DNA from: Candidatus Eiseniibacteriota bacterium
GTDB taxonomy: Bacteria; Eisenbacteria; RBG-16-71-46; CAIMUX01; WJJG01
NCBI GenBank assembly: GCA_030601305.1
Contig: JAUVTV010000002.1
Location: 1-44,656 of the forward strand
Length of the DNA stretch: 44,656 nt
Direction of reading: 5' to 3'
The position numbers and the translations under genes were made by a program. Of the stretch, positions 1 through 44,656 are shown in pieces. The notes under the pieces were generated by a model. It was given only the letters and a program-made list of their open reading frames with translations. It did not search any database and was not told the origin of the DNA. The number at the start of each line of letters is the position of its first letter. Position 1 is the first letter of the stretch.

Positions 1-98
1 CCCTGGAGACCGAAGGGCTCGAGCTGCGCTTGCGCGGGAAGGGCGACACCGAGCAGAACCAGCAGCAGAAGGCCAGACCAGACGATGCGGACATGCAC
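1..98 (-). CDS. 5' end of a secreted or exported protein (runs off the left edge)
   Basis: Minus strand from a GTG at 98 reads VHVRIVWSGLLLLVLLGVALPAQAQLEPFGLQ, a signal-peptide-like sequence with an AQA cleavage motif, starting just after the apt stop codon. Partial. Confidence 0.5.
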   Translation of the reverse strand, partial: MHVRIVWSGLLLLVLLGVALPAQAQLEPFGLQ

Positions 99-104
99 GA
101 CGGC

Positions 105-656
105 CTACTCCCCTTCCCCGAACCCGATCAGGCTGCGGATCTGCTGGTCATCGACGCCGGCCGCACGCAGCTTCGCGCGCCCGCCGAGGAAGGTCAGCTC
201 GACGAGAAGGCCCACCCCGGCGAGCACGCCCTTGCCGCGAGACACCAGGCGTGCCGCGGCGGCCGCCGTGCCACCGGTTGCCAGGAGATCGTCGACGATG
301 AGAACCCGTTGCCCCGCAGGGAAAGCGTCGGTGTGGATCTCGAGTTCCGCCTCGCCGTACTCCAAGGTGTACGACTCGCGAAGGCAGTTCCAAGGCAACT
401 TGCCCGGCTTGCGTAACGGGAAGAACGGCTTGCCCGCCGTGTGCGCCACGAGCGCGCCGAGGATGAAGCCGCGGGCCTCGATGCCGCCGACGACATCGAA
501 CCCGTCGCCGGCAAACGCCCGCGTGATCTCGCCGACGCAACGTGCCAGGAGCGGGGGATCCTGCAGCACGGGGGTGATGTCCTTGAAGAGGATGCCCGGC
601 TTGGGGAAGTCGGGCACCGTACGGATTGATTCTCTGAGTGAATCTCTCAGGTCCAT
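105..656 (-). CDS. apt: adenine phosphoribosyltransferase
   Basis: 183 aa; VPDFPKPGILFKDITPVL, GIEARGFILG and PRPP-binding VLIVDDLLATGGTAAAA motifs. Confidence 0.97.
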   Translation of the reverse strand: MDLRDSLRESIRTVPDFPKPGILFKDITPVLQDPPLLARCVGEITRAFAGDGFDVVGGIEARGFILGALVAHTAGKPFFPLRKPGKLPWNCLRESYTLEYGEAELEIHTDAFPAGQRVLIVDDLLATGGTAAAAARLVSRGKGVLAGVGLLVELTFLGGRAKLRAAGVDDQQIRSLIGFGEGE

Positions 657-798
657 GGCGCGCTCCTCGAAACCCGCCCGTGGGGCGAGCCCTGCCGTAG
701 GTTCCAGGCCCGTTTCAGGGGCGCAGAAACTCTATCCGCCAGACGGCGCGCATCTCAAGGCCATTCGCAACCGCCCCCGCGCCGGGACGACTCGGGTT

Positions 799-812
799 CC
801 CGGCACGCCGGG
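799..812 (-). terminator. hairpin CCCGG-CGTG-CCGGG just after the sigma gene stop codon; no U-tract
   Basis: Perfect 5-bp GC stem 3 nt past the stop codon of the sigma-factor gene; lacks a poly-U tail, so it may not be an intrinsic terminator. Confidence 0.35.
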
Positions 813-814
813 TC

Positions 815-1882
815 TCAAGACCACTTGCTGCTGCGCAGACGTTCGAGCACTTGGGCTCCGCGCCGTTCCTCTTCCTCGATCCACTCGCGCAGGCGCTTCA
901 GCGCACGCCGCTCGATCTGGCGCACGCGCTCGCGACTGACGCCCAGGAAGAGCCCGGTGCGCGTGAGACTCCGCGGTCTGCCGTCCATCAACCCATAGCG
1001 GATGCGCAGCGCCAGGTACTCGCGCTCCGAAAGCCGCTGCATCAACTCTTCGAGATGCCGGCACTCCATCTGGCGATGAAGCACCTCTTCGAGTGACGGC
1101 CCCCCAGGAAGCTTCTCCATGAGCGTCAGCCCGCGACCGGCCTCACCGACGGCCTTTTCATCGAGCGACTTGATGCCACGCACCAGTGCCGTCACGCTAC
1201 GCGCCCGCCGCGGACCGAACCCGGCCGCGCGACTGATCTCGCTCGTGTCCGGGAAGCGGCCCAGCTCGAGGGTGAGCTTGCGCTCGGTCTCGATGTAGCG
1301 GTGCAGCGATCGCATGACGTGCAGCGGGATCTTGAGTGTGCGCGACTGCTCGGAGAGCCCCTTGGCGATCCCGAGCCGGATCCACCATGCCGCGTAGGTC
1401 GAGAACCGGAATCCTCTCTCCGGATCGAACCGCTTCACGGCGGTGATCAAGCCCAGGTTGCCTTCCTCGATGAGGTCCTCCAGGTCGAGTCCCCGCCCGG
1501 AAAACTTGCGTGCCATGCTCACCACGAGACGCAGGTTGCTCACCACGAGCAACTCCGTGGCACGCTCGTCACCGGCCTGGACACGCCGAGCCACGATGCG
1601 CTCTTCACGCGGCGTCAGCAGACGGTGTCGGCCCACATCTCGGAAGTAGACCGATAGCGCCTGGAGCGACGGTGGCGGGGGAGCCGGCGTCGCCGGATCA
1701 CGAATGGTGATCCCCAGCGTCCGCGTGAGGTCCAGGAAGAGCGAGAACTCCGAGGCATCGGGGACTGTCGAGAGGAGGGAAGCCTCGACTTGGGTAGCGC
1801 ACAGCTCCCCGTTCTTCTGCCCCTCGGCGAGCAGATCCGTGAGAGTCCGCACGCGCGTCGCAACGCGCTTCTTGACTGCCAT
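815..1882 (-). CDS. sigma-70 family RNA polymerase sigma factor (group 1/2, RpoD/RpoS-like)
   Basis: Region 2 (ERATELLVVSNLRLVVSMARKFSGRGLDLEDLIEEGNLGLITAVKRFDPERGFRFSTYAAWWIRLGIAKGL), region 3, and region 4 (LFLGVSRERVRQIERRALKRLREW). Short region 1.1-like N terminus. Start MAVKKRV at 1882. Confidence 0.95.
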   Translation of the reverse strand: MAVKKRVATRVRTLTDLLAEGQKNGELCATQVEASLLSTVPDASEFSLFLDLTRTLGITIRDPATPAPPPPSLQALSVYFRDVGRHRLLTPREERIVARRVQAGDERATELLVVSNLRLVVSMARKFSGRGLDLEDLIEEGNLGLITAVKRFDPERGFRFSTYAAWWIRLGIAKGLSEQSRTLKIPLHVMRSLHRYIETERKLTLELGRFPDTSEISRAAGFGPRRARSVTALVRGIKSLDEKAVGEAGRGLTLMEKLPGGPSLEEVLHRQMECRHLEELMQRLSEREYLALRIRYGLMDGRPRSLTRTGLFLGVSRERVRQIERRALKRLREWIEEEERRGAQVLERLRSSKWS

Positions 1883-1886
1883 GGTA

Positions 1887-1927
1887 CCCCCCCTTTCTGG
1901 GGGATACCTCCAAGGAGACAAGGGGGG
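1887..1927 (-). promoter_or_regulatory. sigma-gene leader with alternative SD-sequestering hairpins
   Basis: Minus strand between the tRNA 3' end and ATG: TTTCCCCCCTTGTCTCCTTGGAGGTATCCCCCAGAAAGGGGGGGTACCATG. Both C-tracts (C6 at 1922-1927, C5 at 1899-1903) can pair with the G7 SD-like tract at 1887-1893. Confidence 0.45.
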
Positions 1928-1930
1928 AAA

Positions 1931-2007
1931 TGGTCGGGGCGACTGGATTTGAACCAGCGACTCCCTAGTCCCGAACCAGGTGCGCTACCGGACTGCGCTA
2001 CGCCCCG
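1931..2007 (-). tRNA. tRNA-Pro (anticodon CGG), CCA encoded
   Basis: 77-nt cloverleaf: acceptor CGGGGCG/CGCCCCG, anticodon arm CCTGG-TTCGGGA-CTAGG, T arm GCTGG-TTCAAAT-CCAGT (closing G-T wobble), 3' ACCA. Confidence 0.96.
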
Positions 2008-2028
2008 ACACAAAGCTCTTACACCAGT

Positions 2029-2057
2029 AGTTTGCAGATTACTCCTCGGCAGGTCAA
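2029..2057 (-). promoter_or_regulatory. sigma70-type promoter for tRNA-Pro(CGG)
   Basis: TTGACC - 17 nt - CAAACT, ending about 22 nt upstream of the tRNA 5' end. A perfect TATAAT also lies at 2111-2116 but without a clear -35. Confidence 0.5.
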
Positions 2058-2188
2058 GGGGGTTTCTGTCGCCCGAACCCGCTCGGGAGACGGCGATTGT
2101 GCAAGTTGGAATTATATCCCGCATCGTGTGAATGAGTTACCGGAAATCGATGTGAACGCACGTGAGGCCCAACGGACACGCAGATATC

Positions 2189-2692
2189 TCACAGGCCAAT
2201 CACCGCGAACACCCCCATCGTGGCCAAAGTGACGATACAGCCGGCAATCGCGACCCCGATGCCCGCGCACGGCAACGCCTTGCGGAAGGGAATCCCGAAG
2301 ACAAAGGCGGCCGCCGAACCCGTCCAGCCGCCCGTCACGGGCAGGGGGATGGCGACAAAGAGGATGAGCCCCAGCGCACCGTAGCGATCGATGACCTTGC
2401 CGCGTCGCCGCGTTCGCACGAAGAGCCAGGTGAAGAAGCGGTCCATCAGACGGCTTCGTCTCCGGAGCCAGTCCGAGGCGGGCCCCAGACCCAGGAGGAT
2501 GGGAATCAGCGGGACCATGTTGCCCAGCCAGGCCATCCCGAAAGCCACCGTCCAGTGAAGTGGCGGCCCCATCGCCGGGCTGAGCGCCCAGGGAATGGCG
2601 CCCCGCAGCTCCACGATCGGGAGCATGGCGATCACGAAGACCACCCATTCCTTCGGCAACATCGCAAACCACTGGGCGATGTCTTCAGTCAC
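2189..2692 (-). CDS. COG2426-like small multidrug export family integral membrane protein
   Basis: 167 aa, hydrophobic; AMLPIVELRGAIPWAL, FVAIPLPVTGGWTGS motifs. 8-bp overlap with pcm. Confidence 0.85.
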   Translation of the reverse strand: MTEDIAQWFAMLPKEWVVFVIAMLPIVELRGAIPWALSPAMGPPLHWTVAFGMAWLGNMVPLIPILLGLGPASDWLRRRSRLMDRFFTWLFVRTRRRGKVIDRYGALGLILFVAIPLPVTGGWTGSAAAFVFGIPFRKALPCAGIGVAIAGCIVTLATMGVFAVIGL

Positions 2693-3359
2693 CCTTCCAC
2701 CCCTCCTCCCCTACCAGAGGAACGAAGACACACGGCACGTCGGTGCGCTCGTGGAACCGGTCTCCCTCGCGCGTGATGATGCTCAGGATCTGGCCGCCGC
2801 GCGATCCGGTGGGCACGACCAGTCGGCCGCCATCGGCGAGCTGGTCCACCAGTGACGGCGGCACCCGGGGAGCCGCCGCGGTCACGATGATGCCGTCGTA
2901 CGGCGCGTAGGTCTTCCACCCGAGCGACCCGTCGCCGACGTGCTGCAGGACGTTCGTGATCTCAAGTCGCGCATACACCTCCTGCGCCCGCTTCGCGAGC
3001 GGCGCGAGGCGCTCGACCGTGAACACCGTGTGTACCAGCTCGCTCAGGATCGCCGCCTGGTAGCCGGATCCGGTTCCGATCTCGAGCACGCGATCCGACG
3101 GCCGCGGCTCAAGCGTCTGCGTCATGATCCCGACCATGTAGGGTTGGGAGATCGTCTGCCCGTGGCCGATGGGAAGCGCCCGATCGGAGTAGGCCTGCGC
3201 CGCGAGGGCCGACTCGACGAACTCGTGGCGCCGGATCTTGAGGAAGGCATCCAGCACCGCCTGGTCACGGATCCCCCGCGCGCGGAGCTGCTGCTCCGTC
3301 ATGCGCGCACGCGCCCTCCGGTAGTCGATCTTCACGCGCGCCCCCCCGTCGATCTTCAC
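2685..3359 (-). CDS. pcm: protein-L-isoaspartate O-methyltransferase
   Basis: DRALPIGHGQTISQPYMVGIMTQTL, VLEIGTGSGYQAAILSELV. GTG start at 3359, or at 3335 in the duplicated segment. Confidence 0.95.
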   Translation of the reverse strand: MKIDGGARVKIDYRRARARMTEQQLRARGIRDQAVLDAFLKIRRHEFVESALAAQAYSDRALPIGHGQTISQPYMVGIMTQTLEPRPSDRVLEIGTGSGYQAAILSELVHTVFTVERLAPLAKRAQEVYARLEITNVLQHVGDGSLGWKTYAPYDGIIVTAAAPRVPPSLVDQLADGGRLVVPTGSRGGQILSIITREGDRFHERTDVPCVFVPLVGEEGWKGD

Positions 3360-3403
3360 GCGCGGCCCCGTCGGTCGTCACGCACGATTCGTGCCCTTCG
3401 ATT

Positions 3404-4180
3404 CTAGGCCCGGTGGGAAGTACCGGCCAGATCGTTCTCCCACCCGCGGAGCGCTTCCAGGTCGGCATCGTCGGTCCAGTCCGTTTGCAGCGGCGTGATC
3501 GATACATATCCGGCGGAGACGGCCCCGAAGTCACTTTCGTCATCTTTGACCCACTCGGGTGGATCGCCGCCGATCCAGTAGTACGGCCGGCCCCGCGGGT
3601 CGACCTTGGCCACGATCTCGTCGCGATAGACGCGGACTCCGAGGCGCGTGGCCCTCAACCCGCGGATCTCGTCGCGGGGCAGATCGGGAAGATTGACGTT
3701 GAGGAGCCTTGCGGGGTGCGGGCCCGCATCGATCATGTGCGAGACGATCTGACGGGCGATCTGCCCCGAGGAGTCCAGGTGCTCCGGATTCCAATTCGTG
3801 TTCGAGAAGGCAATCGAAGGAAGACCCAGAAGGCGCCCTTCCAATGCGGCCGCGACCGTACCACTGTAGGTTACGTCGTCGCCCATGTTGGGCCCGTGGT
3901 TGATGCCCGAGACGACCAGATCGGGGTGGGGCTCGAGCACGCCGCGGATGCCGCGCACGGCCACCAGGACGCAGTCGGTAGGCGTGCCGGAGATGGAGAA
4001 CACCCTCTCGTCGTGGTGCCTCACGCGCAGCGGATCGCGCAAGGTGAGGGCATGGCTGGCGGCGCTTTGCTCGAGGTCCGGTGCGACGATCCAGATCTCG
4101 CCGAGCCCCTCCAGCGCCGCGGCCAGCTCGCGTAAGCCGCGCGCGTCGATGCCGTCGTCGTTGGTCAGTAGGATGCGCAT
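3404..4180 (-). CDS. surE: 5'/3'-nucleotidase SurE
   Basis: MRILLTNDDGIDARGLRELAAAL, APDLEQSAASHALTL, VSGINHGPNMGDDVTYSGTVAAALEG. Confidence 0.97.
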   Translation of the reverse strand: MRILLTNDDGIDARGLRELAAALEGLGEIWIVAPDLEQSAASHALTLRDPLRVRHHDERVFSISGTPTDCVLVAVRGIRGVLEPHPDLVVSGINHGPNMGDDVTYSGTVAAALEGRLLGLPSIAFSNTNWNPEHLDSSGQIARQIVSHMIDAGPHPARLLNVNLPDLPRDEIRGLRATRLGVRVYRDEIVAKVDPRGRPYYWIGGDPPEWVKDDESDFGAVSAGYVSITPLQTDWTDDADLEALRGWENDLAGTSHRA

Positions 4181-4285
4181 GTCACCCCGCAAGTCGAGTT
4201 CCCGTTTCTCCGTTCAGGCAAAGAAGCTGGCACACCTGTGTACAGGATATCAAACCAAAAGAGGTGTTGGGGTGCTGAACGCCCC

Positions 4286-4300
4286 GTGACGGACCGTCAC
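4286..4300. promoter_or_regulatory. perfect odd palindrome GTGACGG-A-CCGTCAC upstream of surE
   Basis: 7-bp arms around a single central base, about 105 bp upstream of the surE ATG; operator-like. Confidence 0.35.
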
Positions 4301-4460
4301 ACGAATGGTGTCGGGTGCCCTGAGGTTCGTCGACTGGATCCAAGGGAATCACGCTCCAGTCCATCACTCTCGTTCGCTCGCGCCGTTCGCGCGGTAGGCA
4401 GACAGGCCGGATCCCGTCCTTGAGGTCGCGTCCCCCAGGCCGTGAAACATCATCGCACAA

Positions 4461-4486
4461 TCGCCCTTCGCGGATGCGAAGGGCGA
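4461..4486 (-). terminator. strong hairpin downstream of tRNA-Pro(GGG)
   Basis: Perfect 11-bp stem TCGCCCTTCGC / GCGAAGGGCGA with a 4-nt loop, followed on the minus strand by TTGTG; about 22 nt past the tRNA 3' end. Confidence 0.7.
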
Positions 4487-4508
4487 CGACATCGCCGGAG
4501 ATATGAGA

Positions 4509-4585
<77 letters not shown>

Positions 4586-4602
4586 ACCTTATCTACAGGG
4601 GA

Positions 4603-4632
4603 ATCCTACCAATACCCTGATCGCCCGATCAA
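4603..4632 (-). promoter_or_regulatory. sigma70-type promoter for tRNA-Pro(GGG)
   Basis: TTGATC - 18 nt - TAGGAT, 17 nt upstream of the tRNA 5' end. Confidence 0.55.
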
Positions 4633-4686
4633 CCGCGAATGTTGAGCCTCAGGCGCGCCCCGGGTGTCCTGCGATCACACAACGGG

Positions 4687-5163
4687 TTAGCCGTTGTCCT
4701 GATCTTCCGGTGTGGGCAGTCGTTCCAGCCGCTGCCTAAGCTGTTCCAGCTCGCGCCGGATCTCCTTGAGGGCTTCTCCGATCAGGGCCGTCCGCTCTGC
4801 ACCCGTGCGGACGACGTCCGCCTCCGCCTCGCCGGCGTCCCGGGTCGTTCCCCGCGATCCAGAGGCCTTGGCGTAGCCGACCCTGTTCTCCTGCACCGTC
4901 CCGATGCGCTCGCCCGAGCGACGATCCTCGAGGAGTTTGCGCCGCGCGCCGGCGATGGTGAAACCCCGGTCGTAGAGCAGGTGCTTGATCTGCTCGATCA
5001 GCGCCACGTCCTTCGGGCGATACATGCGCACCCCCCCGCGGCTCTTGCGCGGCCGGAGCATGGAGAACTGCGTTTCCCAGTATCGCAGGACATGAGCCTT
5101 GACCCTGGTGTTCTCGCTCACCTTGCTGATCGAGTAGTACGACTTCGTGAGAGCGTCACTCAT
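4687..5163 (-). CDS. MerR family transcriptional regulator
   Basis: YYSISKVSENTRVKAHVLRYWETQFSMLRPRKSRGGVRMYRPKDVALIEQIKHLLYDRGFTIAGARRKL. Confidence 0.92.
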   Translation of the reverse strand: MSDALTKSYYSISKVSENTRVKAHVLRYWETQFSMLRPRKSRGGVRMYRPKDVALIEQIKHLLYDRGFTIAGARRKLLEDRRSGERIGTVQENRVGYAKASGSRGTTRDAGEAEADVVRTGAERTALIGEALKEIRRELEQLRQRLERLPTPEDQDNG

Positions 5164-6202
5164 GGCCCTCCCCCCAAAACTCCTCTCGCGGCGGCCGGCT
5201 CATCAGCGTGACCAGCGCCTCCCGCGGATCCTTCCGCTCGTAGAGCACCGCGTGCACCTGCTCGGTGATCGGCATTTCGACACCCAGGCGGTGGGCGAGT
5301 TGGAGCGCGGAGCGAGTGGTGCGCACACCCTCTGCCACCATGACCATTTCGTCTAGAATCTGCGGCAGTGGGCGGCCATCCGCAAGCGCCAATCCGACCT
5401 GATGGTTTCGGCTGAGGTGGCTCGTACACGTCGTGACCAGGTCCCCGATGCCCGCGAGACCCAGGAAGGTCTCCCGCTGGGCCCCCATCCGCAGCCCCAG
5501 GCGGGCGATCTCCGCGAGACCCCGGGTGAGGAGCGCGCCCATCGCGTTGCGGCCCAGATCGAGCCCCTCGACGATCCCCGCGGCGATGGCGATGACGTTC
5601 TTGAGCGACACCCCCAGCTCGACCCCCAGGGGATCCGCGCTGGTGTAAATGCGCAAGTTGGGACCGGATAGGGCGGTCTGGACGCGGCATGCCGCATCCC
5701 GGTTCTCCGATGCCGCCAGCACGGCTGCGGGCAGCCCGGAGACGACCTCGGCAGCGAGACTGGGCCCGGCGAGGACCACCATGTCTTGGATCGCCAGACC
5801 GCTGCTTTCCGCGAAGACCTGGATCGGGGTCTTGCCCGTCTCCTCCTCGATCCCCTTCGTGGCGGACACCCAGATCACGGCGGCCTTCGTCTTCCCCTCC
5901 GCGCAGGCCGCCCGCACCCGTTCCCCCACGGAACGCATCACGTGCGAGGGAACCGCGATGATCGCGATCTCGGCACTCTCGAGCGCCTCCCCCAAGTCGG
6001 AGGTGACGCGGATCGTCTCCGGCAGGCGTTCCGCAGGCAGGAAGGGCAGGCTGAGCCGGCTGCGCGCAACCTCGGCGGCCCGCTCGGGGTCGAACTCCCA
6101 GAGACGCACCGGGTGCCAGAGGCGCGCCGCGTGAAGCGCGAGCGTCGTACCCCAACTCCCCGCACCGAGGACCGCCACCTCGCTCAGCTTCTCGCCGCTC
6201 AC
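5156..6202 (-). CDS. gpsA: NAD(P)H-dependent glycerol-3-phosphate dehydrogenase
   Basis: VAVLGAGSWGTTLALHAA, GPSLAAEVVSGLPAAV, SLKNVIAIAAGIVEGLDLGRNAMGALLTRGLAEI. GTG start at 6202. Confidence 0.96.
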   Translation of the reverse strand: MSGEKLSEVAVLGAGSWGTTLALHAARLWHPVRLWEFDPERAAEVARSRLSLPFLPAERLPETIRVTSDLGEALESAEIAIIAVPSHVMRSVGERVRAACAEGKTKAAVIWVSATKGIEEETGKTPIQVFAESSGLAIQDMVVLAGPSLAAEVVSGLPAAVLAASENRDAACRVQTALSGPNLRIYTSADPLGVELGVSLKNVIAIAAGIVEGLDLGRNAMGALLTRGLAEIARLGLRMGAQRETFLGLAGIGDLVTTCTSHLSRNHQVGLALADGRPLPQILDEMVMVAEGVRTTRSALQLAHRLGVEMPITEQVHAVLYERKDPREALVTLMSRPPREEFWGEGHE

Positions 6203-6867
6203 TTCTTCCTCCCACGAACGCGAGACTCGGTGCCCGCCGCGATGCGCGACAAGTTCGCGCGGTGCCGCACGGCGATCAAGACGGCCAGAAGTGCGCCCGC
6301 AACGACGGCGCATTCGTGCAGCGGCGCCGGCGGCCCCCAGAGGATCGTCGCCAGCGGCATCAGCAGCGCGAGAGTCAGCGACCCCAGCGACACGAATCCG
6401 CTCACCGCCACCGTGATGCCGAATCCCAACACCCCGATGAGCGCCGGCAGCGGAGCCAGCGCCAGGAAGGCACCCAAGAGCGTCGCGACCCCCTTGCCGC
6501 CGCGAAAGCCCGCGAAGGGCGTGAGCACGTGTCCGGCCACGGCCGCAACGGCCGCAACCGCCGGCCAGGGGCTACCGCTCGCCACCGAGCCAAGGCCCAG
6601 GCACCCGGGCAGCCAGGCAACCGCAAGGAAGCCCTTGCCGATGTCGAGCAGCAGGGTGAGCGCTCCCCATCCGCGCCCCAGAGTGCGCAGGACGTTGGTC
6701 GCGCCCAGATTGCCGCTGCCGTGCTGGCGCACGTCGATCCCGCGCACCAGGCGACCGATCATGAGTCCAAAGGGAAGACTGCCGACCAGAAAGGCGAGGA
6801 TGACGAGGAGCGTGGCGCGCGCGGCCGGCGGCGCGCCGGCCGATGCGATGGCCGCCATGCCGATCAT
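6199..6867 (-). CDS. plsY: glycerol-3-phosphate acyltransferase PlsY
   Basis: VGSLPFGLMIGRLVRGIDVRQHGSGNLGATNVLRTLG, FAGFRGGKGVATLLG. Confidence 0.95.
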   Translation of the reverse strand: MIGMAAIASAGAPPAARATLLVILAFLVGSLPFGLMIGRLVRGIDVRQHGSGNLGATNVLRTLGRGWGALTLLLDIGKGFLAVAWLPGCLGLGSVASGSPWPAVAAVAAVAGHVLTPFAGFRGGKGVATLLGAFLALAPLPALIGVLGFGITVAVSGFVSLGSLTLALLMPLATILWGPPAPLHECAVVAGALLAVLIAVRHRANLSRIAAGTESRVRGRKK

Positions 6868-8222
6868 CGGCGTCCTCCCCGACTCCCGCGTGCGGGCGTG
6901 CCCTTGCTCTTGCGGATCTTGAAGCGAATGGGCGAGCCCTCGAACCCGAACGCCTCGCGAAACTGCCGCCCGAGATAGCGCAGATACTCCGGCGCCAGCA
7001 TCTCGGGGTGGCGCGTATGGAGGCCGAAGGTCGGCGGCGTCACGCGCAGCTGGGTCGCGTAGCGGATCTTCGGCGGGCGCTTCCCGTGTCTCCCGCGCGG
7101 CGGCGTGCGGTCGATCGCCTCCTGGAGCACGCGGTTGATCTCGGCCGTCGTGATCTTGCGCTGCGCCTGTTCGTACAGCCGAATGACGGTCTCGGGGATC
7201 TGCCCCACGCGCTGTCCGCTGAGCGCGGAAACGAACAGAATCGGCGCGTAGTCGAGAAAGGTCAGCGCGCCCCGCACCCGCTTCTGCGCTTCCACCATGG
7301 TGCCGGTGTCCTTGACGACGGCATCCCACTTGTTCATGAGAATCATGCCCACCTTGCCGCTTTCCTCGACGAGCGAGGCGACCCGCTGGTCCTGGCGGCT
7401 GATCTCGCACGTGGCATCCAGCATGAACAGCGCCACGTCGGCCCGCTCGAGCGCGCGCAGGCTGCGCAGCGACGCGTAGAACTCGAAGCCGGGAAGATGG
7501 TCCCACTTGTGCCGGATGCCCGCGGTGTCGATGAGCCAGAAGGTTTGCTTTTGCCATCGCCAGGGAACGTCGATCGCATCGCGCGTCGTGCCGGGGCGCT
7601 CGTCGACGATCACCCGCTCGCGGCCGAGAAGCCGATTGAGCAGGCTCGACTTGCCCACGTTGGGCCGTCCCAGGATCGCGATGCGAATGCCTTCCCCGGG
7701 ATCCTTCATGCTGCCGCCTTCGGGGAGCAGCGCCACGAGCGCATCCAGCGCCTCGCCCACCAGGCGCCCCTCGGTCGCGGACACCGGACAGATGTGCTCC
7801 CACCCGAGAACCTGGAACTCGTGGACGTGCGCCTCCCAGCGCTCGCCGTCGACCTTGTTGACGACCTGGAGCACGGGAACATCCGTCGAGAGCTGATGGA
7901 GCGTGCGCGAGATCTCCTCGTCCAGCGGCTGCAGCCCCTCGCGGCCGTCGGTCACGAAGAGCACCACGTCGCACTCCTCGAGCGCGCGCGTCACCTGCGA
8001 GGCGATGTACCCTTCCATGCCGCAGGTCGCGCTCGGCAACCAGCCACCGGTATCGACCAGGTAGAACTCTCGCCCGGCCCAGTCGGCCAGCCCCGCGTTG
8101 CGATCGCGCGTGACGCCCGGCGTGTCGTCGACCACCGCCTGCCGGCGATGGAGGATGCGGTTGAAGAGCGTCGACTTGCCGACGTTAGGGCGACCCACCA
8201 CAGCGACCACCGGAATGTGCAT
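6864..8222 (-). CDS. der: ribosome biogenesis GTPase Der (EngA)
   Basis: Two G domains: VGRPNVGKSTLFNRI and LGRPNVGKSSLLNRLLG; C-terminal KH-like domain. Confidence 0.98.
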   Translation of the reverse strand: MHIPVVAVVGRPNVGKSTLFNRILHRRQAVVDDTPGVTRDRNAGLADWAGREFYLVDTGGWLPSATCGMEGYIASQVTRALEECDVVLFVTDGREGLQPLDEEISRTLHQLSTDVPVLQVVNKVDGERWEAHVHEFQVLGWEHICPVSATEGRLVGEALDALVALLPEGGSMKDPGEGIRIAILGRPNVGKSSLLNRLLGRERVIVDERPGTTRDAIDVPWRWQKQTFWLIDTAGIRHKWDHLPGFEFYASLRSLRALERADVALFMLDATCEISRQDQRVASLVEESGKVGMILMNKWDAVVKDTGTMVEAQKRVRGALTFLDYAPILFVSALSGQRVGQIPETVIRLYEQAQRKITTAEINRVLQEAIDRTPPRGRHGKRPPKIRYATQLRVTPPTFGLHTRHPEMLAPEYLRYLGRQFREAFGFEGSPIRFKIRKSKGTPARGSRGGRR

Positions 8223-8231
8223 CTGCCGGCC

Positions 8232-9518
8232 TCATTCGAAGAGCGCGTCTCCGCCCAGGCCCACCTGAACGGGCCGGCGAAGCGTCTGCGCGAGCTGTTG
8301 CGGCGTCTGGTCATCGAGGGTCACGCCGTCGGCACTCAGCATGTCCGGCGGCAGGAGCACGAGGTCAAATTCATCCTCGCGTCCGAGCCGCTGCACGATG
8401 TCCACGCCGGACAGAAGGCCGGCCACCGTGACCCCGGGACCCAGGAAACGATTGTGCACGGCGAGCACCCGCACGTCAAAGCCTTGAGCCTCACCGGTGC
8501 GTTCCAAGGCTTCCGGAAGAAGCCGGGTCAGAATCGGCGCGAAGAGCGCGCCGGTGACGAGGACGACGCGCGTCGCGCGATCGGTCTCGGCGCCCGCGGC
8601 GAAGAGGCGCACCCTCTCGCGCAGCTCGCTTTCGAAGCGTCGCACCATGCCGACGCCGTTCTCGATCTGCGGGAAATCCTCATAGGCTTCTTCCGACGGC
8701 AGCGGGCGGCCCGCCAAGAGATACAGCTCGTCGGCGAGATAGTGCCGGCGACTCCCCCATCGCGACCGACAGCGCGCCTGTCGCACCGTCACGCGATCGA
8801 TGATCTCGGCAGCTTCGTCGGGGGTCACCGCGCGCAGAGCCGGCAACCGGTCGCGATGCGACGTGAGCCCCACCGGCACGATCGCCACGCTTTCGATCCC
8901 CGGATGGAGCGACTCGAGATCATCGAGCGTCTGCTCGAGCACCTCTCCGTCGTTGTAATCGGGAACGAGGACGATCTGCGTGTGCATGCGAATCCCACCC
9001 GCCTGCAGGCGCCGCATGCGCGGCAGGATTTCAGCGTCGCCGCGCGGGCGGAGCAGGCGACGACGGACTTCCGGGTCGGTGGCGTGCACCGAGATGTAGA
9101 GCGGGCTCAAGTGCTGCTCGACGATCCGCGCCAGCTCCCACTCGCGCAGATTCGTGAGCGTCACGTAGTTCCCATAGAGGAGGGAGAGGCGATAGTCCTC
9201 GTCCTTCACGTAGAGGCTTCGCCGAAGCCCCTTGGGATTCTGATCCACGAAGCAGAAGACGCACCGGTTGCCGCAGCAACGAATCGGATCCTCGGGCACG
9301 GTCAAGCCCAGGTCCTCGCCCGGCACACGCGTGACGGTGAGGCGGCGGACGGCGCCATCAGCGCCGCGGATCTCGAAGTCGAGTTCTTCGTCTGCCGCGT
9401 GGTAGATCAGGTCGAGGCGATCGCGGATCGGCTCCCCATCGATCGAGAGGACCTCCTCGCCCGCCCGAATGCCGGCACGCGCCGCGGGCGAGCTCTTCCT
9501 GACCTGCGTGATCTTCAT
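8232..9518 (-). CDS. DUF512 family protein (PDZ-like N terminus, radical-SAM-like CxxxxCxFC)
   Basis: PDZ-like VRKSSPAARAGIRAGEEVLSIDGEPI, then CCGNRCVFCFVDQNPKGLRRSLYVKDEDYRLSLLYGNYVTLTN; adjacent to der. Confidence 0.92.
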   Translation of the reverse strand: MKITQVRKSSPAARAGIRAGEEVLSIDGEPIRDRLDLIYHAADEELDFEIRGADGAVRRLTVTRVPGEDLGLTVPEDPIRCCGNRCVFCFVDQNPKGLRRSLYVKDEDYRLSLLYGNYVTLTNLREWELARIVEQHLSPLYISVHATDPEVRRRLLRPRGDAEILPRMRRLQAGGIRMHTQIVLVPDYNDGEVLEQTLDDLESLHPGIESVAIVPVGLTSHRDRLPALRAVTPDEAAEIIDRVTVRQARCRSRWGSRRHYLADELYLLAGRPLPSEEAYEDFPQIENGVGMVRRFESELRERVRLFAAGAETDRATRVVLVTGALFAPILTRLLPEALERTGEAQGFDVRVLAVHNRFLGPGVTVAGLLSGVDIVQRLGREDEFDLVLLPPDMLSADGVTLDDQTPQQLAQTLRRPVQVGLGGDALFE

Positions 9519-9541
9519 ACAGATCGTGCCCCGGAGCGAAA

Positions 9542-9569
9542 CAGGGGACCCGGTCGCCCGGATCCCCTG
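9542..9569 (-). terminator. intrinsic terminator after tRNA-Gly
   Basis: 12-bp stem CAGGGGATCCGG / CCGGGTCCCCTG (one G-T) capped by a GCGA GNRA tetraloop, followed by TTTCG on the minus strand. Confidence 0.8.
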
Positions 9570-9580
9570 CTATCCGAATC

Positions 9581-9655
9581 TGGAGCGGGCAACGGGAGTT
9601 GAACCCGCGACTCTCAGCTTGGGAAGCTGATACTCTACCACTGAGTTATGCCCGC
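9581..9655 (-). tRNA. tRNA-Gly (anticodon CCC), CCA encoded
   Basis: 75-nt cloverleaf; anticodon arm TCAGC-TTCCCAA-GCTGA; T arm GCGGG-TTCAACT-CCCGT (closing G-T wobble). Confidence 0.96.
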
Positions 9656-9675
9656 CCGAAAACCTCTCACCGGTC

Positions 9676-9704
9676 AGCCTATCCCGCGGCCTTGACCGTG
9701 TCAA
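9676..9704 (-). promoter_or_regulatory. sigma70-type promoter for tRNA-Gly
   Basis: Perfect TTGACA - 17 nt - TAGGCT, 20 nt upstream of the tRNA 5' end. Confidence 0.7.
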
Positions 9705-9708
9705 GCGG

Positions 9709-10659
9709 CTAGCCCTCCCCGGCCTGCCGACAAACGACCTCCGCATGTGCCTTATCCGCAATTAGTTGGGGCGTATCCCCAGAATTGATCTGAATCTCGA
9801 CGATGCCCGTATACCGGTTGCGGAACCAGGTCTCCTGCCGCTTCGCGTACCGCCGCGTGCGCCGGATGAACGCTCCGGTCGCCTCCTCGATCGAGGCCTC
9901 GCCACGCAGTGCACGCGCAAACTCGGTGTAGCCGATCGATTCGAACGCGGGGCGATTCACCGCTACGCCTTGCTCGAGGAGCGCCGCCACCTCTTTGAGC
10001 AGTCCCTCCGCAAGCATGGCTCGCGCGCGGCTTTCGATGCGCGCATAGAGCTCCTCGCGGGGGCGCACGAGAAGGATCAGTGGCGGACCGACCGAGAGAT
10101 CCAGCCGACCTGGGGTGTGCTGCAGCTCGCTGAGAGGCTTCCCGGTCAGTTCCCGCACCTCGAGCGCGCGGCTGACGCGTTGGAAGTCCGCCGGCGACAG
10201 CCGCGCCGCCGAACTGGGATCCACCTCGGCCAGCCGCCGATGGAGGCCCGCATCGCCTTCCCGATCACGTAGGAGGCGATGCCGTTCCCGGATGGCCTCA
10301 TCGGCCGGCGGCATCGCATCCAGGCGGCCGAGGCAGGCGTCCACGTAGAGGCCCGAGCCGCCCACCGCCAGGGCTTCGCAACCGCGCTCCCGGAGTTCAT
10401 CCAGGCGCTCCCCGAAGCGGCGCGCAAAGTCCGCCGCCGTCACTTGCTCAACCGGATCGTACAGGTCGATGAGATGATGCCTCACGCGGGTGCATTCATC
10501 CGCCGTGGGCTTCGCGGTTCCGATGCTCAGCTGCCGGTAGACCTGGCGGGCATCCACCGAGAGAATCTCGGCCCCGAGCCGCTCGGCGAGTTCGATGCCC
10601 ACCGCCGTCTTGCCCACGGCGGTCGCGCCAACCAGGAACACCGGGCGCGCCTCCCGCAT
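9709..10659 (-). CDS. miaA: tRNA dimethylallyltransferase
   Basis: VFLVGATAVGKTAVGIELAERLGAEILSVDARQVYRQLSIGTAKPT; C-terminal RRTRRYAKRQETWFRN. Confidence 0.97.
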   Translation of the reverse strand: MREARPVFLVGATAVGKTAVGIELAERLGAEILSVDARQVYRQLSIGTAKPTADECTRVRHHLIDLYDPVEQVTAADFARRFGERLDELRERGCEALAVGGSGLYVDACLGRLDAMPPADEAIRERHRLLRDREGDAGLHRRLAEVDPSSAARLSPADFQRVSRALEVRELTGKPLSELQHTPGRLDLSVGPPLILLVRPREELYARIESRARAMLAEGLLKEVAALLEQGVAVNRPAFESIGYTEFARALRGEASIEEATGAFIRRTRRYAKRQETWFRNRYTGIVEIQINSGDTPQLIADKAHAEVVCRQAGEG

Positions 10660-10663
10660 GGCG

Positions 10664-12478
10664 CTACTCCGGGCCCACGCCGCGCCCGAAACGCCGATCG
10701 AGATCGCGAAGTGAGATGAAGACGAAGGTCGGACGACCGTGGGGATCACCGTGCGGCCGCTGCGTGGCGAAGAGCTCGTCGACCAGACGGTTCATCTCCT
10801 CGACACTCAGCGGCTCCCCCGCTTTGATCGCCGCGCGGCAGGCATAGGATCGCGCGAGGCCCTCGAGCGTCTCGCCCTCGCGCAAGCCCATCGACGTCGC
10901 CTCGTCGAGCAGGTCGCGCAACAGCTCGGCCTCGGTGCGCGCTCGCCACAGAGGCGGGAGGCCGCGGATCATCACGCTGTTCTCGGAGAACTCCTCGGTG
11001 TCGAACCCCATGCGCGCGAGGCTTGCCGCCCCGTCGCGGTAGAGCTGCATCCGCTGCTCGTCCAGTTCAAGGACGACCGGGAAGAGCAGTTGCTGCGCGC
11101 CGCCCTCTCCGCGGGTCATGCGATCGCGGATCTGCTCGTACAGGATGCGCTCGTGCGCCGCGTGCTGGTCGATGATGAGCAGCCCCTTGCGTGTGTGCGC
11201 CAGGACGTACCGGTTGTGGAGCTGCCACAGGGAAACCAGCCCGAGGGTGGCCTCGGCCCCCACGGCTTCGCCCATGAGATCGGCATCGGCAACCAGCCCC
11301 GCACCCGGCGCACCGCCGTACAGGCGAGAAGCCTCCTCGAGGCCATCGAAGGTGCGCGACTCCGCGCGGTGATGCGCCGTCTTCGGCGCGGCCAGGCCAG
11401 CGCCCCTCGTGCCCGCAGGTGTCCCCGCTCGCGCGCCCCCCGCAGGATGCGCCGGCGCCTCGCCCCCCTTCTCGCCCACGAAGAAGCGCGGTAGGAGGCG
11501 CGCGACCGCTTGATGCACGGCCCGCTGGATCGAGCCGAACACCCGCCGTTCGTCCAGGAAGCGCACCTCGCGCTTGGCGGGATGGAGGTTCACGTCCACG
11601 CGGTCCGGCGGGATCACAAGAAAGAGCACGACCCAGGGATTCTGGTGTCCCGGCAGCAGATCACCGAATCCGTGCCGCACCGCCTGCCCGATCCAGGGAG
11701 CCGCCACCCACCGGCCGTTGACGAAGACGTGCTGGTGGAGCGAGCCCGCGCGGGCGAGCTCCGGAACCCCGAGGATCCCGCGCACCACGAGGTCCTTCTC
11801 GCGCCAGCTGACGTCGATCAACTGATCCTCGAGCTGCGCGCCGAAGAGCTGCAGCGCGCGCTCCCGCAGACCGCCGGCCGACGCGACGTCGATGGGCCGC
11901 TTGCCGTCGATCTCGAGGCACCACGCGACGCCCGGCGCCGAGAGCGCGTAGGCCACGCACGTGGCGCGCGCGAGCCGCATCTCCCCGGGGCCCTTCTTCA
12001 GGAAGCGCTTGCGCACAGGGGTGTTGAAGAAGAGGTCCTCGACGGTGACGCTCGTTCCCTGCGCGCGCGCGGCGGCGACCAACGGACCGATCTCGCCCGC
12101 CTCGGCCGTGATCTGCCAGGCGTGCTCCTCCTCCGCGGTGCGACTGACCACCGCGACCTTGGCGATCTCGACGATCGACGCCAACGCCTCGCCGCGGAAG
12201 CCGAGCGATTCGATCGCCAGCAGGTCCTCCTCGCGTGAGATCTTGCTCGTCGTGTACCGCTCGAGGGCGAGGGCCAGCTCGTCGCGCGTCATGCCGCGCC
12301 CGTCGTCGTGGACCCGCACCCGGCGGTCCAACGCCTCCGTGACTTCGATCGTGATCTGCTGCGCGTGCGCATCCAGGCTGTTCTCGATCAGCTCCTTGAC
12401 GACTGCGGCCGGGCGCGTGATCATCTCGCCCGCCGCGATGCGCGCCACCACATCGCGCGGCAGACGACGGATGCTCAT
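10664..12478 (-). CDS. mutL: DNA mismatch repair protein MutL
   Basis: MSIRRLPRDVVARIAAGEMITRPAAVVKELIENSLDAHA, DDGRGM, LGFRGEALASI. An upstream in-frame start at 12523 is possible. Confidence 0.97.
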   Translation of the reverse strand: MSIRRLPRDVVARIAAGEMITRPAAVVKELIENSLDAHAQQITIEVTEALDRRVRVHDDGRGMTRDELALALERYTTSKISREEDLLAIESLGFRGEALASIVEIAKVAVVSRTAEEEHAWQITAEAGEIGPLVAAARAQGTSVTVEDLFFNTPVRKRFLKKGPGEMRLARATCVAYALSAPGVAWCLEIDGKRPIDVASAGGLRERALQLFGAQLEDQLIDVSWREKDLVVRGILGVPELARAGSLHQHVFVNGRWVAAPWIGQAVRHGFGDLLPGHQNPWVVLFLVIPPDRVDVNLHPAKREVRFLDERRVFGSIQRAVHQAVARLLPRFFVGEKGGEAPAHPAGGARAGTPAGTRGAGLAAPKTAHHRAESRTFDGLEEASRLYGGAPGAGLVADADLMGEAVGAEATLGLVSLWQLHNRYVLAHTRKGLLIIDQHAAHERILYEQIRDRMTRGEGGAQQLLFPVVLELDEQRMQLYRDGAASLARMGFDTEEFSENSVMIRGLPPLWRARTEAELLRDLLDEATSMGLREGETLEGLARSYACRAAIKAGEPLSVEEMNRLVDELFATQRPHGDPHGRPTFVFISLRDLDRRFGRGVGPE

Positions 12479-12488
12479 CGCAGATTGC

Positions 12489-13607
12489 TCAGTCATCCCG
12501 TTCTTCGTGCTCTGCTCGCCCACGCTCCTCGTCCCTCTCCTCGGTCGTGGTGGGTTCTGCGCCGTTGCGCGTCACGCTGTGCCACAGCCGGCGCAGCCGC
12601 CGCCAGCTGCGGGCCTCCTCTTCCTGCACGGCGAGCCGCACCCAGGCGCGCACCCCAGCGGCTTCCGAAAGGAGCGCCTGGCGTACCAGACCCACCCATC
12701 CGCCCCCGGCGCCACTGGCGACGACATACAGGGTGGTTCCTCGCTCGCCCTTCAACCGCACCGCCGAGAGGCGCGCGGTGCCTAAGCCGCAAGCTGCCGC
12801 CGAAGCATGCGGCGTCTGGCTCTCCGTAAGTTGCGCGACGCCGAGCGTCCCCTGATCCGTTGCGATCTCCGCTCCCCAAACCGCCTCGGCGCCCAAGCGC
12901 GCAGCAATACGGCGCGCCGCCCGCTTGACCCGCACGACGCCGCCGGCCGCCGTCGCGGCGGCCACGCATCGGTCACCTTGCATGACGACCAGCAGCACTC
13001 CCTGGCTTCCGGCACCACTGAGCTGCGCGGTCCTTCGCGCCAACCACTCCCCGAGCCGCCTCGCACGCGCCATCTCGTCGAACCACGCCGGGATCGCGCC
13101 CGGCGACGCCGCCCGAGCCGCAGCCGTCTTCGCGGCGCTCGAGACCTCTGACGCGTGATTCGCGCGCCGGCCGCTCGCGTCCCCCGCACCGTCTCGCGCG
13201 CGTGTCAACACGCGTTCCCAGCGGAAACCGTCCTCGCCCCGGAAACTGGAGAGCTCGATGTCGGAGAGAACGACCAGATCCGGCGGAAGCCCCGCGGGCG
13301 GCGCCTCATCCTGCGCCGCGTAGATCAGCACGTCCAGGTCCGCCAGGGCTTCGCGCGGCGCCTCACGCACGACGGGAAACGAGAGCAAGCTGCCCAGTCG
13401 ATCCACCGTCTCCGAGGGATCCGCGGCCTGGATCCAGGCCACCTCCGCGCGAGGGTCCTGGTAGAGGGCCGGCAGCAGATCGAACTGCTCGCGACCCACT
13501 CCCAGGAACCCGATGCGGATCCTCGTCGACGATGTGGGCTCCATGTCTTGCTCCACCGATCCGGCCGCAACCGTTCGCCGCGGGTCCCCTGTCCCGGAAC
13601 CGCTCAC
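12489..13607 (-). CDS. uncharacterised protein: Rossmann-like N terminus plus possible GAF-like C terminus
   Basis: RIGFLGVGREQFDLLPALYQDPRAEVAWIQAADP N terminus; C-terminal region with alternating hydrophobic strands (GVLLVVMQGDRCVAAATAAGGVVRV...). ATGA overlap with the upstream GT9 gene. Confidence 0.7.
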   Translation of the reverse strand: MSGSGTGDPRRTVAAGSVEQDMEPTSSTRIRIGFLGVGREQFDLLPALYQDPRAEVAWIQAADPSETVDRLGSLLSFPVVREAPREALADLDVLIYAAQDEAPPAGLPPDLVVLSDIELSSFRGEDGFRWERVLTRARDGAGDASGRRANHASEVSSAAKTAAARAASPGAIPAWFDEMARARRLGEWLARRTAQLSGAGSQGVLLVVMQGDRCVAAATAAGGVVRVKRAARRIAARLGAEAVWGAEIATDQGTLGVAQLTESQTPHASAAACGLGTARLSAVRLKGERGTTLYVVASGAGGGWVGLVRQALLSEAAGVRAWVRLAVQEEEARSWRRLRRLWHSVTRNGAEPTTTEERDEERGRAEHEERDD

Positions 13608-14680
13608 GCACGCCCCGCCATCAGATTCCCCAAGGCCGCGACGACGCGCTCAGGCGCCATGTCCCGCCAGCAGCGGCGATGTCCTTGCCAGCACAGGCGC
13701 GGCCCGTGCACGTGACACGGCCTGCAGGACAAATCTACACCATGGACGACGCTTCTTCCCAGCGGTGAGAAGCCCAGTTCGGGGACCGTCGGACCGAACA
13801 GAGCCACGAGCGGCCGCTCCACCGCGGTCGCCAGGTGCTGGATCCCCGAGTCGCTGGAGACGACGGCATCCACTGCGGAGAGAAGCGCAATGACCTCGGG
13901 CAGATCACCCGAGAACGTCCTCTGCAGCCGTCCGGGTCCGCTTTCCAACAGGCCCTCTGCCGGACCGGACCCTGGCGCCAGCAACCGGACGACCCCCCAG
14001 CCGTGTCGTAGAAGCTCGGCCTCGATCGCGGCAGCCAGCTTCTCAGGGATCGCCTTGAGCGGACGCGAGGCGCCCGGCGAAAGGACCACCCAGCCGCGGT
14101 TGGGCGTCCCGCCGGCCCGCAAGGCGCGGGAGAGCGCATCGCGCGCGCAGCGATCGACCGACACCCCCGGCGAGAGCTCTCCCGCCCGCACCTGGTCGCC
14201 CGCCACCACGCGGGCGAAGCGCAGGGCTACCGGTTCGGGACCGGGCACGCGCCGTCCCAGGAGAACCATCACCCGTCGCCGCAAGGCGGCCCGCCGGTAG
14301 GTCCTTCGCTCCGCGCCGGGCGCGTATCGTCGGCAGGCGTGCTTCCCCTTGGCGCCGCCCTGCAGGTCGAGAACCACCGCGTAGGCATCCTGCGCCGGGG
14401 GCGAATCTTCCGCCTCGAGCAGAACGCGCCGGATGCCCGGGAGATCGTGCACGACGGGCGCGAACGCCGGGCGCGTGAGGAAGTCCACGTCCAGATCCGG
14501 CCTGCGCGCGGTCAGGAGTCGCACGACGACGGTCGCCAGCGTGACGTCGCCCAGACTGCTGAGGCGCGCAACGAGTACGGGCCCCTTCCAAGCATCCGCC
14601 GGCCAGGCTCCTTCCACCGGATTCTCGCGCGGTGTCGGACTACCAGCGGTACTTGGTGACGAACTCCTCCTCGAAGTCAT
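13604..14680 (-). CDS. glycosyltransferase family 9 (heptosyltransferase-like)
   Basis: VLVARLSSLGDVTLATVVVRLLTARRPDLDVDFLTRPAFAPVV...; SSDSGIQHLATAVERPLVALFGPTVPELGFSPLG. Start uncertain. Confidence 0.9.
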   Translation of the reverse strand: MTSRRSSSPSTAGSPTPRENPVEGAWPADAWKGPVLVARLSSLGDVTLATVVVRLLTARRPDLDVDFLTRPAFAPVVHDLPGIRRVLLEAEDSPPAQDAYAVVLDLQGGAKGKHACRRYAPGAERRTYRRAALRRRVMVLLGRRVPGPEPVALRFARVVAGDQVRAGELSPGVSVDRCARDALSRALRAGGTPNRGWVVLSPGASRPLKAIPEKLAAAIEAELLRHGWGVVRLLAPGSGPAEGLLESGPGRLQRTFSGDLPEVIALLSAVDAVVSSDSGIQHLATAVERPLVALFGPTVPELGFSPLGRSVVHGVDLSCRPCHVHGPRLCWQGHRRCWRDMAPERVVAALGNLMAGRA

Positions 14681-15002
14681 ACCCGTCCTCGAAGTCCGCG
14701 AGGCTGTCCTCGTTGGTCTTGCTGAGGAGGCCCTCCTCCACCATCAGGAACACCAGTTCCCCCACATCGCGGGCGCAGGTGAATCCCAAGTGCTGCAACA
14801 CGCTGAGCGCCATCGGCCCGTACTGGTTGCGACCCTCCTCGGCGAATGCTTCGAGGAGTTGCCGGCCGGAGACGTGTCCCTTGTGCTCGTGCATGAGTCG
14901 GCTGCGCGCCAGAGCCATGAAGATGAAGAAGTACGCCTGGGGCTTGAAGCGCGGCTTGCGCTCGTAGATCTCGTAGATCCGGGCTTCCCGTTCGTCTCTC
15001 AC
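14640..15002 (-). CDS. Minf_1886 / TIGR04138-like conserved uncharacterised protein
   Basis: RKPRFKPQAYFFIFMALARSRLMHEHKGHVSGRQLLEAFAEEGRNQYGPMALSVLQHLGFTCARDVGELVFLMVEEGLLSK, recalled family pattern. Confidence 0.75.
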   Translation of the reverse strand: MRDEREARIYEIYERKPRFKPQAYFFIFMALARSRLMHEHKGHVSGRQLLEAFAEEGRNQYGPMALSVLQHLGFTCARDVGELVFLMVEEGLLSKTNEDSLADFEDGYDFEEEFVTKYRW

Positions 15003-15021
15003 CGCCTCATCCTCCCTGACC

Positions 15022-16707
15022 TCAATGGACGCGCCATGCGGGTTGCCGCCGGCCGAACGGCAGCTCGTCGGTTGCCGCCGGGCGCACCTCGTCGTGGATC
15101 GGATCGATCAACGTGTCGCATTGCCAATTGCGGTCGTCGCGCACTGGGTGATCCGCGTTGTGGTGCAGCCCGCGCGATTCGCGCCTCGACGCGGCGGCCC
15201 GGATGATCAGCTCAGCCACGACGGCGATGTTGCGCAGTTCGATCAGATCGCTGTCGAGGATGAAATCCCAGTAGTACCGGTCGATGCTCTCGCGCATCAG
15301 CGCAATGTAGCGTGACGCCAGGGACAGACGGTGATCGGTGCGCACGATGCCGACGAAGTCCCACATCAGGGCGCGCACCATCTGCCAGTGCGCATCGACC
15401 AGAACCGATTCCTTCGCGACCGTCGCCGTCCCCGGGTCCCACGGCGGCACCGCGCCGTGCGATGCGACGGGGTTCCTGCCGGCCGCATCTCTTGCGCCGC
15501 CGGCCCGCGCGGCCCGCAGCGCGAAGACCACCGCCTCGAGCAGCGAGTTGCTGGCCAGACGATTGGCTCCGTGGAGTCCGGTGCACGCGGTCTCCCCTGC
15601 GGCGTAGAGGCCCACGAGATCCGTGCGCCCATCGCCGTCGGTCACGACGCCGCCGCACAGGTAGTGGGCCGCCGGCACCACCGGCACGGGATCGCGCGCG
15701 ATGTCGACCCCCATCTCGAGGCACGAGGCGTAGATCATCGGAAAGCGCCTCTTGACCCGTTCGCGACCGATCGCACTCAGGTCCAGCATCACGTGGCGGT
15801 CGCCCCGGCGCTTCATCTCCTGGTCGCACGCCCGCGCCACGACGTCGCGGGCGGCAAGCGAGCCCATCGGATGATAGGCGTCCATGAACGCTTCACCGGA
15901 GATCGACTTGAGGATCGCACCTTCCCCGCGCAAGGCCTCCGAGAGGAGGAAGCGGCCGCCGCGCGGGTCGTACAGGCAGGTGGGATGAAACTGGACGAAC
16001 TCCAGGTTGGCCAGGCGCGCCCCGGCGCGGTAGGCCATTGCCAGCCCGTCGCCCGTCGCCACGTCCGGATTGCTCGTGTAGCGGTAGACCTTGCCGCACC
16101 CGCCGGAGGCGAGAAGCGTCTGCGGCGCCAAGAACACCCGGATCTCACCGCCCGCGGCATCCAGCGCATAGACCCCGAGCACCACGGTCAGCCCGGCCTC
16201 CGGGATACTCCCCTCCAGCTTCGCCGTCGTGATGAGGTCGATGGCGCAGTGGTGCGGGTAGAGGTCGATCTGCGCGTGCTCGCGGACGCGCGCCAGCAGC
16301 GCCTCCTCGATGACCCGGCCGGTCTCGTCCGTGGCGTGCAGGATCCGGCGGTGCGAGTGCCCTCCCTCACGACCCAGGTCGTAGGCCTCGCCGCTGGGCA
16401 CGCGGGCAAATGTGACGCCGTAGCCCTCGAGCGTCTCAATCGCCTCGGGGCCCTCCTCCACCACGCTCTGCACCAGGGACTCGCTGCCGAGACCCGCCCC
16501 GGCAGCCACCGTATCGGCACTGTGCGCCGCAAATGTATCCCCTGGGTCACTTACGGTGGCAATCCCGCCCTGGGCCAGGCGCGTGCTGGATTCGACCGCC
16601 TCGCGCTTCGTGAGGATGGCCACCCGGCCCCAGCGGGCCACCTCCAGGGCATAGACCAGGCCGGCCAGGCCGGAGCCTATGACGAGGAAGTCATAGCGGT
16701 ACTCGCA
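15022..16707 (-). CDS. nadB: L-aspartate oxidase
   Basis: YDFLVIGSGLAGLVYALEVA, ESSTRLAQGGIA, HPTCLYDPRGGRFLLSEALRGEGAIL, LHGANRLASNSLLEAVVFALRAA. Confidence 0.96.
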   Translation of the reverse strand, partial: CEYRYDFLVIGSGLAGLVYALEVARWGRVAILTKREAVESSTRLAQGGIATVSDPGDTFAAHSADTVAAGAGLGSESLVQSVVEEGPEAIETLEGYGVTFARVPSGEAYDLGREGGHSHRRILHATDETGRVIEEALLARVREHAQIDLYPHHCAIDLITTAKLEGSIPEAGLTVVLGVYALDAAGGEIRVFLAPQTLLASGGCGKVYRYTSNPDVATGDGLAMAYRAGARLANLEFVQFHPTCLYDPRGGRFLLSEALRGEGAILKSISGEAFMDAYHPMGSLAARDVVARACDQEMKRRGDRHVMLDLSAIGRERVKRRFPMIYASCLEMGVDIARDPVPVVPAAHYLCGGVVTDGDGRTDLVGLYAAGETACTGLHGANRLASNSLLEAVVFALRAARAGGARDAAGRNPVASHGAVPPWDPGTATVAKESVLVDAHWQMVRALMWDFVGIVRTDHRLSLASRYIALMRESIDRYYWDFILDSDLIELRNIAVVAELIIRAAASRRESRGLHHNADHPVRDDRNWQCDTLIDPIHDEVRPAATDELPFGRRQPAWRVH

Positions 16708-16789
16708 CATGCGGGGACACTCCCGGAGATGCGCCATCGGGGGGGCTCTTCCAGCGACGGAATCGCTTGTCGCCTTTGGGCTTCAGGCG

Positions 16790-16818
16790 AGTATAGGGAA
16801 GGCCGATAGGTGGGGCAA
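16790..16818 (-). promoter_or_regulatory. putative sigma70-type promoter for nadB
   Basis: TTGCCC - 17 nt - TATACT on the minus strand, about 83 nt upstream of the nadB ATG, followed by two hairpins. Confidence 0.45.
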
Positions 16819-16914
16819 AGGCCGAAAACACGTGTCCGGGGCACGCCCCGGGCGAGGAGCTGGCTCGAGGGGAGAGGCTCACTCGGGCCGAAGACCAAGC
16901 GGGGAGGTTGTGCC

Positions 16915-17514
16915 ATGAAGCACGGCGCGCTGGTAGTCACCTTCTTTCTGTTCCTGGTACTGGCTTTGTCGGTAACGGGGTGCGATGACCAGAAGGCGCC
17001 CCGCTCGCGCCTCCTGGTGGTTCGCATCGCGGAGTCCGACGTCGAGGAGGACACCTACAGTTACGTCTACCTCTCGGACGTCGCCAACGCGGGGGCCGAC
17101 GGCATCCCGGGCACCGAGGACGACTCGGTGGTCGAGGACGAGACCTATCTGACGCTCGAGAACCAGCCCCGCAACAGCGTCCTGGCGATCGACCCCCTTG
17201 GACCGTATGGCGCGGTGGTCCTCACCCGCTATCGGGTCGACTACCTGGTGCCCGGCTCGGACGTCATCGACCCCATCGATGCCGCAATGAACCTGGTCGT
17301 CCACATGGGCGCGAACAATCGGGCCATCACGCGGATCGTGCTCGTCACCGCCATCTCGAAGACCGTGCCACCGCTCAGCACGCTGGCGACCGGCGGCGAG
17401 CTGCTGGTCAACGCGAAGATCACCCTGACCGGCTATGAGGAGACGTCCAAGGAAGACGTCGAAGCGGTGGCCTACATGCAGGTCCACTTCGCGAACTGGA
17501 CCGATCCTGACTAA
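16915..17514 (+). CDS. uncharacterised lipoprotein
   Basis: MKHGALVVTFFLFLVLALSVTGCDDQ lipobox signal peptide, upstream GGGGAGG SD; 199 aa; acidic AGADGIPGTEDDS motif. Confidence 0.85.
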   Translation: MKHGALVVTFFLFLVLALSVTGCDDQKAPRSRLLVVRIAESDVEEDTYSYVYLSDVANAGADGIPGTEDDSVVEDETYLTLENQPRNSVLAIDPLGPYGAVVLTRYRVDYLVPGSDVIDPIDAAMNLVVHMGANNRAITRIVLVTAISKTVPPLSTLATGGELLVNAKITLTGYEETSKEDVEAVAYMQVHFANWTDPD

Positions 17515-17547
17515 GTGCCCCGGTTCATGAATACGGTGACGCAACGA

Positions 17548-17563
17548 GGGCGCCGATGCGCCC
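17548..17563 (+). terminator. hairpin GGGCGC-CGAT-GCGCCC downstream of the lipoprotein gene
   Basis: Perfect 6-bp stem with 4-nt loop 33 nt after the stop codon; no U-tract. Confidence 0.35.
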
Positions 17564-17681
17564 GCCCGGCAAGGCGCGACGACGACGCGATGCCGCTCCA
17601 TCACGGAGGAGGAGCAACGCAGCCCGAGCGGGATGCAGCGGCGGCCGAATGCCACCGTATGTATGGATCCGGGTACTAAAC

Positions 17682-17707
17682 AGCCCGGATGACTTCTGCC
17701 ACGGGCT
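17682..17707. repeat. repeat hairpin element, copy 1
   Basis: AGCCCG-GATGACTTCTGCCA-CGGGCT; 24 nt (GCCCGGATGACTTCTGCCACGGGC) identical to 43849-43872; located at the lipoprotein / lpxK convergent junction. Confidence 0.85.
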
Positions 17708-18800
17708 AGTCCAGGAGACCGATCCAGTCCGGTTCGCCCGAGACGAAGGCCAGCTCTGCCGGCACGACGACGATCGCCGGCAAGCTGACCGCATGCGCTT
17801 CCATCTTGACGGCGTCCTTCTCCGTGACGAGAAACCCGCTGAGCTTCCTTCGTCGCGCCACGCTCGTGAGGCGCGCCACGTCCTTCGAACCGAACGGTGC
17901 GTGGTCGCGGGCCGCGCGCACCCACGCGGGCTGAACGCCGCGGGCGGTGAGCCCGGCGACGAACGATTCCGGTGCCGCGAGCGCCGTCCAAACGCCCCAG
18001 CGCCCGTCCCGCAGCGCTTCCCATCCGGTCGGCGCACCCGTCAGGGACCGCGGAGTCTGCAGACGGTTCTCGCACCACGCGAGCGGCACCGCGCCCGCGT
18101 GGCGGCGCACGGCGGCTTCCCAGGCGGTGCGTTCCGCACACAGCTCGGCGCGATGCAGCACGACCCAATCGGCCCGGCGCAGACTGCTCCACCCCTCTCG
18201 CCGGTCTCCCCACGGGATGAGGTGTGAACGCCCCGGAGGAAGCGACGCATCCAGCGCGACGATGTCGAGATCGCGCTTCAGCCGGCGATGCTGGAACCCG
18301 CCGTCGACGATCAACACGTCCGTCTCGATGCCCAGTTCGCGGGCCGCCTGCCACGCCTCTTCGCGACGGCGCGCGACGGCCACCGGAACCTCGGGCGAAA
18401 GACGCGCCAGCAGGATCGCCTCCTCACCCACCGTCTCCCAGCCTTCGAGCGGTTTCTCCGACGGCGCGCCGCGGCTCACGAGGCACGGCGCCGCTCGCGG
18501 CCGCGGAGCACCGTAGCCGCGCGCCACCAGGAGAGGACGGCGCCCGCCCGCGTGCAGCCTCGTCGCGATGAGCGCCGCGAGCGGCGTCTTCCCGCTGCCG
18601 CCGGCACTCAAAGAGCCCACGCTGATCACCTTCACCGGCGCATCTCGTGCGGCGAGCAGGCCGCTATCGTACGCGCGATTGCGCAGCCAGGCCGCCCCCC
18701 CGTAGAGCAGCGCCGCAGGGCCGAGGAAGACCGCCAGCAGGAGATCCGCCCCGCGGGCTTCCCCTCGCGCCAAGCGTCTGTGCGCTTCAAGCCAGCCCAT
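17706..18800 (-). CDS. lpxK: tetraacyldisaccharide 4'-kinase
   Basis: ISVGSLSAGGSGKTPLAALIATRL, ILLARLSPEVPVAVARRREEA, LIVDGGFQHRRLKRDLDIVALDAS. Confidence 0.96.
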   Translation of the reverse strand: MGWLEAHRRLARGEARGADLLLAVFLGPAALLYGGAAWLRNRAYDSGLLAARDAPVKVISVGSLSAGGSGKTPLAALIATRLHAGGRRPLLVARGYGAPRPRAAPCLVSRGAPSEKPLEGWETVGEEAILLARLSPEVPVAVARRREEAWQAARELGIETDVLIVDGGFQHRRLKRDLDIVALDASLPPGRSHLIPWGDRREGWSSLRRADWVVLHRAELCAERTAWEAAVRRHAGAVPLAWCENRLQTPRSLTGAPTGWEALRDGRWGVWTALAAPESFVAGLTARGVQPAWVRAARDHAPFGSKDVARLTSVARRRKLSGFLVTEKDAVKMEAHAVSLPAIVVVPAELAFVSGEPDWIGLLD

Positions 18801-20211
18801 CGGATCGTCCCTCGGCAGAAGGCCTGGCCGCCTCTCCGACTGGGAAACCCCAGGCCTCGAGCGCGTCCAGGGTGCGCCCCACCGCCCCGCCCACACGTTC
18901 GGCCCCGCGCAGGGCGGCACCCGCCGCAGTCCGGCACTCCTCGGGCGAAGTTGCCAGGCCGGCGAGTGTCTGTCCCAGCTCCAGCCCGGTGGCCGCCCGG
19001 AAACCGCCGCCCTCGTCCTCCAGCACGGCGGCGACGTCCGCGACGTTGCTCACGTACGATCCGTAGAACACCGGGATGCCCAGCTCGGCGGGTTCGAACA
19101 GGCTGTGTCCACCCACGGGACACAGCGTGCCCCCGACAAAGGCGAGGTCGGCCGCCGCGTAGAAACCGCGCAGCTCACCGACCGTCGTCACGAGCAGGAC
19201 GGCGCGAAGGGTGTCCGGATCCTGTCGACTGCAAGCCGCCGCAACACTCCGCACGGAGGGCAGGAGCGGTCCGCCGAGCTCCCGTCGTTCGAGGATCGGT
19301 AACCCGTGCACCTCGAGCCGGCGGCGCAGCACGCCGGCCCCGTCGGGATGACGCAGCGCGACGACCAGAAGCAGGGGACCCGGAATCTTGCGCAGCGCGT
19401 CCAGGGCATGCGCCAACGCCTCGGCCTCCTCGCGTCTCACGCTCCCGAAGACGATCACCCGATGCCAGTCGCCGCGCACACGCACGCGCTCTTCCGCAGG
19501 CACTCGCCCGCGCGGGCTTTCGTACTTCGTGTTGCCGGTCACGGCGATCTGCTCCGGCGATATCCCCAGCGCGAGCCAGCGTTCCGCATCACCGCCGGTT
19601 TGCGCGGCCACGTACACTCCGCCCAGGAGCTGCCGCAGCCAGGAACCCAGGCGGCGCAGTCGACCGGCCCCACGCTCCGTGAGCCGGGCACTGACGAAGG
19701 CGAGCGGTATGCGCGCGCGGTGAATCTCCGCGATCATGCCGGGCCACACTTCCGTCTCGCACACCAGCACGGCCGGCGGCCGCAGGGTGCCAAGCGTCCG
19801 CCGGACTAGCGCGGGGGCATCCAGTGGGGCGAAGCGCACGGCGCGCGCGCCCGCCGCTTCGGCTTCCGGCGCCAGCTCACGGGCCGTGGGCGTGACCACG
19901 CTGAGCGCCGCCCGTCGACCCCGGCGGTTCAGCTCCCGCAGAAGCGGAAGGGCGCCGCGCATCTCGCCCAGGCTGGCGGCGTGGACCCACAGCGCGCCCT
20001 CGGCGGCGGCCGGGAGCGGGCGCCAGTTCCCGAAGCGCTCGCGCATCTCGCGGCGGTGCCGCATGGCGCGCAGCGCAACATAGGGCGATCCGCCGCACAG
20101 GGCCGCGGCCCAGGCAACCCCGTAGAGACCATCGCCGACACGCGCGAGCCAGGGACGCCGGCCGCTTCGGTCCCTCCGCCGAGGATCTCCTCGTTCAGTC
20201 CCCCGCGGCAT
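18787..20211 (-). CDS. waaA: 3-deoxy-D-manno-octulosonic acid (Kdo) transferase
   Basis: LWVHAASLGEMRGALPLLRELNRRG, CETEVWPGMIAEIHRARIPLAFVSARLTERG, FVGGTLCPVGGHSLFEPAELGIPVFYG. Confidence 0.95.
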   Translation of the reverse strand: MPRGTERGDPRRRDRSGRRPWLARVGDGLYGVAWAAALCGGSPYVALRAMRHRREMRERFGNWRPLPAAAEGALWVHAASLGEMRGALPLLRELNRRGRRAALSVVTPTARELAPEAEAAGARAVRFAPLDAPALVRRTLGTLRPPAVLVCETEVWPGMIAEIHRARIPLAFVSARLTERGAGRLRRLGSWLRQLLGGVYVAAQTGGDAERWLALGISPEQIAVTGNTKYESPRGRVPAEERVRVRGDWHRVIVFGSVRREEAEALAHALDALRKIPGPLLLVVALRHPDGAGVLRRRLEVHGLPILERRELGGPLLPSVRSVAAACSRQDPDTLRAVLLVTTVGELRGFYAAADLAFVGGTLCPVGGHSLFEPAELGIPVFYGSYVSNVADVAAVLEDEGGGFRAATGLELGQTLAGLATSPEECRTAAGAALRGAERVGGAVGRTLDALEAWGFPVGEAARPSAEGRSDGLA

Positions 20212-20941
20212 GACCGGTCTCCCGCCACCGTTCGAGCACGCGTTTCGTGTGTTGGTGAACCGATTCGATCGCCGCCTCCACGCGGGGGGCCCACTCGGCC
20301 ACCGCGGCCTCGGGCGGCAGATCGTCCGGGACGAAGAACGGTTCCCCGTACCCGATCACCACTTTCGCGAAGAGATGCGGGATGATGAAGCGATCCCACG
20401 ATGCGAGGCGCCTCGCCGGATGGACGCTGACGGCGACCGGCAGGATGGGGAGACCGCCCCGCTGCGCCACCAGCACGGTGCCCGGCTGCACCTTCATACG
20501 CGGGCCGCGCGGGCCGTCGGGCGTGATGGCCAGCGGAACGCCCCGGCGACCCAGTTGCGCCATTTCGATGATCGCCCGGAACCCTCCGCGGCTGGTCGAG
20601 CCACGCGCGGTTCCGTAGCCCAGGCGCTCGATCACCTGCGTGATCATCTCGCCGTCGCGGTGCCGGCTCACCAAGACGATCGCCCCTTCGTTCCGCTTGA
20701 AGTAGCTCAAAGGGAGCAGCTGACCGTGCCAGAAAACGTGGACGAACCCCTTCCCACTCGCCACGCAATGCGCAAAGTGCCCTTCGCCGACGTAGCGCAC
20801 ACGCCACGTCGCACCCACCAAGCGCAAGAGGAGCGCCCCGAAGAAGCCGACCAGCTTCACGCGCAACGGGGCATCCTCCCGCGCGCCTCTCATCGGCGGC
20901 CGCCGGCCCTTTCCCACGGATTGCGCGCGCTTGCGGGTCAC
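20195..20941 (-). CDS. DUF374 family lysophospholipid acyltransferase-like protein
   Basis: VHVFWHGQLLPLSYF, SRHRDGEMITQVIERLGYGTARGSTSRGG, ITPDGPRGPRMKVQPGTVLVAQRGGLPILPVAV. GTG start at 20941 overlaps the lpxB stop (GTGA). Confidence 0.9.
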   Translation of the reverse strand: MTRKRAQSVGKGRRPPMRGAREDAPLRVKLVGFFGALLLRLVGATWRVRYVGEGHFAHCVASGKGFVHVFWHGQLLPLSYFKRNEGAIVLVSRHRDGEMITQVIERLGYGTARGSTSRGGFRAIIEMAQLGRRGVPLAITPDGPRGPRMKVQPGTVLVAQRGGLPILPVAVSVHPARRLASWDRFIIPHLFAKVVIGYGEPFFVPDDLPPEAAVAEWAPRVEAAIESVHQHTKRVLERWRETGHAAGD

Positions 20942-22092
20942 TGCGTGCCCTCTCCCTCGCTGGGGGTGGCTCCCGCCCAGAGATGCGCCAGGACGCGTTT
21001 CGCGGCCCGCTGGTACGCGCCCCGAGGACCGAACCGCTCGCGAAGCGTGACGAGTTCGGCGCGCATGCGCGCGCGCCCCGGTGCATCCTCCAAGATCCGC
21101 TCGATCTCGCCCGCCAGCCGCTGAGGGTTGCAGTCGTCCTGGAGGAGTTCCGGCAGAATCCGCCGTCCCGCGGACAGGTTGGCCATCGAGACCCACGGCA
21201 CGCTCACCATCCGGCGCGCGACCCACCAGGTCAAACGGCTCACGCGATAGACCACCGTCGTGGGAACGCCCATCAGCGCGACCTCGAACGAGGCGGTCCC
21301 AGAGGCTGCCACGGCAATGCCGGCCGTGTCGGCCAGATCCAGGACCGGCTCACGGCTGAGCGCGATGCCGGCTTGCTCCGCCCATGGCCGATAGGCATCC
21401 GCGTCCAGCCGGTCGGCCATCCGCAGCGTCCAGGTGAGCTGCGGCTGCGTCGCGGACAAGCGCTGAACGGCCTGCGCCATCGTCGGGAGATGATGGCGCA
21501 CTTCGCTCGCGCGGCTGCCCGGCAGGAGCAGGCCGCGCCGCACACCGGCGGCGACCGGCGCTTCCGCCGCCTCCGCGCGTGCCCGCGCGGCATCCACCAG
21601 GGGGTGTCCCACGTAGGTCGTCGTCACGCCGCGCTCGCGAAACCATTCCGTCTCGAAGGGGAAGAGCACCAGGAGCTCGCGGACGAAGCGACGCAGCGTC
21701 CGCACGCGACCCGCACGCCACGCCCAGAGCTGCGGGGCGATGAAATAGACCACCGGTACCCCGGCCGCCGCCGCCGTCTTGCACAAACGCAGATTGATCT
21801 CCGGCGAGTCGATGGGCAGGAAGAGATCGGGCGGCTTGCGCCGCAGTTCGCCGCGCAGGCGGGCGAGAAGTCGGAGCGCTCGCGGTACGACCCTCACGGC
21901 CTCCCAGAGACCCACGACCGCCAGGTCATCGTAGGTCGCGAGCATCTCCATGCCGGCATCTTGGAGCTGCGGCCCGCCGACCCCGTAGAATGTACCCGCC
22001 AGCCCCTCGTCGCGCAGCGCGCGCACGAGACCGGCTCCGTGCGCATCACTACTGGCTTCGCCGGCGACGATCAAGATGCGCAGTCGTGGCAT
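20938..22092 (-). CDS. lpxB: lipid-A-disaccharide synthase
   Basis: LRILIVAGEASSDAHGAGLVRAL, FYGVGGPQLQDAGMEML, FIAPQLWAWRAGRVRTLRRFV, VGHPLVDAA. Confidence 0.97.
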   Translation of the reverse strand: MPRLRILIVAGEASSDAHGAGLVRALRDEGLAGTFYGVGGPQLQDAGMEMLATYDDLAVVGLWEAVRVVPRALRLLARLRGELRRKPPDLFLPIDSPEINLRLCKTAAAAGVPVVYFIAPQLWAWRAGRVRTLRRFVRELLVLFPFETEWFRERGVTTTYVGHPLVDAARARAEAAEAPVAAGVRRGLLLPGSRASEVRHHLPTMAQAVQRLSATQPQLTWTLRMADRLDADAYRPWAEQAGIALSREPVLDLADTAGIAVAASGTASFEVALMGVPTTVVYRVSRLTWWVARRMVSVPWVSMANLSAGRRILPELLQDDCNPQRLAGEIERILEDAPGRARMRAELVTLRERFGPRGAYQRAAKRVLAHLWAGATPSEGEGTQ

Positions 22093-22101
22093 GGCGGCGG
22101 C

Positions 22102-23127
22102 CTAAGGTCCAGAGGTGCGATGCGCGCCGACGGCGGACGGCGGCAGGGATCCGGACGCCAGGCGCTGGAGACTCTCGCGCACCTGGGATTGGATGCGGGT
22201 CGCGATGCGCAGCACGCGAAGCGCCTCCTCCCCGGTGACCGCCGTCGGTCCTCCGTCGCGTGCCGCGGCAAGAAACGCCTGCAGCTCGTCACTGATCGCA
22301 TCGCCTTCGGGAGCGGTCAGCTCCTCCTCGCCCACGCGGAAGCGTCCCACGCCCGGCACTTCGACGTCTCCGTCCGCGTCCGCGCCGATCACCGTGCGAT
22401 GGCCCGTGCGGCGCAGGAAATCGAGCGAGAGATAGCCGGCCGGGCCGAAAAGGCGCATCTTGCGGACGCGCTCACGCGAGACGCGACTCGCGGTGAGATT
22501 CGCCACGGTTCCGTTCTCGAACCGCAGGCGGGCATTCGCGATGTCCTCGCGCGGGGTCAGTACGGCCACACCCACGGCGTCCAAGGACGTGAGCTCATGG
22601 GGAACCAGGCTGAGCAGGATGTCGAGGTCGTGGATCATGAGATCCAGCACGATATCGACATCCAGGCTGCGCGGCACGAACGGCGCCAGCCGTTCGGCCT
22701 CCACGAAGGCCGGGATGCCGATCCTCTCACGCACCGCGCGAAAGATCGGATTGAAGCGCTCGACGTGCCCCACCTGCAGCCGGAGGTCCCGCTCGGCGGC
22801 CAGTGCGAGGAGTGCCTCTCCTTGGGCCACCGTCTGGGTCATCGGCTTCTCGATGAAGATGTGGCATCCGCGTTGCAGGGCTTCCCGCGCCACATCGTGG
22901 TGCGTCTCGGTGGGGGTTGCCAGGACCACCGCGAACGCCGCATCCAACACGGCCCGCAGATCGGTCGTCGCCTGCGCCCCAACCTCCGCCGCCAGTTTCT
23001 CCGCCCGCTCGGACTGCACGTCGACCACCCATCGCGGCTGCGCGGCATCCAGGCGGTGGAGCGCGCGGGCGTGAATCGATCCCAGATGACCGGCCCCCAC
23101 CACCGCGACTGCCTGAGGCGCCGACAT
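22102..23127 (-). CDS. Gfo/Idh/MocA family oxidoreductase (GnnA-like position)
   Basis: VAVVGAGHLGSIHARALHRL, HIFIEKPMT, VGHVERFNPIFRAV, DVDIVLDLMIHDLDILLSLV; between lpxA and lpxB. Confidence 0.93.
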   Translation of the reverse strand: MSAPQAVAVVGAGHLGSIHARALHRLDAAQPRWVVDVQSERAEKLAAEVGAQATTDLRAVLDAAFAVVLATPTETHHDVAREALQRGCHIFIEKPMTQTVAQGEALLALAAERDLRLQVGHVERFNPIFRAVRERIGIPAFVEAERLAPFVPRSLDVDIVLDLMIHDLDILLSLVPHELTSLDAVGVAVLTPREDIANARLRFENGTVANLTASRVSRERVRKMRLFGPAGYLSLDFLRRTGHRTVIGADADGDVEVPGVGRFRVGEEELTAPEGDAISDELQAFLAAARDGGPTAVTGEEALRVLRIATRIQSQVRESLQRLASGSLPPSAVGAHRTSGP

Positions 23128-23143
23128 GCGAAACCCTCCTCGA

Positions 23144-23917
23144 TCAGCGCGTCAGGCCGCGTTCGGACTGCTCGACGAACTTGCAGAAGTGATCGATCTC
23201 GGGAAGGGGCTGGCACTCCTCGCGAATTCGCGCGATGGCCTCCTCCTTCACCAGCTTGGACCGGAAGAAGATGCGATACAGGGTGCGCAATTCGCGCAGC
23301 GCCTCGGCCGAGAAACCGCGGCGCTCGAGTCCCACCTGATTGAGCCCGAATGCGCTCAGGGGATGTCCCGCGGCGCGCACATAGGGCGGTACGTCCTTGG
23401 GTACGCGGCACCCGCCGCCGATGATGCAGTGGGCGCCGAGATGCACGAACTGGTGCACCGGGGTCACCCCGCCGACGATGGCGTAGTCCTCCATCGTCAC
23501 GTGGCCCGCGAGATTGGCCGAGTTGGCCAGGATCACGTGGTTGCCCAGCACGCAGTTGTGGGCCACGTGGGCGTAGGACATGATCAGGTTGTCGTCGCCA
23601 ATGGCCGTCACCTCGCCCTCGTCGGTCGCGCGATTGACGGTGCAGAACTCGCGAAACGTGTTGCGCGCTCCGATGCGCACCTGGCTCCGCGCGCCGCGGT
23701 ACTTGAGATCCTGCGGCTCGGCACCGATGGCCGCGCCGTGGAAAAAGCGGCAGTCCGCGCCCACGATCGTCCAGCCGTCGAGGCGGACCATCGACTGCAA
23801 GTGCGCCCGATCCCCGAGGCGAACCTCCGGTCCCACCAGGCAGTAGGGTCCGATGTCGACGTCCGTGCCGAGTTCGGCACCCTTCTCCACGATGGCGGTC
23901 GGGTGGATTGCGCTCAT
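23144..23917 (-). CDS. lpxA: acyl-ACP--UDP-N-acetylglucosamine O-acyltransferase
   Basis: IHPTAIVEKGAELGTDVDIGPYCLVG hexapeptide repeats; RNTFREFCTVNRAT; YAHVAHNCVLGNHVILAN. Confidence 0.97.
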   Translation of the reverse strand: MSAIHPTAIVEKGAELGTDVDIGPYCLVGPEVRLGDRAHLQSMVRLDGWTIVGADCRFFHGAAIGAEPQDLKYRGARSQVRIGARNTFREFCTVNRATDEGEVTAIGDDNLIMSYAHVAHNCVLGNHVILANSANLAGHVTMEDYAIVGGVTPVHQFVHLGAHCIIGGGCRVPKDVPPYVRAAGHPLSAFGLNQVGLERRGFSAEALRELRTLYRIFFRSKLVKEEAIARIREECQPLPEIDHFCKFVEQSERGLTR

Positions 23918-25236
23918 GTCGCCGGATTCTCCCTGTCCACGATGCTCGAGAGCAGCTCGGCCTGCGCCACCAGGCGGCCCCGCACGAAGGCCTTGCCGGC
24001 CATCTTGCAGGTTCGGCTCTTGAGGCGCGTGAGGTGCAAGTCGAGGACGAGTTGATCGCCAGGGACCACCGGCTTGCGGAACTTCGCGTTGTCGATCCCC
24101 ATGAAGTAGACCAGCTTCGACTCGGGATTCTCGACCGTATTCAGCAAGAGCACGCCGCCCACCTGCGCCATGGCCTCGATGATCAACACCGCGGGCATGA
24201 TCGGGAAGCCCGGGAAGTGCCCGGTGAAGAACGGTTCGTTGACCGTGACGTTCTTGATGCCCACCACCCGCTCGCGTTCCTTCAGGTAGAGGATGCGGTC
24301 CACCAGGAGAAACGGGTAGCGGTGCGGCATGATGCGCTGGACATCACGGATGTCGAAGTGGATTTGATCGAGCAGCTGCTCGTACTCGGCCGCGCCGCTG
24401 TGCTCGCGCACCAGCGCGTGCACGAAGCGCACGTTGTGCTGGTGGCCGCTGCGCACGGCGCGGATGTGACCCTGTACCGGCCGGCCGAGAATGGACAGGT
24501 CGCCCAGGAGATCCAGTAGCTTGTGCCGCACGAATTCGTCACGATAGCGCAGCGGCTCCTCGTTCAAGATGCCGTCGTCTTTCACCACGACCGCGTTCTG
24601 CAAGCTGCCGCCCTTGATCATGCCCAGCTCGCGCAGCCGTTCCACATCGCGATAGAGCACGAAGGTGCGCGCGCGGGCGATTTCCTCCTTGAAGCTCTCG
24701 GGGGTCACCTCCAGGCTGCAGTACTGCGTGCCGAGGACCGGATTGTCGAATTGCAGCGTGAAGCTGATGCGCAGCCCGTCGTGCGGCGTCGCCAGGATCT
24801 CGACCCCGTCTTGTTCGTAGGCCACCGGCACGCGGATGACGAATGGCCGGCGCTCGGCGTCCTGTTCGCGGATTCCGGCTTGCTCGAGCCGTTCGACGAA
24901 CGGCGCCGCGCTGCCGTCCTTCGGCTCGGGCACTTCGAGTCCTTGGACTTCGATGATGATGTTGTCCAGGCCGAGGCCGGTCACCGCGGCGAGAACGTGC
25001 TCGACCGTGTGCACCTCGGCCTCCCCGGTGCGCAGGATCGTGCGCCGTCGCCCTTCGCGGTCCTCCACCGAGTTCTCCGGACAGACGCGGATTCGCGGCG
25101 CCGAGGGCAGATCCGCGCGTACGAACCAGATTCCCTGGTCGGCTTCCCCGGGACGGAAGGTGACGGTGTTCTCTTCGCCCGTGTGCAGCCCGACACCGGT
25201 GAGTGTCGCGGCCCGGCCGATCGTTCGCTGCCTCAC
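23914..25236 (-). CDS. lpxC: bifunctional UDP-3-O-acyl-GlcNAc deacetylase / (3R)-hydroxyacyl-ACP dehydratase (LpxC-FabZ fusion)
   Basis: Lpx[50 protein letters not shown]. Fab[44 protein letters not shown] start overlaps the lpxD stop. Confidence 0.97.
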
Positions 25237-26273
25237 CGTCGGTCGCCCTCCTTCTCCTCCATGTCCGCCACCCTCTTCTTGAGTCGCCGGACTTCCTTGA
25301 GCAGCTCCGGCAGCTGGCGCAGCGCCGCATACATGCGCTTGGCCAAGCCGTGCGAGGTCGCCGGATACCCGGAGACCTGCCCCCCCGCCGGCACCGACTT
25401 GGTCACGCCGCCCTGCGCGCCGACCATGACGTCGTCGCCGAGCTCGATGTGTCCGATGATGCCCACCTGACCGCCCAACGTCACGCGATCGCCGAGGTGG
25501 GTGCTCCCCGCGATGCCCACCTGCGCGCAGAGAATCGAGTTGCGGCCCACACGCACGTTGTGCGCCACCTGGACGAGATTGTCGATGCGCGTTCCCTGTC
25601 GGATGACCGTCGCACCCGTGGTGGCCCGGTCGATGCACGTGTTGGCGCCGATGTCGACGTCGTCCTCGATCACCACGCGTCCCAGCTGGGGCATCTTCTC
25701 ATGCGCGTGCCCCTTGGTCAGGAAACCGAAGCCGTCGTCCCCGATGACCGCCCCCGCGTGGAGGATGACCCGGTCGCCGATCTCGACTTCCTCACGGATG
25801 ACGACATTCGGATAGACGAGACACCGGCTTCCGACGATCACGTCCGCGCCGATGACGACCCCCGGGAACAGGACGGTGTGGTCCCCGATCTGGGTGCGAT
25901 CGCCGATGATGACATGCGGCCCGATCGCGACGTCGATCCCTATCTGGGCCGCGCTCCCCAGCACTGCCGAGGGATGGATCCCAGGTGGAATCGGATTGCG
26001 CTCGCGATGAAACAGCTCCATCGCCGAACGGAAAGCTTCGTACGGCTCCGCCACGCGGATGCACGCGCGCCCGTTGAAGGGATGCTCGCGCGGGAGGATC
26101 ACCGCCGAGGCATGGGTCTTGGCGAGCCACTCCCCGTAGCGCGGGTTGCCGAGGAAGGTGATCTCCCCCGCCTGGGCCTCCTTGATGCCAGCGACTCCCC
26201 GAATCTGCAGGTCGGGATCTCCGATGAGTTCTCCGCCCAAGCGCTCGGCGAGTTCCGCCAGTCGGAATTCCAT
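25233..26273 (-). CDS. lpxD: UDP-3-O-(3-hydroxyacyl)glucosamine N-acyltransferase
   Basis: [44 protein letters not shown]; hexapeptide repeats; [28 protein letters not shown]. Confidence 0.97.
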
Positions 26274-26304
26274 GGTTACCCCCCGGCGACCGTCGGCACG
26301 CCGC

Positions 26305-26832
26305 CTAGTCGCCGACTTCCTCACTGTTGAGCAGGTCCACGATATCTTGGGTCAGGTCGTGTTCCGGATCCGCATACAGGATGTTGTTGTCGGCCGCATC
26401 CAGGATGAAGTCGTAGCCTTCTTCGGCGGCGATTTGTGCGAGGAGCGCCTGCACCTTGTTGATGATCGGGCGCAGCAGTTCCTCGTTGCGCTGTTCCACC
26501 AGGCCCTCCGGACCCCAGATGCTCTGCACGTACTGTTCGTATTCGTTCAGCCTGCGCTGGTATTCCATATCCTTTTCTTGGCGGCGCTCGTTGCTGAGCA
26601 TCAAGCTCTGACTCTCCAACTCGCGCTGCAGCTCCTCGATCTCCCTCTTCCGGCGTTGGGCTTCGTCGTTCCAGCCCTGCACATCGCGGTTGAACGTCTC
26701 GACCACGCTCTGAACCGCCCGGTACTGCTGGAGAATGATCTCACTGTTGACGAACCGGATGTTCAGCTCGGCGGCCGCATCCAGCGTCAACACGGCACCC
26801 AGACAAAAAAGTGTCAGGAAGAACTTCCGCAT
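26305..26832 (-). CDS. OmpH/Skp family periplasmic chaperone
   Basis: Signal peptide [22 protein letters not shown]; coiled-coil region; [36 protein letters not shown]. Confidence 0.93.
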
Positions 26833-26923
26833 CAGAATCCTCCATCCCCACGGTGTTCTAGTCCGCAAGAGATCCTAGTCAATGCCCACGGAACGTTTCC
26901 ACCCCATTCTCCGGGGCTGGGTC

Positions 26924-29314
26924 CTAGAACGCCGGACCGAACGCGAAGTGGGTCCGCCAGCGCCTGGTCTCCGTGCCGTAGGCGTAGTAGAGACCGATGG
27001 GCCCGAGCATGGGCACCTCCATCGTGACCCCGGCCCCCACGCCCAACTTCAATCCATTCAAGGAGATGTCGTACCCGTTGGTCCACGTATCCGCCGCGTC
27101 GATGAAGAGCGTGCCCCACACCGGATCGACCACGGGGAACTGGAATTCGGAGGTGAATCCAAACATCACGTTGCCCCCGGGAAAGCGGTATATGCGCCCG
27201 TAGATATCGCGCGTGATGTTTTCCTCGGGGACGACAAAGTAGTCGTCGTAGCCGCGCAGCGCGTCGAACCCGGTCACACCGCCGAGACGGAAGAGCTCAC
27301 CCGAGGGCATCCGTCCGCTGCGCGAATAGGTGTCCATGGCTCCCAAGCGGTAGCGCAGCATGAGTACCGGTCGCCAGAACGGCTGAAAGTACTGACGATG
27401 GTCGATGGTGAAGCGATAATAGTCCATGTCGCCGCCCAAGAAGCCGCCGTTCAGCTCCACGCGCATCGTCGTCCGCGTGCCCAAGCTGGGGTGAAACGGG
27501 TTGTCCGTCGAGTTGCGGTGCAGCGAGACGTAGACACGCGACCGACTTCCCGCGCCGTCCAGGAGCTGGCCCTGTGACTCGAGCGGCAGCGAGGCATAGT
27601 CCCGATAGCGGGTCTCGCTGATCGAGTAGCCCGTGCTCATGCGCGTGTAGTCGGGGAAGCTCAGGATCCACGGGAACCCGAGACGCACGCCGATCCCCCG
27701 CGTGCTGTGCCAGTAGTGCGGGTCCGTGGTCGTGATCGTCCCCACCTCCGTGCCGCCGAACGGATCGGTCGAGTTGAACACCGTAGACGAGCTCACCTCC
27801 CGGTAGTTCTCCGTGTTGTACAGATCGATCCCCGCCGCGATCGGTCGGCCGAAGGCCCACGGCTCGGTGAACGACAAATCGTAGAACTCCCGCCGGCGAC
27901 CCCGCTCGATCTCGATCGCCACCGCCTGTCCATTGCCGAACAGGTTGTTGTGCCCGAACTTGACGAAGCCGGTGAGACCCATCTGGCTGGAGTACCCCAC
28001 GCCGCCATTGGCCTGGGCCGCGCTCTTCTCCTTCACCCGGAAGGTAACGTCCACCTCCCCGGGTCGCTCCGAAGGGTTGAACTCCACGGCGGCGTCCTCG
28101 AAGAAACCGGTCGCGAAGATGTCGCGCTGCGAGCGCAGCAGCCGACTGCGGCGCAGGACATCCCCCGGAAAGAGCTTCAGCTCCCGGCGAATCACGTGTT
28201 CCTTGGTGCGCGTGTTGCCCGTGATATAGATGTCACCCACGCGCGAGGGATTCCCCTCGGTGACGTGAAAGGTCACCTCGACGCTGTCGCCCTTCACCAC
28301 GCTCACCGGCTCGATGCGCAGTTCGACGAGATAGCCGCGCTCCGTGTACATGTTGTAGAGCTCGGCGAGCGAATCGTCCACCTTGCTCTGGTCGTAAGGC
28401 ACCCCCGGCTGGAACTGGAGCACCGCCCGGATGGCCTGCTCGTCGAAGACGCTCACCGCCTGCCAGTCGGGCCGCCCGAAGTAGTAGCGCGGCCCCTCCT
28501 CGACGTCGAAGAAGACGTCGACGTACTCGCCGTCGGGCGAGAAGACCGGCTCCCCGAGAGAGGCGCGCGCATCGCGAAATCCGTGATTGTGATAGTGCTC
28601 CTCGAGGCGCAGGACATCCTCTTCCAGCTTCTCGCGCTGGAAACGGCCTTTGCGCAGGAAGCCCTGCGGCTTGACCTTCACCTTGCCGCGCAGATCATCG
28701 TCGGTGAAGAACTCGTTGCCGGTGAAGTTCACGGCGCGCAGCTTGACGCGATGGCCCTCCTCGATCTCGAGCTTCGCGATCACCCCGTCGCCGGCGGGAT
28801 CGTCGCCGGCCAGCGGAGTGACCTGGGCCTGGGCATACCCATCGTCGCGATAGGCCCGCTCGAGCGCGCGGCGCGCCCGCGACAGATCGCTGCGCCCCAG
28901 CACGGAACCCACCTTGAGGCCGGCGAACTCCTTGAGATCCTCGCCGCTGAAGTGCTCGTGCCCCACGAAGGTGACGCCCGTGATGCGGGAGCGTTCCGCG
29001 AAGGTGAAGCGCAGGATTTTCTCACCCTTCGGTCCCGGAACGACCCACACCTCGACCTGGTCGAAGAGACCGAGGGCATACAGACTGCGCACCGAGCGAG
29101 TGATGCGGTAGAGGTGGGCCGGTTCCCCGATGCGCACCTGGATCGACTCCAGAATCAGCTCCGCGTCGACCGTGGTGAGTCCTACAAAGGCCACCGAATC
29201 GACGACGGCCGGTTCCTGCGCACGGGGTGCGGCTGCCGCGCCGGCGAGAAGCAGGCAGGCGAATAGGCAGGCTTGCCAGCGGCATCCTGCCGGGGCTGCA
29301 GACCAGTGGGACAT
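26924..29314 (-). CDS. bamA: outer membrane protein assembly factor BamA
   Basis: N-terminal POTRA repeats; GVGYSSQMGLTGFVKFGHNNLFGNGQ, C-terminal YYAYGTETRRWRTHFAFGPAF beta-barrel end. Confidence 0.96.
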   Translation of the reverse strand: MSHWSAAPAGCRWQACLFACLLLAGAAAAPRAQEPAVVDSVAFVGLTTVDAELILESIQVRIGEPAHLYRITRSVRSLYALGLFDQVEVWVVPGPKGEKILRFTFAERSRITGVTFVGHEHFSGEDLKEFAGLKVGSVLGRSDLSRARRALERAYRDDGYAQAQVTPLAGDDPAGDGVIAKLEIEEGHRVKLRAVNFTGNEFFTDDDLRGKVKVKPQGFLRKGRFQREKLEEDVLRLEEHYHNHGFRDARASLGEPVFSPDGEYVDVFFDVEEGPRYYFGRPDWQAVSVFDEQAIRAVLQFQPGVPYDQSKVDDSLAELYNMYTERGYLVELRIEPVSVVKGDSVEVTFHVTEGNPSRVGDIYITGNTRTKEHVIRRELKLFPGDVLRRSRLLRSQRDIFATGFFEDAAVEFNPSERPGEVDVTFRVKEKSAAQANGGVGYSSQMGLTGFVKFGHNNLFGNGQAVAIEIERGRRREFYDLSFTEPWAFGRPIAAGIDLYNTENYREVSSSTVFNSTDPFGGTEVGTITTTDPHYWHSTRGIGVRLGFPWILSFPDYTRMSTGYSISETRYRDYASLPLESQGQLLDGAGSRSRVYVSLHRNSTDNPFHPSLGTRTTMRVELNGGFLGGDMDYYRFTIDHRQYFQPFWRPVLMLRYRLGAMDTYSRSGRMPSGELFRLGGVTGFDALRGYDDYFVVPEENITRDIYGRIYRFPGGNVMFGFTSEFQFPVVDPVWGTLFIDAADTWTNGYDISLNGLKLGVGAGVTMEVPMLGPIGLYYAYGTETRRWRTHFAFGPAF

Positions 29315-29357
29315 CCTGCCCTCTGATTGGCCGGACTCCGCCGGGTGGAACGCGACG

Positions 29358-31898
<2,541 letters not shown>

Positions 31899-31931
31899 TT
31901 CGCGGATCGCTCCTCTTCAGCCGCGGCGCCG

Positions 31932-32999
31932 CTAGGCCGCGGCGTGATGGCTCAGTCTTTCCCGAATGAGCTCTGCCCGCGCCGCGTTGCGTTCCTCCGA
32001 GCTCATCTCGTGCTCGGCCATGAGCTGCAGGTGCGCCGGTTGGCTACAGAGCAGAATCTCGTTGATCATCTCGACCGGAGGCAGACCCGGCATCTCGAGC
32101 GTGAGCCCTAAGCGGATGGCCGATGCCAGCCCGATGGCCTCCTCGGTGGAGAGCAGGTACGCGTGCGAGAAGACCCCCAGGGCGCGCATCACCTTGTCCC
32201 GGATCTGCCGCCCCGCGTCCTTGAGCAGCATGTCCCGCGCCTTGCTCTCGTAGTCCAGAAGCTGGCGCACCACGCGCTCGAGGTTCAGCAGCGCCTGCGA
32301 TTCTTTCTCCCCCAATGTAATCTGGTTCGAAATCTGGAAGAAGTTCCCCAAAACGTCGGTGCCCTCGCCGTAGAAGCCGCGGACCGCAAGCCCCACCTGC
32401 GAGACACCGGCGAGCACTTTCTTGATCTTGCGCGTCAGGACGAGGGCCGGCAAGTGAACCAGCACCGAGGCCCGCAGCCCCGTACCGACATTCGTGGGAC
32501 ACGCCGTCAGGTAACCGAAGTCATCCGAAAAGGCGTACTCGAGCGAGGACTCGAGCTGCTCGTCCAGTCGGCTGGCCGCTGCGAAGCACTCGTCGAGGTG
32601 AAAACCCGAGCGGAGTGACTGGATGCGCAGGTGATCCTCCTCGTTGATCATCACGCTCACGCTCTCGTCCGCCGCGAAGATCAGGCCGCAGTGCCCGGCG
32701 TTGCTGGCCAGGTCGTAGCTGATCAGGTGACGCTCGAGGAGGAATTGCCGCTGGAGCACCGGAAGGCCGGCCATCTGAACCAGCGGGCGACCCTCCAACT
32801 CGGGGATCGCGACGGCCGCGTTCTCCACCCGGTGGATCACGCCGCTCAGCTCCTCCTCCAGCGCCCGGCCGGGGAAGCGCATTCCTTTGAGATTGCGGGC
32901 CAAGCGGACGCGGGTACTCAGAATCGAATCGGCCGCGTCGCCGAGCCGGCCAAACCACTTGCCCTCCGTGGACAACATCTCGGAGATCGGCAGACCCAT
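31932..32999 (-). CDS. mcsB: protein arginine kinase McsB
   Basis: STRVRLARN, INEEDHLRIQ, CPTNVGTGLRASVLVHLPAL, VRGFYGEGTDVLGNFFQISNQITLGEKE; C-terminal RNAARA resembling the Firmicutes RDxxRA motif. Confidence 0.95.
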   Translation of the reverse strand: MGLPISEMLSTEGKWFGRLGDAADSILSTRVRLARNLKGMRFPGRALEEELSGVIHRVENAAVAIPELEGRPLVQMAGLPVLQRQFLLERHLISYDLASNAGHCGLIFAADESVSVMINEEDHLRIQSLRSGFHLDECFAAASRLDEQLESSLEYAFSDDFGYLTACPTNVGTGLRASVLVHLPALVLTRKIKKVLAGVSQVGLAVRGFYGEGTDVLGNFFQISNQITLGEKESQALLNLERVVRQLLDYESKARDMLLKDAGRQIRDKVMRALGVFSHAYLLSTEEAIGLASAIRLGLTLEMPGLPPVEMINEILLCSQPAHLQLMAEHEMSSEERNAARAELIRERLSHHAAA

Positions 33000-33006
33000 G
33001 ATGCTC

Positions 33007-33564
33007 CTACTCCTGCGGGGCCTCGGGGGTGCGGGCGGCTTCGTCCACCGGCTCCCCCTCCGGCGAGGCGCTCGCCTCCACGGCGCGGATGCGGTCGCGC
33101 AACCGGGCCGCCTTTTCGTATTCCTCGCGTTCGATGGCTCGCTCCAACTCCTCGTGGAGCCGTTGGATCTCGCGGCGCCGCTCGAACTGAACCCCCTCCT
33201 GCCCGGGCGCCTTGCCGACGTGGCGAACCGCGCCGTGCACCCGCCGGAGGATCTGCTTGAGTTGTGCTGAGAACTCTCTATAGCAGCTTGGACACCCGAG
33301 CCGCCCGGTCTTCATGAACTCGCTGTACTTGAGCCCGCAGTCGGCGCACCGCACGGTGCCCATGCGGGCTGTGCCTTCCGGATAGAGGTTCTCGGCCATC
33401 CACACCAACTGGCTGGCGATCGAGAGCTTCCCCTTCTCCACCAGAGAGTGGTAGCCCTTCTCGCGGGCGCATTTCTCGCACAGGTGAAGCTCACTGACCT
33501 TGTCGTTCTTGACCTCCTTGACGTGGATGGTCGCCTCAGCGACGTTGCAGTGTTGGCACTTCAT
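33007..33564 (-). CDS. mcsA: McsA-like zinc-finger/UVR-motif protein (activator of McsB)
   Basis: Four CxxC motifs (CQHC, CEKC, CADC, CPSC) followed by UVR motif EIQRLHEELERAIEREEYEKAARLRDRIRAVE; 7 bp upstream of mcsB. Confidence 0.93.
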   Translation of the reverse strand: MKCQHCNVAEATIHVKEVKNDKVSELHLCEKCAREKGYHSLVEKGKLSIASQLVWMAENLYPEGTARMGTVRCADCGLKYSEFMKTGRLGCPSCYREFSAQLKQILRRVHGAVRHVGKAPGQEGVQFERRREIQRLHEELERAIEREEYEKAARLRDRIRAVEASASPEGEPVDEAARTPEAPQE

Positions 33565-33596
33565 GGCTCCACTCCTGCGCTGCGAGGGCCTCTCGT

Positions 33597-34337
33597 TCAG
33601 GACCGCGCGATCGGACTCAGCACACCGTCGAGCAGTTCCCACCTAATATCGGCAAGTTGGGCCAGGTATTCATTGTGCGTCGCAACGACCCAGCTCTGCT
33701 GTCCCTCCCGGGCCAGCGAATATAGCAACTCGTACAGGGCCTCACCAGTTGCGCGGTCAAGGTTCCCGGTGGGTTCGTCCGCCAGGACCAGGCTGGGCCC
33801 ATTGGCCAAGGCCCGCACCAGCGCCACGCGCTGCTGCTCGCCACCCGAGAGCTGCGCCGGGTGGTGGTGGGCCCGATCGGCCAGCCCGACCATGTCCAGC
33901 AGCTCTGCGGCCCTCCGTTTCGCCTTGCCGGGCGGGATCCCCGCGATGAGCAGCGGGATCTGCACGTTCTCCAGGGCGTTGAACTCCGCCAGCAAGTGGT
34001 GATGCTGGAACACAAAGCCGACAAACCGGCTACGCAGTTCGGCACGCCGCTCGTCGGAGGCCGTCGTGACATCGATGTCCCGGTAGCGAATCACCCCCTC
34101 GTCGGGCCGGTCCAACGCCCCCAAGATGTGCAGGAGCGTGCTCTTGCCCGATCCCGAGGCCCCCACCACGGCGACGACTTCCCCCGGCCGGACCTCGAGG
34201 TCCAGACCGCGGAGGACGTGCAGGCGCCCCCCCCCGGAAGAATAGCTCTTGTAGAGCCGGGCGGCCGTGAGCGTCGCACCGTCTCCCCGGGGCGGAGCAC
34301 ACCCACCTCCCTCTCCTTCATACCCCCTCGGTTCCAT
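33597..34337 (-). CDS. lolD: lipoprotein-releasing ABC transporter ATP-binding protein
   Basis: VGASGSGKSTLLHILGALDRPDEG, FVFQHHHLLAEFNALENVQIPLLI, LSGGEQQRVALVRALANGPSLVLADEPTGNLD. Confidence 0.95.
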   Translation of the reverse strand: MEPRGYEGEGGGCAPPRGDGATLTAARLYKSYSSGGGRLHVLRGLDLEVRPGEVVAVVGASGSGKSTLLHILGALDRPDEGVIRYRDIDVTTASDERRAELRSRFVGFVFQHHHLLAEFNALENVQIPLLIAGIPPGKAKRRAAELLDMVGLADRAHHHPAQLSGGEQQRVALVRALANGPSLVLADEPTGNLDRATGEALYELLYSLAREGQQSWVVATHNEYLAQLADIRWELLDGVLSPIARS

Positions 34338-34354
34338 TCGTGCACCCTTTCCGT

Positions 34355-35596
34355 CTATTTCGAACGGATCGCCTCGATGGGATCCAGACGGGAAGCCTTC
34401 CATGCAGGGTATAGCGTTGACAGGGTGGCAATTACAAGGACAGATCCAACGATGACGCCCACATCGGTCCACTCGACCCTGACCGGCAGGGTGTCGATGA
34501 AATAGACGTCCTCCGGGAGGCGGATAAACCGGTAGCGCTCCAGGAGGTGGCAAAGCAGGAGCCCCACGCCCGTGCCGAGCAGGGTGCCGCTCAGCGCCAT
34601 CACCCACCCCTCCAGCACGAAAATGCGCAGGATCCCGCCCGAGGTCACCCCCATGGCCTTCAGGATCCCGATCTCCGAACGCTTCTCCATCACCAGCATG
34701 ATCAGCGAGGTCGCGATGCTGAAACCGGCCACCAGAACGATCATCGTCAGGATCACGAACATGGCCTGCTTCTCCATACGCATCCAGATGAAGAGGTTCT
34801 CGTTGAGATCGATCCAGTTGTTCGCCCGAAAGGGAAACCCTCCCAGCATGGCCACGATCTCGCGCCCCACGCGGGGCGCCTGGTCGAGATCCGCCACCCG
34901 GATCTCCAGCCCGGTGACGCGATCCTCCAGGCCGAAGAACGACTGCCCGTCGGCGAGGTGGATGAAGGCGAGCGACGCGTCGAACTCGTACATCCCCGAG
35001 TCGAAGATTCCCACCAGGCGAAAGCGGCGCATGCGCGGGACGAAGCCCAGCGGCGTGCGGCGCGACTCGGCGGGGCTCACCAGCAGCAGTTCGTCGCCCG
35101 GAACGAGACCCAGGTTGTCGGCGATGTGCTTGCCGAGAACGATGCCCGGCGCCTCCTCGCCCCGGCGCGCGAGGCCGGTCTCACCCTCGGCGAACTGGAT
35201 GTAGTCGGCCACGGCGGTGACGGCCCGCTCATCCGCCATGCGGATGCCCTTGATGATGGCACCCTCGGCGGCGTTTCCCGCAGACAGCATCGCCTTGCCA
35301 TAGACGAAAGGCGCGGTCGCCTCGACCTCCGGATGCTCGGCCACGCGTCTCTGCAGGCTGTCAGCGTGCGCGATGCCGCTGGCGCCGAAGCGCAGCAGGA
35401 TGACGTGCGCGTTGGTGCCGATGATGCGTTCCTTGACCTCCTTGTCGAACCCGCTCATGACCGCGAGAACCACGAGAAGCGCGCAGGTCCCCAGCGCCAT
35501 CCCGCCGGCGGCGGAAAAGGTCGACGCCGAGTGCAGCGCCGTCTCGCGCCGTCCCAGGAGAAACCGCAGGCCCACGAAACGGATCAGGTACCCCAT
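34355..35596 (-). CDS. lolC: LolC/LolE-type lipoprotein-releasing permease (MacB/FtsX fold)
   Basis: MGYLIRFVGLRFLLGRRE..., MVLVAGFSIATSLIMLVMEKRSEIGILKAMGVTSGGILRIFVLEGWVMALSGTLLGTGVGLLLC, PAWKASRLDPIEAIRSK. Alternative start at 35647. Confidence 0.93.
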   Translation of the reverse strand: MGYLIRFVGLRFLLGRRETALHSASTFSAAGGMALGTCALLVVLAVMSGFDKEVKERIIGTNAHVILLRFGASGIAHADSLQRRVAEHPEVEATAPFVYGKAMLSAGNAAEGAIIKGIRMADERAVTAVADYIQFAEGETGLARRGEEAPGIVLGKHIADNLGLVPGDELLLVSPAESRRTPLGFVPRMRRFRLVGIFDSGMYEFDASLAFIHLADGQSFFGLEDRVTGLEIRVADLDQAPRVGREIVAMLGGFPFRANNWIDLNENLFIWMRMEKQAMFVILTMIVLVAGFSIATSLIMLVMEKRSEIGILKAMGVTSGGILRIFVLEGWVMALSGTLLGTGVGLLLCHLLERYRFIRLPEDVYFIDTLPVRVEWTDVGVIVGSVLVIATLSTLYPAWKASRLDPIEAIRSK

Positions 35597-35654
35597 GCCG
35601 CGGCGCGCTGTCGATGACGTGGCGTGCTCGCGCTTCAGCTCGTCCATCCGTCCC

Positions 35655-36974
35655 TCATGCGCGCATCTCTCGCGCCCAGTCGGTCGCGAGGACCCGGGCG
35701 AAGACGGGCCCGAGATGGGTGAAGAAACTCTGGAGGTCGAAGATGTCATCCAGGCGCCCCGCCTCCCGGAGAGCTGCCGCGCGCTCGTCGGCGGCCAGCA
35801 CTCCACGCAGCCCGCGCCTCGTGCGCCACGCTGCCTGGGCCGCGCTCTGGACGATCTCGTAGGCCTCCTCGCGGGATCCGAGCAGCTCGGTGAGCGCCAG
35901 CAGCGCCCGTTGCGAGTAGAACAGCTCGCCGGACGACCCGAGATTGGCCGCCATCCGCTCGGCGTCCACCTCCAAACCGCCGACCACGCGCTCGGTGAGG
36001 TGCAGGGCATAGTCGAGTCCGATGAACGCGTCAGGCAGGATGACGCGCTCGACGCTCGAGTGGCTGATGTCGCGTTCGTGCCACAGGGCGATGTTCTCGT
36101 ATGCCGGTATGAGGTGACTGCGCAGCAGGCGCGCGAGTCCGCAGATGCGCTCGCAGAGGATCGGATTGCGCTTGTGCGGCATGGCCGAGGAGCCCTTCTG
36201 CCCGCGGGCGAACGGCTCGTAGACCTCCGCGACCTCCGTACGCTGGAGATGGCGCACCTCGCTGGCGATCTTCTCCAGCGTCGCACCGGCGAGCGCGAGA
36301 ACGCCCAGCAGGTGCGCATGGCGATCGCGCTGCACGATCTGATTCGATACCGGCGCGGCCGCGAGTCCGAGGATCTCGCACGTGCGCGCCTCGACCGCCG
36401 GCGTCACGTGCGCGAAGGTGCCCACCGCGCCGGAGATCTTCCCGACGCGGACCTCCTCGCGTGCCCTCTGGAGTCGCACGTGCTGCCGCTCCATCTCGGC
36501 GAACCAGAGCAGGGTTTTCAGGCCGAAGGTGATCGGTTCGGCATGCACGCCGTGGGTGCGGCCGATCATCGGCGTCTCGCGATGCTGCTCGGAGAGTTGC
36601 CTGAGGAGCTTTCCCACGGTCGCGAGGCGCCCGTCGATGAGATCGCACGCCCGCACCAGCTGCAGCGCGAGCGCGGTGTCCAGGAGATCGGACGAGGTCA
36701 TCCCGCGGTGCAACCAGGTCTTCTCCGCACCCAAGTGCTCGCCGACGACGGTGAGAAACGCGATCACGTCGTGATGCACGGTCGCCTCGATCTCGTGGAT
36801 GCGCGCGATATCGAAGCGCGCGTGATCCCGCAGAGCAGCGGCGGTGCCGTGCGGGGCGCTTCCGAGGTCCTCCATCGCCTGCACTGCAGCGATCTCGACC
36901 TCGAGCCAGGTCCGGAAGCGGGTGGCATCGCTCCACAGGCTCCCCATCTCCGGCAGCGTGTAGCGTGCGATCAT
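35655..36974 (-). CDS. purB: adenylosuccinate lyase
   Basis: MIARYTLPEMGSLWSDATRFRTWLEVEIAAVQA, HRGMTSSDLLDTALALQL, GTRIGRTHG-like MIGRTHGVHAEPITFG, SSAMPHKRNPILCERICGLARLL. Confidence 0.97.
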   Translation of the reverse strand: MIARYTLPEMGSLWSDATRFRTWLEVEIAAVQAMEDLGSAPHGTAAALRDHARFDIARIHEIEATVHHDVIAFLTVVGEHLGAEKTWLHRGMTSSDLLDTALALQLVRACDLIDGRLATVGKLLRQLSEQHRETPMIGRTHGVHAEPITFGLKTLLWFAEMERQHVRLQRAREEVRVGKISGAVGTFAHVTPAVEARTCEILGLAAAPVSNQIVQRDRHAHLLGVLALAGATLEKIASEVRHLQRTEVAEVYEPFARGQKGSSAMPHKRNPILCERICGLARLLRSHLIPAYENIALWHERDISHSSVERVILPDAFIGLDYALHLTERVVGGLEVDAERMAANLGSSGELFYSQRALLALTELLGSREEAYEIVQSAAQAAWRTRRGLRGVLAADERAAALREAGRLDDIFDLQSFFTHLGPVFARVLATDWAREMRA

Positions 36975-37040
36975 GCGGTTTCTCTTCCTTCCATCGTACC
37001 GTGGGGGGAACGGTGCGCGTCCCGCGGCCGGATCGACAGC

Positions 37041-38366
37041 CTAGTCCTGGGGCATCTCCTGCAGGAGGATCTCCGTCTCCCACAGTTCCCCATCCCGCTC
37101 AAGGATGAGCGTGATCGAATCGCCGATCGTGGCCCCGAAGATCAGATGCTGAGCCTCACTGGCCTGCGAAACGAGTTGCCCATTGACCTGGCGTATGATG
37201 TCACCCACCTGAATCCCGGCCTCGGTCGCCGGGCTGCTTTCGTCGATCCCCCACACTAGGAGCCCGTGCCGATCGCGGATGCGGAAGTAGTTGGCCACCG
37301 CCTGAGTGATTTCCTGCACGCGAATCCCGATCCACACCTGGCGCACGCGCCCGTGCTCGAGGATCTCGCGCACGACACGGATGACCGTGTCGATCGGAAT
37401 CGCGAAACCGATCCCCAGATTGCCGCCGTCGGTCGTGAAGATGAACGTGTTGATGCCGATGACCTCTCCCAGCGAGTTGACCAGCGGCCCGCCGCTGTTC
37501 CCCGGGTTGATGGAGGCATCGGTTTGGATCATGTCCTTGTAGATGGCCTCGGTCTCGCCGCCCGACTTGATGTCGCGGTTCGTGGCACTGATCACCCCCG
37601 CGGTCACCGTGGGTTGGAAATCGTTCAGCAGGAACCCGAACGGATTCCCCAACGCAATGGCCCACTCCCCGACCATGAGTTCCCGACCCTCACTGATCGG
37701 CGCCACCTGCAGATCTTCGCCCTCGATCTTCAGCACACCCAGATCGTAGGCGCTGTCGGCCCCCAGGAGGGTCGCATCGAACGTGCGGCCGTCGGGCAGG
37801 GTGACCTTGATCTCCTTCGCATCGCGCACGACGTGCTCGTTGGTCACCACGATGCCGCGCGAATCGATGATCAGCCCGGAGCCCAGGTTGGAGACCTCCT
37901 GACCGTAGATGCGTCCCGGGAAGAAGTTGCTGAAGAAGCGGTCGAAGGGATCCCGGCCGCGGGCGAAGGGATTCGAGCGCACCAGGCGAATCTGGGTGAC
38001 ACTGACGGAGACGACCGCCGGACCGACGCGCTCCGCGGCGCGTACCAGCGCCGAGCGCCGGGCGGGCTCCGGATCGGATGCGGCCGGCGATCCCGAGCCT
38101 GCGGGCGTCGGCAGCGCAACATCCGGGAGTCCGGCTCCGGTGGAGCCAGTGTCGGCGGCGGGTCCCGTCAACGGCTCGCCCTGGTCAGAGGGGAGCTCCG
38201 CGATCGGTCGTCCGCCGCCGCCCGCGGGTGACTCCGGGGATCCCCCCCGCCAGAGCCGGTGGACGGCGATGCCGCCCAAGACGACCCCGACCACGAAGAC
38301 CGACAGGACCAGGGCCGCCCGGACCCCCCCCGAAGATCGCCTTGTCTGCTCAAGGTCCTGCTGCAC
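37041..38366 (-). CDS. membrane-anchored HtrA/Deg family serine protease, single PDZ domain
   Basis: N-terminal TM (AALVLSVFVVGVVLGGIAV); NEHVV, YDLGVLK, NPGNSGGPLVNSLGEVIGIN catalytic motifs; one C-terminal PDZ. Confidence 0.94.
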   Translation of the reverse strand: MQQDLEQTRRSSGGVRAALVLSVFVVGVVLGGIAVHRLWRGGSPESPAGGGGRPIAELPSDQGEPLTGPAADTGSTGAGLPDVALPTPAGSGSPAASDPEPARRSALVRAAERVGPAVVSVSVTQIRLVRSNPFARGRDPFDRFFSNFFPGRIYGQEVSNLGSGLIIDSRGIVVTNEHVVRDAKEIKVTLPDGRTFDATLLGADSAYDLGVLKIEGEDLQVAPISEGRELMVGEWAIALGNPFGFLLNDFQPTVTAGVISATNRDIKSGGETEAIYKDMIQTDASINPGNSGGPLVNSLGEVIGINTFIFTTDGGNLGIGFAIPIDTVIRVVREILEHGRVRQVWIGIRVQEITQAVANYFRIRDRHGLLVWGIDESSPATEAGIQVGDIIRQVNGQLVSQASEAQHLIFGATIGDSITLILERDGELWETEILLQEMPQD

Positions 38367-38409
38367 GCGTCGCCTCCCCCTGGTAGCGGCCAGAAGTTGT
38401 GTCGCGGAC

Positions 38410-39057
38410 TCACTCCTTGCGGACGGCCTTCCAGTCGTCCAGGAAACGCTGGATGCCGACGTCGGTCAGCGGATGACAGAACATCAATGCGAGCACGCCC
38501 GTGGGCACCGTAGCCACATCGGCGCCCATGAGCGCCGCCTGGACGACGTGCTGCGGGTGGCGCACGCTCGCCACCAGGACCTCCGTCGTGAAATCGTAGT
38601 TGGCGTAGACCTCGAGGATCTCCTCGACGACGTCCATGCCGTCGTGCCCGGCGTCGTCCAGGCGACCGACGAAGGGACTGACGAACCGCGCCCCCGCCTT
38701 GGCCGCCAGGAGGGCCTGGTTGGCGCTGAAGACGAGCGTGACGTTGGTGTCGATCTCCGCAGACTTCAGTACGGAGACGGCGCGCATCCCGTCCGGAGTC
38801 ATCGGAATCTTCACGATCACGTTGGGCGCGATCGCCGACAGCTCGCGGCCCTCGCGGACCATCCCCTCCCAGTCCTCGGCGAGCACTTCGGCGCTGATCG
38901 GCCCGGGAACCATCTTGCAGATATCCGCGATCACCTCGTGATAGGGCGCATCGGCGGCCTTGAGCAGGGTGGGATTCGTCGTCACCCCGTCCACGATTCC
39001 CAGCGCTGCCATGCGCCGAATCTCGTCCCGAATCGCCGTGTCGAGAAAGATCTTCAT
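38410..39057 (-). CDS. fsa: fructose-6-phosphate aldolase / transaldolase-like
   Basis: [78 protein letters not shown]. Confidence 0.95.
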
Positions 39058-39149
39058 GTCGCCTCCCGCGTTTCGCCTCCGGCCGCGTAACTGTAAGCGC
39101 CGCAGTCAAGTCGTGGTCGCCGACGGCCTCCCCCGTCCGCGATCCGGGA

Positions 39150-39938
39150 CTATACCACACGCCTCGGAGGCAGGCAACCGGGCCCCCAGGCCGGCGCCTG
39201 CGGCCCCGCCGCGGAGACCACCGAGACCAGGTACAGGCCGCTTGCGCGAGCGACCCGTTCCCCCCGCCGTTCCGGGGATTGCAGGGCCGCAGCGAAGGTG
39301 TCCGGGTCCTCGCCCCCTCCTCCGATCTCGAGGCAGCGGCCCACGATGCAGCGCACCATGCGGTACAGGAAGCGCACGGCCCCAATACGAAAGACCAGGC
39401 CTCGTTCCCACGGTTCCCAGCGTGCGTAGAAAACGTGAGACCGGGTGCCCTCCTCGTCGGGTGTGCGGCAACTGAACGCGGCGAAGTCGTGCTCCCCGAC
39501 CAGGTAAGCCGCCGCCCTGTTCATCGGCTCAATCTCGGGGAACCGCCGCGGGCGCACCGCACGTCCGGCCCACAGCGCCGAGGGTCCGCGCATCAGGAAA
39601 TACGCGTAGTGTCGCCCGCGGGCGCTGTGACGGGCGTGGAAGTCGGGACCGACCTCCGCGGCCTCCGTCACGGCGACATCCCTGCCGGTGAGCGCGTTCG
39701 CGCCACGGACGATTCGTTCGAGGCCCAGTCCCGAGGTCGACCGAAAGTTCGCCACCTGTCCCAGGGCATGGACGCCGCTGTCGGTGCGGCCGGCCGCGGA
39801 CAGCGTGACCGGATGCCGCAGGACGGTCGCGAGGGCCTGCTCCAGGTCGCCCTGCACGGTTCGCTGATCGGGCTGCTTCTGCCAGCCGCAGAAGCGCGTC
39901 CCGTCGTACTCGACGGTCAGCTTGATGTTGCGCGCCAT
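39150..39938 (-). CDS. truA: tRNA pseudouridine(38-40) synthase TruA
   Basis: IKLTVEYDGTRFCGWQKQPDQRTVQGDLEQAL, LSAAGRTDSGVHALGQVANF. Confidence 0.97.
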   Translation of the reverse strand: MARNIKLTVEYDGTRFCGWQKQPDQRTVQGDLEQALATVLRHPVTLSAAGRTDSGVHALGQVANFRSTSGLGLERIVRGANALTGRDVAVTEAAEVGPDFHARHSARGRHYAYFLMRGPSALWAGRAVRPRRFPEIEPMNRAAAYLVGEHDFAAFSCRTPDEEGTRSHVFYARWEPWERGLVFRIGAVRFLYRMVRCIVGRCLEIGGGGEDPDTFAAALQSPERRGERVARASGLYLVSVVSAAGPQAPAWGPGCLPPRRVV

Positions 39939-40576
39939 GGACTCGTTCCGCTCATCTGCAGTTCCGACCGCGAGCGGCACAGCGCCAGCATGAGGAAATA
40001 GCGCTGACCGGGCCGCCAGAGCTCGATCGTCACACCCTTCTGTCCGAAGAGGGTGACCTCGAAGCGCGGCTTGAGCATCGCTTCCAGCTCCGCACGATTC
40101 AGCTGGAAGAAGTGAAACGGCTGGGAAGAGGGCACCGCGCGCCCCCTTCCCAAGGGTGTCGATACCAGAAGTCGCCCCCCCGGCGCCAGACAATGATCCA
40201 GACGGCGCAGCAGGAGCTCGGGCTGCGGAAGATGCTCGAGCACCTCCAGACAGGCGATTCCGTCAAAGAGACCGAGGCGCGCGAGCGCGGGTGCCAGCAG
40301 ATCCCCCCGCAGATGACGCACGTTCGGGGCCGCGTAGAAGCGCTTCCCCCAGCGGATCGCCCGCATGTCGCGATCGACGGCCACCACCTCGCGGATCTCC
40401 GGCTGCGCGGCGAGCATCAGCGCGCCGTAGCCGGTGCCGCTGCCGGCATCCAGCACGCGGCCGCGCAAGAGCTCTCCGGCCAGCACGTAGCGCGCCACGT
40501 GCTCGCGGAGCAATCCGTTGGAGGCCGGCAGGCGCATCGGCTCGATGCGCTCGATGGTCCAGGGATCTCGCGGCAT
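39917..40576 (-). CDS. class I SAM-dependent methyltransferase
   Basis: GRVLDAGSGTGYGALMLAA, VVAVDRDMRAI, FDGIACLEVLEHLPQPELLLRRL. Confidence 0.9.
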   Translation of the reverse strand: MPRDPWTIERIEPMRLPASNGLLREHVARYVLAGELLRGRVLDAGSGTGYGALMLAAQPEIREVVAVDRDMRAIRWGKRFYAAPNVRHLRGDLLAPALARLGLFDGIACLEVLEHLPQPELLLRRLDHCLAPGGRLLVSTPLGRGRAVPSSQPFHFFQLNRAELEAMLKPRFEVTLFGQKGVTIELWRPGQRYFLMLALCRSRSELQMSGTSPWRATSS

Positions 40577-40594
40577 CTTGCCCGCCTCGTCGAG

Positions 40595-41833
40595 TTACGA
40601 TGCGGCCAGCGAACGCAGCAGGTAGCCCTTCAGGTATTCGCCCTGCGGGTGATCCAGGTGGACCGGATGATCCGGCCCCGCCCCGAGTCGCTGGAGCCAT
40701 TGGAGCGACACCTGGGCGTCGAGCGAGGCCCCGAAGACGATCTTCTGGAACAGGTCCGCTCCGACGTGCTGCGAGCAGGAGAACGTGGCGAGATAGCCGC
40801 CCGGAGCCAGTCGCTTCATCGCCCACAGGTTGATGTCCTTGTAGGCCCGTGCGGCGCGCGCCACGTGGGTATGTTGCTTGGCGAAGGCCGGCGGGTCCAG
40901 GACGATGACATCGAAGCGTTCCTCGACCGCGCGCAGGTAATCGCCGGCCCGTTCCCGAACCACCCGCAGGCCCTTCCCCGGGAGACCGTTGAGATTCCAG
41001 TTCTCTTGGGCCAAGGCCAGCGCCGGCGCGGACGTCTCCACACAGGTCACCTCTCGCGCCCCGCGCGCCCCCGCCCACACCGCGAAGGCCCCCGTGTAGG
41101 CGAAGGCGTTCAGCATCCGCCCATCGCGGGAGAGCGCTGCGATACGACTGCGGTTCTCGCGCTGATCGAGATAGAACCCGGTCTTCTGTCCTGCCGCCAG
41201 ATCCACGCGGAAGCGCAGGCCACCCTCGCGCACCTCGACGGGCCCGGCCGGCGCATGGCCGTGCAGCGTGCCGTCTTTGCGCACCAGGTTGGCGTCACTG
41301 CGCGCCCGCTGGCTCCGGTCCAGGATGGAGTGACCGGGGAAGACCGCCTGCAAGGCCGCGAGCCAGAGCGCATCCAGACGCGACATGCCGAGGGCCGTGC
41401 ACTGGACGACGAGGGCGTCCGCATAGCGATCGATGATCAGACCGGGCAGTCCGTCGCCCTCGGCGTTCAGCAGACGATAGGCATTCGTATCTCGCGGCAC
41501 GACGCGCTCGCGCAGCGCGCCGGCACGACGCAGGGCGCCGGCAAACCAATCCACATCGATGGGACCCGCATCCCAGCGCAACATGCGCAGGGCGAGTTGC
41601 GCTCCCGGGTTGACGATCGCGACGCCCAGCTGCCGCCCGTCGGCGCCATGCACCGCACCCAAGCCGCCCGGCCTGGCCGTGTCCCGCTCTTCCAGTCGCT
41701 CGATCGCCCCCGCGAAAACCCAGGGATGCCGGCGCAGCACCGAGCGCTCACGCCCTGGACGCAGGTGGACCACGTAGTCGATCTTACGGGCGGCGGTTCC
41801 ATCCGAAAGCGCGTTGTTCTCAGACATCTTCAT
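40595..41833 (-). CDS. rlmI: 23S rRNA (cytosine-C5)-methyltransferase, RlmI-like
   Basis: PUA-like N terminus (HPWVFAGAIERLE), GLRFRVDLAAGQKTGFYLDQRENR, MLNAFAYTGAFAVWAG, DVIVLDPPAFAK. ATGA overlap with lnt. Confidence 0.93.
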   Translation of the reverse strand: MKMSENNALSDGTAARKIDYVVHLRPGRERSVLRRHPWVFAGAIERLEERDTARPGGLGAVHGADGRQLGVAIVNPGAQLALRMLRWDAGPIDVDWFAGALRRAGALRERVVPRDTNAYRLLNAEGDGLPGLIIDRYADALVVQCTALGMSRLDALWLAALQAVFPGHSILDRSQRARSDANLVRKDGTLHGHAPAGPVEVREGGLRFRVDLAAGQKTGFYLDQRENRSRIAALSRDGRMLNAFAYTGAFAVWAGARGAREVTCVETSAPALALAQENWNLNGLPGKGLRVVRERAGDYLRAVEERFDVIVLDPPAFAKQHTHVARAARAYKDINLWAMKRLAPGGYLATFSCSQHVGADLFQKIVFGASLDAQVSLQWLQRLGAGPDHPVHLDHPQGEYLKGYLLRSLAAS

Positions 41834-43464
41834 TCCTCGTTGGCCGGGTCTTTTCCCGGTCGTTTGCGGAAACCCAGTTTCCGTACACCCCCCCACAGAA
41901 CGGCAAGCAGGAGCGCGACGGTGAGCCACCGGATCTCCCAGTCGGGGTGACGCGCGGCGAAGCTTCCGCTTCCCAGCGGCACGGTGGCGACGAAGCTTTC
42001 GCGCGCAAAGAGGCTCGTCTCGTGGAACACGCGGCCCCATGGGTCGACGACGAAGCTGATCCCCGTATTCGCGCAGCGCACCAGGCTCACGCGATTCTCG
42101 ACGGCGCGCAAGACGGACATGTCCGCGTGCTGTGCGGGCCCGGCGCTGCGCCCGAACCAGAAGTCGTTGGTCAGAAGCACCAACAGGTCGGCGCCGGCGC
42201 GGACGAAATCGCGCGCGAGATCGGGGAACGCCGACTCGAAACAGATCAGGCAACCGATGCGTGCCCCGCCGGCCTCGAGGATCACCGGCCCTTCCCCGGG
42301 ATAGAAGTTGGACTGACCGAAATCGATCTTGCCCAGCCAGGGCGCGATTTTCTGCAGCGGCATGCGTTCGCTGAACGGCACGAGGCGCATCTTGCGTTGC
42401 ACCGGCGACTGCCTTCCCCCCGGGTACAGGATCAACGCCGAGTTGTGCGCCACCCAGGTGCGCTCCTCGTTCGAGAGAACCCAGTAGGCCTCCTGCGTGC
42501 CCACGAGGAACGGTGTCTCGAGCGAGTCGACCATGGCCTCCACGCGGGGCAGCACGCCCCGATCGCTCAGCAGGCGCAGCGGGAAGACGGTCTCGGGCCA
42601 GATGAAGAGATCAAACCCACCCCCGTCCGCCGCCTGGCGGGCCGCATCCTCCCCGTGGGCGAGAACCGTGCGAATGACCTCTTCACGCCGGTGCCGCTTC
42701 CACTTGATCCTGCGCCGGATGTCCGGCTGTACGACGAGGGTGCGGATCGTCTCTTGGCCGGGTTCGAGCTCGCCCGGGCGATGCCGGGCGAGCACCCCCT
42801 CACCGTAGATCCAGAGCCCGGCGACGAGCAGGGCGGCCGCGGCGAGCAGCGGGCCCTTGCTGCGCAAACCCGCGACGACAAGTCCGTTGACGAGCAGAAC
42901 GACGAAGACGAGCCCCCAGAAACCCCAGAAGGGCGTCGTCTGGAGCAGTGGCGGCACGGGTGCCAGCGCGAAGGCGGCCGTGCCCCACGGAAAGCCCAGC
43001 GGCCCGAGGGAGCGCAGCCACTCGACGAGGGCGGTGACGAGCGGCAGGAGGAGCACCCCGTCCAGGCGGCTCCACCGGGCGAGCAGCGTCGCGAAGAGAA
43101 GCGCGGCACCGAAAAAGATCCCCAGATAGAGGCCGATCAGCAGCAAGGAGGGGATCATGAGGCCCGGGATGGTGACCTCCTCGTTGGACAGCGCGAGCAG
43201 CCAGTGGAGCATGGCGGGGAAGGCCACGAAGCCCATCAGCCACCCGCGCAGGAAGATCTGCCGCCATCCGGCTCGCTGCCCTCCGTCCCGCAGATCCCCA
43301 TCGATGGACAGCCAGAGGGGCACCCAGGCGACGAAGACGAGCGGCCACAGTCGCCAGGGCGGGAAGGCCAGGGCGAGCAGGAGGCCGCTCAGGACCGAGG
43401 CCAGCAGCCGGTAGCGCCGGCCGCGCGGGCCGCGACCCTCACCACCGCCAGAGGTCAGGGGCAT
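41830..43464 (-). CDS. lnt: apolipoprotein N-acyltransferase
   Basis: LLLALAFPPWRLWPLVFVAWVPLW; nitrilase domain IGCLICFESAFPDLARDFVRAGADLLVLLTNDFWFGRSAGPAQH. Confidence 0.96.
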   Translation of the reverse strand: MPLTSGGGEGRGPRGRRYRLLASVLSGLLLALAFPPWRLWPLVFVAWVPLWLSIDGDLRDGGQRAGWRQIFLRGWLMGFVAFPAMLHWLLALSNEEVTIPGLMIPSLLLIGLYLGIFFGAALLFATLLARWSRLDGVLLLPLVTALVEWLRSLGPLGFPWGTAAFALAPVPPLLQTTPFWGFWGLVFVVLLVNGLVVAGLRSKGPLLAAAALLVAGLWIYGEGVLARHRPGELEPGQETIRTLVVQPDIRRRIKWKRHRREEVIRTVLAHGEDAARQAADGGGFDLFIWPETVFPLRLLSDRGVLPRVEAMVDSLETPFLVGTQEAYWVLSNEERTWVAHNSALILYPGGRQSPVQRKMRLVPFSERMPLQKIAPWLGKIDFGQSNFYPGEGPVILEAGGARIGCLICFESAFPDLARDFVRAGADLLVLLTNDFWFGRSAGPAQHADMSVLRAVENRVSLVRCANTGISFVVDPWGRVFHETSLFARESFVATVPLGSGSFAARHPDWEIRWLTVALLLAVLWGGVRKLGFRKRPGKDPANEE

Positions 43465-43493
43465 TGACGCACGGGCCTCCCTGCTGGTAACCT
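43464..43493 (+). promoter_or_regulatory. putative sigma70-type promoter for rpsT
   Basis: TTGACG - 18 nt - TAACCT, overlapping the divergent lnt start codon. Confidence 0.5.
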
Positions 43494-43579
43494 GATTGGC
43501 CTGTTTGTCGTCGCCGATCTTCGGGCCGCTTGCGGTCCACATCCTCGACGGGCGACGGAGCGAAAGGAGCGAAGGAAGC

Positions 43580-43846
43580 ATGCCACAGCACAAGTCCGCG
43601 GGGAAGAGAATGCGCACCAGCGCCAAGCAGCGCGAGCGCAATCGAGCGGTGAGATCCCATGTGCGCGCCGCGATCCGGCGTTATCGTGAAGCGGCGCCGG
43701 CCGAGAAGGAAGCGCTGCTCCCCGAGACCACCTCCCTCATCGACAATGCGGTCCGCAAAGGTGTCTTGAAGGAGAACACCGCCAACCGCACGAAGTCGCG
43801 TCTGGTCAAGCTGCTCCAGAGGCAGCAGGCCGCACCTCAGGGGTAG
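43580..43846 (+). CDS. rpsT: 30S ribosomal protein S20
   Basis: MPQHKSAGKRMRTSAKQRERNRAVRSHVRAAIRR...; SLIDNAVRKGVLKENTANRTKSRLVKLL; upstream AAGGAG. Confidence 0.97.
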   Translation: MPQHKSAGKRMRTSAKQRERNRAVRSHVRAAIRRYREAAPAEKEALLPETTSLIDNAVRKGVLKENTANRTKSRLVKLLQRQQAAPQG

Positions 43847-43877
43847 AGGCCCGGATGACTTCTGCCACGGGCCTCTA
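43844..43877. repeat. repeat hairpin element, copy 2
   Basis: TAGAGGCCCG-GATGACTTCTGCCA-CGGGCCTCTA, perfect 10-bp arms; contains the rpsT stop codon in one arm and the dapF stop codon in the other. Confidence 0.88.
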
Positions 43878-43910
43878 GAGGCCCGGATGACTCTTGTCAG
43901 GGGCCTCTAG
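43875..43910. repeat. repeat hairpin element, copy 3
   Basis: CTAGAGGCCC-GGATGACTCTTGTCAG-GGGCCTCTAG, perfect 10-bp arms, inner TGAC/GTCA pairing; 32-bp period relative to copy 2. Confidence 0.88.
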
Positions 43911-44656
43911 GCTCGGTTCCAGATTGCCACGGAAGACGCGTTGCGCGGGGCCCCGGAGCACCCATCCGGTGGCCCTTTGCTCTACCGTCAGGAGCGCCCC
44001 TCCTCGCGTGCGCAGGCTGATCGTCTCGAACGAGCCCTCCGCGCTGGTCACCGTGAGGGCCGCGGCGGCCGCGAGAGCCCCCGACCCGCACGCGAGCGTC
44101 TCCGCATCCACGCCCCGTTCCCACGTCCGAATGTTCGCGACCCCGACCTCATCCCGCCACATCAGCGTCACGTTCGTGCCCTCGGGGAGGAACCGCGCGT
44201 GGGCGCGGAGCGCGGGGGCTTTGCGGATGAGCGATTCGGCAGGTGTGCCCCGGAGGAGGAGGACCAGATGGGGCACACCGATGTCGATCCGGGTGGCTTC
44301 CACCCCCCCCACGCTCTCCAGGCCTAGGTCGCTCAACAGCTCGGCCGAGGATCCGTCTCTTTCGACGACCCGCGGCGGCGGAACCTCGACGGCGACCTCG
44401 GCGGCCTCGCGCCAGCCGCGCGCCGGCACCGCTCCCAAGCGGAAGTCGACGTGCGTCGCGTCGCTCCCGGCAAGCAGATAGGCGGCGACGCACCGCGCCC
44501 CGTTGCCGCAGAAGGCCGCCGCGCTGCCATCGGCGTTCCAGTGGCGGGCGCCGGCCTCCGAAATCACGAGCAGCCCATCGGCGCCCACCGAGAGACGCCG
44601 GCCGCAGAGCGTGCGCCCCAGCGCGGCACGGTCCGCGCCCCGCGGCAGTGCGTGGC
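43875..44656 (-). CDS. dapF: diaminopimelate epimerase (N terminus beyond the window)
   Basis: GADGLLVISE, NADGSAAAFCGNGARCVAAYLL, VDAETLACGSGALAAAAAL; both catalytic Cys regions present; the start codon lies beyond 44656. Confidence 0.95.
   Translation of the reverse strand, partial: HALPRGADRAALGRTLCGRRLSVGADGLLVISEAGARHWNADGSAAAFCGNGARCVAAYLLAGSDATHVDFRLGAVPARGWREAAEVAVEVPPPRVVERDGSSAELLSDLGLESVGGVEATRIDIGVPHLVLLLRGTPAESLIRKAPALRAHARFLPEGTNVTLMWRDEVGVANIRTWERGVDAETLACGSGALAAAAALTVTSAEGSFETISLRTRGGALLTVEQRATGWVLRGPAQRVFRGNLEPSLEAPDKSHPGL

Follow-up and report, generated by a model that had tools for sequence, protein, structure and literature searches.

The window, meaning the whole stretch of 44,656 nucleotides analysed, is an entire contig (C39) of a 2.24-Mb genome assembly in 219 contigs, 69% complete. 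A compact lipid A operon lies on its minus strand, with the gene order bamA-like, ompH/skp-like, lpxD, lpxC-fabZ (fused), lpxA, an oxidoreductase gene, lpxB, a gene for a DUF374 protein, waaA and lpxK (Table 1). The oxidoreductase gene has an ATG start at position 23127 and is closely flanked on both sides, by 16 bases between the lpxA stop and its own start and by 9 bases between its end and the lpxB ATG. The DUF374 gene sits between lpxB and waaA. The lpxC-fabZ reading frame overlaps the start of lpxA by 4 bases, and its matches in relatives (57-81% identical) are found immediately 5' of lpxA. The DUF374 family presumably includes the LpxJ late acyltransferases, which act prior to Kdo addition, and the DUF374 protein is probably a late acyltransferase of this type in lipid A synthesis. 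As originally predicted, no aminotransferase lies next to the oxidoreductase gene: no DegT aminotransferase was detected anywhere on the contig, and thus no gnnB adjoins gnnA.

Table 1. Genes of the lipid A operon in the window, with the evidence for each
Feature	Position	Strand	Evidence
gnnA, UDP-GlcNAc 3-dehydrogenase ortholog (almost certain), 341 aa	22102..23127	-	PDB 7bvj similarity, invariant columns, tree
lpxA, UDP-GlcNAc acyltransferase	23144..23917	-	NCBIfam NF003657, E 2e-106
lpxB, lipid-A-disaccharide synthase	20938..22092	-	TIGR00215, E 7e-75
lpxC-fabZ, fused	23914..25638	-	ORF and translation; mechanical ORF limits, true start further inside
lpxD	25233..26324	-	TIGR01853, E 4e-112
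DUF374 protein	20195..21226	-	PF04028, E 6.5e-27; mechanical ORF, true start probably near 20940
waaA (kdtA), Kdo transferase	18787..20211	-	NF004386, E 1.5e-64, under curated cut-off
lpxK	17706..18920	-	TIGR00682, E 6e-43
OmpH/Skp-like chaperone gene	26305..26868	-	Translation reading only
bamA-like gene, upstream end of cluster	26924..29314	-	Translation reading only

The original prediction had described the protein encoded between lpxA and lpxB as a GnnA-like member of the Gfo/Idh/MocA superfamily, and its placement and motifs agreed with the reading frame and with the Pfam and NCBIfam searches. The motif EKPM occupies residues 93-96, VGHVERFNPI residues 119-128 and VLDLMIHDLDI residues 160-170; the protein matched Pfam GFO_IDH_MocA (E 2e-28), and no NCBIfam equivalog passed its cut-off. 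In a search of solved structures, 7bvj was retrieved with an E value of 2.6e-63 over residues 7-324, about 46 orders of magnitude ahead of the second-best entry (1.2e-17). We take 7bvj, whose molecule is named in the entry only as 'Oxidoreductase, NAD-binding', to be the GnnA of Acidithiobacillus ferrooxidans; the window protein is 43% identical to it over the whole length. Among 14 aligned GnnA sequences, the window included, 44 columns were invariant, including E93-K94-P95, D156, D158, D162-L163-M164 and H166-D167, and the superfamily active-site residues (the lysine of EKP and the histidine of DLMIHD) are kept in the window protein. The residues at the catalytic motifs are the same in GnnA proteins with and without a linked gnnB. 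The refutation named beforehand combined clustering away from GnnA with the lack of any GnnB homolog, and the protein clustered with GnnA: in one quick tree of 98 proteins, with SH-aLRT support only, it fell within 90 GnnA rows and apart from eight WlbA-like rows (95) taken from the window's own class. On these comparisons, the gene is almost certainly an ortholog of gnnA.

The gene was detected in 34 of 39 relatives, and in 25 of the 26 with at least 90% completeness and at most 5% contamination. Thirty loci of the class were read: three are cut by contig ends, and all 27 with readable flanks have the order lpxA-gnnA-lpxB, the genes being spaced too closely to admit one for an aminotransferase. 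As the ortholog recurs at this position across relatives from many families, its placement is far beyond chance. Within the window's family, identity amounts to 59-60% for GnnA, 60-62% for LpxB and 70-74% for LpxA; the conservation of GnnA is close to that of LpxB, and GnnA is therefore under selection.

Three arrangements of gnnA were observed among the named genomes. In 15 loci (Geobacter, Desulfuromonadales, Thioalkalivibrio, Methylococcaceae and others) a GnnB gene adjoins gnnA, mostly in the order gnnA-gnnB-lpxB. A second arrangement, lpxA-gnnA-lpxB or gnnA-lpxB without gnnB, occurs in Eisenbacteria, Gemmatimonadota, Zixibacteria, Nitrospirota, Omnitrophota, KSB1, a myxobacterial MAG and Desulfacinum, while in Flavobacteria gnnA is distant from lpxA and lpxB. 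The clusters of Geobacter, Desulfuromonadales, Thioalkalivibrio and Methylococcaceae (L117, L040, L042 and L046) resemble that of the window in that lpxB is preceded by gnnA, whose product belongs to the same GnnA clade, but differ in the gene for a GnnB of 364-367 residues between the two. The order gnnA-gnnB-lpxB in Geobacter, Thioalkalivibrio and Methylococcaceae ties the GnnA clade of the window to GnnB. No paper joining lpxA/lpxB with a MocA-type oxidoreductase was found in a literature search.

In the GnnA/GnnB pathway, LpxA acylates N3 of UDP-GlcNAc3N. In A. ferrooxidans, GnnA first oxidises C3 of UDP-GlcNAc, and transamination by GnnB follows (PMC5644692; cited in PMC8036547). The window protein shares with that GnnA (7bvj, 7bvk) its end-to-end identity, the catalytic motifs and the place by lpxA and lpxB, whereas the window gnnA has no gnnB beside it. 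Such separation is known elsewhere: gnnA and gnnB are unlinked in Phyllobacterium and M. loti (PMC5644692), in the flavobacterial relative Capnocytophaga, whose lipid A contains GlcN3N (PMC3342949), and in Granulibacter, in which the candidate GnnBs are just 37-39% identical (PMC8036547). Since proven makers of GlcN3N have gnnB unlinked, the missing adjacent gnnB is ordinary. In all four organisms gnnB lies away from the lpxA-lpxB genes; unlike that of the window, their gnnA is also away from lpxA/lpxB or has not been reported beside them, and for three of them (Phyllobacterium, Capnocytophaga and Granulibacter) lipid A measurements showed GlcN3N.

Identity to the Geobacter GnnB was 40-52% for GnnB, WbpE-like and DesV-like enzymes alike and cannot separate these types, and trees were therefore used for the DegT aminotransferases. 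GnnBs identified by adjacency to gnnA formed one clade (support 100 in two trees, built without the GnnBs of A. ferrooxidans, Leptospira and Legionella), nested in a larger clade (99) that also takes in WbpE and a flavobacterial group, along with many DegTs from the class of the window. The flavobacterial DegT adjoins waaA in two of the genomes read, a position that fits a GnnB. None of the DegTs scanned reached an NCBIfam equivalog cut-off. Most other families of the class carry an aminotransferase of the GnnB/WbpE clade at an unlinked locus. In f3-f6, f10 and f11 these are mostly parts of WlbA-WlbB-WlbC-like clusters (dehydrogenase, hexapeptide acetyltransferase and aminotransferase), and in f2 the gene stands alone. 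The lone DegT of f7 changed its tree position between builds, and the f7 enzymes were for this reason not counted as firm GnnBs. This f7 enzyme (L165, L166, L156, L161) was seen in eight f7 genomes, and in the loci read its gene adjoins those of a large AsmA-like protein and a deoxyhypusine synthase-like protein.

The original prediction had left two alternatives, a gnnB elsewhere in the genome or an oxidoreductase acting alone in a different modification. The former is favoured, because most other families of the class have an unlinked GnnB/WbpE-clade gene and the published GlcN3N makers are likewise unlinked; for the window's own family it is unproven. When the PF01041 proteins of five genomes from that family (69, 86, 87, 89 and 95% complete) were inventoried in full, no GnnB-clade DegT was recovered; the DegTs present were ArnB-like (5 of 5), of a type found on contig C86 of the window's genome (5 of 5) and of a type found on its contig C94 (4 of 5). 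The genome search for GnnB that had been proposed thus gave no member of the clade in the 69%-complete genome of the window, but did give the C94 DegT, which is 47% identical to the Geobacter GnnB and lies outside the GnnB/WbpE clade. Because no GnnB-clade enzyme is found in five incomplete genomes, readings in which GnnA works with another partner, or alone, are also to be weighed.

The C94 DegT adjoins a WlbA-like dehydrogenase, the best solved match of which is 3q2k (E 4e-84), presumably Bordetella WlbA. From this neighbour and its identity to the Geobacter GnnB, the C94 enzyme may be a 3-aminotransferase of a UDP-3-keto-sugar, and it is the best stand-in as a putative partner of GnnA in the window's family. 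Against this assignment stand its position outside the GnnB clade, its own dehydrogenase partner, and the PF01041 inventory of one family genome (G002), in which no C94-type DegT was found although gnnA is present. The C94 enzyme has His at the position of WbpE 308, where 10 of 11 synteny-defined GnnBs have Tyr, and Leu at WbpE 283, where all 11 have Gln, differences that are an empirical pattern and not a tested determinant. Near the C94-type DegT of another family genome (G004), a 148-aa open frame consisting almost entirely of aspartate runs was noted (L176:6328-6771), which may be a low-complexity artefact.

A further group with GnnA was found around Desulfacinum, where 48 of 56 genomes carry it. 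In all 30 loci read (L104:9035-10960 of Desulfacinum hydrothermale, L228-L257), LpxI and GnnA are fused, with GnnA as the C-terminal half of a protein of mostly about 630-660 residues and the domain order PF17930 (LpxI_N), PF06230 (LpxI_C) and GFO_IDH_MocA; no paper holding both GnnA and LpxI was found in the literature search. Like the window gene, the fusion places GnnA in the lpxA-lpxB interval; it differs in that GnnA is fused behind LpxI, whereas the window's class has no LpxI and an LpxH-like gene instead. The idea that Desulfacinum has no GnnB was rejected: a single-protein search (E <= 1e-70) came back empty, but the PF01041 search recovered a lone WbpE/GnnB-like DegT. This enzyme (L217:1450-2613 and class relatives), which has an insert of about 25 residues and is encoded between an enoyl-CoA hydratase-like and a purN-like gene, is probably the unlinked GnnB of the Desulfacinum class. 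A GnnB/WbpE-clade DegT occurs in 34 of the 48 GnnA genomes (28 Desulfacinum-like at E <= 1e-100, and six of another subclade), and GnnA therefore travels usually, not always, with a GnnB-type enzyme. Several of the remaining 14 have a DegT paired to a dehydrogenase. No GnnB-like DegT was found in G063, G064, G070, G094, G095 and G096, genomes for which completeness is not given; the contigs of G063 and G064 are no shorter than 1.9 Mb.

Among the other lipid A enzymes, the window LpxA, aligned to that of E. coli (1lxa), keeps the catalytic His and, at the position of E. coli G173, a Gly. Selectivity of the Leptospira LpxA is set by the orientation of a backbone carbonyl, and the E. coli LpxA accepts both UDP-GlcNAc and UDP-GlcNAc3N; for these reasons the LpxA sequence is indecisive on the use of UDP-GlcNAc3N. 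LpxI was found in none of the 39 genomes of the class, and an LpxH-like gene in 36 of the 39, in every case under the LpxH family cut-off. With the LpxA residues kept and an LpxH-like gene so widely present, the lipid A chain is complete except for an assured aminotransferase.

In the pathway proposed for the window organism, GnnA with NAD would oxidise the 3-OH of UDP-GlcNAc to yield UDP-3-keto-GlcNAc, which an unlinked aminotransferase would convert to UDP-GlcNAc3N; the partner would be the C94 DegT in the window's family and an unlinked GnnB/WbpE-clade DegT elsewhere in the class. LpxA would then acylate N3 through an amide bond, and LpxC, LpxD, the LpxH-like enzyme and LpxB would lead on to lipid A carrying GlcN3N at one or both sugar positions. 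Such a supply of UDP-3-keto-GlcNAc by GnnA, completed by an unlinked aminotransferase, is quite probable, and the gene content makes GlcN3N lipid A a fairly probable product of this organism. We know of no lipid A from this phylum.

The readings that compete with this pathway differ in where they depart from it. That the oxidoreductase is a WlbA-type or other sugar dehydrogenase, present in the operon by chance, is most improbable; domain models hardly separate the members of the superfamily and no equivalog exceeded its cut-off, but GnnA orthology is clear and the operon position is class-wide. A WlbA/WbpB identity in particular was rejected on the separate branch and the lpx context. A genuine gnnB in the missing part of the window's assembly, which has many contigs and is well short of complete, would agree with the GnnB/WbpE-clade gene of most other families of the class; it is very unlikely, as the other four family genomes, up to 95% complete, also lack such a gene, and multiplying the missing fractions of all five gives a rough value of only about 3e-5. 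The C86 DegT, although present in every family genome, is itself quite an unlikely partner. Its clade lies outside GnnB/WbpE and closer to DesV-like enzymes, and its gene sits in a cluster (L174, the C86 locus itself, L159 and L152) conserved in the family. Besides the DegT, this cluster encodes an NAD-dependent epimerase/dehydratase, a methyltransferase, a small membrane protein resembling EmrE and large glycosyltransferase-like membrane proteins, and it has the look of a separate, arn-style amino-sugar transfer system.

It is rather unlikely that GnnA acts in the lipid A pathway with no GnnB at all, for example in forming a 3-epimer, in a regulatory or redox step, or by way of a 3-keto intermediate used later. 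Equally free of GnnB, and unlikely, is the making or editing of a different lipid A precursor by GnnA in the window's family and in those Desulfacinum relatives that have the fusion and no GnnB-like aminotransferase. Action without GnnB draws on the five family genomes and the six fusion genomes in which no such enzyme was found; the latter are of unstated completeness, most GnnA genomes of the Desulfacinum class do carry a GnnB/WbpE-clade DegT, and the catalytic motifs do not change with gnnB linkage. To our knowledge, there is no chemistry for GnnA acting without GnnB.

The favoured pathway, with an unlinked aminotransferase, predicts that Eisenbacteria, an uncultured phylum, make lipid A from the diamino sugar GlcN3N, and the same gene arrangement extends this prediction to Gemmatimonadota, Zixibacteria, Nitrospirota, Omnitrophota and others. 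If true, the few proven cases would greatly understate the spread of GlcN3N chemistry, and probably its age as well. The remaining interest lies in the window's family without a GnnB-clade enzyme and in the LpxI-GnnA fusion; together with the GnnB-lacking fusion genomes, this family raises the question of which aminotransferase, if any, finishes the reaction. A related logic is seen in the UDP-GlcNAc(3N)A pathway, in which WlbA/WbpB and WlbC/WbpE, members of the same superfamilies, likewise carry out oxidation at C3 followed by transamination. These enzymes differ in acting on a uronic acid and in forming a separate branch, and a homologous pair is encoded on contig C94 of the window's own genome.
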